Part shown: positions 1 through 64,000 of the stretch, piece by piece
Layout of the letters: the number at the start of each line of letters is the position of its first letter
How positions within the stretch are numbered: the stretch's first letter is position 1
Source: an uncultured Ruminiclostridium sp.
Lineage (GTDB): Bacteria > Bacillota > Clostridia > Oscillospirales > Ruminococcaceae
Assembly (NCBI GenBank): GCA_947594425.1
Contig: CANQED010000004.1
Span: forward strand, 62,001-126,000
Reading direction: 5' to 3'
Length of the DNA: 64,000 nucleotides
Position numbers and translations under genes: made by a program
The notes under the pieces: model-generated
The model's database searches: none
Seen by the model: the letters and a program-made list of their open reading frames with translations, nothing else
What the model was told of the DNA's origin: nothing

Positions 1-162
1 GTAAGAGTTATCCCCGCTATCGGTATGAAAGAGGGAGAGGTGCTCGAGTTCGGCGGGCTGTTCGGCTCGGGACCCGTAATGCCGCTAAGCAAATTTTCCT
101 CCGCAAAATTTATTTCGCGCGGCGGACGTATTCCCGCGCCTTTGCAAAGCCTTAAAAATTGA
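1..162 (+). CDS. UPF0210 (DUF711, PFL-family) protein, C-terminal end
   Basis: Only the last 53 residues are in the window, in frame from base 1 to a TGA. The fragment holds [14 protein letters not shown], then [18 protein letters not shown], then a closing [18 protein letters not shown] recognise this as the C-terminus of the UPF0210/DUF711 family, glycyl-radical-like proteins often paired with a small ACT-domain protein; their biochemical role is not settled. The start lies upstream of the window, so size and operon partners cannot be judged. A strong inverted repeat follows within 30 bases. Confidence 0.85.
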
Positions 163-190
163 AATATTCTTCTCAAAGACAATATTCACA

Positions 191-241
191 AAAACGCCCC
201 TTTTTGAATATGCTGTAATGTATATTCAAAGGAGGCGTTTT
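191..241 (+). promoter_or_regulatory. Hairpin containing the ribosome site of the DUF305 gene
   Basis: AAAACGCC...TTTTTGAATAT at 191-211 pairs with ATATTCAAAGGAGGCGTTTT at 221-240, about 18 bp with small mismatches and a loop of about 10 bases. The right arm contains the AGGAGG Shine-Dalgarno sequence for the ATG at 246 and ends in a short T run. It could be the terminator of the upstream gene, a translational lock on the downstream gene, or both. Pairing is seen in the sequence; the function is inferred. Confidence 0.6.
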
Positions 242-245
242 AATT

Positions 246-821
246 ATGAACAATAACTGCTTTACGGAATGCGACGTAAGGGATTATCTTGACGCATACC
301 GCTGTATTCTTAATGAAATGATATGCAATATGGACGGCGCGTGCCAGAATAACAGCATATCCTTTAATTTTATCTCGCGTATGATACCTCATCACGAGGC
401 CGCTATCGAGATGTGTGAAAATCTGCTTAAATACACCGATAACCAGTCCTTAAAGTGTATAAGCAGGAACATTATATCCGAGCAGACCCGCAGTATTGCA
501 AATATGAAAAAGATAATGGATAATTCTACCCGCTTTTGCAGCAGCAAGAATTGCCTAATGGCTTATACCTCGGCAGACAGAGCCATCGCCGAAAAAATGT
601 TTTCGTGTATGAAATGCGCTAAGTCTACCGACTGTATCAACTGCAATTTTTTAAGAGAAATGCTCCCGCACCACGAGGGCGCGGTCGCTATGAGCGAAAA
701 CCTCTTAAAATACGATATATGCCCCGGCCTTATACCTATAGCCAAGAATATAATCAAATCGCAGGAGCAGGGGATATGTCAGATGAAAAATCTGCTGTGC
801 GAGCTGGATTGCTGCAAATAA
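246..821 (+). CDS. DUF305 family Cys-rich protein with two HH motifs
   Basis: 191 residues, ATG preceded by AAAGGAGG. Two copies of the DUF305 signature are visible: MIPHHEAAIEM at about 46-56 and MLPHHEGAVAM at about 139-149, each followed by a second predicted helix, so the protein is a tandem duplication of the ferritin-like DUF305 helical unit. The paired histidines and nearby Glu/Met suggest metal binding, as proposed for the family. There is no signal peptide, whereas many DUF305 proteins are exported. It is rich in cysteine (for example CFTEC, CMKCAKSTDCINC, ELDCCK), which adds to a metal or redox role. It stands alone between a hairpin and a terminator. Confidence 0.8.
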   Translation: MNNNCFTECDVRDYLDAYRCILNEMICNMDGACQNNSISFNFISRMIPHHEAAIEMCENLLKYTDNQSLKCISRNIISEQTRSIANMKKIMDNSTRFCSSKNCLMAYTSADRAIAEKMFSCMKCAKSTDCINCNFLREMLPHHEGAVAMSENLLKYDICPGLIPIAKNIIKSQEQGICQMKNLLCELDCCK

Positions 822-843
822 TAATCCACCTTATAAACACCAA

Positions 844-878
844 ACCCACCGATTTTTGTCGGTGGGTCGAGTTTTTGT
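844..878. terminator. Bidirectional intrinsic terminator
   Basis: ACCCACCGA (844-852) pairs with TCGGTGGGT (859-867) around a TTTTTG loop, followed by a T-rich stretch on the plus strand. It separates the plus-strand DUF305 gene from the converging minus-strand dap operon, ending both. Confidence 0.85.
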
Positions 879-890
879 TATGATATTCTC

Positions 891-1334
891 TTAAAGCTTT
901 TCAAGGGCGGAAGCTACGTCGTCACAGCAGCTTTCTGGGACGAGCAGGCATATCTCGTCGTTGCCCGTCGATACCATAAGTATCTCGCCCTGGACCTCGT
1001 CGATAAGCCCGAACACCTTAGCAGCAAAGCCCGCCTGATCGCTCATCTCGTCGCTGAGTATGCGAATCTTGACATTTCCGCTCGATACAAAGGGAGTGAC
1101 AGAGCTTTCGGCGGTGATTTTGCTCAGCACCTTGAGCAGTGATGGTATATCGTCGTCGCTGAAGCTGAAGCCGAACGACATTCTGTCGGATTTAGGAGGG
1201 GTCTGCGAGATCATATCTATATTTATTCCCGCCTTAGCGACCGCGCTTAGCACTGACGCTTCAAATCCTGTTTTTGCGGGGATATCGGAGAAAGTGACAG
1301 CCGAATTTCCCTCAAAGGTATCTATTTTTGTCAT
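891..1334 (-). CDS. Stand-alone tandem ACT-domain protein of the dap operon
   Basis: 147 residues forming two ACT-like units (about 10-70 and 80-145) with no catalytic domain. The pattern (FSDIPAKTGFEASVLSAVAKAGINIDMISQ, read in parts, and VKIRILSDEMSDQAGFAAKVF) resembles the C-terminal regulatory half of aspartokinases, which bind lysine or threonine. It is the last gene of asd-dapA-dapB, 15 bases after dapB, so an amino-acid-sensing role in the aspartate/lysine pathway is inferred. It may act in trans on an aspartokinase encoded elsewhere. No kinase residues are present, so it is not a truncated lysC with remaining activity. Confidence 0.75.
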   Translation of the reverse strand: MTKIDTFEGNSAVTFSDIPAKTGFEASVLSAVAKAGINIDMISQTPPKSDRMSFGFSFSDDDIPSLLKVLSKITAESSVTPFVSSGNVKIRILSDEMSDQAGFAAKVFGLIDEVQGEILMVSTGNDEICLLVPESCCDDVASALEKL

Positions 1335-1349
1335 AAAGTACCGCCTTTC

Positions 1350-2108
1350 TTAATTCTCGCCGAGCAGGTCGGACATCTCATAAAGCCCGCTTTGCTTATT
1401 GCAAAGGTACACCGCGGCATTTACCGCACCGACCGCAAAGACCTGCTTAGAGCCCGCGCTGTGCGAGAGGGTTATCACCTCGTCACGTCCCGCGAATATA
1501 ACGTCGTGCTCGCCGACTATCGTACCGCCGCGCACCGAGTGTATGCCTATCTCGGTCTTTTCTCTCGGCTTTCTGACATTGTGTCTGTCGTAGACATAGT
1601 GCATCTTATTGTCAAGCTCGCCGTTTATCGCCTCGGCTATCATTATCGCCGTACCCGACGGAGCGTCCTTTTTAAGGTTGTGGTGCTTTTCGAGTATCTC
1701 TATATCGAACTGCCCGCCGAGCACCTTTACCGCGCGCTTTGCAAGATCTACAAGCAGATTTATCCCGAGCGACATATTAAAGGTAAAAAATACGGGTATC
1801 TGCTCGGCTGCGGCTCTTATCTGCTGAATTTGCTCATCTGTATATCCCGTCGTCGCTACCACGACAGGCACTGAATTTATTTTACAGTATCCGAGCAGAT
1901 CATCCAGCACCGACGGGTGAGAGAAGTCTATTATCACGTCGGGCTTTTCGGGCAGGTCGTATATTTTGCTCACGATAGGAAAGTCCGCGTACTGCTCGGT
2001 ATTGAGGTCGACCCCCGCCGATATGCGGCAATCCTCCCTTTGGCTTACTATCTCGTATATAACTCTGCCCATTTTACCGTTTGCGCCGGTAATTGCGATA
2101 TTTATCAT
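1350..2108 (-). CDS. dapB: 4-hydroxy-tetrahydrodipicolinate reductase
   Basis: 252 residues, usual length for DapB. The N-terminal nucleotide-binding motif GANGKMGRVI is at residues 8-17. The catalytic/substrate motif is EILEKHHNLKKDAPSGTA, with the double histidine and Lys, and the C-terminal domain carries the conserved SVRGGTIVGEHDVIF. It reduces the DapA product with NAD(P)H in lysine and meso-diaminopimelate synthesis, in the cytosol. It sits 15 bases downstream of dapA and 15 bases upstream of the ACT gene, consistent with one transcript. Confidence 0.97.
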   Translation of the reverse strand: MINIAITGANGKMGRVIYEIVSQREDCRISAGVDLNTEQYADFPIVSKIYDLPEKPDVIIDFSHPSVLDDLLGYCKINSVPVVVATTGYTDEQIQQIRAAAEQIPVFFTFNMSLGINLLVDLAKRAVKVLGGQFDIEILEKHHNLKKDAPSGTAIMIAEAINGELDNKMHYVYDRHNVRKPREKTEIGIHSVRGGTIVGEHDVIFAGRDEVITLSHSAGSKQVFAVGAVNAAVYLCNKQSGLYEMSDLLGEN

Positions 2109-2123
2109 TTTAAATTCCTTTTC

Positions 2124-3008
2124 TTATTTTGCTATTCCGAGCTTGCTCATAGCCTTAAGCAGCTTTGCTATCTTTTCTTCTTCCATTCTGACAAGAGGCA
2201 GACGGCACTCGCCGACATTTTTGCCCATTATGTTCATAGCCTCTTTGACGGGGATAGGATTAACGTCTATAAATAAAGCGTTTGTAAATTCGAGCAGCTT
2301 TAGCTGAAGCTCCGCCGCCTTTTTATAATCCTCGTTAAGACAGTATTCGGTTATATCGTGTACCTCTTTAGGCAGGCAATTAGACAATACCGAGATAACG
2401 CCCTTTCCTCCGAGGGACATTATCGGCACTATCTGGTCGTCGTTGCCCGAATATATATCGAGATCGGTCTCGGCGGCTATTCTTGCTACCGCGCTTATGC
2501 TGCCGCTCGCCTCTTTTGCGGCGACTATGTTTTTATGCTTAGAAAGCTCCTTGTATGTTTCTACCGAAATAGTCACCCCCGTGCGGCTGGGCACATTGTA
2601 AAGTATTATCGGCAGGTCTACGCTGTCGGCGATAGCGGTAAAGTGCGCTACGAGTCCCTTTTGCGAGGTCTTGTTGTAGTAGGGAGTGACCTGCAATAAT
2701 GCGTCCGCGCCGAGGTTCTGAGCCTCTTTAGATAACTCTATAGAATAAGCCGTGTCGTTGCTGCCTGTTCCCGCGATAACGGGGACGCGCTTTGCCACGC
2801 GCTCTATGCAGAATTTGATAAGGTTTCTGTGTTCTTCGTCGCTTAATGCGGCGGATTCACCGGTGGTGCCGCATACAACTATAGCGTCGGTCTTGCACGC
2901 TATCTGCTCTTCTACAAGGTCTGCAAAGCAGTCAAAATTAATGCTTCCGTCCTTATGCATAGGTGTAGCGATAGCGACAGCAGAGCCTGTAAAAACAGTA
3001 TCTTTCAT
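2124..3008 (-). CDS. dapA: 4-hydroxy-tetrahydrodipicolinate synthase
   Basis: 294 residues, typical DapA length. The pyruvate-binding motif GTTGESAAL is near residue 47, followed by YYNKTSQKGL, YNVPSRTG with the catalytic Tyr, and the Schiff-base lysine in AAKEASGS. It condenses pyruvate with aspartate semialdehyde, the product of the upstream gene asd. A good Shine-Dalgarno (GGGAGGATC) precedes the ATG. It is the second gene of the operon. Confidence 0.97.
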   Translation of the reverse strand: MKDTVFTGSAVAIATPMHKDGSINFDCFADLVEEQIACKTDAIVVCGTTGESAALSDEEHRNLIKFCIERVAKRVPVIAGTGSNDTAYSIELSKEAQNLGADALLQVTPYYNKTSQKGLVAHFTAIADSVDLPIILYNVPSRTGVTISVETYKELSKHKNIVAAKEASGSISAVARIAAETDLDIYSGNDDQIVPIMSLGGKGVISVLSNCLPKEVHDITEYCLNEDYKKAAELQLKLLEFTNALFIDVNPIPVKEAMNIMGKNVGECRLPLVRMEEEKIAKLLKAMSKLGIAK

Positions 3009-3029
3009 ATCCTGATCCTCCCTTATTAA

Positions 3030-4103
3030 TCAGTCAAAATATCCCTTAGCCGCGTACAGCTCCGCCATAAGGACAGCGCCGCCCGCAGCTCCTCTTAACG
3101 TGTTATGCGAAAGCGAAACGAACTTATAATCGTACTGAGTATCCTCTCTCAGTCTGCCGATAGATACCGCCATTCCGTTTTCGAGATTTCTGTGCAGGCT
3201 TGCCTGCGGCATATTGTCCTCTTCAAAATAATTGAGGAACTGCTTTGGCGCGGAGGGCAGCCCAAGCTGCTGCGGTGCGCCCTTATATTCTTTCCAAAGC
3301 TGCTTTATCTCATCGATAGAGGGCTTGTTTTCAAAGCTTGCAAAGACTGCGGCAAAATGCCCGTTAGACACCGGAACGCGCAGACACTGCGTCGTTATCA
3401 TCGGCGCGTCGGCCTTTACTATCTTATCGCCCTCTATTCTGCCCCATACCTTGAGCGGCTCTTGCTCGCTCTTTTCTTCTTCTCCGCCTATGTAGGGGAT
3501 AACGTTGTCCACCATCTCGGGCCACGTCTCAAAGGTCTTTCCCGCGCCGGAAATAGCCTGATAGGTGCAGGCGAGGACCTTAGTAAGCCCGAATTTGCGC
3601 AGGGGATTGAGCGCGGGGACATAGCTTTGTATCGAGCAGTTTGACTTTACGGAGATAAAGCCCTTCTTTGTGCCTAAACGCTTTCGCTGTGCCTCGACTA
3701 TCTGTATATGCTCGTCGTTTATCTCGGGGATTATCATCGGTACGTCGTCGGTAAAGCGGTGCGCCGAGTTATTGGACATAACGGGACACTCATGCTTTGC
3801 GTAAAGCTCCTCGAGCGCTTTTATCTCGTCTTTCTTCATATTTACCGCGCAGAATACAAAATCGACCTGCTCGGTTATCTTGTCTATATCGGCCGTAGCG
3901 TCCATAACTATCATATCTTCCATAGACGCGGGCATAGGCTTTTCTATCAGCCAGTGTGCCGCCTCTTTATAGGTTTTGCCCGCTGAACGCGCGGACGCAG
4001 CCAAGACCTTTACTTTAAACCACGGATGGTTTTCGAGCAGCACCGCAAAGCGCTGACCTACCATACCCGTTGCTCCTATGATCCCCACATTATACGTTTT
4101 CAT
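3030..4103 (-). CDS. asd: Aspartate-semialdehyde dehydrogenase
   Basis: 357 residues from ATG at 4103 (MKTYNVGIIGATGMVGQRF). A GTG 30 bases further upstream is in frame but has no ribosome site and lies against the leader terminator, so I chose the ATG, which follows GGTGAG. It has the NADP-binding GATGMVG motif, the catalytic cysteine in SNCSIQSYVPAL, and ISGAGKTFETWPE. The length and motif spacing fit the archaeal/fungal-like ASADH subtype rather than the Escherichia coli type. It supplies aspartate semialdehyde to DapA. First gene of the operon, behind a long structured leader. Confidence 0.95.
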   Translation of the reverse strand: MKTYNVGIIGATGMVGQRFAVLLENHPWFKVKVLAASARSAGKTYKEAAHWLIEKPMPASMEDMIVMDATADIDKITEQVDFVFCAVNMKKDEIKALEELYAKHECPVMSNNSAHRFTDDVPMIIPEINDEHIQIVEAQRKRLGTKKGFISVKSNCSIQSYVPALNPLRKFGLTKVLACTYQAISGAGKTFETWPEMVDNVIPYIGGEEEKSEQEPLKVWGRIEGDKIVKADAPMITTQCLRVPVSNGHFAAVFASFENKPSIDEIKQLWKEYKGAPQQLGLPSAPKQFLNYFEEDNMPQASLHRNLENGMAVSIGRLREDTQYDYKFVSLSHNTLRGAAGGAVLMAELYAAKGYFD

Positions 4104-4140
4104 CTGTCTCACCGTTTCTTTCTTTATGCTCACTTTAAAA

Positions 4141-4290
4141 CAAAAGCCGCGTAAAATGGCGGCAGAATTTGCAGATTATCGGGCATTTGCATACGCGAAA
4201 TGACAATTCTGCATTTATATTATTTTGTGAGCCGTTTGTTTAATATATTATTAGGCTTTAGATTGTAGTTCTGCCGCCCTAAATATACCG
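4141..4290 (-). promoter_or_regulatory. Structured asd-dap leader with terminator/antiterminator geometry
   Basis: The roughly 150-nt untranslated leader of asd (read on the minus strand) has GGCGGCAGAA near its 5' end (4278-4269), which can pair perfectly with TTCTGCCGCC at 4167-4158. The same 3' strand also forms an intrinsic terminator: GCCGC (4163-4159), GCGGC (4150-4146), then TTTTGTTTT. The local repeat GCAGAATT/AATTCTGC offers a third pairing. Pairings are seen directly. A regulatory switch for lysine/DAP synthesis is inferred. It does not contain the lysine riboswitch or T-box consensus that I know. A 20-codon open frame (ATG at 4197, overlapping the terminator) is present without a ribosome site. 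Confidence 0.6.
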
Positions 4291-4295
4291 TATTT

Positions 4296-4324
4296 ATATT
4301 ACCATAATTTATGCTTTTTGTCAA
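4296..4324 (-). promoter_or_regulatory. Promoter of the asd-dap operon
   Basis: On the minus strand TTGACA (4324-4319), a 17-base spacer and TAATAT (4301-4296), a near-consensus vegetative promoter. It places the transcript start about 190 bases before the asd ATG, leaving the structured leader. Confidence 0.85.
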
Positions 4325-4346
4325 TGCTAAAATACGAAAAAATTAA

Positions 4347-4375
4347 TTGATTTTCAGCGCGTAATGTGTTATTAT
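4347..4375 (+). promoter_or_regulatory. Promoter of queA
   Basis: TTGATT (4347-4352), 17-base spacer, TATTAT (4370-4375), about 30 bases before the queA start. It diverges from the asd promoter, with 22 bases between the two -35 elements. Confidence 0.65.
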
Positions 4376-4408
4376 TATATTTGATAATGTGAAAACAAGG
4401 GGATAGAT

Positions 4409-5431
4409 ATGCAAAAAAGCGATTTTTACTACGACCTGCCCAAAGAGCTTATCGCGCAGACGCCCGCCGAGCCTCGCGACAGCTCGCGTATGATGAAGGT
4501 GGACAGACAGTCGGGCGAGATAACTCACGACAGGTTTTATAATATATGCGATTATCTTGAAAAAGGCGACCTGCTGGTAATGAACGACTCTAAGGTCTTT
4601 CCCGCGCGATTATACGGAACTAAGCGGGAAACGGGCGCGGCGGTGGAATTTTTGCTGTTAAAGCAGCTGTCAAACTCCGACTGGGAGGTCATGGTACGCC
4701 CCGGAAAGCGGCTGCGCGTCGGCGCTGTGGTGGACTTTTCTGATGAGCTCAGCGCCGAGATAACCGACACGCTCGACGGAGGGAACCGCGTCGCGCATTT
4801 TGAATACGACGGGGTGTTTTTCGACATTCTCGACAGGATAGGGCAAATGCCGCTGCCGCCCTACATAACCGAGAAGCTTAAGGACAAGCAGCGGTACAAC
4901 ACCATTTACTCGCACGAGCTCGGCTCGGCGGCGGCTCCTACGGCGGGACTTCACTTTACCGAAAGGGTATTTGAAAAGATAGCGCAAAAGGGCATAGATA
5001 CGGCGTTTGTGACGCTTCATGTCGGCTTAGGGACATTTCGCCCCGTAAAAGAGGACGATATATTAAAGCATAAGATGCACGTCGAGCATTATTCAATACC
5101 GCAGGAAACGGCGGATAAGATAAAGTCGTGCAGGGCGCGCGGAGGCAGAGTGATAGCTGTCGGCACTACGAGCTGCCGCACGCTCGAATCCGCGGCAAAC
5201 GACAGCGGCGAGGTAAAGGCAACGTCCTCCGATACGGGCATTTTTATCTACCCGGGATATAAATTTAAGTGTATCGACGGGCTGCTGACTAATTTTCACC
5301 TGCCGGAGAGCACGCTTATTATGCTTGTAAGCGCGTTTATGGGCAGGGAAAAGACCCTCGCGGCGTATAAGACGGCGATCGAGAAAAAATACAGATTTTT
5401 TTCCTTTGGCGACAGCATGCTCATTCTGTGA
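4409..5431 (+). CDS. queA: S-adenosylmethionine:tRNA ribosyltransferase-isomerase
   Basis: 340 residues, the usual QueA length, starting [19 protein letters not shown] after an AAGGGG ribosome site. Family blocks include [44 protein letters not shown], and [13 protein letters not shown]. It transfers the ribosyl part of SAM to preQ1-tRNA to give epoxyqueuosine-tRNA. With tgt downstream (5938) and queH at 37973 it forms the end of the queuosine pathway. No de novo genes (queC, queD, queE, queF) are in this window. Confidence 0.97.
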
Positions 5432-5437
5432 GGAAGT

Positions 5438-7068
<1,631 letters not shown>

Positions 7069-7083
7069 AAAAGAGGTAGTATA

Positions 7084-7680
7084 ATGGATATTTTGACCCT
7101 GCTGATACAATCGGTATTGCTTGCGGTCGGACTTGCTATGGACGCCTTTGCGGTGTCGATATCCGACGGGCTGACTATGAAAAAAATAATATTTCGGCAG
7201 GCTGCCGCTATCGCGGGAGCGTTCGGGATATTTCAGGCGCTTATGCCCTTGCTCGGATATTTTCTCGGAAGCAGCTTTGCGGATTTTATCAGCAGGTGGG
7301 ATCATTACATAGCGCTTATTTTTCTCGGTTTTATCGGCGGAAAAATGATATATGAGGGTATACGAGAGCTTAGACAGGGGAAAAAGGAGGAAAAAGAGTA
7401 CAAGTTTTCCTTTTTATCCCTGCTTATGCAGGCGATAGCGACGAGCATAGACGCGCTTGTCGTAGGAGTTAGCTTTGTGGCTATGAAGATGACAATTACG
7501 GATATGCTTATAGCGGTCGCGATAATAGGAATAATTACCTTTGGCGTCAGCCTTGTCGGTATATTTATGGGAAAGCGCTTTGGAGAATTGCTCGGCAGCA
7601 AGGCCGAGATAGCGGGCGGCATTATATTGGCAGGGATAGGAATAAAGGTATTTATTGAGCATATGTTTTTCGGCGGCTGA
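7084..7680 (+). CDS. mntP: Manganese efflux pump MntP family
   Basis: 198 residues, six hydrophobic segments arranged as two DUF204 repeats. The signature LLAVGLAMDAFAVSISDG in the first half is matched by AIATSIDALVVGVSF in the second, with the paired acidic residues in the membrane. Family members export Mn(II). It follows tgt by 15 bases and is preceded by GAGGTAGT. No manganese riboswitch (yybP-ykoY type) is visible in front of it, because there is no room for one. Confidence 0.92.
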   Translation: MDILTLLIQSVLLAVGLAMDAFAVSISDGLTMKKIIFRQAAAIAGAFGIFQALMPLLGYFLGSSFADFISRWDHYIALIFLGFIGGKMIYEGIRELRQGKKEEKEYKFSFLSLLMQAIATSIDALVVGVSFVAMKMTITDMLIAVAIIGIITFGVSLVGIFMGKRFGELLGSKAEIAGGIILAGIGIKVFIEHMFFGG

Positions 7681-7767
7681 CGTATTTTAATCACATATTA
7701 CAAATTAAAAAAGAAATAATATCATCGGTGGTACATTTCCGCAAATTTTTCTTAAAAGGAGAAAACT

Positions 7768-9990
7768 ATGAGCTATTATACCGATGATATTGATTTTTTA
7801 TACTCCGACATAAGCGTCAGAGATTATATTATAAAAAATTATACCCCGTACGAGGGTAACGGCGATTTTCTCGCGCCGCCTACCGAGAATACTCTTAAGC
7901 TTTGGGATAAAGTAAAGCAGCTTATGCAAAGCGAGCGTGAGCGGGGAGGGGTATACGACATCGACGCGGATACCGTGTCGGGGATAACCGCGTTTAAGCC
8001 CGCATATATAGATAAAGACCTCGAAAAAATAGTCGGTCTTCAGACCGACGAACCGCTAAAGCGCGCGATAATGCCTTTCGGCGGCTTGCGTATGGTGCAT
8101 AATTCGCTCAAGGCGTACGGCAGAGAGCCTAATAAGGACATCGACAGGATATTTGCCTACAGAAAGACGCACAACGACGGCGTTTTTGACGTATATACCA
8201 ACGAGATGAGAAAGGCGCGGCACTCGGGGCTTATTACGGGACTTCCCGACGCATACGGACGCGGACGGATAATAGGAGATTATCGCAGAGTAGCGCTGTA
8301 CGGTGTAGATTTTCTTATCAATCAAAAATCACGATCTCTCGAAATGTCCGAGGGCAGGCAGTGCGATGAGGAGTATATCCGTCACAGAGAGGAAATAAAG
8401 GAGCAGATAAAGGCGCTCGGCGAGCTAAAAGAAATGGCGGCGTCCTACGGCTTTGATATATCCTTGGGGGCTAAGGACACAAAAGAGGCGTTCCAGTGGC
8501 TGTATTTTGCGTATCTTGCCGCCGTCAAAGAGCAAAACGGTGCGGCTATGTCGCTCGGCAGGGTGTCGACATTTCTTGATATTTACGCGCACCGCGACCT
8601 TGAAAATAAGAGGTACACCGAAGAGGAGATACAGGAGTTTGTCGATCAGTTTGTTATGAAGCTGAGGATGGTAAGGTTTTTGCGCACTCCCGCATATGAT
8701 GAGCTTTTCTCGGGCGACCCGACATGGATAACCGAATCTATAGGCGGCATGGGGCTTGACGGAAGGACGCTGGTCACTAAGATGAGCTTTCGCTTTTTGC
8801 ATACGCTCTCTAATTTAGGGGCAGCTCCCGAGCCAAATCTCACGGTGCTGTACAGCACAAGGCTGCCCGCCGCGTTTAAGGAGTTCTGCGCCGATATATC
8901 GGTGCGCACTTCTTCGATACAGTATGAGAATGACGACATTATGCGCACCGAGTACGGGGACGATTATTCGATAGCTTGCTGCGTATCGGCTATGAGGACA
9001 GGCAAGCAGATGCAGTTCTTCGGAGCGAGGGTAAATTTGGCAAAGGCGCTGCTTTATGCCATAAACGGCGGCAAGGACGAGATAAGCGGCGAACAGATAC
9101 TGCCCGTTATGCCTGTTATGAATGACGATAAGCTTGATTATGAAAAGGTTATGGGCAGCTTTGACCTTGTGCTTGACAGACTGGCAAAGCTTTATATCGA
9201 CACGCTTAATATTATCCATTATATGCATGACAAGTATTGCTATGAGCGAATACAAATGGCTTTGCACGATGACGAGGTATGCCGCACTATGGCCTGCGGG
9301 ATAGCGGGTCTGTCGGTCGTTGCGGACAGCCTCAGCGCGATAAGATATGCCGAGGTAAGGCCTGTTCGCAATGAGCAGGGAATAGCGGTGGATTTTGTCA
9401 CAAAGGGAGAATTTCCTAAATTCGGCAATAACGACCGCCGCGCCGATAAGCTCGCCGTTATGGTGATAAAGGCATTTATGCAAAAGCTCGAAAAGCAAAA
9501 GACCTACCGAAACGCAAAGCCTACGCTCTCGGTGCTCACCATTACCTCTAATGTCGTATACGGCAAAAAGACGGGCACTACCCCCGACGGAAGAAGAGCG
9601 GGCGAGCCCTTTGCCCCGGGCGCTAATCCTATGCACGGCAGGGATATAAAGGGCTGCGTCGCGTCTATGAAGTCGGTCGCGTCATTGCCGTATAAGTATT
9701 CGTCGGACGGAATATCCTATACCTTTTCGATAATCCCCGCCGCACTGGGAAAGAAAAAAGCAGAGCAGACCGCTAATCTTGCCGCTCTTCTCGACGGATA
9801 TTTTGAAGAGGGGGGACATCATATCAATGTAAACGTTATGGACCGCGAGACTCTTAAGGACGCTATGGAACACCCGGAAAAGTATCCCCAGCTTACGGTC
9901 AGGGTGTCGGGATACGCGGTAAATTTTGTCAAGCTGTCAAAGGAGCAGCAGCTTGACGTAATAAATCGCACCTTTCACGCTAAGTTTTGA
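7768..9990 (+). CDS. pflB: Formate C-acetyltransferase (pyruvate formate-lyase)
   Basis: 740 residues, standard PFL length, ATG after AAAAGGAG. The catalytic cysteine pair is C404-C405 in [20 protein letters not shown]. The glycyl radical site is G715 in RVSGYAVNF, close to the C-terminus as expected. It splits pyruvate with CoA into acetyl-CoA and formate under anaerobic conditions. The activase gene follows after 2 bases, so the two are co-translated. The 87-base gap before it, after mntP, holds a weak promoter-like TTACAA-16-TATCAT. Confidence 0.97.
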
Positions 9991-9992
9991 CT

Positions 9993-10727
9993 ATGGAAGC
10001 TAATAACGGAGTATCGGGATATATCCATTCGGTAGAGAGCTTTGGCGGGGTGGACGGCCCGGGGGTAAGATATATCGTATTTTTGCAGGGGTGTCCGCTT
10101 AGGTGCATATACTGCCACAATCCCGACAGCAGAAAAATGAGCGTAGGTATATTGACTAATTCTGCGTCGGTAGCCGAGGAGATAGAGGGGTATATCCCGT
10201 TTATAAAAAACGGCGGCGTTACGCTTTCGGGCGGCGAGCCTCTCGCACAGCCCGAATTTGCGGCGGATATACTCAGAAGATGTAAGGATATGGGACTTCA
10301 TACCGCGCTGGATACCTCGGGGTACGGCGGCACTGTCGCGGTGCTTAAGGTGCTGAAGTACACCGACCTTGTACTGCTCGATATAAAGGCATACAGCGGA
10401 AAGCTGTACACCGCGGTCACGGGTATGTCGGAGGACAAGGCTAAGGCTCTGCTCGAAATGTGTGAAAAGCTCGCGATAAAGGTGCGGATACGGCACGTTG
10501 TAGTACCGGGGTATACCGACGAGCCCAACGAGGAACAGATGCTCGCGAGGTATCTGTCAAAATTTAACTGTATAGATAGGGTAGAGCCTATACCTTTCCA
10601 CAAGATGGGCGAGTACAAGTGGAAGGATATCGACGAGGAGTATGAGCTTTACGGCACTCCCGAGGCTGACGAAAAGACAATGGATAAGGTGAAAGAAATT
10701 TTCACCCGCGAGGGCTTGAAATTATAA
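9993..10727 (+). CDS. pflA: Pyruvate formate-lyase activating enzyme
   Basis: 244 residues from ATG at 9993; an in-frame TTG at 9987 overlaps pflB and is less likely. Radical-SAM cluster cysteines C34, C38 and C41 lie in CPLRCIYCHNPD, followed by GGVTLSGGEPLAQPEF. It installs the glycyl radical on PflB using SAM and a 4Fe-4S cluster. No clear ribosome site is present, so translational coupling to pflB is likely. Confidence 0.96.
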   Translation: MEANNGVSGYIHSVESFGGVDGPGVRYIVFLQGCPLRCIYCHNPDSRKMSVGILTNSASVAEEIEGYIPFIKNGGVTLSGGEPLAQPEFAADILRRCKDMGLHTALDTSGYGGTVAVLKVLKYTDLVLLDIKAYSGKLYTAVTGMSEDKAKALLEMCEKLAIKVRIRHVVVPGYTDEPNEEQMLARYLSKFNCIDRVEPIPFHKMGEYKWKDIDEEYELYGTPEADEKTMDKVKEIFTREGLKL

Positions 10728-10744
10728 GCGGAATGGTATATACT
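10716..10744 (+). promoter_or_regulatory. Promoter before the C_GCAxxG gene
   Basis: TTGAAA (10716-10721), 17-base spacer, TATACT (10739-10744). It overlaps the 3' end of pflA and would give a separate transcript for 10781 onward. Confidence 0.55.
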
Positions 10745-10780
10745 TGTAGTGTGTATTGATTTACCGAAAGGCGGGAGTAT

Positions 10781-11242
10781 ATGAGTGAGCGCGGCGACAA
10801 GGCTAAAGAATTATTTATGAGCGGGTACAACTGTACCCAGTCGGTTTTGCTCGCTTTTTCCGACCTTACGGGGCTTGACGACGTTACGGCGGCAAGGCTT
10901 GCGAGCGGCTTCGGCGGTGGAATGGGCAGAATGAGAGAGGTCTGCGGTACGCTGTGCGGGGCGTTTATGGCGGCGGGGATAATAAACGGCTACGAGAGCC
11001 CCGCCGACTTTTCCGAAAAAGCGCGGACATATAAGATGATACAGGATATCGCCGCCGAATTTAAAGCCAAAAACGGCAGCATTATATGCAGAGAGCTGCT
11101 CGGGCTTAAATCGGCGGAGGGTACTTATATTCCCGAAAAGCGCACAAAAGAGTATTACGCCAAAAGACCCTGCCCTATGCTTGCAAAGCAGGCGGCGGAA
11201 ATTCTCGAGGATTATCTTAAAAAGCTGACGGCTGAAAATTAG
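10781..11242 (+). CDS. C_GCAxxG_C_C family protein
   Basis: 153 residues. It carries the family pattern: YNCTQSVLLAF near residue 17, FGGGMGRMREVCGTLCGAFMAAG near 46-70, and a late cysteine in KRPCPMLAKQAAEIL. The conserved cysteines suggest a metal or redox cofactor, but the function is unknown. Ribosome site GGCGGGAG. Its position after pflB-pflA and before an SDR gene is compatible with anaerobic redox metabolism, without proving it. Confidence 0.85.
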   Translation: MSERGDKAKELFMSGYNCTQSVLLAFSDLTGLDDVTAARLASGFGGGMGRMREVCGTLCGAFMAAGIINGYESPADFSEKARTYKMIQDIAAEFKAKNGSIICRELLGLKSAEGTYIPEKRTKEYYAKRPCPMLAKQAAEILEDYLKKLTAEN

Positions 11243-11274
11243 CCGTACATATAAAAATACGGGAGGATACAAAA

Positions 11275-12042
11275 ATGATAGCTCTTATCACGGGGGCAAG
11301 CTCGGGTATCGGCAGAGAGCTTGCGAAAAATATGGCGTCAAGAGGAGTAAATCTTATTCTTGTCGCAAGGCGGACCGAGAGGCTGTTACAGCTAAAGCAG
11401 GAGATACAGTATAACTGCTCTAACGTTAAGGTAAAGACGATAACCGCCGACCTTTCTCGCGAGGACAGGTGCAGGGAGCTTTACGAAAAGGTAAAGGATT
11501 ATAACATAGATTTTCTTTTTAACAACGCGGGATTTGGGCTGTACGGCGATTTTATCCATACGAGCCTTGACGACGAGCTGAATATGATAAACGTCAATAT
11601 AAAGGCTGTTCATATACTTACTAAGCTGTTTCTTGCGGATTTTGCCCGCCGCGATTTCGGATATATTATGAATACCGCGTCGGTTGCGGGCTTTATGGCG
11701 GGACCGCTGTTTGCTACTTATTACGCCACCAAGAATTATGTTTTGCAGCTGACAAAGGCTATATATGAAGAATTGCGGAGCAAGGGCAGCAAGGTAGTCA
11801 TAAGTGCGCTTTGCCCCGGGCCGGTCGATACCGAGTTCAACACCGTAGCGGGTATCAAAAAATTCGGTATGCCTACGGTGTCCGACGCATATGTGGCGGA
11901 TTATGCCGTAGAGAGAATGCTGTGCGGGGATCTTGTAATTATCCCCGGCGTTACCACTAAAGCCGCCGCGGCAAGTTCGCGCTTTGCTCCGACAAAGCTG
12001 CTGCTCAGGACCGTAAGAACCATTCAGGAGCAAAAAAATTAA
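11275..12042 (+). CDS. Short-chain dehydrogenase/reductase
   Basis: 255 residues of the classical SDR fold: GASSGIGRELA at about 6-16 for NAD(P) binding, NNAG near residue 83, and the catalytic YYATK with Tyr-x3-Lys near 150, preceded by the Ser in NTASVAG. RRTERL after the second strand suggests NADP preference. The substrate cannot be read from sequence. Ribosome site GGGAGGA. It is followed by a GH26 gene after 11 bases, so a sugar-related substrate is possible. Confidence 0.9.
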   Translation: MIALITGASSGIGRELAKNMASRGVNLILVARRTERLLQLKQEIQYNCSNVKVKTITADLSREDRCRELYEKVKDYNIDFLFNNAGFGLYGDFIHTSLDDELNMINVNIKAVHILTKLFLADFARRDFGYIMNTASVAGFMAGPLFATYYATKNYVLQLTKAIYEELRSKGSKVVISALCPGPVDTEFNTVAGIKKFGMPTVSDAYVADYAVERMLCGDLVIIPGVTTKAAAASSRFAPTKLLLRTVRTIQEQKN

Positions 12043-12053
12043 GCGGAGGCACA

Positions 12054-13184
12054 ATGGCATATACTACTGATTTTGAGCGGCTGTTTTCCTCGCTCTCGTA
12101 CAAGCCCGACCCTAATACTTTGGTGTCGAAAAATTCAAGCGAGAAGACGAAAAAGCTGTTCGAGTATTTAAAAAGCATATACGGTAAAAAATTTCTCGCG
12201 GGGCAGCAATATTTACAGCCGAGCGAGTTTGAGGACGTCGTATATTATCGCGTGACCGGAAAGCTGCCCGCGGTTCGCGGATATGATTTTATGGGCATAA
12301 GCACCTGCCGAAAGCCCGACGACCAAGCCCAAAGGGCGATAAAATGGGCGACCGAGTGCGGGGGCATAGTCACTATGTGCTGGCACTGGTACGCGCCCGA
12401 CGATATGAACGATTATTCTAAAGGCTCGGCGTTTTATTACAAGACGACGGAGTATAATAATAAAACGAGCTTTGACCTGCTTAAAGCCGTCACCGAGGGC
12501 ACGGCGGAATATGATTTTGTTATCCGCGAAATGGACGGGGTAGCGGCTGAGCTTAAGAAAATGGCGGAGCTTGATATCCCGGTGCTTTGGCGGCCGCTGC
12601 ACGAGGCAAACGGCGGCTGGTTCTGGTGGGGAGGCCGTGACGACGAGGAGCATATCGAGGCATATAAAAAGCTTTGGTATATAATGTTTGACCGCTTTGA
12701 AAACTATCACAAGCTTAATAATCTTATCTGGGTATGGAACGGGCAGGACAAGCGTATGGCGGTAGACCCCAATACATATGATATTTACGGCGACGATATT
12801 TATTCGGAGCAGCCGAATGACCATTCGTCGCTTAAAGAGCGTTTTGATTATGCGCAGGAATACAATCACGGCAAGCTGACCGCTTTGTCCGAGTGCGGGT
12901 ATATCCCTCACCCCGACAATATGAAAGCCGACAAGGTAAAGTGGCTGTGGTGGCTGCCGTGGTGGGGCGGCTTTGTGTATAAGACAAAAGAGTACAGACC
13001 CGTTATCGAAAACGGCTTTCCGATAATAAATGACGAAAAGATGTCCGAGGAATTTTTAAAAGAGGTATTCTCGCATAAGGACGTTGTGTGCTTGCAGGAT
13101 CTGCCGTGGTGGGACGATAAAAAATACAAGCTGCCCGATAGGCTTATCTCTAATCTTAATGGTGTGGGTGAATTTAGAAGATGA
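12054..13184 (+). CDS. Glycoside hydrolase family 26 enzyme (beta-mannanase-like), cytosolic
   Basis: 376 residues matching a GH26 TIM barrel. The acid/base Glu is E184 in RPLHEANGGWFWWGG and the nucleophile is E280 in TALSECGYIPHPD. CWHWYAPDD and WVWNGQD are further family blocks. GH26 members cleave beta-1,4-mannan or related glucans. There is no signal peptide or binding module, so it probably acts on imported oligosaccharides inside the cell. Start after GGAGG; the stop overlaps the ATG of the next gene (ATGA). Confidence 0.9.
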   Translation: MAYTTDFERLFSSLSYKPDPNTLVSKNSSEKTKKLFEYLKSIYGKKFLAGQQYLQPSEFEDVVYYRVTGKLPAVRGYDFMGISTCRKPDDQAQRAIKWATECGGIVTMCWHWYAPDDMNDYSKGSAFYYKTTEYNNKTSFDLLKAVTEGTAEYDFVIREMDGVAAELKKMAELDIPVLWRPLHEANGGWFWWGGRDDEEHIEAYKKLWYIMFDRFENYHKLNNLIWVWNGQDKRMAVDPNTYDIYGDDIYSEQPNDHSSLKERFDYAQEYNHGKLTALSECGYIPHPDNMKADKVKWLWWLPWWGGFVYKTKEYRPVIENGFPIINDEKMSEEFLKEVFSHKDVVCLQDLPWWDDKKYKLPDRLISNLNGVGEFRR

Positions 13185-13675
13185 AAAAAACCGTTATAGT
13201 TTTGATCCTTGCCTCGTTGCTTTTGTGCGGATGCTCCGAGCAAAATGCGGAAAGTACATCAAGCGCCGTTAGCTCGGAAAGCGTATCCGAAGAAAGCGGA
13301 CAGCTTACTTGCGCCGACATTGCACAGAAGATACTCACATTCGCCGAGTTTCCCTCAATGGGAGTTGTCGAGGACGAAAATATGCTCCAGAGCATAATGG
13401 ACTTTTCCACCCCCGATATAGCGGAATACAGCGTATATCAGCACCTGCTGAGCGTACATTTGCAGGAGGTCATAGTTATACGCTCAAATGACACCGCCGC
13501 TACATTAGAGACGCTTAAGGCGCGCAAGCAGACGCTGATAGACCAGATCGCGTTTTATCCCGAGCAAAAGGAGGCGGCCGAGGGTACCGTCGTCGGGAGT
13601 AAGGGCGATATATGCTATCTTATAACCCACGAGCAGGCAAGCGATATCGAGAAAAAGCTGCTCGAGATACTGTAA
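13181..13675 (+). CDS. DUF4358 lipoprotein
   Basis: 164 residues. The lipoprotein signal MKKTVIVLILASLLLCGC has its lipidated Cys at about residue 18, followed by a Ser-rich linker and a domain of about 110 residues that I recognise as DUF4358, a family common in clostridial lipoproteins with no known function. It overlaps the GH26 gene by 4 bases. It is closed by a strong terminator. Confidence 0.8.
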   Translation: MKKTVIVLILASLLLCGCSEQNAESTSSAVSSESVSEESGQLTCADIAQKILTFAEFPSMGVVEDENMLQSIMDFSTPDIAEYSVYQHLLSVHLQEVIVIRSNDTAATLETLKARKQTLIDQIAFYPEQKEAAEGTVVGSKGDICYLITHEQASDIEKKLLEIL

Positions 13676-13694
13676 ATAATGTAACTGCGCAAAA

Positions 13695-13727
13695 ATATAC
13701 CCGTGAACTTAATGCTCACGGGTATAT
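13695..13727. terminator. Bidirectional intrinsic terminator
   Basis: ATATACCCGTGA (13695-13706) pairs with TCACGGGTATAT (13716-13727), 12 bp perfect, with A-rich and T-rich flanks on both sides. It ends the DUF4358 gene and the converging cyclophilin gene. Confidence 0.9.
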
Positions 13728-13730
13728 TGT

Positions 13731-14201
13731 TTATTCGATCGTTATGCTCTTTATTACCTGAGGTTTTAAGGGTTTATTTGCATAATCCACCACTACCGAG
13801 GCTATCTCATCGACAGCGTCCATACCCTCTACTACTTTGCCGAATGCGGCATAATGGCCGTCAAGGTGCGGGGCGTCCGCGTGCATAATAAAGAACTGCG
13901 AGCTTGCCGAATTGGGGTTCATAGCACGCGCCATAGAAAGTACCCCGCGCGTGTGCTTAAGGTCGTTCTTTACGCCGTTAGCCTCAAATTCGCCCTTGAT
14001 ATTAGTGCCCGAGCCGCCTGTACCCGTGCCGAGCGGGCAGCCTCCCTGTATCATAAACCCGCTTATAACTCTGTGAAAGGTAAGCCCGTTGTAAAAGCCC
14101 TCTTTAACAAGCTTTTCAAAATTGGCGCAGGTTATCGGCGCGATATCGGGATAAAGCTCCGCCTTTATCTTCTTTCCGTTTTCCATTTCGATGACTATCA
14201 T
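13731..14201 (-). CDS. Peptidyl-prolyl cis-trans isomerase, cyclophilin type
   Basis: 156 residues, a compact cytosolic cyclophilin. Active-site blocks are FHRVISGFMIQGG (Arg and Phe of the proline pocket), the loop GTGTGGSGTNIKGEF, SMARAMNPNSASSQFFI and HLDGHYAAFGKVVEGMD. It assists folding by isomerising X-Pro bonds. It is the last gene on a minus-strand run. A second cyclophilin, a lipoprotein, is at 62032. Confidence 0.95.
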   Translation of the reverse strand: MIVIEMENGKKIKAELYPDIAPITCANFEKLVKEGFYNGLTFHRVISGFMIQGGCPLGTGTGGSGTNIKGEFEANGVKNDLKHTRGVLSMARAMNPNSASSQFFIMHADAPHLDGHYAAFGKVVEGMDAVDEIASVVVDYANKPLKPQVIKSITIE

Positions 14202-14222
14202 ATGTATTTTTCCTTTCTTATT

Positions 14223-15428
14223 TCAGCGCGATTTGCCGCGCCTTTTTATTATAATTATCACCATAGCGGCAAGCAAAGCTATTACCCCCGCTATTATCAG
14301 ACTGATATAAAGCGAGCCGAAAATAGGGTCGCTGCTCGAATTAGGGTGCAAGGGGAGAGGGTCGTAAGAAAATTCCTCTCGGCTTTCTTCCGCCTTGTCA
14401 AAATATTCCATAGCCCTAAGATAGCTTCTGCTCTCGGCTCTGTCCGCGCGGTGATTAAACGATAACGCTAGCGGCGACGGGTCGCTGTACATCTCGTATG
14501 AAGGTTTATAGTAAAATTCACCGCTTTGGTAGGTGTTATGCGAGTTCCAGACAACGTCATAATATGCCCATCTGCCGTCAATATTGACTGCCGCAAACTC
14601 GTGATTTTGCCCCGCGTCTATCAGATCTTTATAAAAAATCGGGCTGTCCACGGTGGCGGCTTTTAGGTTGACGGTCTCTATCCCCTGAGCCTCAAGCAGA
14701 GCGCAGAACAGATTAGTATACCCGCTGCACACCGTCCTTTTTCTTTCGAGGACGTTTTTAAGGCAAATGGTCGATAACGTGACCGATTGGTCACGCGCGT
14801 CATGATCGTAGGCTATGTTGTCCGACACCCATTTTCCCGTGGCAAGCATTTTGTCATAGTCGCTTTCTATGCCGCTGTTTATCTCGTCGGACAGGGCTAT
14901 TATATCGTTTATCGTCTGCTCTACCGAGTCGGGGTCGAGGTCGTCCGACACATAGCTTGCCCACGCCTCGCTGCCGGTCTTAATAATATGCTCTAAGGTC
15001 TCGGCGTTGTGTTCTTTTATCCCGTTATCGGGGAAAAACCACTCGCCGTCGTATGTTATCGCATAATTAAGTATCGAGCCGTCGTTTAAGACAAAAAATA
15101 ACTGATATCTCCCGTCCGGTACGTCCTTTGTGTCAATAGAACCGCTAAAGCTGCCGTCGTCTTTGATATCGAGCTTTGCGTAAGAATCCTCTTCGGTAGG
15201 GATATAAACGGACTTGATATGCCCGTTTTCTGTGTACTTGCCCTCTAAAGATATAGTATCGCCGTCTATTTTGATATCGCAGTAAGCGTTGGGGTTGTAC
15301 GAGGTGACGAGCTCATAAGCCTTGCCTATGCTAACGGTATCGCCGCTGTCGGCATAGCAGGGGACTGAGCTTAATATTAAAGCCGCCCCCGCCGCTATGC
15401 ACGCCGAGGCTTTAGTCAATGACCTCAT
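14223..15428 (-). CDS. Exported transglutaminase-like protein with C-terminal membrane anchor
   Basis: 401 residues. There is an N-terminal signal peptide ending near residue 26 (SSVPCYA), and a central transglutaminase-like core with the triad C234 (RTVCSGY), H276 (NHEFAAV) and D291 (YYDVVWNS). A transmembrane helix at about 370-392 is followed by KRRGKSR. Such proteins act outside the membrane, as proteases or cross-linkers; the substrate is unknown. The ATG lies inside the end of the copper ATPase gene (17-base overlap) behind GAGGCAGGG, indicating coupled expression. Confidence 0.85.
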   Translation of the reverse strand: MRSLTKASACIAAGAALILSSVPCYADSGDTVSIGKAYELVTSYNPNAYCDIKIDGDTISLEGKYTENGHIKSVYIPTEEDSYAKLDIKDDGSFSGSIDTKDVPDGRYQLFFVLNDGSILNYAITYDGEWFFPDNGIKEHNAETLEHIIKTGSEAWASYVSDDLDPDSVEQTINDIIALSDEINSGIESDYDKMLATGKWVSDNIAYDHDARDQSVTLSTICLKNVLERKRTVCSGYTNLFCALLEAQGIETVNLKAATVDSPIFYKDLIDAGQNHEFAAVNIDGRWAYYDVVWNSHNTYQSGEFYYKPSYEMYSDPSPLALSFNHRADRAESRSYLRAMEYFDKAEESREEFSYDPLPLHPNSSSDPIFGSLYISLIIAGVIALLAAMVIIIIKRRGKSR

Positions 15429-15612
15429 ACCCTGCCTCGGTAACAGCGTCTTTAAGCTGCTGAACGCTTACGTTTTCGGGGTGCTGCACGGTCACCTTTT
15501 TGTTAGCTACATCTGCCTCGGCGGTCACGCCGTCGATAGCACCGAGAGCCTTTTCTACAGTAGCCTTACAATGTGCGCACATCATGCCGTCGACATTTAA
15601 TACGGTCTGCAT
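15412..15612 (-). CDS. copZ: CopZ-like copper chaperone, probable internal initiation within copA
   Basis: Inside copA and in the same frame, AAAGGAGG (minus strand, 15628-15621) stands 8 bases before ATG at 15612, opening 66 residues: MQTVLNVDGMMCAHC, then the rest of one heavy-metal-associated domain ending GYEVID. This is the size of a free-standing CopZ. The ribosome site is as good as any in the window and is unexpected inside a coding region. I infer that free CopZ and the CopA-CopZ fusion are both made. It could be a fossil ribosome site left by a gene fusion. Confidence 0.6.
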   Translation of the reverse strand: MQTVLNVDGMMCAHCKATVEKALGAIDGVTAEADVANKKVTVQHPENVSVQQLKDAVTEAGYEVID

Positions 15613-17913
15613 AGTCTTTACCTCCTTTTTTTGTACACTGATTTGCGGCTCAGTGAACGTTTGTGCTTTTTTAGGCTTATAAAATCTCAGCCTGAGCGCG
15701 TTTGTCACCACCGACACCGAGCTAAAGCTCATAGCGGCGGCGGCTATCATAGGATTTAGCATTATCCCGAACGCTGGGTATAATACGCCCGCCGCTATCG
15801 GTATGCCTATTATATTATATATAAACGCCCAGAAGAGATTTTCCTTTATATTAGTCATTACTCGGCGGCTAAGCGCTATAGCCGATACCGCGTCTGTAAG
15901 CTCGCCCGACACAAGCACAATATCCGCCGAATCTATGGCTATATCCGTGCCCGCGCCTACCGCTATGCCTACGCTTGCCGCCGTCAGTGCGGGCGCGTCG
16001 TTAATGCCGTCGCCCGTCATGGCTACCGTGTGACCCTTTGCCATTAAGTCGGTGATTATCTCGGATTTATTTTCGGGGAGAAGCGAGCTGTAAACCTCGT
16101 CTATACCCGCCTCGGCGCATATCGCCTTAGCTGTCTGCTCGTTGTCGCCGGTAAGCATAAGCGTTTTTATCTTCATCGAGTGCAGCTGCTCTATAGCCGC
16201 GCGGCTGCTCTCTTTTATTGTGTCAGCCGCCGCGATAACTCCGAGCGCCTTATTGTCGTCGGCTAAAATAAGCGAGGTCTTGCCCGACTGCTCGTATTCG
16301 TTTATCTTAGCTGAAATATCGGGGGATAAAGCTATCCCGTCTATCATTTTTCTGTTTCCGAGATAGTATGTCTTGCCGCCGACAGTGCCCTTTATCCCTT
16401 TTCCTATGATAACGTCAAAATCCTCTACCGCGCTAAGCTTAACGCCGCTCTGCTTAGCTTTTTCGGTGACGGCAAAGGCGAGCGGGTGATTAGACGAGCC
16501 CTCGAGCGACGCCGCGATTTTTAACAGTTCGGCGTTATCTTCGGGGTACATATCGGTGACGACGGGAAGCCCGTTTGTCACCGTACCCGTCTTGTCAAAC
16601 GCTATTATGTCGGTCTTTCCCGCCGTTTCAAGTGCGGCGGCGGATTTAATAAGAATACCGTTTCTTGCGGCTGTTCCCGTCCCGACCGTAACGGCTACGG
16701 GCGTTGCAAGTCCGAGCGCGCAGGGGCAGGATATAACGAGCACAGTCACCGCCGCAGACAGAGCAAACTCAAACCCTTGTCCCACTAACATCCATATTAT
16801 AAAGACTATCAGCGATATGCTCATCACTATCGGAACAAATATGCCGCTTATCTTGTTGGCAAGCCTTGCGATAGGCGCTTTTGTTGCGGACGCCTCCTCT
16901 ACAAGACGTATTATCTGCGAAAGCGCGGTATCCTCGCCGACCTTTTCGGCTCTCATCTCAAAGTATCCGCTCATATTTATCGTCGCGCCTATTACCTTGT
17001 CGCCGACCGACTTTTCAACAGGTATGCTTTCGCCCGTTATCGCCGACTCGTTAAGACTGCCGCTGCCGCTTATTATCACGCCGTCGGCGGCCGCCGCCTC
17101 TCCCGCCTTTACGGCGATTATGTCGCCCTTTACTATCTCTTCGGCGGGAATAGTCAGCTTCTTGCCGTCACGTATAACAGTAGCGGATTTTGGTGCTAAG
17201 TCCATAAGCCCCGTCACAGCCTCGGTAGTCTTTTTCTTAGAGCGCGCCTCTAAGGATTTTCCGAGGGTTATCAGCGTCAGGATAGTGCCCGCGCCCTCAA
17301 AGTATAGGTCGGTCATATATTTTGACACAAGCTCTATATCCGAGTGTCCCAGCCCCCAGCCGATACGGTATATCGCAAATATTCCGTAAGCGAGCGACGC
17401 CGACGCGCCCACAGCTATCAGCGTGTCCATATTAGGCGCACCGTGGAAAAGCGACTTATACCCGTTAATAAAATACGACCTGTTTATAATTACAATAGGC
17501 AGGCAGAGCAAAAACTGCGTAAACGCAAATGTTATCGCGTTTTCGGTCCCGTGCATAAAAGAGGGCAGGGGCAGTCCTATCATATGTCCCATTGAGATGT
17601 AGAACAGCACCAGCATAAAGCCAAGCGACATAAAGAACCGCTTTAACAGCGCCTTAGCCTCGTCGCTGTCGTTAGACCTTGCGGCCTTTTCCTGCTTTGC
17701 GCCCGCGACGGATGCGCCGTATCCCGCCTTTTCTATCGAAGCGATAATATCGCTCTCGCTGACCTTATTTTCGTCAAATTCGGCGGTCATCGAGTTTTGA
17801 AGCAGGTTTACCGAGGCAACTTCTACTCCGTCTAAGCTGCCCGCGGCCTTTTCTACATGGGCCTGACAGGCGGCACAGGTCATACCCTTTATATCAAATT
17901 TAACCTTTTTCAT
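15412..17913 (-). CDS. copA: Copper-exporting P1B ATPase fused to a C-terminal CopZ-like domain
   Basis: 833 residues from ATG at 17913, chosen over upstream in-frame starts because AAGAGGTC precedes it. An N-terminal heavy-metal domain has C13 and C16 (GMTCAACQ). A membrane core follows, with ISCPCALGLATP marking Cu(I) transport, then DKTGTVTNG with the phosphorylated Asp and GDGINDAPAL. A linker of about 25 residues leads into a second metal-binding domain (GMMCAHCKATV) that ends the protein. CopA proteins export Cu(I). The extra C-terminal domain is the size of a free CopZ chaperone and has its own ribosome site (next entry). The preceding GNAT stop lies 14 bases upstream. Confidence 0.95.
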   Translation of the reverse strand: MKKVKFDIKGMTCAACQAHVEKAAGSLDGVEVASVNLLQNSMTAEFDENKVSESDIIASIEKAGYGASVAGAKQEKAARSNDSDEAKALLKRFFMSLGFMLVLFYISMGHMIGLPLPSFMHGTENAITFAFTQFLLCLPIVIINRSYFINGYKSLFHGAPNMDTLIAVGASASLAYGIFAIYRIGWGLGHSDIELVSKYMTDLYFEGAGTILTLITLGKSLEARSKKKTTEAVTGLMDLAPKSATVIRDGKKLTIPAEEIVKGDIIAVKAGEAAAADGVIISGSGSLNESAITGESIPVEKSVGDKVIGATINMSGYFEMRAEKVGEDTALSQIIRLVEEASATKAPIARLANKISGIFVPIVMSISLIVFIIWMLVGQGFEFALSAAVTVLVISCPCALGLATPVAVTVGTGTAARNGILIKSAAALETAGKTDIIAFDKTGTVTNGLPVVTDMYPEDNAELLKIAASLEGSSNHPLAFAVTEKAKQSGVKLSAVEDFDVIIGKGIKGTVGGKTYYLGNRKMIDGIALSPDISAKINEYEQSGKTSLILADDNKALGVIAAADTIKESSRAAIEQLHSMKIKTLMLTGDNEQTAKAICAEAGIDEVYSSLLPENKSEIITDLMAKGHTVAMTGDGINDAPALTAASVGIAVGAGTDIAIDSADIVLVSGELTDAVSAIALSRRVMTNIKENLFWAFIYNIIGIPIAAGVLYPAFGIMLNPMIAAAAMSFSSVSVVTNALRLRFYKPKKAQTFTEPQISVQKKEVKTMQTVLNVDGMMCAHCKATVEKALGAIDGVTAEADVANKKVTVQHPENVSVQQLKDAVTEAGYEVID

Positions 17914-17927
17914 TTTTTGACCTCTTA

Positions 17928-18425
17928 TCAGTCTATATCTAACCTCATAACATAATCGTCCATAACGAACCCTCCGCCGATATCGGCGCATTTTTCTTCG
18001 GCTACATAAAAGCCTTTCTTTTTATAAATGGCGATAGTGGGGTCGTTGTGGCGGTTAACCGTAAGGTAGATATATTTTAGACCGTTGTCCTTACAGTACC
18101 CGCGCAAAAAGTCAAACGCCTTAGACGCGTATCCTTTGCCGCGGTGCTGCTTTTTGACATACAGCTTGCTTAAAAACAAAGCGTTTTTTTCACTCTCGGG
18201 GTGTATTCCCGTATAGCCGACGATCTCGTTATTATCGTAAAACAGATAATATTCGTAGCCGTCCTTTATCTGCGAGGTAACGGCGCTGACGGACTGGAAC
18301 TTGTCCAGCATATAATTTATCTGCTCCTCGCTTATTATTATGCCGAAATATTCGTGCCATATCTCCTGCGCCGTATCGGCAAGCAGCTTTATCTGCTCGG
18401 CATCTTCTACTTTTAGTATCTCCAT
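17928..18425 (-). CDS. GNAT family N-acetyltransferase
   Basis: 165 residues from ATG at 18425 (MEILKVEDAEQIKLLADTA), preceded by AAGGATGG. Acetyl-CoA binding is shown by LSKLYVKKQHRGKGYASKAF, the R/Q-x-x-G-x-G/A loop. The C-terminus YIYLTVNRHNDPTIAIYKKKGF is typical. Substrate unknown; the pattern resembles the phosphinothricin/RimI-like subgroup. First gene of a transcript with copA and the transglutaminase-like gene. Confidence 0.88.
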   Translation of the reverse strand: MEILKVEDAEQIKLLADTAQEIWHEYFGIIISEEQINYMLDKFQSVSAVTSQIKDGYEYYLFYDNNEIVGYTGIHPESEKNALFLSKLYVKKQHRGKGYASKAFDFLRGYCKDNGLKYIYLTVNRHNDPTIAIYKKKGFYVAEEKCADIGGGFVMDDYVMRLDID

Positions 18426-18486
18426 TTTGCCATCCTTAGTCCGCATTATTGGCGGGTTGTTTAAAAGTGGATAAATTTACTCCTTT

Positions 18487-18515
18487 ATTATACCACTTTC
18501 ATTTTACATTGTCAA
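18487..18515 (-). promoter_or_regulatory. Promoter of the GNAT-copA operon
   Basis: Minus strand TTGACA (18515-18510), 17-base spacer, TATAAT (18492-18487): a full consensus promoter. No recognisable copper operator (CopY-type TACANNTGTA) overlaps it. Confidence 0.9.
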
Positions 18516-18518
18516 CTA

Positions 18519-18740
18519 CTATAAGCCGCAGTTTTTCTTTTTTATCAGCGGCTGGCGCGAAAGCTCATAAAGGCGCATGGTGTCATATTCGGCATAAACG
18601 GTCTTATGCAGCTGGCGGGCGTTTTTTATCTCTCCCGCGCGGGTGTGCAGTCGGCACTGTATCTCGGTGGGCAGGGACAAAAAAAAGCTGCGTGAGCTCG
18701 AGCTAAGGCGTATAAGCTCGTGTAGGTCTTTATATTCCAT
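18519..18740 (-). CDS. Conserved small protein with FFLSLPxEIQxxLH motif
   Basis: 73 residues, ATG preceded by AGGAGGAAGT. It contains SFFLSLPTEIQCRLH near residues 18-32. I recall similar short proteins with an F-LSLP-x-VQ-x-LH motif in Ruminococcaceae genomes, but no function is known to me. It is basic toward the C-terminus (LIKKKNCGL), with no membrane segment. It lies between the pfk terminator and the GNAT promoter, on its own. Confidence 0.65.
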   Translation of the reverse strand: MEYKDLHELIRLSSSSRSFFLSLPTEIQCRLHTRAGEIKNARQLHKTVYAEYDTMRLYELSRQPLIKKKNCGL

Positions 18741-18804
18741 ACTTCCTCCTGTTTTGATTGCAATTTTACATATAGTATTATATCCCGCTGCCGCCGATTA
18801 TGTT

Positions 18805-18843
18805 ACAAAAAATCCTGTCCGCAAAAAGTATTCAGACAGGATT
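18805..18843 (-). terminator. Terminator of pfk
   Basis: AATCCTGTC pairs with GACAGGATT (18811-18819 and 18835-18843), followed on the minus strand by TTTTTT. It is directly downstream of the pfk stop. Confidence 0.9.
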
Positions 18844-18869
18844 GTTCATATTAAATTTTTATATGAAAG

Positions 18870-19955
18870 TTAATCGCCGAACGAAACGCCTATGCTTCTT
18901 CCCGTGATGATAAGCTCGTCGTCAGCGGGGACGAATTTTGTTTTCATAGTGACGTCGGAGAGTTTATTTTCGGTTATATCGTTGCCTATCTTAGCGACTG
19001 TATAACCGTATTTTTCCTCTTTTATCAGCATAGCGGCTCTTGCGCCGAACTTAGTGGCGAGAACTCGGTCATATGCCGACGGGCTGCCGCCGCGCAGGAT
19101 ATGTCCGGGGACGACCGACCTTGTCTCTACTCCCGTTGCCGCCTCGATCTGCTTTGTTATGCGGTTGGTGACGGTGGTTTCGCCAGCCTCGGCGCGCTTT
19201 TTGGCACGTTCTTTTTTCTTCATCTCGGCCTCCTGCTTATCCATAGCTCCCTCGGCGACCGCGATAATAGAGAAAGTCTTGCCTGCCTCGGCGCGCTTCT
19301 CGCATGCCTCGATGACTTTATTTATGCTGTAGGGTATCTCGGGGATAAGGATAATATCCGCGCCGCCCGCTATTCCCGAATAAAGCGTAAGCCAGCCCGC
19401 CTTGTTTCCCATTATCTCGGTCACCATTATCCTGCGGTGAGAGGTCGCGGTGGTGTGCAGCCTGTCGAGCACTTCTGTTCCTATATCGACCGCGGTATGA
19501 AATCCGAAAGTAACATCCGTACCCCATATGTCGTTGTCTATTGTCTTTGGCAGACCTATGATATTAAGCCCCTCTTCTGAGAGCAGATTAGCGGTCTTGT
19601 GTGTGCCGTTTCCGCCGAGGGTGAGTATGCAGTCGAGCTTTTGCTCGCGGTAGGTGGACTTCATTTCGGCTACCTTGTCGATGTTGTCCTCTTCTATGAC
19701 CTGCATCATTTTATAAGGCGTGCGCTTAGTGCCGAGTATCGTGCCGCCCTGAGTCAGTATTCCCGAAAAATCCTCGGGCTTCATTGTGCGGCAGTTATTG
19801 TGTATAAGCCCGTGAAAGCCGTTGGATATGCCGACTATTTCTACCTTATCCTCACCGAAAAGCGTATAGCAAGCCTTTGCCGCTCCTCTTATGGTGGCGT
19901 TGAGCCCCGGGCAGTCGCCGCCGCTGGTGAGTATACCTATCCTGCGTTTAGCCAT
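18870..19955 (-). CDS. pfk: 6-phosphofructokinase, long form with GGNGT motif
   Basis: 361 residues, about 40 longer than the classic bacterial ATP enzyme. It has GGDCPGLN (12-19), GGNGTHKTA (114-122) and PKTIDNDIWGTD (136-147) with the catalytic Asp. The residue after GGNG and Lys in PKTID are the positions used to separate ATP- from pyrophosphate-dependent enzymes. Here a Gly at the ATP-type position is combined with the PPi-type Lys, and the usual Asp of GGDG is Asn, so the phosphoryl donor is uncertain. It commits fructose-6-phosphate to glycolysis. Own promoter and terminator. Confidence 0.93.
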   Translation of the reverse strand: MAKRRIGILTSGGDCPGLNATIRGAAKACYTLFGEDKVEIVGISNGFHGLIHNNCRTMKPEDFSGILTQGGTILGTKRTPYKMMQVIEEDNIDKVAEMKSTYREQKLDCILTLGGNGTHKTANLLSEEGLNIIGLPKTIDNDIWGTDVTFGFHTAVDIGTEVLDRLHTTATSHRRIMVTEIMGNKAGWLTLYSGIAGGADIILIPEIPYSINKVIEACEKRAEAGKTFSIIAVAEGAMDKQEAEMKKKERAKKRAEAGETTVTNRITKQIEAATGVETRSVVPGHILRGGSPSAYDRVLATKFGARAAMLIKEEKYGYTVAKIGNDITENKLSDVTMKTKFVPADDELIITGRSIGVSFGD

Positions 19956-20002
19956 TTTTTAACATTCCTTTCCCGTAAAGAAGTCCAAAATTACTTGCTT
20001 TT

Positions 20003-20031
20003 ATATTATCACAAATCCATAGTTCTGTCAA
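20003..20031 (-). promoter_or_regulatory. Promoter of pfk
   Basis: Minus strand TTGACA (20031-20026), 17-base spacer, TAATAT (20008-20003), about 48 bases before the pfk ATG. Confidence 0.88.
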
Positions 20032-20100
20032 GCGAGGAGGTCTTATGGAGAGCGTAAAATTTTTTTATGCGGCGGTTAAGGCAAAAACCGAGCCATACGA

Positions 20101-20141
20101 CAATTGTACTATTGACAAACAGCGGAAAAATGTATTATAAT
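20101..20141 (+). promoter_or_regulatory. Promoter of xylB with overlapping palindrome
   Basis: TTGACA (20112-20117), 18-base spacer, TATAAT (20136-20141). A near-perfect palindrome CAATTGTACTATTG (20101-20114, 12 of 14 symmetric) overlaps the -35 element and is a candidate operator. The related ACAATAGACAAA follows the -10. The promoter is strong; the operator is a guess. Confidence 0.8.
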
Positions 20142-20183
20142 TTACAATAGACAAATTAAAATTTTAACGGGAGGAGAATTTAT

Positions 20184-21713
20184 ATGGCATATTTATTGGG
20201 AGTAGACATTGGTACCTCGGGCACTAAGACGGTGCTTTTCAGCGAGGACGGCACACCGATAGCATCCGCGCTGTACGAATACCCGCTTTATACCCCTCAA
20301 AACGGCTATGCCGAGCAAGACCCCGCCGACTGGTGGAACGCCTGCATAAACGGCATACGCGACACTGTCGCTAAGAGCGGGGTGCCCGCCGAGGACATCC
20401 GCGGTATAGGACTGTCGGGGCAGATGCACGGACTGGTTATGCTCGACAAGGACAATAAGGTAATAAGAAACAGCATTATCTGGTGCGATCAGCGCACCTC
20501 AAAAGAGGTAGTCGAGATAACCGAAAAGGTAGGGCACGACAGGCTGCTTAATATTACCGCTAATCCCGCGATAACGGGCTTTACCGCCGCAAAAATAATG
20601 TGGGTAAAGAACAACGAGCCCGAAAATTATGACAAATGCCGTCATATCCTGCTCCCTAAGGATTATATCAGGTTTATGCTTACCGGCGAGTACGCTACCG
20701 AGGTATCCGACGCGTCGGGTATGCAGCTGCTCGATATACCTAAGCGCGATTGGTCGGACGAGGTGCTCGAAAAGCTCGGCATAGATAAATCCCTGCTTGC
20801 AAAGGTATACGAAAGTCCCGAGATAACAGGCACCGTCACCAAGGCTGTCGCCGAGGCTACGGGGCTAAAAGAGGGGACGCCTGTCGTCGGCGGCGCGGGA
20901 GATAACGCCGCAGCCGCAGTAGGCACGGGCGTTGTCGAAAACGGCAAGGCGTTTACCACTATCGGCTCGAGCGGCGTGGTATTTGCGCATACTTCGGATA
21001 TTTCGATAGATATGAAAGGCAGAGTGCATACATTCTGCTGCGCCGTGCCGGGCTGTTGGCACGTTATGGGCGTTACGCAGTCGGCGGGGCTTTCGCTCAA
21101 ATGGTTCAGGGACAATTTCGCATGGGGCGAAATGGAAACCGCGCTCGCTATGGGAGTTGACCCCTATTATCTGATGGATAAAGAAGCGGAAAGCGTTCCT
21201 ATCGGCGCAAATCGTTTGCTGTATATGCCTTATCTAAACGGCGAGAGAACCCCGCACCTCGACCCTAACGTAAGGGGCGCGTTTGTCGGACTTTCGTCCA
21301 TGCACAAGAAGAAAGACCTGCTTAGGGCGGTAATGGAGGGCGTGTCCTATTCGCTACGCGACTGCGTTGAGGTCATAAGAGAAATGAATATAAATGTAAG
21401 CGATATGATGGCTTGCGGCGGAGGCGGATCTTCTCCGCTGTGGCGGCAGATGCTTGCGGACCTTTACGGCTGCGAGGTAAAGACTACCGCCAATAAAGAG
21501 GGTCCCGCGCTCGGCGTAGCTTTGCTTGCCGCTGTGGGGGCGGGGATATATTCTTCCGTGCCCGAGGCGTGCCATGCGGTAATCAAGCCCGACAAGATAC
21601 AAAAGCCTATAGCCGAAAACAGCGCTAAATACGAAAAAGTCTACGCGCTGTACAAAAAGCTTTATCCCGCAATGAAAGCAAATTATGAAGAGCTTGCGGC
21701 GCTCAATCTTTAA
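20184..21713 (+). CDS. xylB: Xylulokinase
   Basis: 509 residues, FGGY-family sugar kinase. It has LLGVDIGTSGTKTVLFSEDG at the N-terminus, GLSGQMHGLVMLD and NSIIWCDQRT, typical of xylulokinases, TIGSSGVVFAHT in the second ATPase half and MACGGGGSSPLWRQMLADLYG near the C-terminus. It phosphorylates D-xylulose to xylulose-5-phosphate. Ribosome site GGGAGGAG. The next gene is a transaldolase, so the pair feeds pentose into the pentose phosphate pathway. No xylose isomerase or XylR is in the window. Confidence 0.93.
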   Translation: MAYLLGVDIGTSGTKTVLFSEDGTPIASALYEYPLYTPQNGYAEQDPADWWNACINGIRDTVAKSGVPAEDIRGIGLSGQMHGLVMLDKDNKVIRNSIIWCDQRTSKEVVEITEKVGHDRLLNITANPAITGFTAAKIMWVKNNEPENYDKCRHILLPKDYIRFMLTGEYATEVSDASGMQLLDIPKRDWSDEVLEKLGIDKSLLAKVYESPEITGTVTKAVAEATGLKEGTPVVGGAGDNAAAAVGTGVVENGKAFTTIGSSGVVFAHTSDISIDMKGRVHTFCCAVPGCWHVMGVTQSAGLSLKWFRDNFAWGEMETALAMGVDPYYLMDKEAESVPIGANRLLYMPYLNGERTPHLDPNVRGAFVGLSSMHKKKDLLRAVMEGVSYSLRDCVEVIREMNINVSDMMACGGGGSSPLWRQMLADLYGCEVKTTANKEGPALGVALLAAVGAGIYSSVPEACHAVIKPDKIQKPIAENSAKYEKVYALYKKLYPAMKANYEELAALNL

Positions 21714-21719
21714 AGGAAA

Positions 21720-21764
21720 TTATCGGTAAGCCGATAAAATATGAACTGTACTCGGGTCACCCGA
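21720..21764 (+). other. Two mRNA stem-loops between xylB and talC
   Basis: TTATCGG-TAAG-CCGATAA (21720-21737) and TCGGG-TCA-CCCGA (21752-21764), the second directly before the talC ribosome site AAAAGGAG. There is no T run, so they are not terminators. They may mark an RNA-processing or stabilising point that sets different levels of the two products. Confidence 0.5.
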
Positions 21765-21776
21765 AAAGGAGCAAAA

Positions 21777-22427
21777 ATGAAACTTTTTATTGACACTGCG
21801 AATGTAGATGACATCAGACGTGCAAACGATATGGGCGTCATCTGCGGAGTTACCACTAACCCCTCGCTTATCGCCAAAGAGGGAAGAGATTTTAAAGAGG
21901 TCGTTAAGGAGATAACCGAGATAGTAGACGGACCTATCTCCGCCGAGGTCATCTCTCTCGAGGCTGATAAGATGGTAGAAGAGGCTATGCCCTTAGCCGC
22001 TATCCACAAGAACATAGTCATCAAGCTGCCTATGTGCGAGGAGGGTCTTAAGGCGTGCAAGGAGCTTACTAAGCGCGGCATAAAGACTAACGTTACGCTT
22101 GTATTCTCGGCTGCTCAGGCTCTGCTTGCAGCAAGAGCGGGAGCTACCTTTGTAAGCCCGTTCCTCGGCAGACTTGACGACGTGGGGATGGAGGGTATGA
22201 ACCTTATCGAGGAGATAGTTGATATATTCAATGCTCAGGCTATAGACACCGAGATAATCGCCGCGTCTATCCGCAATCCTATTCACGTTACCGCCGCGGC
22301 AAGGCTCGGCTGCGATATCGCCACCGTTCCTATGAACGTTATTCTACAGATGCTTAAGCACCCACTCACCGATATAGGTATAGAAAGATTTCTTAAGGAC
22401 TGGGAAGGCTTTACCGCGAAAAACTGA
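21777..22427 (+). CDS. talC: Transaldolase / fructose-6-phosphate aldolase-like (TalC type)
   Basis: 216 residues from ATG at 21777 ([16 protein letters not shown]), the start placed by AAAAGGAG. It is the short transaldolase class: [25 protein letters not shown], and the Schiff-base Lys in [16 protein letters not shown], then [30 protein letters not shown]. Transaldolase moves dihydroxyacetone units between sugar phosphates; some close relatives are fructose-6-phosphate aldolases, which sequence alone does not separate. Linked to xylB and glyA. Confidence 0.93.
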
Positions 22428-22451
22428 TCTCTTTTGAAAGGAAAAAGATAA

Positions 22452-23708
22452 ATGTACAATGATATTATAGATACTATCGGGTTTATCGGTAATACCGATC
22501 CCGATGTATCCGCCGCTATGAAAAGCGAGCTCGACAGGCAAAGGCGCAACCTTGAGCTTATCGCGAGCGAGAATATAGTTTCTCCCGCGGTTATGGCGGC
22601 TATGGGCAGCGTTTTGACCAACAAGTATGCCGAGGGCTATCCCACTAAGCGCTATTACGGCGGCTGCGAGGCTGTGGACGTGGTGGAGAATATCGCCATA
22701 GAGCGCGCCTGCAAGCTGTTTGGCGCAAAATACGCCAACGTTCAGGCACATTCGGGCGCGCAGGCTAATACGGCGGTGTATTTTGCCCTGCTTCAGCCCG
22801 GCGACACCGTAATGGGCATGAGCCTTGCTCACGGCGGACATCTGACACACGGCTCACCGGTAAACCTGTCGGGTAAGTATTTTAATTTTGTACCGTACGG
22901 TCTTGACGAGAGCACCGGTATGATAAATTATGACGCGGTGGCTGACCTTGCAAAGCAGCACAAGCCTAAGCTTATCGTTGCGGGTGCGAGCGCTTATCCG
23001 AGAGCGATAGACTTTGAAAAGCTGTCCGAGATAGCAAAGAGCGTCGGCGCATATCTTATGGTGGATATGGCGCATATCGCGGGACTTGTCGCAGGGGGCG
23101 AGCATATGTCGCCCGTGCCTTATGCCGACGTTGTCACAACTACCACCCATAAGACGCTGAGAGGTCCGAGGGGCGGACTTATCCTTACTAATGACGAGGA
23201 GATGGCTAAGAAGATAAATAAGGCTATCTTCCCGGGTACGCAGGGCGGTCCGCTTATGCACATCATCGCGGCAAAGGCGGTATGCTTTGGCGAGGCGCTT
23301 AAGCCCGAATTTAAGGATTATGCAAAGCAGATAGTTAAAAATGCCGCAGTGCTTGCAAATTCTCTGCTCGAAAAGGGCTTTGACCTTGTTACGGGAGGAA
23401 CGGACAATCATCTTATGCTCGTCGATCTCCAGCCGTTTAATATCACGGGTAAGGAGCTCGAAAAGAAGCTCGACGAGGTGTATATCACCGTAAATAAAAA
23501 CGCTATTCCCAACGACCCGCAGAGCCCCTTTGTAACCAGCGGCGTAAGAATAGGCACTCCCGCGGTTACCACCAGAGGGCTTAAAAAGGACGATATGAAG
23601 GTCATCGCCGAGTGCATTTATCTTACCGCAACCGACTTTGAGGCAAAAGCTGACAGTATAAGACAAACCGTTACGGATATTTGTAAGAAATATCCGCTGT
23701 ATCAATAA
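22452..23708 (+). CDS. glyA: Serine hydroxymethyltransferase
   Basis: 418 residues, full length. It contains [50 protein letters not shown] and the pyridoxal-phosphate lysine in [13 protein letters not shown]. It converts serine and tetrahydrofolate to glycine and methylene-tetrahydrofolate. Ribosome site GAAAGGAA, 24 bases after talC, and closed by a terminator. Confidence 0.98.
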
Positions 23709-23715
23709 TTATTAA

Positions 23716-23751
23716 GCAAGACGAGAGTATTTTCACCCTCGTTTTGCTTTT
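23716..23751 (+). terminator. Terminator after glyA
   Basis: GCAAGACGAG (23716-23725) pairs with CTCGTTTTGC (23738-23747), 10 bp with one G-U, then TTTTG. Confidence 0.85.
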
Positions 23752-23787
23752 GATAAAAGGGAAATGTAAAAAGAAAGGAAATAATAA

Positions 23788-24945
23788 ATGTCAAAATCAA
23801 ACGATGAGAGCGAGCTGATATTCGCAAACTCAAAGAGGGTAGCGCCTTTAGGTATAATCGCGCTTAGGGGCGCGGACGAGCTTGCCCAAAAGATAAACAG
23901 TTATCTTGTTGAATGGTCTAACGACGCGGGGTATAAGTACGACAATTTTCTGATAGAAAACGAATGTCCGCGCTTTTCCTCGGGCGACGGCAAGGGTCTT
24001 ATACGCAGCACAGTGCGCGGCGACGATATTTATCTTATAGTAGACGTAGGAAATTACAGCTGCACCTATAATATGTTTGGCAAGGACAACGCTATGTCGC
24101 CCGACGATCATTTTCAGGATCTTAAGCGTATAATACAGGCTGTCAGCGGTAAAGCGCACAGGATAAACGTTATTATGCCGATACTTTACGGCGGCAGACA
24201 GCACAGAAGAAATTACCGTGAATCGCTTGACTGCGCGGTAGCGCTTCAAGAGCTAGAGGCTATGGGCGTATCGAATATCATCACGTTTGACGCGCACGAC
24301 CCGAGAGTGTGCAACGCCGTACCGCTAATGGGATTTGACAATGTTATCCCGACCTATCAGGTGCTTAAGGCTATGTTCAAGAATATCGAGGACCTTGATC
24401 TCAGCAAAGATAAATTTATGGTGGTAAGCCCGGACGAGGGCGCGCTAAATCGCAATATGTACTATGCCTCGGTGCTTGAGGTAGAGATGGGAATGTTCTA
24501 CAAGCGCCGCGATTATTCGCAGGTGGTAAACGGCAGAAACCCGATAGTAGCTCACGAATACCTCGGAAACTCGGTCGAGGGCAAGGACGTATTTGTGGCG
24601 GACGATATAATTTCCTCGGGCGAGTCTATGCTGGATATCGCTATCGAGCTTAAAAAGCGCAAGGCTAAACGCATTATCGCTTATGCTACATATCCTATAT
24701 TTACTAACGGGCTGGAAAAGTTCGACCAGGCATATAAGGACGGTATGATAGATTATGTGTTCGGCACTAATCTTACCTACCGCACGCCCGAATTGTTAAG
24801 CCGCAAGTGGTTCTGCGAGGTGGATGTTTCTAAGTACATAGCTTATCTTATAATGGCGCTTAATCACGACTTGTCCACAGGCAAGGTCATCGACCCGCAC
24901 AAGAAGATAAGCAATCTGCTTGCACAACACAAGAACAAAGCATAA
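23788..24945 (+). CDS. prs: Ribose-phosphate pyrophosphokinase, long divergent form
   Basis: 385 residues versus about 315 for typical PrsA. Family landmarks are recognisable but altered: GGRQHRRNYRES in place of YARQDRK, TFDAHDPRVCNAVP, VSPDEGALNRNMYY, and the PRPP loop VFVADDIISSGESMLD. It makes PRPP from ribose-5-phosphate and ATP for nucleotide, His and Trp synthesis. Long forms of this type are known in Clostridia. Upstream AAAGGAAA. It stands between the glyA terminator and rarA. Confidence 0.9.
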   Translation: MSKSNDESELIFANSKRVAPLGIIALRGADELAQKINSYLVEWSNDAGYKYDNFLIENECPRFSSGDGKGLIRSTVRGDDIYLIVDVGNYSCTYNMFGKDNAMSPDDHFQDLKRIIQAVSGKAHRINVIMPILYGGRQHRRNYRESLDCAVALQELEAMGVSNIITFDAHDPRVCNAVPLMGFDNVIPTYQVLKAMFKNIEDLDLSKDKFMVVSPDEGALNRNMYYASVLEVEMGMFYKRRDYSQVVNGRNPIVAHEYLGNSVEGKDVFVADDIISSGESMLDIAIELKKRKAKRIIAYATYPIFTNGLEKFDQAYKDGMIDYVFGTNLTYRTPELLSRKWFCEVDVSKYIAYLIMALNHDLSTGKVIDPHKKISNLLAQHKNKA

Positions 24946-24981
24946 TTATTTTATCGTATCTTCGAGGTAAGGGGGGAAAGT

Positions 24982-26232
24982 ATGCCTTTAGCTGACAGAA
25001 TACGCCCGCAGACGCTTGATGAAATGGTAGGGCAAAGCCACATACTCGCAAAAGGAAAGCCACTGTACAACATTATCACAGGCGGTAAGATACCCAATAT
25101 GATATTTTACGGTACATCCGGCGTAGGAAAGACCACCGTCGCTAATATTATCGCAAAGCAGACGAGTATGAGCCTATATAGGCTGAACGGCACACAGGCC
25201 TCTACCTCGGATATAAAGGATATCGTCGCTAATCTCGGTACTTTCTCGGCGGCTAACGGCATATTGCTTTTCCTTGACGAGATACAGTATCTCAATAAGC
25301 GCCAGCAGCAGACCCTGCTCGAATATATCGAAAACGGTGACATTACGCTTATCGCCTCCACCACCGAGAACCCGTATTTTTATGTATATAACGCGGTGCT
25401 GTCAAGATGTACCGTATTTGAATTTAAGCCCGTCACCCCAAAGGAGACCATACCCGCGATAAAGCGCGCCTTTAAGCTTGTCGGCGAGGAGCTCGGCCGC
25501 GAATTTACCGTATCGGACGAGGTAGTCGAGCATATCTCATACGGCTGCGGCGGAGACGTAAGAAAAGCCGTCAACACCGTTGAGCTTTGCGCTATGTCGA
25601 GCACGGACGGCGTTGTCAGTATGGAGACCGCGCAGCTGCTTACTCAAAAGAGCAGTATGAGCTATGACCGCGACGGGGACAAGCACTATGATATCCTATC
25701 CGCATTTCAAAAGTCGATACGCGGCTCGGACGAAAACGCGGCGCTGCACTATATGGCGCGGCTTATCGCGGCGGGGGATATCACTTCGCTGTGCCGCAGA
25801 CTGCTTGTCACGGCGAGCGAGGATATAGGTCTTGCGTACCCTTTGGCTGTGCCGATAGTAAAGGCGTGCGTGGACAGCGCATTGCAGCTCGGACTTCCCG
25901 AGGCTAAGATACCTCTCGCCGAGGCTGTTATACTGCTGTGTACTTCGCCTAAGTCAAACAGCGCGAATATGGCTATCATTGCGGCACTAGATGATGTGGA
26001 AAAGGGCAACACGGGCGACTTTCCCCGCCACCTGCAAAATGTACATTATGACGGCGAGGGGGCGGCCGTTAAGGGACAGCACTACCTCTATCCGCACAAT
26101 TTCCCCAATCATTATGTCGAGCAGCAATATCTCCCCGACGAGATAAAGAACAGGGTATATTATGAGTTCGGCGATAATAAGCTAGAGCAGCAGGCTAAAG
26201 CCTACCGCGATCATATCAAAGGAAAAAAGTAA
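24982..26232 (+). CDS. rarA: Replication-associated recombination protein A (AAA+ ATPase)
   Basis: 416 residues. It has LADRIRPQTLDEMVGQSHIL, Walker A GTSGVGKT (44-51), Walker B LLFLDEIQYLNKRQQQ, sensor TLIASTTENPYF, and the C-terminal tetramerisation region with SGYCPKSN-like LLCTSPKSNSANMAI and PRHLQNVHYDGEG. RarA/MgsA acts at stalled replication forks with SSB. Ribosome site AGGTAAGGGGGG. Terminated at 26245. Confidence 0.95.
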   Translation: MPLADRIRPQTLDEMVGQSHILAKGKPLYNIITGGKIPNMIFYGTSGVGKTTVANIIAKQTSMSLYRLNGTQASTSDIKDIVANLGTFSAANGILLFLDEIQYLNKRQQQTLLEYIENGDITLIASTTENPYFYVYNAVLSRCTVFEFKPVTPKETIPAIKRAFKLVGEELGREFTVSDEVVEHISYGCGGDVRKAVNTVELCAMSSTDGVVSMETAQLLTQKSSMSYDRDGDKHYDILSAFQKSIRGSDENAALHYMARLIAAGDITSLCRRLLVTASEDIGLAYPLAVPIVKACVDSALQLGLPEAKIPLAEAVILLCTSPKSNSANMAIIAALDDVEKGNTGDFPRHLQNVHYDGEGAAVKGQHYLYPHNFPNHYVEQQYLPDEIKNRVYYEFGDNKLEQQAKAYRDHIKGKK

Positions 26233-26242
26233 TCAAATACCA

Positions 26243-26623
26243 TTACTCCCGACGGTCATCTTTAGCTGTCGGGAGTTTTTTGTCCTTATGAAATACTTCT
26301 TTTACGCCTACAAAAATAAGCAGCAGCGCGAAAAGCTTTCGCAGTATATCCGCGTCGATGTATATCCCGATAATACTGCCCGCCGCCGCTCCGAGCAAGC
26401 CGAAAAACGCATAGTATTTGACAGCCTTAATATCTATCAGCTTATTTTTGGCGTGAATTATCACAGACAGCAAGGCTATCGGCAAAAAGAACAAAAGATT
26501 TGCCCCCTGCGCAATATCCTGCGGCGTATCGGTAAACGCGGACAGATATATCAAGAATATAAACCCGCCGCCCAGCCCCATAGACGCCGCCGCGCCCGAG
26601 AGCAGTCCTATCAGTATATTCAT
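26243..26623 (-). CDS. TauE/SafE family half-transporter (second half)
   Basis: 126 residues, four hydrophobic segments, starting MNILIGLLSGAAASMGLGGGFIFL. The glycine-rich GxGGGF motif marks one repeat of the TauE/SafE (DUF81) anion exporter family, normally about 250 residues with two repeats. Its ATG overlaps the stop of 26620-26970 by 4 bases, so the two halves are made together and probably assemble. The charged tail KDKKLPTAKDDRRE is cytosolic. Substrate unknown (sulfite, sulfonates and other small anions in characterised members). Confidence 0.85.
   Translation of the reverse strand: MNILIGLLSGAAASMGLGGGFIFLIYLSAFTDTPQDIAQGANLLFFLPIALLSVIIHAKNKLIDIKAVKYYAFFGLLGAAAGSIIGIYIDADILRKLFALLLIFVGVKEVFHKDKKLPTAKDDRRE
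26245..26281 (+). terminator. Terminator after rarA
   Basis: ACTCCCGAC (26245-26253) pairs with GTCGGGAGT (26268-26276), followed by TTTTTTG. It also overlaps the last codons of the converging TauE/SafE gene. Confidence 0.92.
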
Positions 26624-26970
26624 ATCAGCAATATCCTTATCGCGCTGATAAGTATCATTATACCGAATATTCTTCTAAGCATAGAATTAGGTATGCGGTT
26701 TAGCAGCATTGCTCCCGCAAATGCCCCGCCGAGCCCCCACGGTATATATTCCCACGCAAGGGCAAAATCTATCTTGCCTTGTATATAATAAAGCGACGTA
26801 GTGAATATGCTGAGTATAAATATTAATGCTACCGACGAGGCGTGGGCTTTTTTTGCCTCAAGACCACTTTTTTCGAGGCAGGGAACAGCCGCAACGCCGC
26901 CGCCCGAGCCGAACAGCCCGTTTAACAGCCCGCACAGCCCGCCTAAGATACTGTTTAGCTTATATTTCAT
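26620..26970 (-). CDS. TauE/SafE family half-transporter (first half)
   Basis: 116 residues, four hydrophobic segments, with LNGLFGSGGGVAAVPCLE, the counterpart of the GLGGGF motif in the next gene. It is only one repeat of a TauE/SafE protein. The next gene supplies the other repeat in the same transcript. A structured RNA ending in a terminator lies immediately upstream (27033-27219), so these genes may be attenuated by it. Confidence 0.85.
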   Translation of the reverse strand: MKYKLNSILGGLCGLLNGLFGSGGGVAAVPCLEKSGLEAKKAHASSVALIFILSIFTTSLYYIQGKIDFALAWEYIPWGLGGAFAGAMLLNRIPNSMLRRIFGIMILISAIRILLI

Positions 26971-27032
26971 ATTATCACCTTATGTATTTTTTGAATATAA
27001 GGCGTTAATATACCGACAAAATACTGTCAATA

Positions 27033-27219
27033 TAAAACAGGCTTCCGCCTAAGCCGGCGAAAGCCCGATAATTTTTAAAACCACCTTGCCGTGGTATGAA
27101 AGATAAAACCCGCACAACAGTACGGTGGGTTAATTTCTCCCGAGCGGTTCACGCTCCCTTCGTCCGCAAAAGCGGGAGGTCTGCAATCCGCGCCCGGAGG
27201 CGAAATCCCTTTAAAATTT
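27033..27219 (-). ncRNA. Structured RNA or leader upstream of the TauE/SafE pair, class not identified
   Basis: A GC-rich, stem-loop-dense stretch with a promoter at its 5' side and a terminator at its 3' side on the minus strand. Hairpins in plus coordinates: CGCC/GGCG (27191-27202), CCGC-AAAA-GCGG (27164-27175), GAGCG/CGCTC (27142-27156) inside CTCCC/GGGAG (27137-27178), AACCC/GGGTT (27107-27131) and ACCAC/GTGGT (27080-27095). AT-rich arms (27071-27080 and 27210-27220) can close the whole. The 3' end is GGCTTTCGCC/GGCGGAAGCC (27065-27040) and TGTTTT. It may be a free RNA or a riboswitch-like attenuator. I could not match a known consensus. Confidence 0.6.
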
Positions 27220-27225
27220 TGTTGG

Positions 27226-27254
27226 ATCATATACATCCATACTGAAACGAACAA
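27226..27254 (-). promoter_or_regulatory. Promoter of the 27.0-27.2 kb RNA
   Basis: Minus strand TTGTTC (27254-27249), 17-base spacer, TATGAT (27231-27226). It would start transcription near 27219. Confidence 0.6.
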
Positions 27255-27273
27255 GGCAGTAAATCAAACCTGT

Positions 27274-27579
27274 TTATTCCTCTTCCTCGGTGTCGAGTAT
27301 CTCGAAAAAGTTCTCAAAGAAAGCGTCGGCGACCTGCTGATATTCTTCGTCGCTGTCTATCGAGGCGAGATATTTTTCTCCGTCGTTTTCGCTTTCTTTA
27401 AGGAAAACTATCTCGTCGTCATCGACGTTTTCGCTTTCCGAGTAAGGGGTGAGCGCATAATAAAACGCGCCGTTAAATTCCATACGCTGAAATATCTCAA
27501 AGGTGACCGTGTTGCCGTCCTCATCTTCAAGATCGATAAGCTCAAAATCTTCGTCAAATAAGTTATCCTGTTCGGGCAT
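27274..27579 (-). CDS. DUF1292 family protein
   Basis: 101 residues from ATG at 27579 (MPEQDNLFDEDFELIDLED), chosen because AAAGGAT precedes it at a good distance; the longer frame to 27654 would run into its promoter. The highly acidic sequence with ELIDLEDEDGNTVTFEI and FYYALTPY matches DUF1292, small proteins widespread in Firmicutes and often near Holliday-junction resolvase genes. Function unknown. Single-gene transcript. Confidence 0.85.
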   Translation of the reverse strand: MPEQDNLFDEDFELIDLEDEDGNTVTFEIFQRMEFNGAFYYALTPYSESENVDDDEIVFLKESENDGEKYLASIDSDEEYQQVADAFFENFFEILDTEEEE

Positions 27580-27625
27580 CGTGGCGATCCTTTCCCGTAA
27601 GTCATTTGAAATTGTGTTATCTATA

Positions 27626-27654
27626 ATTTTACACGATAAACCCGCTTTTGTCAA
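27626..27654 (-). promoter_or_regulatory. Promoter of the DUF1292 gene
   Basis: Minus strand TTGACA (27654-27649), 17-base spacer, TAAAAT (27631-27626). Confidence 0.88.
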
Positions 27655-27784
27655 GAGGTATTTTATGTTTTTGGTGTGCCTTTATACATCGTATTTTCGA
27701 CCAAATTGTGAAACCTATTGTAAATTTATGCAATACAGCCAAAAATGTTATATCTATTTTGTACAAAAATTTTTAACATAGTTA

Positions 27785-27813
27785 TTGACTTTTGATAAAA
27801 GTTATGGTATCAT
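27785..27813 (+). promoter_or_regulatory. Promoter of the 550-nt RNA
   Basis: TTGACT (27785-27790), 17-base spacer, TATCAT (27808-27813). The transcript would begin near 27820. The preceding 120 bases back to the DUF1292 promoter are AT-rich and hold nothing else that I recognise. Confidence 0.75.
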
Positions 27814-27953
27814 ATAATCAAGGAAAAAGAAAGTCCTTAGACAGAGCGAACGGCTTGGTGCAAAACTCTTAAGTATAATAAAGTTCGGTAAGCTCACATA
27901 TATGCAACACGGAAAGCGCATATAAATCTGTTGTCGGTAAGGAGGCGAGTCCG

Positions 27954-28013
27954 ATGGAAATAGAAAAAGAAAGTTTTTCTTCAGTCAGGGTCTGTCGTGA
28001 CTCGGATTTTTGA
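27954..28013 (+). CDS. Possible 19-residue ORF inside the long RNA
   Basis: AAGGAGG (27939-27945) stands 8 bases before ATG at 27954, opening MEIEKESFSSVRVCRDSDF and a TGA at 28011. It is one of the best ribosome sites in the window, in an otherwise noncoding transcript. The start region is enclosed by the CGAGTC/GACTCG helix, which would need to open for translation. It may be a real microprotein, a leader peptide, or a purine-rich structural element that merely resembles a ribosome site. Confidence 0.35.
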   Translation: MEIEKESFSSVRVCRDSDF

Positions 28014-28338
28014 GAAATAAGATCGCGAATAGCTCACACGGCATTCGGCAGATACTTTCTAATAACGGGATTTACCCGAACAGATGAGTACGACAAACCT
28101 TGAAAAAGAAAACGCGAGCAATCTTAGCGGCAGGTGATACCTGCGGTTACCGCGAAAGCGTTTATTATAAATCACCCTATTGCAAGTAAAGGTAAGGTGG
28201 TTGAAATGATCAGTGAAGTTTCGACAAGGAGCAGCGCAAAATAGCTGCTCGGGAGTTATCACATCATAAGAATGAGAGGTATATTCCGATGTGCTGATTA
28301 CTTCACCCCGTAGGTTTACGGTAAAATTGAATAATACA

Positions 28339-28371
28339 GGCTGTCGATATAGTCGGCAGCCTTTTAGTTTT
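28339..28371 (+). terminator. Terminator of the 550-nt RNA
   Basis: GGCTGTCGA (28339-28347), loop TATAG, TCGGCAGCC (28353-28361), then TTTTAGTTTT: 9 bp with one G-U. Confidence 0.9.
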
Positions 28372-28465
28372 ATATTATCCTCAAAGATTGACATACGGCT
28401 TTAACTGTGGTAAAATAATAATATATGACAGAGCGGTCTGTTAAACTTGATATTTTGGAGAATAA

Positions 28466-29413
28466 ATGAATTATAAAATTAATCTCGGCTGTTGGGGGTC
28501 GGTGTTTGCCGTACCGTCCGATGTGGTGGACAAATACATAAAAATAGCAAGCGGCAGCTCTATAAAGGTGCTGCTGTATTTCCTGCGCCACAATGGGACC
28601 GATGTGAACGCCGAGCTTATTTCGCGCGAGCTGAGTATAGGCAAAGAGGACGTGTCCGACGCGCTTTTATTCTGGCAGCAGCAGGGGATATTGCAGAGCG
28701 TCGAGGGCGAGCTTGTTCCCGCCGCATATGTACAGCGGGAGGACAATTCCGCACAGCTTGCCGCCGCAAAGGCCGCCGCGCTGAGGACGCCCGATTTTTC
28801 TCCGTCGGAAATTGCCGATACGGTAAAAAATGACAAGAAGATAGATTTTCTTTTTAAAGAATGCGAAAAGCTGTACGGCAGGCCGCTAAGGCACGCCGAG
28901 CAGAACGCTTTAGTCGCCGTGACCGAGCATATAGGGCTTCCCGCCGAGGTCGCGCTTATGATGATAGATCACTGCTTTTCTATCGGCAAAAGCTCGCCCG
29001 CCTATATAAAAAAGACCGCTATGGAATGGGTAGAGAACGAGGTAAACACCCTTTCCGCCGCAGAAGAGCGCATTTGCGAGGAGCAGAACAGATACAGCGC
29101 GCAAAATATCGTCAAGCGCCTGTTCGGCATCGATAGGGCTATGTCTCAAAAGGAAAAGGATTTTTCTTATCAGTGGGTAAACGACTGGGGCTTTTCCGAG
29201 CAGATGATAAAGCAGGCGTATGATATAAATGTAAATAATAAGGGCAAATGCTCTTTTCCTTATATCGGCAAGATCTTGGAAAATTGGCACGCTAAGGGCT
29301 ATACCGAGGTCGCTCAGGTCATTGCCGAGCGCAAGGCAAAGCCCGACAGCTCGTCGCTCGATTTTACCGAGATAGAGCAGCAGATACTTGAAAGCTATAA
29401 AAAAGGAGATTGA
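28466..29413 (+). CDS. dnaD: DnaD-domain replication protein
   Basis: 315 residues. The N-terminal winged-helix part (about 10-95) is followed by two DnaD/DnaB-like domains: one with KLYGRPLRHAEQNALVAV (about 136-200), the other with RLFGIDRAMSQKEKDFSYQW and PYIGKILENWHAKGYT (about 218-285). The YxxxIlxxW motif is the DNA-binding signature. Such proteins help load the replicative helicase at initiation and restart. The dnaI-type loader gene follows directly, which supports the role. It could equally be labelled DnaB-like primosomal protein. Confidence 0.85.
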   Translation: MNYKINLGCWGSVFAVPSDVVDKYIKIASGSSIKVLLYFLRHNGTDVNAELISRELSIGKEDVSDALLFWQQQGILQSVEGELVPAAYVQREDNSAQLAAAKAAALRTPDFSPSEIADTVKNDKKIDFLFKECEKLYGRPLRHAEQNALVAVTEHIGLPAEVALMMIDHCFSIGKSSPAYIKKTAMEWVENEVNTLSAAEERICEEQNRYSAQNIVKRLFGIDRAMSQKEKDFSYQWVNDWGFSEQMIKQAYDINVNNKGKCSFPYIGKILENWHAKGYTEVAQVIAERKAKPDSSSLDFTEIEQQILESYKKGD

Positions 29414-29414
29414 T

Positions 29415-30398
29415 ATGTCTTATCCTTCGGCTTATTATAACGAGGCGCAGCAAATAATAGATAAGCGCCGTCAGGCAAACGGCGCATTGCAGGATAAAAG
29501 GGAGCTTGAGGTACGCAGCAAGATACCTAAGGCGGGCGAGATCATAGAAGAGCTAGCAGGTACTATCGGCGTGCTCGCTCATATCATATCCGAAAAGCCC
29601 GCCGACCTTGATAAGCAGGTAGAGCAGCTTAAGGACAGAAATCTTTATTTGCAGCAGCAGCTTGCCGAATTGCTTAAAAATAACGGTTATCCCGCCGATT
29701 ATCTCGACAGCATATATACCTGTGAGCTTTGTCACGATACGGGAATAGCGGCTGACGGACGGTGCAAATGCTTTAAGGATCTGTTAAAGCAGATAGCCTC
29801 AAAAAATCTCAGCGAGAGTATCTCGTCGGGGGTATGCGGATTTGACGAATTTGATCTTACGCTCTACCCGGAGCAGCCCTCTCCGTCGCTCGGAGGATTA
29901 TCGCCGAGGGAGATAATGACGCAGAATTTTAACTTTTGCAAGGATTATGCGGAAGATTTTCATCTCCCGTGCGGGTCGGTATTTATGAGCGGTGGCACGG
30001 GGCTCGGCAAGACGCACCTTTCGGTAGCTATCGCGCAAAAGGTGATAGATAAGGGGTACTCGGTCGTGTACGGCTCAGCGCCCGATATTTTACGAAAGAT
30101 AGAAAACGAGCATTTTGACCGCGACAGCTCGGACGATGTGCTTAGCGTTATAAAAGAATGCGACCTGCTTGTATTTGACGATCTCGGGTCGGAGTTTGAC
30201 ACACCGTTTTATATTTCGACTATATGCGAGATAATAAACTCGCGGCTCAATTTCGGCAGGCCGTCTATAATCAGCACTAATTTAAGCTCGGCTGATATCG
30301 CCAAAAGATATTCAGACCGTATCGCGAGCAGGCTGCTTTCTATGAAGAATTTATATTTTACGGGAAAGGATATAAGAGTATCCAAAGGTAAGGTCTGA
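29415..30398 (+). CDS. dnaI: DnaI/DnaC-type helicase loader ATPase
   Basis: 327 residues from ATG at 29415, placed by AAAGGAG; an upstream in-frame start lies inside dnaD without a ribosome site. There is an N-terminal coiled region, then zinc ligands CELC (103-106) and CKC (117-119) as in DnaI. Walker A is GGTGLGKT (193-200), Walker B LLVFDDLGSE, and STNLSSADIAKRYSDRIASRL contains sensor and arginine-finger positions. It loads the DnaB-type helicase on DNA together with DnaD. One base separates it from dnaD. Confidence 0.9.
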   Translation: MSYPSAYYNEAQQIIDKRRQANGALQDKRELEVRSKIPKAGEIIEELAGTIGVLAHIISEKPADLDKQVEQLKDRNLYLQQQLAELLKNNGYPADYLDSIYTCELCHDTGIAADGRCKCFKDLLKQIASKNLSESISSGVCGFDEFDLTLYPEQPSPSLGGLSPREIMTQNFNFCKDYAEDFHLPCGSVFMSGGTGLGKTHLSVAIAQKVIDKGYSVVYGSAPDILRKIENEHFDRDSSDDVLSVIKECDLLVFDDLGSEFDTPFYISTICEIINSRLNFGRPSIISTNLSSADIAKRYSDRIASRLLSMKNLYFTGKDIRVSKGKV

Positions 30399-30418
30399 TA
30401 CTGTATAAAGGAGCAGAT

Positions 30419-31702
30419 ATGAAGAATTATTCCCCGATGGCGTCTTTGATTTTTATACTGAGCGTGATAGCGTCTTTCTTTATCCCAAGCGACCAGCATA
30501 TACTTAGGGACAGCGTAGGTGTATACAATATCGCGCAATGGGATAAGCAGGATTATAACGAGATAAGAGCCTCGGTCGACATCCCAGCAGAATTGCCGAC
30601 AGAGGTCAATTTCGATATGGATAGCGTGCCGTATGACTTTTTGATAGACGTTACATCCGACACCTCTTCGGGATACTACAGCAAGCCTCAGCAGATAAAG
30701 CTTTTCAGCAGATATAAGCTGTATTACACCTTAGACGGTTCTCTCCCGGATAAAAACAGCAGCGTATACGACCCCGACACGGGCATTCTTATCGATAAAA
30801 ATACCGTATTGTGCGTCCGCGCGGAGAATGACGGCAAATTCTCGGATGTAGCAAAAGCGTCTTTCGTGATATTTAAGGACGCCACCTCTTATAAATACGC
30901 GTACGGGTATAATTCGCTCAACGAGAAGGATCAATATATTTACGAAAGACTTTATGACGCCGTGGTAAATCAGGAAAAGACATTTGAGGTGGGAAATCTC
31001 GGGGTCAATCTATCGGAGATATCAAAAGTAGCATTTTGTGTTAATTACGATAATCCCATGCTTATAGCTATACCTAACTATGTCGGCGTCAGCAGAGGGA
31101 GCAAGGACGACGTAAGGGCGATAAATCTAAAATACGGCTATACCAAAAGAGAGACCGATTCGTATAAAATGCTGTGCGACTCTAAGATACAGGATATATT
31201 CGCTCAGGCTGACGGCAGTCAGTCGCTTATGGAATATCTTGACGAGGTGCATTTCAGCATACTGTCAAATGCCGAGTATTACGACGACGACTCATCTATG
31301 GATATATACGAGGCATTGGGCGTACTGGTAAAGGGCAGAGGCGTATGCGAGTCATACGCGCGCGCCTTTGAATATGTCTGCCAGAAAATGGGGCTTGATA
31401 ATCTTATAGTCGTGGGCGACGCGGGAGAGCCTCATATGTGGAATATGATCAAAATAGACGGCGAATGGTATCATATAGACCTCACATGGGACGACGGCGA
31501 CGGAAACGATATTTACTACGATTATTTTAACGTAGACGATGAAACCATACTCGAGGACGGCTTGCGCGTCATATCTCCTTTGCCCGGGAAAAACGACGTT
31601 GAAAAGGTGGGGACGATATACAACTATTACTTTATTCCCCCTGCCGTATCCACAAGATATAATTACATAAATTATTTTTACAATTTTGACACATTCGATT
31701 GA
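30419..31702 (+). CDS. Exported transglutaminase-like protein with chitobiase-type beta domain
   Basis: 427 residues. A hydrophobic N-terminus (about 5-25) acts as signal or anchor. Residues about 88-152 (YYTLDGSLPDKNSSVY, VLCVRAENDGKFSDVAKASF) match the CHB_HEX_C_1 beta domain found in cell-surface proteins. The transglutaminase-like core has C310 (GRGVCESYARAF), H339 (EPHMWNMI) and D354 (YHIDLTWDDGD). It is extracytoplasmic; substrate unknown. Ribosome site AAAGGAG. A second transglutaminase-like protein is at 14223. Confidence 0.85.
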   Translation: MKNYSPMASLIFILSVIASFFIPSDQHILRDSVGVYNIAQWDKQDYNEIRASVDIPAELPTEVNFDMDSVPYDFLIDVTSDTSSGYYSKPQQIKLFSRYKLYYTLDGSLPDKNSSVYDPDTGILIDKNTVLCVRAENDGKFSDVAKASFVIFKDATSYKYAYGYNSLNEKDQYIYERLYDAVVNQEKTFEVGNLGVNLSEISKVAFCVNYDNPMLIAIPNYVGVSRGSKDDVRAINLKYGYTKRETDSYKMLCDSKIQDIFAQADGSQSLMEYLDEVHFSILSNAEYYDDDSSMDIYEALGVLVKGRGVCESYARAFEYVCQKMGLDNLIVVGDAGEPHMWNMIKIDGEWYHIDLTWDDGDGNDIYYDYFNVDDETILEDGLRVISPLPGKNDVEKVGTIYNYYFIPPAVSTRYNYINYFYNFDTFD

Positions 31703-31737
31703 TTTCCAAAGACTGCAGCTTATAGGGAGGACAGCAA

Positions 31738-34341
31738 GTGAGAATAAAAACAAAATACCGCGCCGCGGCGTTTATGCTGAGCATAGCCGTATTGTCGACC
31801 GCGCTCTGCGGCTGTTCATCTACAGACACGACCGTCTATAATGCTGACAGCTACTTTGAGGACGTGCGCACCGACGCGTCGCTTATATATAATTCACGCG
31901 GCGAATTTACTATTAACGTTTTATCGGACAACGCCGATTTCAGCGAAAATATATCCGCTAAAGACATTACGATATGCTATCCTAAGGTAAACGGCTCGCT
32001 TTTACCCGAGATAGACTCTGAGAACGGCATACAGCTGACCGACGAGGAATATAATGTCGAGACGCTGTCTCCCGCAAATATTACACGCAATTCCGCAAGG
32101 TCCTTAACGGTGGATTTTTCCGACCCGCAGTTTGACGCGTACAGACCGATGAATTATACGCTTATCCTTTCGCCTAAAACCAACAGCGCGAAAAAGTATC
32201 TTTTCGCCTCGCCGACGGTGAGATACCCGTCGTATTCGCTGGTGTGCGATGTTTCGCAGATATCGGAAAACGACTCTCCGGTAAATCTGCGGCTGACGGT
32301 AGACTCTACCACATTCAGTGAGGATATAAGCGCGGAGGATATATCCTTATCCGGCAGCTTTGACGGCAGCGTTATTACAGATTTTGAGCTTACGGGCGAT
32401 AATACCGTATCTCTCACTATAGACAAGGTAAACTCCGACTATATCAAAAACGGAAAGATAACCGTAGCCTCGTCCGCCGTGACAAACGCGGTGCAGGATA
32501 TATTTACCTTTGTAAGAGTGATCTCGCCTAAGGTATTCTTTTTAGATGAATCCTTAGAGATATCAAGACAGGAGGTATATTTTACAATTAATCTTCAGGA
32601 CTGCCAGTTTGCGGAAAATCTAACGGCGGATATGCTCAGCCCTGAAGATGAAAGGATATCGGTGCGAGATTTTAAGCGTGTTTCGCAGTCGCAGGCTCAG
32701 GTCACACTTATTATGCCGTCAGGCGATATAACCGAGATATCCGAGCTGCTGACCTCGGCGGAGTTTACGTTAGCCCCGCAGGCTATCAGCTTAACTCAGC
32801 CGCTTGACTTTTCGTTAGAATTTGACGATACCAACATCAGCGTGCGGATAAATAACGTCGCTAAAACCGACAACAGAATATCCGCAAGGCTGGATTTTTC
32901 GATACTATCGGGCAGCTTTAATAATGTAAGCAGATCGAGCTTTATCTTCTCGGGCGATTTTGCGGGCGCGTCGGTCGATTCGGTCACATCTCAGAATAAC
33001 ACATTATCCGTATCTATCGCCATTGACAGAGAGGGAGTAGGGGAGCTTTCAGAGCTTACGGGCGCTGTAGTCATTCGCTCGGGGGGAATAACGGATATTT
33101 GGGGCGAGGACGAAAACGCCCTATCCGTTCCGCTGTACTATAATTTTTCCGACCCGTCGGATAATACGACCGATTTTAAAGGAAAATACGGCGAGGTGTC
33201 AAGTATAACGGCGCGGCTGAATGATAAAGCGTCCTATCTGTCCGATATTTCCGACGTATCCGCGCTCATTTCAGCCGAGGAGAATGGGTTTACGGACTAT
33301 CAAACGCTTGTATCAAATAATAGATTTATCCTGCCATTGCTTTATCAGTCGATGCAGTGTATATCCTCTGAGCACCTTTCACGCACGGGCGAGCAGATAT
33401 ATGCGGACAGAGATGAGCTTATAGACTTTATATGCGATATTCAGTCGTTGTGGGCGGCGTCGCGGTCTACCTGCGGGTGTATAACGCAGCTTGCGGAGCT
33501 TGACGGGCTTATCGCCTCGACGACCGACGAGGAAGAATGGGAGACATATTCCGCCAAATACAACGAGCTTATCGGCTCAATATCAAAGCTATGTGGCTCA
33601 ACTATAAGGGGAGAAAAATTCAGCCAAAAGCTTATCGAGCTTATAAACAGATACATCAGCGGCAAGGGTATGCTAAAGCGCTTTGACGATATAGCCGATT
33701 GTATATATAACTGGCGTTCACAAAGCGCGAATATAAAGAACGATTTTCGCTATGCGATAAATTCGATAATCACTCAGGCTGTTTGCGCGCAGCTTATCTC
33801 ACTGCGCTTTGCGTCGGACTCGATTACGGGAGAAAAGGAGCTGTCCGACCTTATCTCCTGCGCAAAGAAGCTTACGGATTATTTGCAAGGCGATACCTTG
33901 TCCGATACGGGGAAAAGCCTGCCGTTTTGCACAACTCTCGGCAGGACGTTAAGGCTGACGGAATTTTCCTCCGCTGTACTCGGAAGCGAGATAAGCTATG
34001 ACGAGATATCACAGCTGATAAATATGCTGCCATCCGATATGACGCTTAGAGAAGAGCTTGAATTAAGCGGCTTTGATATATCTCAAGTAAGATACATCGT
34101 ATGCTCGGACGCTCCGATAAACACTATAGTATCGAGCTTATCAAGCGTATCGGGCAGCGATATTATCAAAAAATTCTCGGTCGTCGGCAGAGCGTCGGTT
34201 TTTGACCTTGTAAAGAATGAATTTGTAAATGATTTTGAGTATAATAACAGCGAATTTAGCGTTACGCTTGACCCGAAAAGCGGTATTATCGAGTATTCGC
34301 AGACGGTTTATACCTCGCTGAGGCTTTATTCTTTAGGATAA
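31738..34341 (+). CDS. Large lipoprotein with repeated beta-type domains, unknown function
   Basis: 867 residues, GTG start after GGGAGG. The lipobox LSTALCGC has its lipidated Cys at about residue 26. The N-terminal 460 residues hold at least three related segments marked by NISAKDITICYPKVNGS, DISAEDISLSGSFDGS and NLTADMLSPEDERISV, suggesting tandem immunoglobulin-like or similar beta domains. The C-terminal 350 residues look helical. I recognise no enzyme motif. It follows the transglutaminase-like gene by 35 bases, so the two may form a surface unit. Confidence 0.7.
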   Translation: MRIKTKYRAAAFMLSIAVLSTALCGCSSTDTTVYNADSYFEDVRTDASLIYNSRGEFTINVLSDNADFSENISAKDITICYPKVNGSLLPEIDSENGIQLTDEEYNVETLSPANITRNSARSLTVDFSDPQFDAYRPMNYTLILSPKTNSAKKYLFASPTVRYPSYSLVCDVSQISENDSPVNLRLTVDSTTFSEDISAEDISLSGSFDGSVITDFELTGDNTVSLTIDKVNSDYIKNGKITVASSAVTNAVQDIFTFVRVISPKVFFLDESLEISRQEVYFTINLQDCQFAENLTADMLSPEDERISVRDFKRVSQSQAQVTLIMPSGDITEISELLTSAEFTLAPQAISLTQPLDFSLEFDDTNISVRINNVAKTDNRISARLDFSILSGSFNNVSRSSFIFSGDFAGASVDSVTSQNNTLSVSIAIDREGVGELSELTGAVVIRSGGITDIWGEDENALSVPLYYNFSDPSDNTTDFKGKYGEVSSITARLNDKASYLSDISDVSALISAEENGFTDYQTLVSNNRFILPLLYQSMQCISSEHLSRTGEQIYADRDELIDFICDIQSLWAASRSTCGCITQLAELDGLIASTTDEEEWETYSAKYNELIGSISKLCGSTIRGEKFSQKLIELINRYISGKGMLKRFDDIADCIYNWRSQSANIKNDFRYAINSIITQAVCAQLISLRFASDSITGEKELSDLISCAKKLTDYLQGDTLSDTGKSLPFCTTLGRTLRLTEFSSAVLGSEISYDEISQLINMLPSDMTLREELELSGFDISQVRYIVCSDAPINTIVSSLSSVSGSDIIKKFSVVGRASVFDLVKNEFVNDFEYNNSEFSVTLDPKSGIIEYSQTVYTSLRLYSLG

Positions 34342-34342
34342 C

Positions 34343-34371
34343 TTGACAATTAGGGCGTTTTATGCTATACT
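34343..34371 (+). promoter_or_regulatory. Promoter of fba
   Basis: TTGACA (34343-34348), 17-base spacer, TATACT (34366-34371). Confidence 0.88.
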
Positions 34372-34387
34372 TTTATCAGTGCTAAAT

Positions 34388-34409
34388 GGCAAATATGCCG
34401 AATATCGGC
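34388..34409 (+). promoter_or_regulatory. Overlapping palindromes in the fba leader
   Basis: GGCA-AATA-TGCC (34388-34399) and GCCGA-ATA-TCGGC (34397-34409) overlap just after the transcript start and before AAAAGGAG. They could be an operator or alternative hairpins. No regulator can be named. Confidence 0.35.
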
Positions 34410-34431
34410 AAATAAATAAAAGGAGAAGAAA

Positions 34432-35295
34432 ATGTTAGTATCAGCTAAAGAGATGTTGAACAAGGCGCGCGAGGGCAAATATGCCGTAGGCCAGTTCAAC
34501 ATAAATAACCTTGAATGGACTAAGGCTATCCTGCTTACCGCACAGGAGCTTCAGTCGCCCGTTATTCTCGGTGTGTCCGAGGGCGCGGGAAAATATATGT
34601 GCGGCTATAAGACCGTCGTAGGTATGGTCAAGGGTATGATAGAGGAGCTCGGGATAACCGTACCCGTAGCGCTTCATCTCGACCACGGCACCTTTGAGGG
34701 CGCTAAGGCTTGCATTAACGCGGGCTTTTCTTCAATAATGTTTGACGGCTCGCATTATCCTATTGAAGAAAATATCGAAAAGACTACCACTCTCGTTCAC
34801 GCGTGCGATGTTCTCGGGCTTTCGCTTGAGGCAGAGGTCGGAGCTATCGGCGGCGAAGAGGACGGAGTTATCGGCTCGGGCGAGTGCGCAGACCCCAACG
34901 AGTGCAAGATGATAGCCGACCTCGGCGTAACGATGCTTGCCGCAGGTATAGGCAATATCCACGGCAAATATCCCGAAAACTGGCCCGGCCTTTCGTTTGA
35001 GACACTCGCCGCAGTAAAAGAAAAGGTCGGAGATATGCCGCTCGTACTTCACGGCGGTACGGGTATTCCCGAGGATATGATAAAGAAGGCCATCTCGCTC
35101 GGCGTCGCTAAGATAAACGTTAATACTGAGTGCCAGCTTTCGTTCCAGGCCGCTACCAGAAAGTACATAGAAGAGGGCAAGGATCTTCAGGGCAAGGGCT
35201 TTGACCCGAGAAAGCTGCTCGCTCCCGGCTTTGAGGCTATCAAGGCTACCGTTAAGGAAAAGATGGAGCTGTTCGGCTCGGTCGGCAAGGCATAA
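34432..35295 (+). CDS. fba: Class II fructose-bisphosphate aldolase
   Basis: 287 residues. Zinc and substrate motifs are HLDHGTFEGAKACINAGFSSIMFDGSHYPIEEN (read in parts), EAEVGAIGGEEDG, GNIHGKYP with a zinc His, and LHGGTGIPEDMI. It cleaves fructose-1,6-bisphosphate in glycolysis and pairs functionally with pfk at 18870. It is single-gene, between its own promoter and terminator, with codon use typical of a highly expressed gene. Confidence 0.97.
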   Translation: MLVSAKEMLNKAREGKYAVGQFNINNLEWTKAILLTAQELQSPVILGVSEGAGKYMCGYKTVVGMVKGMIEELGITVPVALHLDHGTFEGAKACINAGFSSIMFDGSHYPIEENIEKTTTLVHACDVLGLSLEAEVGAIGGEEDGVIGSGECADPNECKMIADLGVTMLAAGIGNIHGKYPENWPGLSFETLAAVKEKVGDMPLVLHGGTGIPEDMIKKAISLGVAKINVNTECQLSFQAATRKYIEEGKDLQGKGFDPRKLLAPGFEAIKATVKEKMELFGSVGKA

Positions 35296-35310
35296 GGATT
35301 TTAAACACAT

Positions 35311-35341
35311 CAAGGACACGTTTTCGCGTGTCCTTGTTTTT
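35311..35341 (+). terminator. Terminator of fba
   Basis: CAAGGACACG (35311-35320), loop TTTTCG, CGTGTCCTTG (35327-35336), then TTTTT. Confidence 0.93.
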
Positions 35342-35361
35342 ATGCAAATATTCGTTTTAGA

Positions 35362-35390
35362 TTGACATATAAGGCAAATTATAGTATAAT
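35362..35390 (+). promoter_or_regulatory. Promoter of tadA
   Basis: TTGACA (35362-35367), 17-base spacer, TATAAT (35385-35390): consensus. Confidence 0.9.
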
Positions 35391-35426
35391 AAGTCGGTAA
35401 GGAATGATTTTTATGGAGAGTGCGCG

Positions 35427-35876
35427 ATGACCGTTGACGAAGAATATATGACTGTCTGTATAGAGCTTGCAAAAAAAGCCGCCGAAAAGGGCGAATGTCC
35501 CGTCGGGGCGATAGTCATAGATAAAGACGGCAAAATTATCGGCAAGGGGTATAATAAAAGAGAGGCAGGCTTTATGCCTACCGCTCACGCGGAAATACTC
35601 GCGATAGAAGAGGCCTCCCGCAAAATGAAGAGCTGGCGGCTTTCTGACTGCACGCTTTATGTCACATTAGAGCCTTGTCCTATGTGCGCGGGCGCAATAA
35701 TAAACGCTAGGATAAAGCGCCTTGTTTACGGCGCATTTGATGAAAAAGGCGGCGCTTGTGCGTCGGTTATGAATATATTCGAGTATCCTTTTAATCATAA
35801 GCCGCTCGTGCGCAGCAGGGTGCTCGAGAACAAATGTGCCGAGCTGCTGACGGACTTTTTTAAGGGGCTGAGATAA
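35427..35876 (+). CDS. tadA: tRNA(adenine-34) deaminase
   Basis: 149 residues. Cytidine/deoxycytidylate deaminase fold: HAE with the catalytic Glu near residue 53, and PCPMCAGA with the two zinc Cys near residue 84. The residues IINARIKRLVYGAFDEKGGACAS are typical of TadA, which makes inosine at the wobble position of tRNA-Arg. Good promoter and a GGAGAG ribosome site. Confidence 0.95.
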   Translation: MTVDEEYMTVCIELAKKAAEKGECPVGAIVIDKDGKIIGKGYNKREAGFMPTAHAEILAIEEASRKMKSWRLSDCTLYVTLEPCPMCAGAIINARIKRLVYGAFDEKGGACASVMNIFEYPFNHKPLVRSRVLENKCAELLTDFFKGLR

Positions 35877-35880
35877 CTTC

Positions 35881-35985
35881 TCAGTCCAGCTCCTTGACCG
35901 ACTTATTATAAAGGAAATTTATTACTGCGACAGCCGCCGCGGCAACGGCGATAACTGCGGTAAGTACAAACAATGCTTTTTTCAT
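35881..35985 (-). CDS. 34-residue single-pass membrane peptide
   Basis: A short frame with AAGGAGG 4 bases before ATG at 35985. It reads MKKALFVLTAVIAVAAAAV, then VINFLYNKSVKELD and TGA. Two lysines, a hydrophobic helix of about 20 residues and a charged tail make it a small membrane protein. It is 9 bases behind the XRE regulator on the same strand, so it is probably co-transcribed. Function unknown; candidates are a toxin-like peptide, an envelope stress peptide, or a partner of the regulator. Confidence 0.6.
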   Translation of the reverse strand: MKKALFVLTAVIAVAAAAVAVINFLYNKSVKELD

Positions 35986-35994
35986 AAGTCCTCC

Positions 35995-36663
35995 TTATTC
36001 TTCAAGACGTTTAAGTCTGCTTTCGGTGTTCTTTATCAGGCTCAATAACGCGGTGCCTTGCTTATCAAATTCTTCTATTACGCCGGTCGTTATCTGCGGA
36101 GCGTCCTGAGCGCTGTGCTTAGCGGCCTGCATAGCAAGCCCCTCGTCGATATTGAGCGCCGAGGTAGACAGATATGGCGCGACATCTACCGGCACGGAAA
36201 AAATATTCCTGTCGTTCTTATCATTGGTGGCGTAGGTTATCCTAAATGCTTTATACACCGACATCATAAGCATAGACGATATGTTCTTGGTAAGCTGGCG
36301 GCATTTTATCATATCGAGCAGTCTGAATATTATTTCAACGCTGTTCATAATAAGCTTTTTATTTAAGGCGGAAACGATATCGCCGTTTTTGCTGTCGTCG
36401 CGGCTTTTAGCGCCGCCGTCGGGAATATCCTTTTCAGAGAGTATCTCTCCGCTGCTGACGGCAGAGCGTCCGAGAAGATAGTCGGTAGACACATTGTAAT
36501 AATCGGCCGCTCTTACTAAAAAATCAAGTCCGCATTCGCGCTTTCCTTTTTCATAATGCGAGAGCAAAGCCTGCGCTACATTTAAATCGAGCGCCGCCTG
36601 CTTTTGGGTTATGCCTTTTTCCTTGCGTAAAAGCGTCAGAATACGCGGAAAGTCCATATTCAT
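35995..36663 (-). CDS. XRE-family transcriptional regulator
   Basis: 222 residues from ATG at 36663, placed by GAGG 8 bases upstream. The longer open frame would extend through the promoter. Helix-turn-helix of the Cro/C1 type at about 5-60 (LRKEKGITQKQAALDLNVAQALLSHYEKGKRE, read in parts). The C-terminal 140 residues have no motif known to me and may sense a signal. It is divergent from the phosphatase gene at 36840 and upstream of the 34-residue peptide. Confidence 0.88.
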   Translation of the reverse strand: MNMDFPRILTLLRKEKGITQKQAALDLNVAQALLSHYEKGKRECGLDFLVRAADYYNVSTDYLLGRSAVSSGEILSEKDIPDGGAKSRDDSKNGDIVSALNKKLIMNSVEIIFRLLDMIKCRQLTKNISSMLMMSVYKAFRITYATNDKNDRNIFSVPVDVAPYLSTSALNIDEGLAMQAAKHSAQDAPQITTGVIEEFDKQGTALLSLIKNTESRLKRLEE

Positions 36664-36705
36664 TGTCAAAACCTCACTGAATTTGACGAAATAGTCACAC
36701 GGTAA

Positions 36706-36734
36706 ATTATATATGAATTTATCCAAATTGTAAA
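36706..36734 (-). promoter_or_regulatory. Promoter of the XRE regulator
   Basis: Minus strand TTTACA (36734-36729), 17-base spacer, TATAAT (36711-36706). Confidence 0.75.
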
Positions 36735-36839
36735 GTGGGATTTTGTACAAAAAATTGACATGATTTTTAGTAAATAATTTAAATGCGGCAATAATTAAGT
36801 GAGAGTTTAATAATATATACATCAGAAACGAGGACAAAT

Positions 36840-37448
36840 ATGAGAAATTACAGGCTATATTTGATACGGCACGGGATAACGTCGGGCAATTTAGAGGGGA
36901 GATATATCGGCTGTACCGACCTGCCGCTTTGTGAGCAGGGCAGACAGAGGATAACTCAGCTTGCTAAAAGCGAGGTGTACCCATACGTCGATAAGGTCTA
37001 TTCCTCGCCGCTGACGCGCTGTCTTGAAACGGCGGATATCATTTATCCGCGAAAGCTGCTGCTAAGAGTAGACGGTCTTGCGGAGTGCGATTTCGGCGAT
37101 TATGAGGGCAAAACTCCCGACGAGCTTAAGGACAGAGAGGACTACGCCGTGTGGATGAAGGGCGGATATGACGCCGCACCGCCTAACGGCGAGAGCTACG
37201 GGCATTTTGCGATAAGGTGCCTTGACGGCTTGGAATTTATCTTTAAGGATATGATGAAGAATGACTTAGGCGCTGCCGCTGTCATTACGCATTCGGGCGT
37301 AATTATGAATCTGCTCGCGGGGTACGGACTGCCTAAGCTTAGACCCGCCGATTTTGCATTAAATCAGGGGGAGGGCTTTGAGATACATTTAAGCACATTT
37401 TTATGGCAGAGAGGGCCCGTTTTTGAGATAAAGGGAAAGCTTTTTTAA
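36840..37448 (+). CDS. Histidine phosphatase family protein
   Basis: 202 residues of the phosphoglycerate-mutase-like fold: YLIRHGITSGNLEGRYIG with the phospho-accepting His, DLPLCEQGRQR, VYSSPLTRCLETA, LAECDFGDYEGKTPDEL and a second catalytic His in VITHSGVIMNLL. The pattern resembles alpha-ribazole phosphatase (CobC), but no cobalamin genes are nearby, so the substrate is open. Ribosome site GAGGAC. Confidence 0.9.
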   Translation: MRNYRLYLIRHGITSGNLEGRYIGCTDLPLCEQGRQRITQLAKSEVYPYVDKVYSSPLTRCLETADIIYPRKLLLRVDGLAECDFGDYEGKTPDELKDREDYAVWMKGGYDAAPPNGESYGHFAIRCLDGLEFIFKDMMKNDLGAAAVITHSGVIMNLLAGYGLPKLRPADFALNQGEGFEIHLSTFLWQRGPVFEIKGKLF

Positions 37449-37464
37449 TCGAAAGGATACGGAT

Positions 37465-37992
37465 ATGATACTTGCGTCGGTAGCTTGGACTAAAGAAAAC
37501 ATAACACGGTATGTAAAATATTCGGTTATGGGAAAGAAAAAGGGCGGTAAGGGATTTTTTATCGCATACGCTGTTATCCTTGTACTGCTTGTAGCGGCGG
37601 GAGTGGTATGCTCGATAATCACCAATATGTGGGCGTTCGCTTTGCTCTCGGTGCTTGCGTTATTGCTCGTCGGCGGGGCGGCAATTATAGTTAAAGTCGC
37701 AATGAATAAATACATCAATGATATACTTAAGGTAAACGCCGACAATAAGATAGACAATATAGAGATAAACGATATAGGCATGATAGTTAAAAACGGCGAA
37801 ATACCCGTCGCCGTTATAGGGTGGGAGTCGGCGGCGTCGCTTGATTTTAACCAAAACGACGCTTATTTTACCACGGTAAACGGTCTGATATTTATAATCG
37901 AAAAGGACAAGCTGGTGCAGGGCGATTTTGATATGCTCGGCGAGCTTGCGGCTAAAAGAATGGTGAAGCAGGATGACGAATTATCAGCTTGA
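37465..37992 (+). CDS. Two-TM membrane protein, YcxB-like C-terminal domain
   Basis: 175 residues. An amphipathic N-terminus, two adjacent transmembrane helices (about 31-75) and a C-terminal domain of about 90 residues (IEINDIGMIVKNGEIPVAVIGWESAASLDF, read in parts) that looks like the YcxB-like beta domain. Function unknown. The end overlaps the queH start by 20 bases. Confidence 0.65.
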   Translation: MILASVAWTKENITRYVKYSVMGKKKGGKGFFIAYAVILVLLVAAGVVCSIITNMWAFALLSVLALLLVGGAAIIVKVAMNKYINDILKVNADNKIDNIEINDIGMIVKNGEIPVAVIGWESAASLDFNQNDAYFTTVNGLIFIIEKDKLVQGDFDMLGELAAKRMVKQDDELSA

Positions 37993-38599
37993 GACCGACA
38001 GGATAATAAGCGGCTTAGATAAGCCGAAAAGACTGCTGCTGCATTGCTGCTGTGCGCCGTGCAGCAGCTATGTGCTTGAATATCTGACGAAATATTTTAT
38101 TATCACCGCGTTTTTTTACAATCCGAATATTACCGAGTATGACGAGTACGAGAAGCGTAAAAACGAGCTTAAACGCTATATCGGCGAGGTCGAGTTTACT
38201 AATCCGGTCAATATGATAGACGGGGATTATGAGCCGCAGAATTTTTTTGATATGGCTAAGGGAAAAGAGGATATACCCGAGGGCGGCGAGCGATGCTTTA
38301 TGTGCTACCGTATGCGTATGGAAAGGGCGGCGGAGATCGCAAAGGCGGGCGGCTATGATTATTTTTGCACCACGCTCTCGGTAAGTCCGCACAAAAACGC
38401 CGCAAAGCTAAATGAAATAGGCGGCGAGCTCGAAAAGCTGTACGGGGTAAAATATCTATACTCCGACTTTAAAAAGCGCAACGGGTACAAGCGTTCTATT
38501 GAACTGTCCGCGCAGTATGGGCTGTACAGACAAAATTACTGCGGGTGCGTTTACAGCCGAAATTTATCGATAAAAGAAAAAAATCTTGAAAAAACATAA
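37973..38599 (+). CDS. queH: Epoxyqueuosine reductase QueH
   Basis: 208 residues, DUF208 family. Cysteines bind an iron-sulfur cluster and zinc: LLLHCCCAPCSSYVLEYL near residue 22-39, GGERCFMCYRMRME in the middle, FCTTLSVSPHKN and the C-terminal NYCGCVYS. QueH reduces epoxyqueuosine in tRNA to queuosine, the last step after Tgt and QueA. It starts 20 bases inside the preceding gene. It replaces the cobalamin-dependent QueG. Confidence 0.95.
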   Translation: MTNYQLETDRIISGLDKPKRLLLHCCCAPCSSYVLEYLTKYFIITAFFYNPNITEYDEYEKRKNELKRYIGEVEFTNPVNMIDGDYEPQNFFDMAKGKEDIPEGGERCFMCYRMRMERAAEIAKAGGYDYFCTTLSVSPHKNAAKLNEIGGELEKLYGVKYLYSDFKKRNGYKRSIELSAQYGLYRQNYCGCVYSRNLSIKEKNLEKT

Positions 38600-38606
38600 A
38601 AAACTG

Positions 38607-38635
38607 TTGTCAAATACGGTTTTTTGTGCTAAAAT
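38607..38635 (+). promoter_or_regulatory. Promoter of corA
   Basis: TTGTCA (38607-38612), 17-base spacer, TAAAAT (38630-38635), giving a leader of about 160 nt. Confidence 0.8.
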
Positions 38636-38641
38636 AGTATA

Positions 38642-38801
38642 GGTCGTTTTTAGACTGAATTTTTATGAAATTATATGGGCAATGCCCAAAGGGGTGATAA
38701 ACAGTGTCTGCCGACGGTAATTGGCGATGTATCGTACAAAAACTTAATACGCAGAAATTGTTTTTCACCGACTCTTTCTGCGTAACAGAAAGAGGTGTGG
38801 T
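38642..38801 (+). promoter_or_regulatory. corA leader with two mutually exclusive hairpins
   Basis: ACGCAGAAA (38749-38757) pairs perfectly with TTTCTGCGT (38775-38783). Part of that 3' arm, CTTTCTG (38774-38780), can instead pair with CAGAAAG (38786-38792), which abuts the ribosome site GAGGTG (38792-38797). One state leaves the ribosome site free and the other covers it. Upstream are GGGC-AAT-GCCC and an AAAGGGG purine run. A metal-responsive switch is inferred from the corA context. I could not fit it to the M-box or manganese riboswitch. Confidence 0.5.
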
Positions 38802-39734
38802 ATGCTTACATTTTATAAAACGGTAAACAATGCCCTTATTAAGACCGATACCATGGAGCCCGGATGTTGGATCTCCGCTGTAGCTCCTACCGAGACAGAA
38901 ATATCCTCATTAGAAGAGCAGCTCGGTATCGACCGTGACTACATTCGCTCGGCTCTGGACGAAGAGGAGACCTCGCGTATAGAGAGCGAGGACGGCACTA
39001 CGCTAATTATACTCGACTATCCTGTAGCGGAAAAGTCCGAGGAGGACGAAACCATAAGCTATAACACTATGCCTATGGGCATAATTATGACCGACACCAA
39101 CGTCGTGACGGTTTGCTTAAAGGATAACGTTATAGTCGAGGATTTTGCCAAGGGCGTAGTAAAGGGCGTAAATACCGGGCTTAAAACGCGGTTTATATTC
39201 TATCTGCTGCTAAGGATAGCGGGCAAATACCTGCAATACCTTAAACAGATAGATAAGCTGTCGGGCTATATCGACGGTCAATTGCGCAAGTCGATGAAAA
39301 ATAAGGATCTTATGCAGTTGCTCAGCCTGCAAAAATCACTGGTCTATTTTTCTACCTCGCTTAAATCCACCGAGTCGGTACTAGAAAAGATACACAGAGG
39401 ACGCGTGATAAAGCTGTACGAGGAGGACGAGGACCTGCTCGAGGATCTGCTTGTCGAGGTAAAGCAGGGCATAGAGATGAGCAGCATTTATTCTAACATA
39501 CTTTCGGGCACGACCGAGGCGTTTGCGGGCATTATATCTAATAATTTGAATATCGTTATGAAGGTGCTTACCGTTATAACGATAGTTATGTCCGTGCCAA
39601 ATATCGTATTCGGATTTTACGGTATGAATGTCGGAGATCTTCCGCTGCCGTATACTTGGTTCGCGGTGCTTATATCGATCGTTTTGGCTGTAACGGTCGC
39701 AATTATTATAACGAGAAATAAATTTTTCAAGTAG
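38802..39734 (+). CDS. corA: CorA family divalent-cation (Mg) channel
   Basis: 310 residues. A long N-terminal cytosolic domain (about 1-245) is followed by two transmembrane helices at the C-terminus, with the family signature YGMNVGDLP between them. The final sequence TRNKFFK is basic, as expected. It imports Mg(II) or a related ion. Own promoter and a structured leader. Confidence 0.93.
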   Translation: MLTFYKTVNNALIKTDTMEPGCWISAVAPTETEISSLEEQLGIDRDYIRSALDEEETSRIESEDGTTLIILDYPVAEKSEEDETISYNTMPMGIIMTDTNVVTVCLKDNVIVEDFAKGVVKGVNTGLKTRFIFYLLLRIAGKYLQYLKQIDKLSGYIDGQLRKSMKNKDLMQLLSLQKSLVYFSTSLKSTESVLEKIHRGRVIKLYEEDEDLLEDLLVEVKQGIEMSSIYSNILSGTTEAFAGIISNNLNIVMKVLTVITIVMSVPNIVFGFYGMNVGDLPLPYTWFAVLISIVLAVTVAIIITRNKFFK

Positions 39735-39756
39735 ATAAATTTCGGAGGCAGGACGT

Positions 39757-40551
39757 ATGGAAAAGGTTAAAGTCTCAATCAGCGGACACGATTTCAATCT
39801 TAAGACCGACGCGCCGGACAGATTGAGGACGGCTGCGGCGGAGCTTCAAAAAAGAATAAACCGTATAGGCGACGCCACTTTGTCCAATATGTCGCTTACC
39901 GATATAGTTATGCTCGCGGCGCTGGATATCGCGGATAACGCCGAGGAGACAAAGGCTTCCGCCGACGACGCAAAGCGGCTCGAAGAGGAGCTTTCTAAGG
40001 CTAACAGGCTTATTAAGGACAGCGACGAGGCGGCGGCTAAATTAGCCGAATGCGAAAAGACTGTCAAAGAGCTTAAAGCGCAGAATGACGACCTTTCTAA
40101 GCAGATAGATAAGCTTAAGGGCGAAAATAAAACCCTTTCCGATAAAACCGAGGAGCTTAATAAAAATCTCAGTATAGCCTCCCCCGAAAACGCGCTTAAA
40201 GCGGATAAGCAGCTTATCGACGGCCTCAAGGCCGAAAAGGCGGAGCTTGCCGAAAAGAATAAAAAGCTCGAAAACAAGCTCGCACAGCTTGAGACCTCTT
40301 GGAACAATCTCAAAAAAGACTATAACCGCTCGCATAAGATAGGCGAGGGTTCGGTCGGAATGGACGCTCAGCAGATACAAACGCTCAAAGAGACCGTCGC
40401 TACATACGAAAAGACCTTTGACCAGTATGTAAAGCAGAGAAACAGCGAGGTAGCCGAGCTTAATGAAGAGCTTAATACCCTTAGAAAGAAATATGACGAA
40501 TTAAACAGGCAAATGAGCGAAATAGTAAACGACGGACAGATGACACTATGA
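39757..40551 (+). CDS. zapA: ZapA-like cell division protein with long coiled-coil extension
   Basis: 264 residues. The first 65 match ZapA (VKVSISGHDFNLKTDAP, MLAALDIADNAEE). The remaining 200 are an almost continuous coiled coil of Lys/Glu/Leu heptads. Standard ZapA has 85-110 residues, so the extension is unusual in length. ZapA bundles FtsZ filaments at the division site. Its stop overlaps the U32 gene start (ATGA). Confidence 0.82.
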   Translation: MEKVKVSISGHDFNLKTDAPDRLRTAAAELQKRINRIGDATLSNMSLTDIVMLAALDIADNAEETKASADDAKRLEEELSKANRLIKDSDEAAAKLAECEKTVKELKAQNDDLSKQIDKLKGENKTLSDKTEELNKNLSIASPENALKADKQLIDGLKAEKAELAEKNKKLENKLAQLETSWNNLKKDYNRSHKIGEGSVGMDAQQIQTLKETVATYEKTFDQYVKQRNSEVAELNEELNTLRKKYDELNRQMSEIVNDGQMTL

Positions 40552-42563
40552 GCGAAATACTTGCCCCCTGCGGAACATTTGATGCGTTGACGGCTGCCGT
40601 GAATACGGGAGCCGACGCTGTATATTTGGGAGGACAAGCCTTTAATGCGCGAATGAACGCGCAAAACTTTTCTTACTCCGAGCTTGTCGACGCGGTAAGA
40701 CTATGCAAGTATAATTCAGTAAAAGTCTATGTTACCGTAAACACGCTGATTTATGACAACGAGCTAAAGCAGCTTGGCGAATATGCCGAGCAGTGCGCTA
40801 TGGCTGGCGCAGACGGGATCATTGTGCAGGATATAGGCGCGGCAAGGCTGATAAGGCAGATAGTGCCCGATATACCCCTGCACGCCTCTACTCAGATGAC
40901 GGTAAACTCGTTACAGGGCGCTTTGCAGGCAAAAGAGCTCGGCTTTTCACGTGTGGTGCTCGGAAGAGAATTGTCATATGAGCAGATAGCGAATATCACA
41001 CGGGCTGCTGATATCGAGACCGAGGTGTTCATACACGGCGCATTATGTGTATGTTTAAGCGGGCAGTGCTTTATGAGCGCAATGTTCGGCGGGCGCAGCG
41101 CCAACAGGGGAGAATGTGCGCAGCCCTGCCGCTTAGGGTTTTCCTGCAAGGGTAGAGACAATGTCCTTTCGTTAAAGGATCTGTCGCTGATAAAGCATTT
41201 AAAGCTTTTGCAAAGGGCGGGAGTTACCTCCTTTAAGATAGAGGGGAGAATGAAACGCCCCGAATATGTCGCCGCGGCTGTCAGTGCTTGCAGAGCCGCA
41301 TTAAACGGCGAAGAAACCGATACTAAGCTGCTAAAGGACGTGTTTTCACGCAGCGGGTTTACCGACGGATATTTTACCGATAATTTTCATAATATGCAGG
41401 GAATACGAACAAAGCAGGATGTTGACGCCGCGTCCGACGCGCTTTCTCAGGCGAGAAAGCTTTATTCCTCGCCGTATAAAAGATACGTATGCGATATGCA
41501 CGCCGACGTGGATAAAGATTGCACAACTCTGACCGCCTCGGCTGACGGCATTACGGTATCCGTCACGGGCAGGGGAGCGGACTGTGCCGTAAACCGCCCT
41601 TTAAGCGGAGAGGAATTATGCGCACAGCTTAATAAGCTTGGCGGTACTGTGTATTCCTCGGGCAATATCAGTGCTGATATAAAAGATGGGCTTTATCTAA
41701 AGGCTGCCGAGATAAACGCACTTAGGCGCGAGGCGCTCGACAAGCTGTCCGACGCTGTTTTGCAAAAAAACTCTCACAATTATAAAATTAATAAAATATC
41801 CTTTGAGCCTCCCAAGAAATATGTTCCGACCAATCAGACAATACGCTGTGAGGTAAATAATTCAGCACAGCTTAAAAAGGCTTTACAGCGCAAAGAATAC
41901 GAGTATATTTACGCGCCGATGGATATTCTTAATAATGACACCTTGCAAAAGGATAGGATAATAATCCTGCCGCCGGTATTTTTGGCTGACTGCGAGGCAG
42001 AAATAACCGCTAAGCTTGCTAAGCTTAGAGAATACGGTTATGATAAGCTCGCGGTGCATACCTTATCGCATATCCGAATTGCGAAAAATTTAAGTTTTAC
42101 GCCGTTCGGCACATTCAGGCTTAATATATTAAACAGCTTGTCCTTGTCGGCATATGCCGATATGGGGATATATGACGCGGTGATGTCTCCCGAGCTGTCG
42201 GCGGCGCGATTGCCCTTTGCTGAAAATGTAAAGCGCGGGCTGATAGCATACGGCGGTCTGCCGCTTATGATAACAAGGCGCTGCCCGATAAATGACGGTA
42301 AGCCCTGCGGGAAAGCTAAAAGCGGCAACTGCCCGCACTTTATCAACGACAGGCGAGGGCGTAAGATGAAGTGCATCTGCTGCGAAAATACCGTAGAGAT
42401 AATCAATCCAGATGTGTTATATTTAGGAGATATAAAGCCGCGCGGCGCGGATTTTCTGCTGATGAGATTTACTGACGAGGAGAATATCGACGAGCTGCTC
42501 GACGGATTTATTAAAGGCGAAAAGATGACCTCGGGCTTTACAAGAGGTCTGTATAGAAATTGA
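40548..42563 (+). CDS. U32 family peptidase-like protein (RlhA/TrhP type)
   Basis: 671 residues. N-terminal U32 domain: ILAPCGTFDALTAAVNTGADAVYLGG, VFIHGALCVCLSGQCFMS, NRGECAQPCR, SFKIEGRMKRPEYVA. The C-terminal DUF3656-like part carries a further Cys cluster (CPINDGKPCGKAKSGNCPHF, MKCICC), probably for an iron-sulfur cluster. Characterised members hydroxylate tRNA or 23S rRNA, so an RNA-modification role is more likely than proteolysis. Coupled to zapA by a 4-base overlap. Confidence 0.88.
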   Translation: MSEILAPCGTFDALTAAVNTGADAVYLGGQAFNARMNAQNFSYSELVDAVRLCKYNSVKVYVTVNTLIYDNELKQLGEYAEQCAMAGADGIIVQDIGAARLIRQIVPDIPLHASTQMTVNSLQGALQAKELGFSRVVLGRELSYEQIANITRAADIETEVFIHGALCVCLSGQCFMSAMFGGRSANRGECAQPCRLGFSCKGRDNVLSLKDLSLIKHLKLLQRAGVTSFKIEGRMKRPEYVAAAVSACRAALNGEETDTKLLKDVFSRSGFTDGYFTDNFHNMQGIRTKQDVDAASDALSQARKLYSSPYKRYVCDMHADVDKDCTTLTASADGITVSVTGRGADCAVNRPLSGEELCAQLNKLGGTVYSSGNISADIKDGLYLKAAEINALRREALDKLSDAVLQKNSHNYKINKISFEPPKKYVPTNQTIRCEVNNSAQLKKALQRKEYEYIYAPMDILNNDTLQKDRIIILPPVFLADCEAEITAKLAKLREYGYDKLAVHTLSHIRIAKNLSFTPFGTFRLNILNSLSLSAYADMGIYDAVMSPELSAARLPFAENVKRGLIAYGGLPLMITRRCPINDGKPCGKAKSGNCPHFINDRRGRKMKCICCENTVEIINPDVLYLGDIKPRGADFLLMRFTDEENIDELLDGFIKGEKMTSGFTRGLYRN

Positions 42564-42572
42564 GGTCGTAAT

Positions 42573-43010
42573 ATGACAATAAGCGTAAAAAAATTAAAGC
42601 CCACCGCTAAGTTGCCTTATCGAGCGACAAAGGACAGCGCGGGCGCGGACTTGTTTGCCTGCCTTGACGCACCCGTCACGGTACAGCCTATGGAAAGGAA
42701 ACTGATACCCACCGGTATTGCGGTAAGCATACCGAGCAATATGGGCGGATTTGTTTTCCCACGAAGCGGGAACGCCGTCAAAAAGGGCATGTCCTTAGCT
42801 AACGCCGTAGGCGTGATAGACAGCGATTATCGCGGCGAAATAGGCGTGCCGGTGATAAACCTTTCGGACAACCCGTTTACGGTCGAGGACGGCGACAGAA
42901 TAGCACAGCTTGTGATAATTCCGGTGGAGCTTTGCTGTTTTGAGCAGGAGGACGAGCTTGACATCACCGAGAGAAATAACGGCGGATTTGGCTCGACAGG
43001 GACAAAATAA
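42573..43010 (+). CDS. dut: dUTP diphosphatase
   Basis: 145 residues with all five trimeric dUTPase motifs in order: DSAGADLFA, PRSGNAVKKG, GVIDSDYRGEIGV (catalytic Asp), RIAQLVI and the C-terminal P-loop-like RNNGGFGSTG. It hydrolyses dUTP to dUMP, keeping uracil out of DNA. Ribosome site GAGGTC; 9 bases after the U32 gene. Confidence 0.97.
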   Translation: MTISVKKLKPTAKLPYRATKDSAGADLFACLDAPVTVQPMERKLIPTGIAVSIPSNMGGFVFPRSGNAVKKGMSLANAVGVIDSDYRGEIGVPVINLSDNPFTVEDGDRIAQLVIIPVELCCFEQEDELDITERNNGGFGSTGTK

Positions 43011-43076
43011 GTAAAATTGCCCAAATTTGAGCCGAAAACCGATGATTATTTATTAATAATTAAATTGCTTTTTTTA

Positions 43077-43105
43077 TTGTATGTAGAGGTTTTTCGTGCT
43101 ATAAT
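43077..43105 (+). promoter_or_regulatory. Promoter of the mre operon
   Basis: TTGTAT (43077-43082), 17-base spacer, TATAAT (43100-43105), about 100 bases before mreB. Confidence 0.75.
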
Positions 43106-43208
43106 ATATTATAGCTGACCCTGTGAGTGTATTTGTCGCAAAATATCGGGGTATAATCAGTAGATAGCATTCTTGCTGGATTTAATATATATTTCGGAGG
43201 AATAAAAG

Positions 43209-44234
43209 ATGTTTTCAAAGGACATAGGGATCGATCTCGGCACCGCTAATACTTTGGTATATATGCGGGGAAAAGGGATAATTATACGCGAGCCGAGCGT
43301 GGTAGCTGTAGATGTTAAGCAGGACAGAGTACGCTGTGTAGGACAAGAGGCTAAGGACGTTATCGGACGCACCCCCGGCTCTATAGTAGCCGTAAGACCG
43401 CTTAAGGACGGGGTCATCGCCGATTTTGATATGACTACCAGTATGCTTCAGGAATTTATAAGAAAAGCGCTTAAAGGGCGCACGATAGGCCGTCCGAGAG
43501 TACGTGTAATAATCTGCATACCCTCGGGAGTTACCGCAGTTGAGCGCAGAGCCGTCAAAGAGGCTACCCAGAACGCGGGTGCTAAGCGCGTATCTATAAT
43601 CGAAGAGCCCATGGCGGCGGCTATTGGCGCGGGACTGCCCGTAGCCGAGCCTACAGGAAGTATGATAGTAGATATCGGCGGCGGCACGAGCGAGGTCGCT
43701 GTTATATCGCTCGGCGGTATCGTTACCTCGCGCTCGGTAAGAGTTGCGGGTGATGAATTTGACTCGTCGATAATAAACTTTATCAAGAAAAAGTACAATC
43801 TGCTTATCGGAGAAAGAACAGCCGAGAATATCAAGATGACTATCGGCTCGGCTTATCCCTACAGCGATAACGAGCCGTCTATGGATATAAAGGGCAGAAA
43901 TCTGCTCAACGGTCTTCCCGAAAATATCACGATAACCTCCGAAGAGATAAGAGAGGCTCTTTCCGAGCCGCTCAGCCACGTTATCGAGGCTATAAAGGTA
44001 ACGCTTGAAAAGACCCCTCCCGAGCTTGCCGCGGACATTATAGACCAAGGCATTATGCTTGCGGGCGGAGGAGCGCTGCTTAAGGGGCTCGACCTTCTTA
44101 TCCACTCAGAAACAGGTATGCCCGTAAAAGTCGCCGAGCGTCCACTCGACTGCGTTGCGGACGGCGCTGGCAAGGTGCTAGAAAATATAGACAAGTTAGT
44201 CGATGTGCTGACCGACGACGATTCGAGATATTGA
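43209..44234 (+). CDS. mreB: Rod shape-determining protein MreB
   Basis: 341 residues of the actin fold: [19 protein letters not shown] (phosphate 1), [19 protein letters not shown] (phosphate 2), and [11 protein letters not shown] (adenosine motif) near the C-terminus. MreB filaments guide lateral cell-wall synthesis. Ribosome site GGAGGAA. First gene of mreBCD-mrdA. Confidence 0.97.
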
Positions 44235-44253
44235 TTTTTTCGGAATGACCATT

Positions 44254-44277
44254 CCGCCGCTGTATGGCGGCGGTTTT
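44254..44277 (+). terminator. Hairpin with T run between mreB and mreC
   Basis: CCGCCGC (44254-44260), loop TGTATG, GCGGCGG (44267-44273), then TTTT. It probably reduces transcription of mreC onward relative to mreB. Confidence 0.7.
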
Positions 44278-44305
44278 GTGTAATATATGGCGAAAGGCAA
44301 ATGCT

Positions 44306-45154
44306 ATGCGTGATTTTTTCAGCGGCTTTAAATTCAAAATAATAATATGTGTGTTTGCGCTGGTATTCGGTGTGCTTATATACGCGGCGGTGTCGGGCGG
44401 TATTACTTCTTTGCCCGAAACCGTACTTACCGAAATATCTAAGCCTTTTATCGCCGCGTCAAACGCCGTGTCGCAATGGGTTGAGGACACGCTCGACCGC
44501 TTTGTAAACGCGGATAAATACAAAGAGCAGGCGCAGCAGCTGACCGAGAAGCTCAACGAGCAATATCAGCAGCTTATAGATTTTGAAAAGATAAAGACCG
44601 AAAACGAGCAGCTGAGAAAGGCGCTGAAGATAAAGGAGGAGAATGAGGACTTTGAGTTTTCTCCGCCGTGCAATATAATTTCACGCAGTCAAAACGATAT
44701 AACGGGCGGATTTATGATAGACAGAGGCTCGGACGACGGCATAGAATTATATGACCCGGTAATGGATTCTAACGGGCTTATCGGTATGATAAGCGAGCTC
44801 GGACCTAATTTTTCACGCGTCACGACTCTGCTTTCCGACGACCTTAATATGGGCGTGGTGACCTTTGAGAGCAAGGTAATAGGCATAATCGAAAACGACG
44901 CCGAGCACGCCGACAACGGCGAATGCCTTATGAGCTACATCAGCAAGGACAGCGGCATTAAAGCGGGAGAGATAGTAAAGTCCAGCGCGGGCGTAGTATT
45001 CCCGGGAGATCTGCTTATAGGCACGATAAAAGAGGTCTATGACGACGATAACGGGCTGTCGGTACACGCCGTTATCACTCCCGCCGTAGACGTCAGGACA
45101 ATAACGGACTGCGTAGTTATCACGCACTTTAAAGGGCAGGGTGTTGTTGACTGA
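44306..45154 (+). CDS. mreC: Rod shape-determining protein MreC
   Basis: 282 residues from ATG at 44306 (MRDFFSGFKFKIIICVFAL). One N-terminal transmembrane helix, a coiled coil (about 70-115: LTEKLNEQYQQLIDFEKIK), and an extracytoplasmic double beta barrel with CNIISRSQNDITGGFMIDRGS and VVTFESKVIG. It links MreB inside to penicillin-binding proteins outside. Overlaps mreD by one base. Confidence 0.93.
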   Translation: MRDFFSGFKFKIIICVFALVFGVLIYAAVSGGITSLPETVLTEISKPFIAASNAVSQWVEDTLDRFVNADKYKEQAQQLTEKLNEQYQQLIDFEKIKTENEQLRKALKIKEENEDFEFSPPCNIISRSQNDITGGFMIDRGSDDGIELYDPVMDSNGLIGMISELGPNFSRVTTLLSDDLNMGVVTFESKVIGIIENDAEHADNGECLMSYISKDSGIKAGEIVKSSAGVVFPGDLLIGTIKEVYDDDNGLSVHAVITPAVDVRTITDCVVITHFKGQGVVD

Positions 45155-45741
45155 TGAATTTTCGCATAGTTAATATAAGCGGAAGAAGCCGCAGGGAAAT
45201 GACAAAGACCTTTTTCAGATGGCTTATATACGCGGCTTTGCTTTTGGCATTCTTTGTGATACAGTCCACATTTCCGTTTTTTAAGTTCAGACCCTTGCTG
45301 ACGGCGGCGCTCGCCGTGGCGGTAGCGATGTACGAGGGAGAGCTCAGCGGCGTTGTATTTGCCGTCTTTGCGGGGCTTACTGTAGATATGGCTATGGGCG
45401 GGCTGTTCGGCTTTACCTCGGTGTGGCTCGTGCCGTGCTGCCTTATGGTTACGCTACTTTCGGTAAATCTTATACATCGCAATCTGGTAAATTATCTTTG
45501 GATAAATATTTCGGTGCTAATTATACTCGAATTTATGGAATTGCTTTTTAAGCATATTATATGGCGCGACCCCGAAATGGATATAATAATACTCAGATAT
45601 ATGCTGCCGACGATTGCGGTAACGGTGGTATTGTCGATCTTTATATTTTTGCTGGTGAGATTTTTAAATAAAAAGCTCGGGAATGAGATGACCGACAGAG
45701 AGATTATTTCGGTGTTTGACGACGCTCAATCGGACGAATAA
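45154..45741 (+). CDS. mreD: Rod shape-determining protein MreD
   Basis: 195 residues with five to six transmembrane helices from about residue 24. The low sequence conservation is normal for MreD; its identity rests mainly on position between mreC and the PBP2 gene, and on the motif GLTVDMAMGGLFG. Start codon shares a base with the mreC stop. Confidence 0.88.
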   Translation: MNFRIVNISGRSRREMTKTFFRWLIYAALLLAFFVIQSTFPFFKFRPLLTAALAVAVAMYEGELSGVVFAVFAGLTVDMAMGGLFGFTSVWLVPCCLMVTLLSVNLIHRNLVNYLWINISVLIILEFMELLFKHIIWRDPEMDIIILRYMLPTIAVTVVLSIFIFLLVRFLNKKLGNEMTDREIISVFDDAQSDE

Positions 45742-45753
45742 GCGGAGGACAAA

Positions 45754-47865
45754 ATGGGCAAGGTCAAAAAAACATTACGCACTATGGTTCTTATACTTGT
45801 CGTTGTATTGCTGTCTTTTGCCTGCACTTTGCAGCTATTGCAGATACAGATAGTAGACGGCGAATATTATCTTTCGCAGACGACAGGAACATATGTAGCA
45901 GAACAGACCGTGCAGGCTGCCAGAGGTCAGATCATGACCGCTGACGGCATTATTCTCAATACCAACGAGCTTGTCTATAAGGTAATAATACAAAAGTCAT
46001 TTGTCGAAAGCGGGACAGAAAACGATATTATCGAAAAAACGCTCAAGATACTTATAAAAAATGATGAAGAATGGATAGACACCCTGCCTATATCCAAAAA
46101 TGCGCCCTACGAATTTACGGGCGACGATTATGAAAAGGACGAGGTGCGCGAAAATCTCGAACTCGGAGTATACGCTACCGCCGATAACTGCATAAACGCC
46201 CTTTACGAAAAGTACAAGATAGGCGTTGATTATGACGAGCAGATGCGCAGATATATCGCGGGCATACGGTATGAGATGCTTATACGCGACTTTTCATATC
46301 AAAACAGATATGTGCTCGCCGAGGATATATCCTTACAGTCGGTCATAGAGCTTAAAGAGCAGAGCTTTATGCTGAAAGGAATAGATATTGTAGAAGAGCC
46401 TATCCGCGTCTATCAGGGAGGGGAATTTGCCCCGCAGATAGTAGGGAGAATAGGCGCTATCTCACAAGAAGAATACGACGAGCATAAGGACGAGGGCTAT
46501 GCGCTCAACGACACCTTCGGCAAATTCGGCATAGAGTGGTCGGAGGAGGAAACTCTTCGCGGCAAGAACGGAGTGCGCACCATTACCCGCGACACCAATG
46601 GGGTAGTAATATCCGACGAGATAACGACCCAAGTAGCCGCGGGCAATTCCGTAAAGCTGACACTTGACTCAAAATTTCAAAACGAGGTACAGGAAATACT
46701 CGCTAATCATATAAATTGGCTGCATTATAACAACGACCCTAACCGCGGCAACCTTGTCGACGCGGGCGGGGTAGTGGTGCTTGACGTAAAGACGGGCGCT
46801 GTGCTTGCTATGGCAAATTATCCCAACTACAATATGTCGGATTATTTTAAGCTTATAAATGATAAAAAATACAACGACCCGACCGTACCTAACCCGACCT
46901 ATAACCGCTGTATATACGGATTGTACCGCCCGGGCTCGGCATTTAAGACGATAACCGCGACGGCGGGGCTTATATCGGGAATTATAGACGAGTACTCGGA
47001 GGTGTACTGCGGCGGCGTATACACCTACTACAGCGACTATCAGCCGGGCTGCGTTATGGGCTTTGCCGACAGCCTTAATGTTAGGCGAGCGCTGAGACAT
47101 TCCTGCAATGTGTTCTTTTACGATATAGGGCGCAGAATGGGGATAGAGTATCTCGCGTCGGTGGCGGGGTGGTTCGGCATAGGTACGGACCTCGGTCTTG
47201 AAATAGGCGGCTCTACGGGACATATGAGCTCGCCCGAATATATAGAGGAGCTTGGCGGGACATGGACGCCCGGCTCGACGATACAGGCGGCTATCGGACA
47301 GCTCGAAACTACCGTCACGCCCTTGCACCTCGCGACGGTGGCATTAACTATAGCAAATCACGGGGTGAGATACACACCGCACCTTGTCGACAGCGTGGTA
47401 AGCTATGACGGCAGCGAGACCGTTAAGAAGAAAGAGACCGTCACCGCCTATACCATAGACGCAGACCCGCATATTTTTGACGTGGTCACAGAGGGTATGG
47501 TAATGGTCGCGGACGATGTGCGCTGGCCGCTGTCATACGGTGAAAAGCAGCTCGAGGACCTGCCTTACGGAGTAGCGATAAAGACAGGTACTCCTCAGGT
47601 GACGGAAACGACCTTTAATTCCACCATACTCGGATTTTACCCCGCAGAAGCTCCCGAGATAGCCTTTGGTATAGTCTTGGAAAAGGGCGAATTTTCGAGG
47701 CTGATGATAAGAAATATAATAGAATCGTACTTCTATGACAATTATAAGCCCGTTAAGGACGATAAAGGTAATATCATCCTGCCGTGGGGCGGAAAGGATA
47801 CCAACACCGAGGGCAGACCCGAGAGAGGCTTTTTCAATAATACATCTGATGACGAAACGCAGTGA
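45754..47865 (+). CDS. mrdA: Penicillin-binding protein 2 (elongasome transpeptidase)
   Basis: 703 residues. N-terminal transmembrane helix, dimerisation domain, and transpeptidase domain with the serine nucleophile S395 in the SxxK motif (GSAFK), S450-C451-N452 and K610-T611-G612. It cross-links peptidoglycan during cell elongation with RodA and MreBCD. No rodA follows. Ribosome site GGAGGAC. Confidence 0.93.
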   Translation: MGKVKKTLRTMVLILVVVLLSFACTLQLLQIQIVDGEYYLSQTTGTYVAEQTVQAARGQIMTADGIILNTNELVYKVIIQKSFVESGTENDIIEKTLKILIKNDEEWIDTLPISKNAPYEFTGDDYEKDEVRENLELGVYATADNCINALYEKYKIGVDYDEQMRRYIAGIRYEMLIRDFSYQNRYVLAEDISLQSVIELKEQSFMLKGIDIVEEPIRVYQGGEFAPQIVGRIGAISQEEYDEHKDEGYALNDTFGKFGIEWSEEETLRGKNGVRTITRDTNGVVISDEITTQVAAGNSVKLTLDSKFQNEVQEILANHINWLHYNNDPNRGNLVDAGGVVVLDVKTGAVLAMANYPNYNMSDYFKLINDKKYNDPTVPNPTYNRCIYGLYRPGSAFKTITATAGLISGIIDEYSEVYCGGVYTYYSDYQPGCVMGFADSLNVRRALRHSCNVFFYDIGRRMGIEYLASVAGWFGIGTDLGLEIGGSTGHMSSPEYIEELGGTWTPGSTIQAAIGQLETTVTPLHLATVALTIANHGVRYTPHLVDSVVSYDGSETVKKKETVTAYTIDADPHIFDVVTEGMVMVADDVRWPLSYGEKQLEDLPYGVAIKTGTPQVTETTFNSTILGFYPAEAPEIAFGIVLEKGEFSRLMIRNIIESYFYDNYKPVKDDKGNIILPWGGKDTNTEGRPERGFFNNTSDDETQ

Positions 47866-47953
47866 GCTATATTCTAAACTGTTTATATTGCACAAAAAAT
47901 CGCTAACTTTTCTGATTTTTTATACAAATTTTTAATTTTTTGAAAGAAAATAC

Positions 47954-47982
47954 TTTATTTGTAGAGTGATTTATGCTACAAT
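47954..47982 (+). promoter_or_regulatory. Candidate promoter of mgsA
   Basis: TTTATT (47954-47959), 17-base spacer, TACAAT (47977-47982) with an extended TG before it. The 90 bases between mrdA and this site are AT-rich and show nothing else. Confidence 0.5.
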
Positions 47983-48114
47983 AAGTATATAGTTTTTACT
48001 TCTGTAATGCCACAGCTTTTCCGACTGAGAGCAAAGATCACAAACGTGCCGGCGTTATCGCTGACCGCCTATGAAAGGAGGATGCCTACCTTAAGGAGGC
48101 ATACTGTCACAGTT

Positions 48115-48513
48115 ATGAATATTGCTTTTATTGCACATGATTCTAAGAAAGAGCTTATGGTCCAGTTTTGTATAGCTTATTGCGGCATACTGAGCCACCA
48201 TAGTCTTTGTGCTACAGGAACGACGGGAAAATTAGTCTCAGAGGCCACCGGACTTCATATACAGCGTTATCTAAGCGGCGACCAGGGGGGCGACCAGCAG
48301 ATAGCGGCGCGCATTTCCTGCAATGAGATAGACGTGCTTATATTTTTCCGCGACCCGTTAAACGCAAAGTCGTATGAGCCTAACGAAATGAATCTTCTGC
48401 GCTTGTGCGATGTACATAATATTCCGTTAGCTACCAACATCGCTACCGCCGAGGCTCTGATACACGCCCTCGAGCGCGGCGACCTTGATTGGCGTGAGAT
48501 CGTCAAGGGCTGA
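48115..48513 (+). CDS. mgsA: Methylglyoxal synthase
   Basis: 132 residues from ATG at 48115 ([19 protein letters not shown]). Family blocks: [29 protein letters not shown] with the catalytic Asp, and [38 protein letters not shown] (read in parts). It turns dihydroxyacetone phosphate into methylglyoxal as a glycolytic overflow valve, relevant beside fba and pfk. The start is unusual: AAGGAGG (48092-48099) is about 15 bases upstream. A second AAAGGAGG directly abuts an in-frame ATG at 48082, which would add 11 residues. Confidence 0.93.
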
Positions 48514-48540
48514 AATAAAGTATTTGTTTTAAACAAACTT

Positions 48541-48577
48541 GGGAGTAAAGCCTTGAGCTTTGCTCCCGTTTAAAATT
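48541..48577 (+). terminator. Terminator of mgsA
   Basis: GGGAGTAAAGC (48541-48551), loop CTTGA, GCTTTGCTCCC (48557-48567), 11 bp with one G-T wobble, then a weak T run (GTTTAAAATT). Confidence 0.75.
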
Positions 48578-48601
48578 ATTGCAAAAAAGAAAGGAAACAC
48601 A

Positions 48602-49879
48602 ATGGACATAATATGCAAAAGACCGCGCGGCACGGAGGACAAGCTGCCCAAAGAGATATATAAGTGGCGCACCGTGGAAAAAATCGCGGCACAAACGGCC
48701 GAGGTCTACGGCTGTAAGGAGATACGCACGCCCACTTTTGAGTATACCGAGCTTTTTCAGCGCGGGGTAGGCTCTACCACCGACGTTGTGCAAAAAGAAA
48801 TGTATACATTTGATGATAAGAAAGGCAGAAGCATAACGCTTAAGCCCGAGGGTACGGCAGGAGTAGTCCGCGCCGCCATAGAAAACGGGCTGTTTAACGA
48901 CGCGCTGCCGCTCAAGACATATTACTTTACGCGCTGCTTTAGGTACGAGACCCCGCAGAGCGGCAGACTTAGAGAGTTCAATCAGTTCGGGGTAGAGGTA
49001 TTCGGCGCCGCGTCGCCGTCCGCCGACGCCGAGGTGATTTCGCTTGCCAACGACGTTATAAACAGACTTGGCGTAAAAAATATCTCCCTCGAAATAAACA
49101 GCATAGGCTGTCCTGCCTGCCGCGCGGAATATTATAAGGCGCTTAAGAATTATTATGAGCAATATAAGGATAAGCTGTGCGATACCTGCCTTGAGAGACT
49201 GGACAGAAATCCTATGCGCCTGCTCGACTGCAAGAGCGAGATATGTTCGGCCTTTAAAGAAAACGCGCCGCGCATACTCGATTATCTGTGCGACGACTGC
49301 AAAACGCACTTTGACGGCGTAAAGGCGCGGCTCGACGCGCTGGATATAAAATATACGGTAAATCCGCTGATAGTGCGTGGACTTGACTATTATACCAACA
49401 CGGTATTTGAATTTATCTCCAACGATATAGGCTCGCAGGGGGCTGTCTGCGCGGGCGGACGGTACAACGGGCTTGTCGAGGAGATAGGCGGGGCGCCTAC
49501 CGCGGGGCTCGGCTTTGCAATGGGGCTCGAGCGTATCATAATGGTAATGGATAGTCAATCCCTCGATTATGAGCAGGACGCTAAGTGCGATCTGTACCTC
49601 GCGACTTTTGACGACGAGACTAATATTTACGCTATGAAGCTTGCACAAAGGTTGAGGAACGACGGATTTAGGGTAGAGTTTGACACCTGCGGCAGGAGCT
49701 TTAAATCGCAGATGAAGTACGCTAACAAGCTTGACGCGGCGTACTGTATGGTTATCGGCTCTGACGAGATAGCGTCACGCTCAGCTAAGCTTAAAAGAAT
49801 GTCCGACGGCGAGGAAGTCAGCGTCAGCCTTGACGATACCCTTTCCGAAAAGCTTAATATGCTGATGATGAATATATGA
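48602..49879 (+). CDS. hisS: Histidyl-tRNA synthetase
   Basis: 425 residues from ATG at 48602 (MDIICKRPRGTED), placed by AAAGGAAAC. Class II synthetase motifs: FQRGVGSTTDVVQKEMYTF, TLKPEGTAGVVRA (motif 2 region), the histidine-specific VRGLDYYTNTVFEF, GAVCAGGRYNGLVEEIGG, and motif 3 GLGFAMGLERI. No T-box leader precedes it. The GNAT gene starts inside its stop. Confidence 0.97.
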   Translation: MDIICKRPRGTEDKLPKEIYKWRTVEKIAAQTAEVYGCKEIRTPTFEYTELFQRGVGSTTDVVQKEMYTFDDKKGRSITLKPEGTAGVVRAAIENGLFNDALPLKTYYFTRCFRYETPQSGRLREFNQFGVEVFGAASPSADAEVISLANDVINRLGVKNISLEINSIGCPACRAEYYKALKNYYEQYKDKLCDTCLERLDRNPMRLLDCKSEICSAFKENAPRILDYLCDDCKTHFDGVKARLDALDIKYTVNPLIVRGLDYYTNTVFEFISNDIGSQGAVCAGGRYNGLVEEIGGAPTAGLGFAMGLERIIMVMDSQSLDYEQDAKCDLYLATFDDETNIYAMKLAQRLRNDGFRVEFDTCGRSFKSQMKYANKLDAAYCMVIGSDEIASRSAKLKRMSDGEEVSVSLDDTLSEKLNMLMMNI

Positions 49880-50367
49880 ACATAGCCGTAAGAGAATTTT
49901 CCCCTAAAGACATATCCGCTACGGTAAAGATATGGAACGAAGTGGTCGACGACGGCGTTGCCTTTCCGCAGGACAAGCCGCTAAACGAAAGGGAAGGGAC
50001 GGAGTTTTTCCTGTCCCAGTCATACACTGGCGTTGCGTATGACATCTCAACCGATGAGATAGTCGGGCTGTATATACTTCACCCTAATAATGTTGGGCGC
50101 TGCGGCCATATCTGCAACGCAAGCTATGCGGTAAGAGGCGATATGCGCGGACGGCACATCGGAGAAAAGCTGGTCACCGACTGTATGGCTAAGGCAAAAG
50201 AGCTCGGCTTTAAAATACTTCAATTCAACGCAGTGGTGAGGACTAATACCGCCGCGCTGAAATTATACGAAAAGCTGGGATTTACACAGCTCGGCGTTAT
50301 ACCGAAAGGATTTTTGATGAAAGACGGGCATTATGAGGATATAATACCGCATTACCATATTTTGTGA
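49876..50367 (+). CDS. GNAT family N-acetyltransferase
   Basis: 163 residues, MNIAVREFSPKDISATVKIW. Acetyl-CoA site in SYAVRGDMRGRHIGEKLV; the C-terminal NTAALKLYEKLGFTQLGVIPKGF is typical. Substrate unknown; the last part resembles L-amino-acid or phosphinothricin acetyltransferases. Overlaps the hisS stop by 4 bases. Confidence 0.88.
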   Translation: MNIAVREFSPKDISATVKIWNEVVDDGVAFPQDKPLNEREGTEFFLSQSYTGVAYDISTDEIVGLYILHPNNVGRCGHICNASYAVRGDMRGRHIGEKLVTDCMAKAKELGFKILQFNAVVRTNTAALKLYEKLGFTQLGVIPKGFLMKDGHYEDIIPHYHIL

Positions 50368-50368
50368 T

Positions 50369-51088
50369 ATGAATGACACTTGGAATCCGTGGCACGGCTG
50401 TAAAAAATTCAGCGCGGGCTGCCTTAACTGCTATGTATACAGGCGCGACGCGCAGTTTGACAAGGACAGCAGCAGGGTAGTAAAGAATAAGACCTTTTAC
50501 TTGCCCGCAGAGCGCTATAAGTACGGCACCTACAAAATGTCGCCTGAGAGCGGCGTAATATACACCTGCTTTACCTCGGATTTTTTTATCGAGGACGCCG
50601 ACGAATGGCGCGGTGAGTGCTGGCAGATGATAAAGCAGCGCCCAGATATGACATTTTTTATCATAACAAAGCGCATCTACCGCTTTGAGGAATGTATCCC
50701 CAAAGACTGGGGCAGTGGGTACGATAATGTTCATATTTGCTGTACATGTGAAAATCAGCAGGAAACCGACAGACGGCTGCCGATTTTTATTTCCGCCCCG
50801 ATAAAGAAAAAGTCCATTATCTGCGAACCCTTGCTCGAGCATATTGATTTATCAAAATACCTTATCCCCGAGATATCCCGGGTCGTTGTCGGCGGCGAAT
50901 CGGGGGAGAACGCAAGACCCTGCCATTATGATTGGGTCTTATCATTGCGCGAGCAGTGCAGGGCAGCCGGGACGCATTTTTCATTTAAGCAGACAGGCGC
51001 TGTATTTATAAAAGACGGCAGAAAATACATAATACCGAGAAAAATGCAGCACGCTCAGGCAAAAAAGGCGGGCATAGACCTAAAATAA
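50369..51088 (+). CDS. DUF5131 (phage Gp37/Gp68-like) protein
   Basis: 239 residues. It starts MNDTWNPWHGCKKFSAGCLNCYVYRRDAQF, with the C-x7-C-x2-C pattern of this family, then MTFFIITKR, VHICCTCENQQETDRRLPIF and VVVGGESGENARPCHYDWVLSLREQC. The family resembles radical-SAM-like or DNA-modification-associated proteins found in phages and bacteria; activity not established. Two bases after the GNAT gene. A decayed partial copy is at 52208. Confidence 0.85.
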   Translation: MNDTWNPWHGCKKFSAGCLNCYVYRRDAQFDKDSSRVVKNKTFYLPAERYKYGTYKMSPESGVIYTCFTSDFFIEDADEWRGECWQMIKQRPDMTFFIITKRIYRFEECIPKDWGSGYDNVHICCTCENQQETDRRLPIFISAPIKKKSIICEPLLEHIDLSKYLIPEISRVVVGGESGENARPCHYDWVLSLREQCRAAGTHFSFKQTGAVFIKDGRKYIIPRKMQHAQAKKAGIDLK

Positions 51089-51149
51089 ACAAAGTAATAT
51101 AAAACTTGCATTATATGCGGTTTTTATTATATTGATAAGGAGAAATATT

Positions 51150-52199
51150 ATGGAGAAGAAAAGACTTGCTTTTCCCGACGCTGCTAAAGGAATGGCTATT
51201 ATTGCCGTAATAATCGGTCATTCGTTATCTCTTCACTCTACTGACGTTACGCATATATTAAACAACTTTATTTTCAGCTTTCATATGCCGTTATTCTTTA
51301 TGGTGTCAGGATATTTTTACAGCAACAATAATGCGGGGGGGGGGAGAAAAACAGCTCGAAGCGCTAAATCTTTATTGATACCCTTTATAGCTTTAGCACT
51401 ATTTGCATTTATCGAACAAATCATTGTAAACCCCAATTATAATATCACCGAGAATTTGTTTTCTATTTTTTATGCAAATTCCTCGCCTTTACGTTCAAAA
51501 GAATTTTTAAACAACATGCCGGTTATCGGTATGGAATGGTTTTTAATGGCTCTGTTTTTATGTAGGGTTATTTATATAGGCATTGACGCATTTGGGAAAA
51601 AGTATAATATATCGGTTTCGCTGCTTGCACTTGTTGTATTTTTAGCAGGCGTCGCATTAAATGAATATATCTGGCTGCCGTTTTCTATTCAGCCGGCAAT
51701 GGGCGCTGTGCTTTTCTATCATATAGGATATGAATTGCGTAAACGTGAAATTATTACCGACAGCGATTGCAAGTCAAAAGCTTGCATTGTCATCTTTTCT
51801 GCGGTAATTTGGATATTTGCAATATTATTTGGTTCTGTAAGGATGAATGCGAATTTATATGATAATTTTCTAAGCGTTTTAGGTGCTGTTTGCGGTTCAT
51901 TTATTATACTTTTAGCGGCTAAGTATATCGCAAAGATCCCGATCATCGGAAAATTTTTCACTTGGGCAGGACGATACTCTATAGTAATATTCTGCATTCA
52001 CAAAATAGAGTCGGGATGTAAAATAGGCGGAAATTCAGCATTGGTACATTTTACAAAACTATTTACAGACGTTCACTCATATCACGGTCTATTATTATAT
52101 TTATTTATAAGAATAACTGTTGTACTGATAGCAGCGTTCATATTTACTAAACTACGTGATATATATAAACGGCACAAGACCGTTAGTTCACCGCAATAA
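51150..52199 (+). CDS. Acyltransferase 3 family membrane protein, copy 1, with G10 tract
   Basis: 349 residues from ATG at 51150, after AAGGAG. About ten transmembrane helices. It is the acyltransferase-3 (OatA/NolL-like) type with the catalytic His in IIGHSLSLHS near residue 28 and FSFHMPLFFMVSGYFYS. It would O-acetylate a surface sugar. A run of ten G at 51335-51344 encodes Ala-Gly-Gly-Gly at residues 62-65. Its base composition is more AT-rich than its neighbours and than copy 2. The frame is intact here. Confidence 0.88.
   Translation: MEKKRLAFPDAAKGMAIIAVIIGHSLSLHSTDVTHILNNFIFSFHMPLFFMVSGYFYSNNNAGGGRKTARSAKSLLIPFIALALFAFIEQIIVNPNYNITENLFSIFYANSSPLRSKEFLNNMPVIGMEWFLMALFLCRVIYIGIDAFGKKYNISVSLLALVVFLAGVALNEYIWLPFSIQPAMGAVLFYHIGYELRKREIITDSDCKSKACIVIFSAVIWIFAILFGSVRMNANLYDNFLSVLGAVCGSFIILLAAKYIAKIPIIGKFFTWAGRYSIVIFCIHKIESGCKIGGNSALVHFTKLFTDVHSYHGLLLYLFIRITVVLIAAFIFTKLRDIYKRHKTVSSPQ
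51335..51344 (+). repeat. G10 homopolymer in acyltransferase copy 1
   Basis: Ten consecutive G within the coding frame. Gain of one G brings a TAA within about 8 codons, and loss of one brings a TGA within about 12 codons, so slippage would switch the gene off. No comparable run exists in copy 2. Confidence 0.9.
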
Positions 52200-52207
52200 T
52201 AATAAAA

Positions 52208-52302
52208 ATCCCCGAAATATCCGTAGTCGTTGTCGACGTAAATCCAAGGAAAACTTAAGACCCTGTTGCTGAGATTGGGTATTGTCCTTTAAGCAAAAAA
52301 GC
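52208..52302 (+). pseudogene. Decayed fragment of a second DUF5131 gene
   Basis: About 80 bases align with 50864-50946 of the intact DUF5131 gene at roughly two-thirds identity. Shared blocks are ATCCCCGA, GTCGTTGTCG, AAGACCCTG and GATTGGGT. After a gap, TTTAAGCA matches 50983-50990. Stops interrupt every frame. It shows that a DUF5131-acyltransferase unit was duplicated in tandem and one DUF5131 copy was lost. Confidence 0.75.
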
Positions 52303-52378
52303 TAATATAGAATTGTAGCGCTGAGTATTTAAAGAAGGTTGTTCATACATTTTAAATATATGAAATTGGAGAGCTTAT

Positions 52379-53398
52379 ATGGAAAATAACAGGCTTGATT
52401 TTCCCGACGCCGCAAGGGGGCTGGCGATAATTGCGGTCATTCTCGGGCATTCGCTGTATGTGTGCAATGCTTACGGGGTGGAATTGCTTAACAGCCTTAT
52501 ATTCAGCTTTCATATGCCGTTATTTTTTATGGTGTCGGGATATTTTTACAGCGATAAAAAGGGCGGGATAACTAAGAGCGCAAAAGCTCTGCTTATCCCG
52601 TATGTTTTGCTGTCGCTTTTTTCGGTGATAGTCTCGGTGATATTTCACCCCGACTATGACATACCAAGCCACCTGCTGTCTATCCTTTACGGAAACGCGT
52701 CGCCGCTGAGAGCAGAGCAATTTTTACATAATTTGCCTGTTATTGATATGGTGTGGTTTTTAATGGCGCTGTTTTTTTGCAGGCTTATCTACAGAGGGCT
52801 CGACGCATTCGGCAAAAAATATAACGTATCGCTTTCATTGCTTGCGTTGGCTGTATTTTTAGCGGGAATAGCGCTAAATCAGTTTATCTGGCTGCCGCTT
52901 AGCATACAGCCCGCTATGGGAGGGGTGTTATTCTACCATATCGGCTATGAATTAAGACAGCGTAAAATTATGGAGGGTACGGACCGCTCTAAGCTCGGCA
53001 TCCTTATTTTAGCGGCGGCTTTGTGGATATGCGCTGTCTTTTTCGGAAAGGTCAGAATGGAGTCAAACCTGTACGATAATTTTATAAGCGTTATCGGAGC
53101 GGTATGCGGGTCATTCTTCATATTTTGGACGGCTAAGTATTTGGCTAAAATTCCATTCATCGGCGGATTTTTTAAATGGGCGGGACGTAATTCTATCGTG
53201 ATATTCTGCTTTCACGAGATAGAGGCGGGAAGATATGTTATAGTTAGCTTTCTGTCTAAATTTATCGAGACTAATTCGTATTTATGTCTAATATTATTCT
53301 TTGTGATAAGGCTTACGCTTGTAATAATTGCAACGCTGATATTTACTAAACTACGTGATATTTATAAACGGCACAAAGCCGTTAGTGCTATTCAATAA
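52379..53398 (+). CDS. Acyltransferase 3 family membrane protein, copy 2
   Basis: 339 residues, ATG after GGAGAGC. It is clearly paralogous to copy 1 along the whole length (RLDFPDAARGLAIIAVILGHSL versus RLAFPDAAKGMAIIAVIIGHSL, each read in parts). The 3' ends are nearly identical DNA (ATATTTACTAAACTACGTGA). In place of the G10 tract it has SDKKGGITKSAK. About ten transmembrane helices, with the catalytic His in ILGHSL. Likely surface-glycan O-acetylation. Ends at a strong terminator. Confidence 0.9.
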   Translation: MENNRLDFPDAARGLAIIAVILGHSLYVCNAYGVELLNSLIFSFHMPLFFMVSGYFYSDKKGGITKSAKALLIPYVLLSLFSVIVSVIFHPDYDIPSHLLSILYGNASPLRAEQFLHNLPVIDMVWFLMALFFCRLIYRGLDAFGKKYNVSLSLLALAVFLAGIALNQFIWLPLSIQPAMGGVLFYHIGYELRQRKIMEGTDRSKLGILILAAALWICAVFFGKVRMESNLYDNFISVIGAVCGSFFIFWTAKYLAKIPFIGGFFKWAGRNSIVIFCFHEIEAGRYVIVSFLSKFIETNSYLCLILFFVIRLTLVIIATLIFTKLRDIYKRHKAVSAIQ

Positions 53399-53424
53399 CA
53401 AAATCCCCCGAAAAATCGGGGGAT
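53396..53424. terminator. Bidirectional terminator
   Basis: ATCCCCCGA (53403-53411) pairs with TCGGGGGAT (53416-53424). The T run on the minus strand (TTTTG) serves the SPFH operon, and the hairpin also ends acyltransferase copy 2. Confidence 0.88.
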
Positions 53425-53444
53425 CTATTATGTCATTATTCAAA

Positions 53445-54839
53445 TTATTCCACAATGTCGTCGTCGTTGAACGGGTCGCCGCACTCGGGACAGAACTTAG
53501 GCGGCTTTTCGGGATCCTCGGGCGTCCAGCCGCACTTGTCGCACTTGTACTTCTTAGGTGCGGCGGGCTTGGGCTTGCCGCAGTTAGCGCAGAATTTGCC
53601 CTTGTTTGCGGTGCCGCACTCGCAGGTCCACTCGACGGGAGTACGCTTAACGGGTTCGTCGCCCTCTTTGCTCTTTCCGCACTGTGAGCAGAATTTTCCT
53701 GTGTTGCTCGTGCCGCAGGAGCATACCCACGGCTCGGCCTTTTTAGCGCCGCAGCCGGAACAGAACGCGCCTGTATTTCCTCCGGTGCCGCAGGCGGTAC
53801 AGGTCCAGCCGTTATTACCGGGCTGCGAGGTGGTGTTAGACGCGGCGGGCATTCCGCCGAGAACGCCGCTGCCCGCGTTCATAGCCATATTCATACCCAT
53901 AAAGCCCATCATAGCGCCGTTTTCGTTTGCGCCTGCCGACTCGATTCCCCTTGCTACGGCTCCTGTCATAACTGCGCGCTGTACGTCTGAATCGAGCATA
54001 GTATCGGCTTTAAGACGGTCTTTAAGCAGCTCTTTGGACTCGTCGGAGATCGTGACGGGGCCTAAGCCTATGTTCGTAAGAATAAAGCCTCTTTCGCTCC
54101 ATTTATCCTGGGTGGCTTCCTTTGCCTTTTCCGTCAGAACGTTAAGCTGGCTGGTTATCCGATTGTAGCTTATATTTTCGGCTGAAAGGCCATTCAGCGC
54201 GACAAGCATAGCCTGCATAAACTCGTTTTTATACTGCTCGTTTGCAAAAATTCCCTTTACGGTCGTCTGACCCGAGCCAACTCCCTTGCTTATTACTTCG
54301 CTGTAGAATTTAACAGCGGCCTCAGCGTCGGGTATCTGTATCTCGAATGTTCCGTAAAAACGCAGTTCTACAGACGTATTGTATCTTGCGTCAAAGTAGG
54401 GAACAGTCGTGCCCGTTCCGAAAGGTATGCCCGGCAGTCTTTGCAGGTTGATATATATTACCCTCTGCTCGACCGACGGAGTTCCGCCAAAGGTAAAACG
54501 CGAGATAAGCTCCTTAGCGGAATCCTTTATCTGTCCCGCAAAGATAGACGGCGCGGACGAATTGTCCAAAATATAGCGCCCCGGCTCGGTGACAACGTTT
54601 GTTATCTTTCCGTTGTCGAGAGTCAGCATACAGGTGTTTTCCTCGACCATAATGGCCGAGCCGTTGCTGATATAATTATCCGAGCCCTTAGAATTGCTTG
54701 AACGGGCGGAGCCCTCGTTCATCTTCACGCCGTTTGCCACTACTATAGTGTTATCGATAGCAGGGCAGTGTATCGCCTCTTTCCATGTGTCGCCGAGCGT
54801 ACCGGAGAGAGAACCGATAGCAGCCTTAATAAGTCCCAT
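53445..54839 (-). CDS. SPFH-domain protein with four zinc ribbons (YdjI-like)
   Basis: 464 residues. An N-terminal SPFH-like domain (about 1-300, with RVIYINLQRLPGIPFGTGTTVPYFDARY, read in parts) is followed by a Gly/Met-rich linker and four CxxC-x(n)-CxxC zinc ribbons (CTACGTGGNTGAFCSGCG, CSCGTSNTGKFCSQCG, CECGTANKGKFCANCG, and CDKCGW with CPECG). Bacillus subtilis YdjI has this make-up and works with YdjG/YdjH to bring PspA to the membrane. The two genes upstream fit YdjG/YdjH-like partners, but no pspA is in the window. A membrane-stress role is inferred. Confidence 0.85.
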   Translation of the reverse strand: MGLIKAAIGSLSGTLGDTWKEAIHCPAIDNTIVVANGVKMNEGSARSSNSKGSDNYISNGSAIMVEENTCMLTLDNGKITNVVTEPGRYILDNSSAPSIFAGQIKDSAKELISRFTFGGTPSVEQRVIYINLQRLPGIPFGTGTTVPYFDARYNTSVELRFYGTFEIQIPDAEAAVKFYSEVISKGVGSGQTTVKGIFANEQYKNEFMQAMLVALNGLSAENISYNRITSQLNVLTEKAKEATQDKWSERGFILTNIGLGPVTISDESKELLKDRLKADTMLDSDVQRAVMTGAVARGIESAGANENGAMMGFMGMNMAMNAGSGVLGGMPAASNTTSQPGNNGWTCTACGTGGNTGAFCSGCGAKKAEPWVCSCGTSNTGKFCSQCGKSKEGDEPVKRTPVEWTCECGTANKGKFCANCGKPKPAAPKKYKCDKCGWTPEDPEKPPKFCPECGDPFNDDDIVE

Positions 54840-54864
54840 ATCATTTATTTCCTTTCATATATTA

Positions 54865-55599
54865 TTAACCTATTAGGTCAATGTCCGTTACTTGCCATAT
54901 GCGGTCGGCTATTGCGCCTATCGAGCTGCCGCAGTATTTGCACACGCCGCTTTTGATATCGACGGGAGCGCCGCAGTTAGGGCAGGTGCTTGAATAGATC
55001 GACGAGTCCGAGGTTTCGTATCCGTGCTGACGGTAAGATAGCGTGACCTTGTACGCCGTCTGCCTCTTTTCGTTTACCTTGACCGCTTTATCCTTTAACA
55101 GGCTGTAGATATAGCCGACAGATACCTCGAATACCGCGACCGCTTCTTCTATTTTATTACTGTATGAAGCAATGCCGCATTTATGTATATCGATATTGTC
55201 GTACTTTTCTTGTTCGTTCTTGCTGTCAAGGTCGCTGATTATGCCCTCGGCCTTTCTGATAAGCAATTCGGAGCAATTATCTTTATCAAGCTTAGATACG
55301 CTTTTGGCCTCTATTGCGCCGAGATAAGCCGTAAGCACGTTTTTTACCTGCGAGGACATAGAGGTATAGCCCGTATCGGGAAAATCTCGGTTTATCTTAG
55401 GCGAATATACCGCAGACAAATCGGTTATACCTTTAGGCAGGTCGGCCTCTTCTTTAAGGCCGGTGCTCACAGCTTTAGCTATTTCGGAGATAGACGAGCC
55501 GGTCAGCTTTTTTATCTTAGCCCTTATTACCAAAACTATAATAGCTACCACTATTATAAGGACTAAAAGGGTTATCAGCGCATATATAATGAGATCCAC
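54865..55599 (-). CDS. Membrane protein with C-terminal zinc ribbon (YdjG/YdjH-like)
   Basis: 244 residues, GTG start after AGAGGAG. One N-terminal transmembrane helix (about 3-25), a middle domain resembling Tim44-like domains, and a zinc ribbon CPNCGAPVDIKSGVCKYCGS near the end. It is 2 bases downstream of the next gene in the operon, with which it shares the same build. It probably anchors an SPFH scaffold to the membrane. Confidence 0.75.
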   Translation of the reverse strand: MDLIIYALITLLVLIIVVAIIVLVIRAKIKKLTGSSISEIAKAVSTGLKEEADLPKGITDLSAVYSPKINRDFPDTGYTSMSSQVKNVLTAYLGAIEAKSVSKLDKDNCSELLIRKAEGIISDLDSKNEQEKYDNIDIHKCGIASYSNKIEEAVAVFEVSVGYIYSLLKDKAVKVNEKRQTAYKVTLSYRQHGYETSDSSIYSSTCPNCGAPVDIKSGVCKYCGSSIGAIADRIWQVTDIDLIG

Positions 55600-55601
55600 G
55601 C

Positions 55602-56525
55602 TTATACTCCTCTTATACCCTCGTCAACGGTATCGTTTCTAATTCCTGTAAATTCGGTAAGCACCCAGCTGTACTCGCCCGTAGTCACTACAGAGCCGCA
55701 GTATTCGCATACGCCCGAGGAATTTATCTCAAGCGGAGCGCCGCAGTTAGGACAGTTGTGACCGTTTAGCTGTCCGCTGTCGTCCTTAGTGAGCGTCCCT
55801 ATGGTGCGGACAAACTTCATCTTATAGCGCTGCTGCCAACGGGTGGTTTTATCTCCGCGCAGGATATTGCCCGTCTTTTCGTCTGTCTGATAATCTATCA
55901 TACGCGAGGCAAGATAGCAGGTGACAAATTCAAACTGCGTATCCTTTGCGTACGAGGTTATGTATGCGGTATCAATCGCTATGCTCTCATAGTGATATAT
56001 TACGCCCTGATCTATCTTGCTCTGCACCTGATTTTGTGTAGTATTGTAGAGATTAATGTGCATAACGGGTCTTACGGGGGTAAGGTCGCGCTTGCACCAA
56101 GCGTTCTCTATATCGATATAGACCTCTTTAGCAAAGGTGACAAAATCACTCGCGGAGAAGTTGGGGTCGTTTTGTTTTATTATCTGCTCTATTTGAGCGG
56201 TGCGGTCGGGCAAAATAACGTTGTTGCCCTGAGAGGGTCTGACTGTTCCGCCGCTGTGAGAAGAAGAGCCGTTCTTATTCTTATTGATTATCAAGATTAC
56301 GACAATGATAACTACTGCCACTACAGCGCCGCCGCTGCCTAAATATAAGCCTCCTCCGCCGCCACCTGACGAGGAATAACCCGTATCATAATCATAATCG
56401 TATCCGCCGCCGCCCCAGTCGCCGCCGCCGAAATCGTAATCATTGTTATCAAAGGCAAAGGCTGTAACGCACATCGATATTATTAAGGCGGCTATGGCCG
56501 CAGCAGCCGCGAGCACTTTCTTCAT
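55602..56525 (-). CDS. Exported Tim44-like protein with zinc ribbon
   Basis: 307 residues from ATG at 56525 (MKKVLAAAAAIAALIISMCV), placed by GGAGGGG. A signal peptide is followed by a Gly/Tyr/Asp-rich segment (about 27-60), a transmembrane helix (about 65-85), a Tim44-like domain (DPNFSASDFVTFAKEVYIDIENAW, in parts) and a zinc ribbon CPNCGAPLEINSSGVCEYCGS. First gene of the operon with the SPFH protein. The Gly-rich stretch is low-complexity. Confidence 0.8.
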   Translation of the reverse strand: MKKVLAAAAAIAALIISMCVTAFAFDNNDYDFGGGDWGGGGYDYDYDTGYSSSGGGGGGLYLGSGGAVVAVVIIVVILIINKNKNGSSSHSGGTVRPSQGNNVILPDRTAQIEQIIKQNDPNFSASDFVTFAKEVYIDIENAWCKRDLTPVRPVMHINLYNTTQNQVQSKIDQGVIYHYESIAIDTAYITSYAKDTQFEFVTCYLASRMIDYQTDEKTGNILRGDKTTRWQQRYKMKFVRTIGTLTKDDSGQLNGHNCPNCGAPLEINSSGVCEYCGSVVTTGEYSWVLTEFTGIRNDTVDEGIRGV

Positions 56526-56574
56526 ATAAAAGCCCCTCCGAAATAATTTTTTCGGGAACAATACCCACAAATTT

Positions 56575-56603
56575 ATTATACAATAGTTCAGTAAAAATGT
56601 CAA
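56575..56603 (-). promoter_or_regulatory. Promoter of the SPFH/zinc-ribbon operon
   Basis: Minus strand TTGACA (56603-56598), 17-base spacer, TATAAT (56580-56575): consensus, so basal expression needs no special sigma factor. Confidence 0.9.
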
Positions 56604-56649
56604 TAATAAATAAAATCTTAAATCAATTTTACAAAAAATATTTTTTGGT

Positions 56650-56679
56650 ATAAAAAACGGGGAGGCGAACCTCCCCGTT
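56650..56679 (-). terminator. Terminator of solute-binding protein gene 1
   Basis: AACGGGGAGG (56656-56665), loop CGAA, CCTCCCCGTT (56670-56679), with TTTTTT on the minus strand. Confidence 0.93.
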
Positions 56680-56697
56680 AAATGTGTTAAATAATAA

Positions 56698-58137
56698 TCA
56701 GCTATTGTTGCCTTCTTTTATAAGGTCGTTGTAATAATCGACCTGAGCCTGAATTGAGGGGTTGTTTGCCTCTCTCATCATTGTCCAGCTCTCATCCTCG
56801 CCGTCATCTGCGGGGAATGATACGTCGTGCAGCATTTCCTGGATTATAGTCGTGGTAGCGTCGTCAAGACCATAAGGCTCGTCAACGATAGGATCAAAGT
56901 TTTCTACCTCTTGGAAGCTCATAAGGAACTCGTACTGCTCTTCGGTGTACTTTTTATTCTTCATTGTGCTTTCTTTGGTAGTGACCTTGAGGGACTCGTC
57001 GGTCTTAGACAGACGGCAGCAGTTTATAAATACGGCAGCCTGCTCTACGTGCTGAGAGCCTGAGGGAACAAGATAACCGAACGTGCTCATGCCCATATAA
57101 TACTTATCAGCCTCGGGATCTCTGGGGAAGGGAATAAAGAATATATCAAGCGAGGTATCCTTTACCATCTTCTTGGAGTAGTTGGTGATTATCCACTCCT
57201 GCATTGCCTGGAAAGCGCTGAGACCCGATGTGATAGGATCTTCCGATATGTCGATATAATCGCCCTCGGGATACTTGCACAGTCCGCCGCTCTTAAGATC
57301 CTGATAGAAGTTAGCCGCTCTCTCAATATCGGGGTTTACAAAGTTAGCCTGAAGAGTGCCGTCCTCGGCGATAGATACGAGCGGTGTACCGGTGGTGTCA
57401 AACAGCGCCGTGCCGAGCTGACCGTATACGCCTGTTCTGCCCTCACCGCTGTCAACGAACTTCTGCATACAATTCTTGAATGCATCCCAGTCCCATTTGC
57501 CCTGGTCATAAAGATCCTTAGGATCGTCTATAGCAAGCTCTTCAAACAGTCCACGATTGTATATCAGCCACTGAGTGGAGACATTGTACGACCACGGATA
57601 ATAATAATTGTGTCCTGCCCACTTGTACTTGTTGATATAATTCTCAAGTCCCGACCACTGAGGCGCGCTCATATCCATATAGTCCTCAAGAGGTGTGTAC
57701 ATATTCTTAGACATCATCAGCGGGAATGTGTTGGTCTGATAGTCGACTAAGTCGGGAGACTCGCCGCTGGACATCATTGTCGTAAGTCTTTCTGCGATAG
57801 CGTTAGACGCAACTATCGTAACCTCGATATTGCAGCCGTAATTCTCTTGGAAATACTTGTATGCGGGCTTTACGTCGCCTGCGGTGGTGATATCGTAATT
57901 TCCGAGATATAACAGGTCGGCGGGCTCTATCTTATCCGCGTCGGTAAGTCCTCCGCTTATGCTTATATCGCTGACGTCTACAGGATTATCTATATCGTCG
58001 TTTACAGTAGTGTCAGCTGCGGCAGATGAGGTGCTGCTGCTCGTGCTCCCCGACGGGTTGTTCGACGAACCGCACGCGCTGAGCGAGAGGAGAGAGCTTA
58101 CAGCCAGTAAAGCCGCGAGAATTTTCTTGGATCTCAT
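56698..58137 (-). CDS. ABC-type extracellular solute-binding lipoprotein, copy 1
   Basis: 479 residues. Lipobox LSAC with the lipidated Cys at residue 22, a Ser/Thr-rich linker, then a family-1 solute-binding fold (YKYFQENYGCNIEVTIVAS, LVDYQTNTFPLM, AALFINCCR-like AAVFINCCRLSK). Such proteins capture oligosaccharides. It is strongly similar to copy 2 at 58350. No permease or ATPase genes are adjacent, so it must use a shared transporter encoded elsewhere. Ribosome site AGGAGG. Confidence 0.92.
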   Translation of the reverse strand: MRSKKILAALLAVSSLLSLSACGSSNNPSGSTSSSTSSAAADTTVNDDIDNPVDVSDISISGGLTDADKIEPADLLYLGNYDITTAGDVKPAYKYFQENYGCNIEVTIVASNAIAERLTTMMSSGESPDLVDYQTNTFPLMMSKNMYTPLEDYMDMSAPQWSGLENYINKYKWAGHNYYYPWSYNVSTQWLIYNRGLFEELAIDDPKDLYDQGKWDWDAFKNCMQKFVDSGEGRTGVYGQLGTALFDTTGTPLVSIAEDGTLQANFVNPDIERAANFYQDLKSGGLCKYPEGDYIDISEDPITSGLSAFQAMQEWIITNYSKKMVKDTSLDIFFIPFPRDPEADKYYMGMSTFGYLVPSGSQHVEQAAVFINCCRLSKTDESLKVTTKESTMKNKKYTEEQYEFLMSFQEVENFDPIVDEPYGLDDATTTIIQEMLHDVSFPADDGEDESWTMMREANNPSIQAQVDYYNDLIKEGNNS

Positions 58138-58159
58138 TTATTTATCCTCCTATAATATT

Positions 58160-58219
58160 ATAAATGCAAAAAGCGCATTTATTTACTTTATTTTAACATA
58201 TACAAACTTTAAATTGCAA
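58160..58219 (-). promoter_or_regulatory. Promoter and start-site palindrome of solute-binding gene 1
   Basis: Minus strand TTGCAA (58219-58214), 18-base spacer, TAAAAT (58195-58190). At the expected start, ATAAATGC-n7-GCATTTAT (58160-58182) forms a perfect 8-bp inverted repeat. Further upstream TGTAAACGATTAAA (58280-58293) resembles a CcpA/LacI-type site. Promoter fairly secure; operators tentative. Confidence 0.6.
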
Positions 58220-58299
58220 TCCACATATTGCTTAAAATTTATTGTTGAAAACCGTCATAATGCACAAAAAAGCCCAAAATGTAAACGATTAAAGTATGT

Positions 58300-58340
58300 A
58301 AATAAATACACAGCGCCTTAAATTACTTAAAGCGCTGTGT
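58300..58340 (-). terminator. Terminator of solute-binding gene 2
   Basis: ACACAGCGCCTTAA (58308-58321) pairs with TTAAAGCGCTGTGT (58327-58340), 14 bp with one mismatch; AT-rich tail on the minus strand. Confidence 0.85.
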
Positions 58341-58349
58341 GTAAGTTAA

Positions 58350-59828
58350 TTATTCGGCTGCCGATGTCTCGGTCTCGCTCTCTGCGGGAGCTACGCCATT
58401 GCTGTTCTTTATAAGGTCATTATAATAGTCGACCTGAGACTGGATAGCAGAACCGTTTTCTTCTCTCATCTGAGTCCACGACTTAGCGTTAAGCTCCTCG
58501 TCGTCCATTTTGAAGATAACGTTGTCTATCATCTGTCTAATAAGATCAGCGGTAGTTTCGTCCATTCCGTAAGGCTCGTCTATGACGCCGTTAAAGTCCT
58601 CTACCTTCTCAAACGATACAGAGAACTCGTACTGCTCTTCGGTGTACTTCTTATCCTTCATTATGCTTTCTTTGGTAGTTTCCATAAGAGCTTCGTCTGT
58701 TTTAGAAAGACGGCAGCAATTTATAAATACCGCCGCTTGCTGAACGTGCTCGGAGCCTGCGGGAACCAAATAGCCAAAGGTGCTGAGTCCCGTATAATAC
58801 TCGTCAGCCTTAGGATCCTTGGGGAAGGGGACAAAGAATATATCGAGCGAGCTGTCCTTTACCATCTTCTTGGCGTAATTTGTTATTATCCAGCCGCCCA
58901 TAGACTGAAATGCCGCTAAGCCGTTGGTGATAGGCTCTTCGCTTACATTTATATAGCCCTCGGGGAATGTGGTAAGCCCATCGTGCTTAAGATCCTGCAT
59001 AAAGTTTGCGGCTCTTTCGATGTTCGGGTCAACAAGGTTGGACTGAAGCATACCGTCATCATTAATGCATATCAGCGGAACGCCTGTAGAATCGAACAAA
59101 GCCGTTGCGGTATATCCGTATAAGCCCTGTCTGTTCTCGCCCGAATCTACGAATTTTTGCAGGCAGCTCCTAAATGCGTCCCAGTCCCATTTGCCCTGGT
59201 CATAAAGATCCTTAGGATCTTCTATCGCAAGCTCCTCAAACAATCCGCGATTGTATATCAAAAAGTAGGGCGACGCGTTATAAGACCACGGATAATAATA
59301 CTTATGTCCGCTCCATGTGTATTTGTCTATATATTTTTCAAGACCGCTCCACTGAGGGGCGCTCATATCCATATAATCCTCTAACGGCGTCACCAGATTT
59401 TTGGACATCATAAGAGGGAAGACGTTGTCCGCGTAGTCTATAAGGTCGGGAGAGTCATCCGACGCTATAAGAGTAGTCAGCCTTTCTTGAATTGCGTTAG
59501 ACGCAACTATCGTAACGTTGATATTGCACCCGTAGTTTTCTTGAAAATACTTATATGCGGGCTTGACGTCGCCTGCGGTAGTAACGTCATAATTTCCTAA
59601 ATAAGCCAAATCAGCGGGCTCGACCTTATCTTCTCCCGTATTGATGTCAAGACTGATGTCACTGACGTCAACAGGATTGTTTATGTCGTCGTTTACGGTC
59701 GTATCAGCCGCCGATGAAGCACTATCAGACGTGCCGCCGTCCGAAGTTGCCGCATTGTTTGAACAAGCAGACAGTGAGATAAGAGTACATAATGCGAGCA
59801 CTGCCGCTATTGTCCGTTTAAATTTCAT
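58350..59828 (-). CDS. ABC-type extracellular solute-binding lipoprotein, copy 2
   Basis: 492 residues. Lipobox LSAC with Cys 22. Nearly the same order of motifs as copy 1 (YKYFQENYGCNINVTIVAS, AAVFINCCRLSKTDEAL), with an acidic extra C-terminal tail (APAESETETSAAE). The two differ mainly in the linker and in surface segments, suggesting different sugar ligands after duplication. Own promoter and terminator, no transport genes adjacent. Confidence 0.92.
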   Translation of the reverse strand: MKFKRTIAAVLALCTLISLSACSNNAATSDGGTSDSASSAADTTVNDDINNPVDVSDISLDINTGEDKVEPADLAYLGNYDVTTAGDVKPAYKYFQENYGCNINVTIVASNAIQERLTTLIASDDSPDLIDYADNVFPLMMSKNLVTPLEDYMDMSAPQWSGLEKYIDKYTWSGHKYYYPWSYNASPYFLIYNRGLFEELAIEDPKDLYDQGKWDWDAFRSCLQKFVDSGENRQGLYGYTATALFDSTGVPLICINDDGMLQSNLVDPNIERAANFMQDLKHDGLTTFPEGYINVSEEPITNGLAAFQSMGGWIITNYAKKMVKDSSLDIFFVPFPKDPKADEYYTGLSTFGYLVPAGSEHVQQAAVFINCCRLSKTDEALMETTKESIMKDKKYTEEQYEFSVSFEKVEDFNGVIDEPYGMDETTADLIRQMIDNVIFKMDDEELNAKSWTQMREENGSAIQSQVDYYNDLIKNSNGVAPAESETETSAAE

Positions 59829-59862
59829 TTTAACACACCTCCGTTTTTGTTATGTGTAAACC

Positions 59863-59916
59863 GTGTAATCGTTTTACCACACTTTTATTTTAACATACTA
59901 TTATACCTTTATTCAA
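59863..59916 (-). promoter_or_regulatory. Promoter and operator-like site of solute-binding gene 2
   Basis: Minus strand TTGAAT (59916-59911), 18-base spacer, TAAAAT (59892-59887), in a context very similar to gene 1. GTGTAATCGTTTTACCAC (59863-59880) covers the start site, with GTAA/TTAC arms around TCGTT. This is where a LacI-family repressor or CcpA would block transcription. Confidence 0.55.
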
Positions 59917-59994
59917 TTGACATAATTATCAAAAAACCTATTTTAAAATTATAATGTTTGCATAAATACGTATATTTTTCAGCTTAAATCCGGC

Positions 59995-61047
59995 TCAATT
60001 ATTATCCTCGTCATTCTTTTCTTTGATATCCAAAATTTCCGACACGGGATTTTTATTTATTGCGTCGCGCATTTGTCGGTCGGCAACGTGAGTGTATATC
60101 TGAGTGGTGTTTAAATTCTCGTGACCGAGAACCTCTTTAAGCACACGGACGTCAACGCCGTTTTGATACATAAGCGTAGCCGCGGTATGGCGCAGTTTGT
60201 GTACGGATATACCTTTGCCGGAAAGCCCGCAGCTTTTCAGCCGCTCGTCTATGATCTGCTCGACGCGCCTATTGGATATGCGCTTGCCGAAACGGCTGAC
60301 AAACAGTGCGTTTTCACCCTTAAAATCGGGTCGTAATTGCGTATAATTTTTCACTGCGGCAACGCACTGGTCGTTAAGATAGACGATACGCTCTTTATTA
60401 CCTTTGCCGAGAACTTTTAGGGAATAATAGACGGTTTCGCCGCCCTCATCGGAAAAATCGGTATTTTGTATAATATCTCGGCAATTTATCCCGACAAGCT
60501 CACTCAACCGCATACCGCAGTTTAAAAAAAGTACGGTCATACACAGATCTCTGTAATCCTGCCAATCGTTCATATCCTCAAAGCCTTTTCTTAAAAGCTG
60601 CTCGGTTTCGTTAAGCGTGAGATGCTTAGGCAAAGCGTTCTTCGGCGACGGAAGCTCAAGATTGAGCATAGGGCTCGCTTTAAACCAGCCTTTTTTATTT
60701 GTAAGGTATTTATAAAACTGCCTGAGCGCAACAGCCTTACGCGCGCGGGCCTTTGCTTGATTTGAGCGCTCGCTGACGGTAAAATTAAGAAAGCCGAGCG
60801 CGTCATTCAATCCGGCGTTTTTTATAAGCGCTTCATCTATATTTGAAATATCGATCTCTGAAAAGTCGGTATCGGCGGCAACGCGGCCGTTTTCGACCAT
60901 AAGGTATCTGAAAAATAATTTAAGATCGGTGTAATAATTTTTTACGGTGAGCGGCGAACGGTTCTTAATATTTATAAGATAGCCGAGATATTCCTTAAGA
61001 CACTCGGGAGCGTCGGCGGTATATTTCAGCGGATTGTTTGTTGCCAT
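59995..61047 (-). CDS. xerC: Tyrosine recombinase, XerC/XerD type
   Basis: 350 residues. The N-terminal SAM-like DNA-binding domain (about 10-125) is followed by the catalytic domain with Arg in LNCGMRLSELVGI, HKLRHTAATLMYQNG (His-x-x-Arg), LGHENLNTTQIYTH (His and the nucleophile Tyr). Length is slightly above the usual 300. It resolves chromosome dimers or moves an element. No att-like repeats or cargo are seen beside it, so a housekeeping role is favoured. Ribosome site GGGAGGA. Confidence 0.9.
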   Translation of the reverse strand: MATNNPLKYTADAPECLKEYLGYLINIKNRSPLTVKNYYTDLKLFFRYLMVENGRVAADTDFSEIDISNIDEALIKNAGLNDALGFLNFTVSERSNQAKARARKAVALRQFYKYLTNKKGWFKASPMLNLELPSPKNALPKHLTLNETEQLLRKGFEDMNDWQDYRDLCMTVLFLNCGMRLSELVGINCRDIIQNTDFSDEGGETVYYSLKVLGKGNKERIVYLNDQCVAAVKNYTQLRPDFKGENALFVSRFGKRISNRRVEQIIDERLKSCGLSGKGISVHKLRHTAATLMYQNGVDVRVLKEVLGHENLNTTQIYTHVADRQMRDAINKNPVSEILDIKEKNDEDNN

Positions 61048-61134
61048 ATGTCCTCCCTTGAAAAATCCTCTCCCCTAAATTTCGGAAAATAATAATTTTA
61101 CGCAATTACGTATAAATGTTTTTCCCTGCCGTAA

Positions 61135-61968
61135 TTAACTATACCCTCTCCACATTTCGGGTAAGGTATTGCTTTGCGCCATAGAAAACGCTCCGCCCAT
61201 ACCGACTATGACATGGTCGGCTAGATACACGCCAGACTTGTCCAGCACATTAAACAGATTGCGCGTCAGGTACTTGTCCTCGTTGGACGGAAGCTCTGAG
61301 CCTCGCGGATGATTGTGCGTGATAATAACTATAGTGCAGCGTTTTTCGGCGACCTTTCTGAGCAGCGTAAACGTGTCGACAAATACCGAGTTTGTACCGC
61401 CAATGCCGAGCAGCTCCTGACTTAAATATTTAAAGTCGTTATTTAGAAATAATATCCGTATTTCCTCTCGGTCTACCGTCTTAAATAACCCTTGACAGAA
61501 TTTCTTTATTTTTTCAGGGTCACGAAGCGTTTGACCGACTTTTATATTTTCTTTATTGACCCTATCGACTACAGCTCTTACACTGCGGATAAGCTGCACC
61601 GATGCGTTACCGATACCGTCAACGGATAAAAGCTCCTTTTCGCTCGCTTTCATGACCTGCGAGAGCGAGCCAAACTTCTTTATTAGCGCGTGAGCAAGCG
61701 GATTAGTATTTTTCTGCTTATTTACGCTGTACAGCAGCATTTCGAGTATCTCGTGCGACGATAACAGGTCTAAGTTATCGGCGTTCAGCTTAGCCAGCAT
61801 TCGCTGTCTGTGCCCCGAGTGGATATTCTCTTTCTTTGTATTCTTTACATTCTTTGTATCGGACTTTTTAACCGCCGAAGTCTTTTCTTTTGTGTCAGAA
61901 TTTTTGTCCGCTGAAGCCTTTTCTTTGGTGTCAGAATTTTTGTCCGCCGAAATTTTTTCTTCTGCCAT
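61135..61968 (-). CDS. radC: RadC-family JAB/MPN protein with N-terminal 12-residue repeats
   Basis: 277 residues. Residues 8-43 are three Lys/Asp-rich 12-mers (ADKNSDTKEKAS, ADKNSDTKEKTS, AVKKSDTK...). Then come the helical part with SVDGIGNASVQLIRS (helix-hairpin-helix) and the JAMM metal site THNHPRGSELPSNEDKYLT. RadC proteins are linked to DNA repair or competence, but their activity is unproven. The repeats are probably a disordered tail that varies by slippage. Ribosome site GAGGGGG. Confidence 0.88.
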   Translation of the reverse strand: MAEEKISADKNSDTKEKASADKNSDTKEKTSAVKKSDTKNVKNTKKENIHSGHRQRMLAKLNADNLDLLSSHEILEMLLYSVNKQKNTNPLAHALIKKFGSLSQVMKASEKELLSVDGIGNASVQLIRSVRAVVDRVNKENIKVGQTLRDPEKIKKFCQGLFKTVDREEIRILFLNNDFKYLSQELLGIGGTNSVFVDTFTLLRKVAEKRCTIVIITHNHPRGSELPSNEDKYLTRNLFNVLDKSGVYLADHVIVGMGGAFSMAQSNTLPEMWRGYS

Positions 61969-61986
61969 AATAATTGCCCCCTCGAT

Positions 61987-62024
61987 AGTAAAAAAGGCAC
62001 ATCAAATAATATCCGAGTGCCTTT
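61987..62024 (-). terminator. Terminator of the exported cyclophilin gene
   Basis: AAAGGCAC (61993-62000) pairs with GTGCCTTT (62017-62024); TTTTTT follows on the minus strand. Confidence 0.85.
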
Positions 62025-62031
62025 ATTTTAA

Positions 62032-62829
62032 TTATTCTCCGTAAGTCTTTATCGTTACGGTGTCGATTATCACGTCTTCAACGGGCTGACTTTTCTCGTT
62101 AGTGATAATTGTGCTTTGCTCAACCTCGACGTCGGATATTTTGTCGAGTACGTCAAACCCGTCTACCATCTGTCCGAAAACCGTATAATTGCCGTCAAGC
62201 GACATACTGCCGCCTACGTCTTTATATTTAGCTGCCGCCTCTTCGGAAATATTACTTATAAAATCCTTAGTATGGGTATAATAATCGGCATAAAAACTAA
62301 AGTATTTGTATTCGTCGCTTCCCTTTTCGTAAGATTTAGCCGTGTCGGAATACATGGTTATCTGATTTTCTATTGTGGGAATGCTAAAGTTTTCAACATC
62401 CTGCGGCGTTTTGGAATTAACTATATAAAATTGCGTGGTATTCTTTCCTAAAGCGTTAGCATAGCAAAGCGCGCCGTAAAAATGCCTCATAGAGTTGTTG
62501 GTCTCGATGTCAAATTGTTCATAATTTGAGTCATCCGTCACCATTCCGCCCTGTATCATAAAGTCCTTTACAATACGGTGAAAGGTCTTTCCGTCGTAAA
62601 ATTTATCATTAGCAAGGTCAATAAACACCTGCACGCCCTTAGGAGCGACCTCGGGATACAGCTTAAAGGTCATATCGCCATAGTCCTTAACGGATATTAC
62701 CGCATAGGTATCGCCGTCCTTTAAGGATACCTCGCCCGTGTTGCCCTCGACCTTAGTTGTTGACGAGCACCCGACTATCCCGATAAGCATACATAATGAT
62801 AAAGCCGCAGCCGTGATTTTCTTTTTCAT
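62032..62829 (-). CDS. Cyclophilin-type peptidyl-prolyl isomerase lipoprotein
   Basis: 265 residues. Lipoprotein signal with Cys at about 21 (LIGIVGCSS). Cyclophilin core: FHRIVKDFMIQGGMV, CYANALGKNTTQFYIV, and FGQMVDGFDVLDKISD, with an insertion of about 60 residues in the middle (TPQDVENF to GSDEYKYFSFYAD). It likely folds exported proteins. It complements the cytosolic cyclophilin at 13731. Confidence 0.9.
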   Translation of the reverse strand: MKKKITAAALSLCMLIGIVGCSSTTKVEGNTGEVSLKDGDTYAVISVKDYGDMTFKLYPEVAPKGVQVFIDLANDKFYDGKTFHRIVKDFMIQGGMVTDDSNYEQFDIETNNSMRHFYGALCYANALGKNTTQFYIVNSKTPQDVENFSIPTIENQITMYSDTAKSYEKGSDEYKYFSFYADYYTHTKDFISNISEEAAAKYKDVGGSMSLDGNYTVFGQMVDGFDVLDKISDVEVEQSTIITNEKSQPVEDVIIDTVTIKTYGE

Positions 62830-62865
62830 GATACTTCTTCTTTCTTACAATATATTTATATGATT

Positions 62866-62894
62866 ATTTTACCAAAAAACTTTTGCTCTGTCAA
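62866..62894 (-). promoter_or_regulatory. Promoter of the exported cyclophilin gene
   Basis: Minus strand TTGACA (62894-62889), 17-base spacer, TAAAAT (62871-62866). Confidence 0.88.
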
Positions 62895-62982
62895 GATTGA
62901 AGTAGCAGATTTTGATGAAAAGCATATTATGTACTGTGAGCGGTAAACGCTCAACAAAAAATAAATTTCGGAGGTACTCTCT

Positions 62983-63129
62983 ATGTGCAACTCTAACTAC
63001 TGGTGGATCATAATCCTTATCCTCCTGTTCAGCAACGGCGGCGGATGCGGCTGTGGCTGCAACAGCTTAGGAAACAACGGCTGCGGCTGCGGCAACAACA
63101 ACAACGACTGCGGTTGCGGCTGCAACTAA
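62983..63129 (+). CDS. 48-residue hydrophobic Gly/Cys/Asn-rich microprotein
   Basis: ATG at 62983 after GGAGGT. It begins MCNSNYWWIIILILLFSNG, a membrane helix, then GGCGCGCNSLGNNGCGCG and four Asn, ending CGCGCN and TAA. It has ten or so cysteines in CGC triplets. Similar small proteins with a hydrophobic start and Cys/Gly/Asn tail occur in Ruminococcaceae and resemble YjcZ-type sporulation peptides; metal binding or spore-coat use is a guess. A very strong terminator follows 12 bases on, which confirms a discrete gene. Confidence 0.7.
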   Translation: MCNSNYWWIIILILLFSNGGGCGCGCNSLGNNGCGCGNNNNDCGCGCN

Positions 63130-63141
63130 TTCCCTGCTTCG

Positions 63142-63167
63142 CCCCGGGAGAGATCCCGGGGTTTTTC
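63142..63167 (+). terminator. Terminator of the microprotein gene
   Basis: CCCCGGGA (63142-63149), loop GAGA, TCCCGGGG (63154-63161), then TTTTT. Confidence 0.95.
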
Positions 63168-63470
63168 CTATTTATGAGAAAATTGATGGTTTTCCCCGTA
63201 GCTTATTTCTCGGATTGCGAAAGTAATTTGAGAAATAAGCGTAAGCTGTCCGCCGCACGGCGGCAGCATAATCTCACTCTTTCCTTTCGCTTTATATTAG
63301 ACGTATACTTTGTCAGCCCCCGAGAATATATTGAGGATTATCTAGATAATTATATTTCCCTATATCATTTGTATAAAATCGACAATTAAAGCTTTTTCGG
63401 TTTAGTAGAATTATTAAAAAATAATATAGTAAAACCAAGTAAAAAAGTAGTATAATATACAAGATGACAT
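63168..63470 (+). other. Gene-free interval with two inverted repeats
   Basis: No convincing gene. GCTTATTTCTC (63201-63211) pairs perfectly with GAGAAATAAGC (63230-63240), followed by CCGCCG-CA-CGGCGG (63250-63263). An open frame (63174-63389) exists but lacks a ribosome site and starts on the terminator. TATAAT at 63451 with no good -35 may be the typA promoter. The repeats could be a small palindromic element or RNA structure. Confidence 0.5.
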
Positions 63471-63488
63471 AAAAAGAGGAGAATTGAA

Positions 63489-64000
63489 TTGAAAAGAGAA
63501 GATCTGAGAAATATCGCCATAATAGCGCACGTCGACCACGGTAAGACGACCTTAGTCGATGAGATGCTTAAGCAAGGCGGAGCCTTTCGTGAAAATCAAG
63601 AGGTCGAGGACCGCGTAATGGACAGCAACGACCTTGAGCGCGAGCGCGGCATAACAATTCTTGCCAAAAACGCGGCGGTAAAATACAAGGATATAAAGAT
63701 AAATATAGTTGACACCCCCGGGCACGCCGATTTTTCGGGCGAGGTAGAGCGCATACTCAAAATGGTAAACGGCGTTTTGCTTTTAGTAGACAGCTTTGAG
63801 GGCACTATGCCGCAGACAAGATTTGTACTGCAAAAGGCGCTCGAATTAAAGCTGCCGCTGATAACGGTAATAAACAAGACCGACCGTCCCGACGCGAGAA
63901 ATCACGAGGTCGTAGACGAGGTGCTCGAGCTGCTGCTCGACCTCGACGCTACTGAGGAGCAGCTTGACAGCCCCGTTATATTCTGCTCGGGCAGAAACGG
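63489..64000 (+). CDS. typA: Ribosome-associated GTPase TypA/BipA, N-terminal part
   Basis: 170 residues, cut by the window end. TTG start at 63489 behind AGAGGAG; a TTG five bases earlier meets a stop at once. G motifs: [15 protein letters not shown] (G1), ERERGITI (G2), [14 protein letters not shown] (G3) and NKTDRPDAR (G4). These are translational-GTPase motifs with the TypA-specific [16 protein letters not shown]. TypA binds ribosomes and aids assembly under stress. Confidence 0.93.

Follow-up and report, generated by a model that had tools for sequence, protein, structure and literature searches.

RNAIII of S. aureus is a dual-function RNA. VcdRP of Vibrio cholerae is presented as another in PMC8672173. 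Two-codon minigenes are described in PMC8708949 for axe-txe (mg2), LEE1 of EHEC and ycbK of B. subtilis, where their effect is in cis, on a gene that overlaps them or lies downstream, and its passages on these minigenes report no preference for the second amino acid. According to PMC11915504, AUG–stop pairs can stall ribosomes in plants. OLE, ROOL and GOLLD are classed as large ornate RNAs in PMC12286853. The RNA considered here has no published description in the literature searched; part of it may stand unnamed in the supplementary tables of PMC11109978 or PMC8040213.

The window is the whole stretch of DNA that was analysed, 64,000 nucleotides from an uncultured Ruminiclostridium sp. Judged from the DNA, positions 27,820–28,371 are a genuine RNA gene of about 540 nt, free-standing and folded, with its own ends, homologues, helices and conserved short frames. 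The gene and its neighbours are:

27,820–28,371, forward strand: structured RNA gene, ~540 nt (folding z −4.85; homologues by DNA search; covariation)
27,785–27,813, forward strand: promoter-like site TTGACT-17-TATCAT (from sequence; a similar TTGAC..TATNNT lies 5′ of homologues)
28,339–28,365, forward strand: intrinsic terminator, 9-bp hairpin and T run (8 of 11 pairs changed on both sides in A3, an alignment of 10 RNAs of the window's genus)
27,274–27,579, reverse strand: DUF1292 gene, divergent neighbour (Pfam PF06949)
28,466–29,413, forward strand: DnaD/DnaB_2-family gene, downstream neighbour (Pfam PF07261)
27,074–27,265, reverse strand: 6S RNA, beyond the DUF1292 gene (Rfam RF00013)

Read directly, the promoter-like site consists of TTGACT at 27,785–27,790, a 17-nt spacer and TATCAT at 27,808–27,813. 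By lax patterns counted with no shuffled control, a promoter-like site lies 5′ of the RNA in 46 of the 52 homologous loci and a terminator-like hairpin 3′ of it in 43. The minimum free energy of the block is −160.3 kcal/mol, compared with −132.1 ± 5.8 kcal/mol for shuffled sequence (z −4.85), and none of 100 dinucleotide shuffles folds as low. The original prediction of a structured RNA that stands free, is of transcript size and has a promoter and a terminator of its own is supported. No ORF longer than 111 aa overlaps the block. The DUF1292 gene is upstream and divergent in 28 of the 52 collected loci, some of them distant (L028, L031, L045, L067, L109), and DnaD is downstream in only 9, with other genes elsewhere; many of the remaining loci carry merely 1–1.5 kb of flank. 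Four Coriobacteria-type loci with longer downstream flanks have neither gene. The 6S RNA is the sole match in the whole window at Rfam gathering scores, and 6S RNA is also found near 5 of 18 loci scanned (8-kb loci, not all centred on the RNA) and near L109, one of six sources in a second scan. The arrangement of a 6S gene beside the DUF1292 gene recurs in several relatives. TauE/SafE is present in the window as two half-length genes at 26,243–26,623 and 26,620–26,970, both on the reverse strand and each matching one half of the Pfam profile; L028 likewise has two adjoining ORFs (137 and 142 aa).

No Rfam 15 family matches the block at gathering score, in keeping with the initial failure to recognise a family. 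Permissive thresholds gave four matches (best E 0.69), which lie far under the gathering scores and were rejected as chance. RNase P RNA and tmRNA were set aside as identities, each having a strong match elsewhere in the genome (266.8 and 155.9 bits). Words resembling GGTATAGTCC and GATGAAAGTC had raised the idea of a group I or II intron; the Rfam scans gave no match to either, and RF01998, the group-II-D1D4-1 model, had none in the own genome. A phage or mobile origin was also rejected: 50,697 phage records held no long match and three matches of 22–32 bases, and four IMG/VR pattern matches showed no flanking likeness by eye. The OLE (RF01071) and ROOL (RF03087) models found no match in the own genome or in the Rfam scans, nor any in 14 control genomes, which leaves the power of the own-genome searches undemonstrated; of the likeness to these RNAs that had been suggested, the size stood but no match to either model was found. 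GOLLD, HEARO and raiA gave no match in whole-Rfam scans, the presence of these models in the Rfam copy being unconfirmed.

A plain DNA search of 60 relatives, the kind of search proposed with the original prediction, did find homologues: besides the own genome, nine others carry the RNA at about 70% identity, all of them among the 35 congeneric genomes searched and none among the 24 from elsewhere in the order. A AGGAGGCGAGTCCRATGG scan of 84,980 species genomes gave 36 stretches, about half of which carry the same RNA by eye, several of the records being the same contigs as the congeneric genomes (e.g., L035 and G018:C2). The carriers are MAGs named Ruminiclostridium, Oscillospiraceae or Clostridiales bacterium and Candidatus Soleaferrea and, on the Coriobacteria side, Collinsella, Enorma and uncultured Coriobacteriaceae. 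A model of the ORF1 region, the most conserved part (R1; 67 positions, 9 pairs), matches 45 of 247 genomes of the own order (E ≤ 0.001), with one match in 43 of them, two in one and three in one; at least 5 of these 48 places are false, heading ordinary longer frames (L144, L146, L148, L156 and the place of L102). In a sample of 236 genomes from the class, R1 matches 4 (E ≤ 0.0001), each belonging to the own order, and it matches 21 of 59 genomes of the Enorma genome's family (Enorma/Collinsella-type). The stricter filters applied in searches of more than 40 genomes can miss weak members, and absence elsewhere is therefore not established. By these matches, the RNA is kept mostly as a single copy per genome across two distant bacterial groups.

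The fold was assessed on A3, from which L007, L105, L106, L107 and L113 were omitted. RNAalifold gave 61 pairs in 10 helices, and among the 58 pairs counted 20 had changed on both sides, against 10.8 ± 2.1 when shuffled, with 51 both-side-changed cells against 16.1 ± 3.5, the structure having been taken from the same alignment as was tested, which favours it. "Further pair types" showed no excess (38, against 40.8 in shuffles), and no pair varies or covaries informatively in three of the ten helices. Covariation in the alignment backs the RNA's helices. About ten helices had originally been drawn by eye; ten are present in A3, but they are not all the same helices. The GTGAAG/CTTCAC multibranch domain did not survive as a shared element, being kept, by eye in A3, in the window and its three nearest relatives (L002–L004) only. 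The helices outside ORF1 are:

27,838–27,843, forward strand: 5′ strand of a predicted long-range closing helix with partner 28,290–28,296 (RNAalifold, 10 relatives)
27,899–27,924, forward strand: hairpin TATATGC..GCATATA (5 of 8 pairs changed on both sides in A3)
28,130–28,160, forward strand: hairpins GCAGG..CCTGC and CGC-GAAA-GCG, then GCGTTTAT (A3)

In the closing helix, 95% of cells are paired with no both-side change, i.e., without covariation support, and all 10 RNAs of A3 have an unchanged CGC/GCG stem. The word GAGTCC occurs outside ORF1 20 times in 12 of the 52 RNAs, against 4.5 expected and a maximum of 9 in 40 shuffles, suggesting that the motif may have its own role, perhaps in alternative pairing with the ORF1 arm.

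The block had been regarded as noncoding, with no long ORF, and a conserved frame through it had been named as an observation that would refute the prediction. For part of the block there is such a frame: a 19-codon frame at 27,954–28,013 is conserved in length, start and stop, which the other two frames are not; with a 12-codon and a two-codon frame also present, three short frames with RBS-like leaders had been overlooked. The elements of the first are:

27,939–27,945, forward strand: Shine–Dalgarno AAGGAGG of ORF1 (near-invariant in alignments A1 and A2)
27,944–27,952, forward strand: 5′ arm GGCGAGTCC of the ORF1 helix, between SD and AUG (4 of 9 pairs changed on both sides)
27,954–28,013, forward strand: ORF1, 19 codons, MEIEKESFSSVRVCRDSDF (conserved length; codon-periodic variation in Coriobacteria-type relatives)
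27,999–28,004, forward strand: 3′ arm GACTCG of the ORF1 helix (hand-chosen over a second possible arm, 27,988–27,996)

ORF1 starts 8 nt past AAGGAGG, and the nine bases 5′ of RATG pair with its second half. In 38 sequences, 82.8% of the cells of this helix pair, against 78.9 ± 0.5 when shuffled, and 12 cells are changed on both sides, against 1.1 ± 1.2 (0 of 500 shuffles); these are 38 of 41 sites, with L028, L039 and L075 dropped for an unclear helix and the window arm set by hand, which favours the helix. Register 0 exceeds six slid registers by every measure, and in two relatives (L067 and L068) the whole stem is swapped together (GCTTGTC/GACAAGC). Taken sequence by sequence, the helix is often no better than chance (p < 0.05 in 12 of 41 sites against shuffled downstream sequence).

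The 41 sites were kept by hand from 92 pattern rows with frames already ≤32 codons, leaving out repeats, extra sites in kept RNAs and loci without promoter and helix by eye; omitted loci include L025, L026, L029, L044, L049, L071, L094, L095–L101 and L112. Eleven weaker R1 matches were added, omitting L146, L148 and L156, which head longer genes, L154 and L162, which are leaders of lipoprotein-like genes, and L151 and L158, which are repeats. In L154 and L162, an SD-GAGTCC-ATG frame of about 24 codons lies immediately 5′ of the lipoprotein-like gene. In L095, L097, L098, L099 and L100 (family f20, genus g20), AAGGAGGGGAGTCCAATGGCT heads very short frames, several copies per genome (MAHTTDQ, MAHFSAK, MAHSSAS, MAHISAL, MAHIFGFSSVTL), which in L095 and L097 at least stand shortly before further genes.

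ORF1 has 15–24 codons in 51 of 51 distinct collected sites, a range into which frames +1 and +2 fall at 9 and 10 of them; 41 of these sites were hand-picked from the list limited to ≤32-codon frames, so that the 30 best model matches and the 23 further matches give the fairer figures. Among the 30 best R1 matches, taken with no length filter, ORF1 has 15–23 codons in 29 and 41 in the remaining one. In the further matches, which are those with loci given and of which several repeat places already collected, it has 16–24 codons in 23 of 23, as against 1 and 5 of 23 in the other frames. Variable columns at codon positions 1, 2 and 3 number 21, 16 and 32 in 12 groups of close relatives, and the corresponding pairwise differences over codons 2–7 are 0.214, 0.203 and 0.408 in 18 distinct Coriobacteria-type sequences; synonymous codon differences in the Coriobacteria-type relatives (169) are fewer than nonsynonymous ones (374). 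Most Coriobacteria-type peptides begin with MGxE[E/D]IA, and L108 has the start codon GTG instead of ATG. Lineages differ in the reading frame that the helix's 3′ arm occupies, suggesting that RNA pairing rather than the peptide constrains the second half of ORF1. As a candidate for the translated small ORF of a dual-function RNA, ORF1 shows a conserved frame, start and stop and codon periodicity.

The other two frames lie 3′ of ORF1:

28,194–28,202, forward strand: SD-like AAGGTGGTT before ORF2 (GG-TGATT-type element, same place in relatives)
28,206–28,244, forward strand: ORF2, 12 codons, MISEVSTRSSAK (length conservation)
28,274–28,279, forward strand: SD-like GAGAGG before the two-codon ORF (motif scan)
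28,289–28,297, forward strand: two-codon ORF ATG TGC TGA (motif scan, 52 RNAs)

Exactly 12 codons follow the GGTGATT-like element at 11 of 20 candidate ORF2 sites (ten of the window's genus type and L103), and at none of the 20 in either other frame; L006 has lost ORF2. The two-codon scan covered GG-N(3-9)-CCNATG sites except ORF1, 58 in the 52 RNAs. One codon and a stop follow the ATG at 27 of these, in 22 of the 52 RNAs, whereas frames +1 and +2 have exactly two codons at 0 and 2 of 58 sites, and background DNA (window and flanks, both strands) at 6 of 105. Three codons or fewer are found at 35, 19 and 6 of the 58 sites in the own, +1 and +2 frames. The stops of the two-codon frames are TGA (14), TAA (10) and TAG (3), the second codons are varied, and none of the 27 has TGG at the third triplet. 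The AUG is followed immediately by a stop at two sites (L103, L104), and two codons and a stop follow at six. The window's genus and RNAs that look like its own account for eleven of the 27, and the remainder come from eight further genera (g13, g26, g32, g61, g70, g98, g117 and g152) and from L033, which carries no genus label, sites within one genus not being independent.

The other 30 of the 52 RNAs are without a two-codon frame of the GG-N(3-9)-CCNATG kind, and in L107 the stop is lost. In the window's genus the terminal two-codon site can pair with the RNA 5′ end (no covariation), a pairing that would conserve part of the site even if it were untranslated. Among the 23 further matches, at least 10, in Coriobacteria-type relatives, have CCAAAGTA as the terminal motif, with no AUG. 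In the window, 28,274–28,297 carries the SD, ATG, single codon and stop of a two-codon minigene, and no gene lies between this frame and the terminator. Several two-codon frames within a free-standing RNA are the unusual part of the finding. In family f13 (L086, L087, L089, L090, L079 and L150), a conserved CCGATGGGCATACYGATGRGTATG hairpin is found 3′ of ORF1 with no two-codon frames, and L031 and L045 have three tandem GGGGTGAGTCC..AAATGATGAAAGTCATT-like modules there, each near an 8- to 11-codon frame.

The RNA looks partly translated, into a micropeptide of about 18 aa and, in many relatives, from two-codon frames. We think it probable, though far from assured, that this is a dual-function RNA, both structured and translated, single-copy and free-standing, whose fold is coupled to ribosome occupancy. 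Ribosomes would load at the strong Shine–Dalgarno and translate the ORF1 micropeptide of about 18 residues. Since the second half of ORF1 pairs with the SD–AUG spacer, a ribosome would have to open this helix during initiation or elongation, and translation and folding would be coupled. The other RBS-like motifs (in the window, those of the 12-codon and two-codon frames) may be extra ribosome seats for one or a few codons. Occupancy by ribosomes would most likely determine how the RNA folds and how long it lasts, and the RNA, perhaps together with the micropeptide, would act in trans. Transcription, translation of the frames, control of folding by occupancy and action in trans are what we infer.

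The rival that survives best, although unlikely, is a noncoding RNA that acts in trans by structure alone, as in the OLE/ROOL type, its AUGs lying in conserved RNA motifs and its short frames being by-products. It would account for the covarying helices, for the terminal motif that Coriobacteria-type relatives keep without an AUG, for a 3′ arm of the ORF1 helix that is independent of frame, and for the GAGTCC repeats outside ORF1 (20 against 4.5 expected), which resemble a binding motif. However, the length of ORF1 is conserved in one frame only and its variation is codon-periodic, the start changes from AUG to GUG in L108, and the 27 two-codon frames use three kinds of stop codon and never have TGG as their third triplet.

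A doubtful proposal, slightly less credible than the structural one, is a new class of docking RNA that would store or sense initiating ribosomes and whose conserved core would be ribosome start sites on minimal frames (of 18, 12 and two codons and, in two relatives, AUG–stop). Such a class would handle initiating ribosomes as 6S RNA handles RNA polymerase. A ribosome-docking or sponge RNA, several of whose start sites on minimal frames would hold initiating ribosomes or initiation factors as a translational counterpart of 6S RNA, is slightly more doubtful still. Some RNAs do have two to six RBS-like sites (e.g., L103, L109, L155), the compact L155 has ORF1 and two two-codon frames ahead of the terminator, and 6S RNA is close in several loci. 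However, two-codon frames of the motif are missing from 30 of the 52 RNAs, and the nearness of 6S, absent in 13 of 18 loci (8-kb, not all RNA-centred), may be chance synteny.

It is very improbable that the RNA is a cis-acting leader or attenuator of an adjoining gene. SD-GAGTCC-AUG does head 7- to 24-codon frames before genes of signal-peptide proteins in unrelated f20 loci (L095, L097–L100, L154, L162), but here a terminator-like hairpin precedes the next gene in 43 of 52 loci, the downstream genes vary (DnaD in 9 of 52) and the conserved neighbour, DUF1292, is divergent. Different downstream genes, together with promoter- and terminator-like ends of its own in most relatives, indicate that no single gene has this RNA as its fixed leader. 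A short ORF behind an SD, with a promoter and terminator of its own, might suggest a type I toxin-like small-protein gene or other plain short mRNA, but this can practically be dismissed, since the ORF1 peptides are acidic near the N-terminus rather than hydrophobic stretches, five of them have no NCBIfam match, and hundreds of structured nucleotides lie 3′ of ORF1.

With no Rfam 15 match at gathering score, the RNA would be a new RNA family of animal-gut bacteria; it is new as a family, whereas its kind, the dual-function RNA, is already known. If the frames are translated, this would be a natural case, inside a stable RNA, of the two-codon frames known as cis elements in the minigenes covered by PMC8708949, and the coupling between translation and RNA folding would be directly testable.

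Compared with OLE, ROOL and GOLLD, the RNA is likewise a free-standing bacterial RNA of about 500–600 nt with complex folding, but the OLE and ROOL models have no match in the own genome and the window RNA carries conserved short frames. It resembles 6S RNA in being single-copy and housekeeping-like, and its gene adjoins DUF1292 on the other side, but its sequence is different and a separate 6S gene lies at 27,074–27,265. With the two-codon minigenes it shares the SD, ATG, one codon and stop; in contrast to them, the window's example sits in a free-standing RNA closed by a terminator. Like the dual-function RNAs, it is a free-standing structured RNA that also bears a small ORF, and it differs from them in the helix between SD and AUG and in the two-codon frames found in many relatives.
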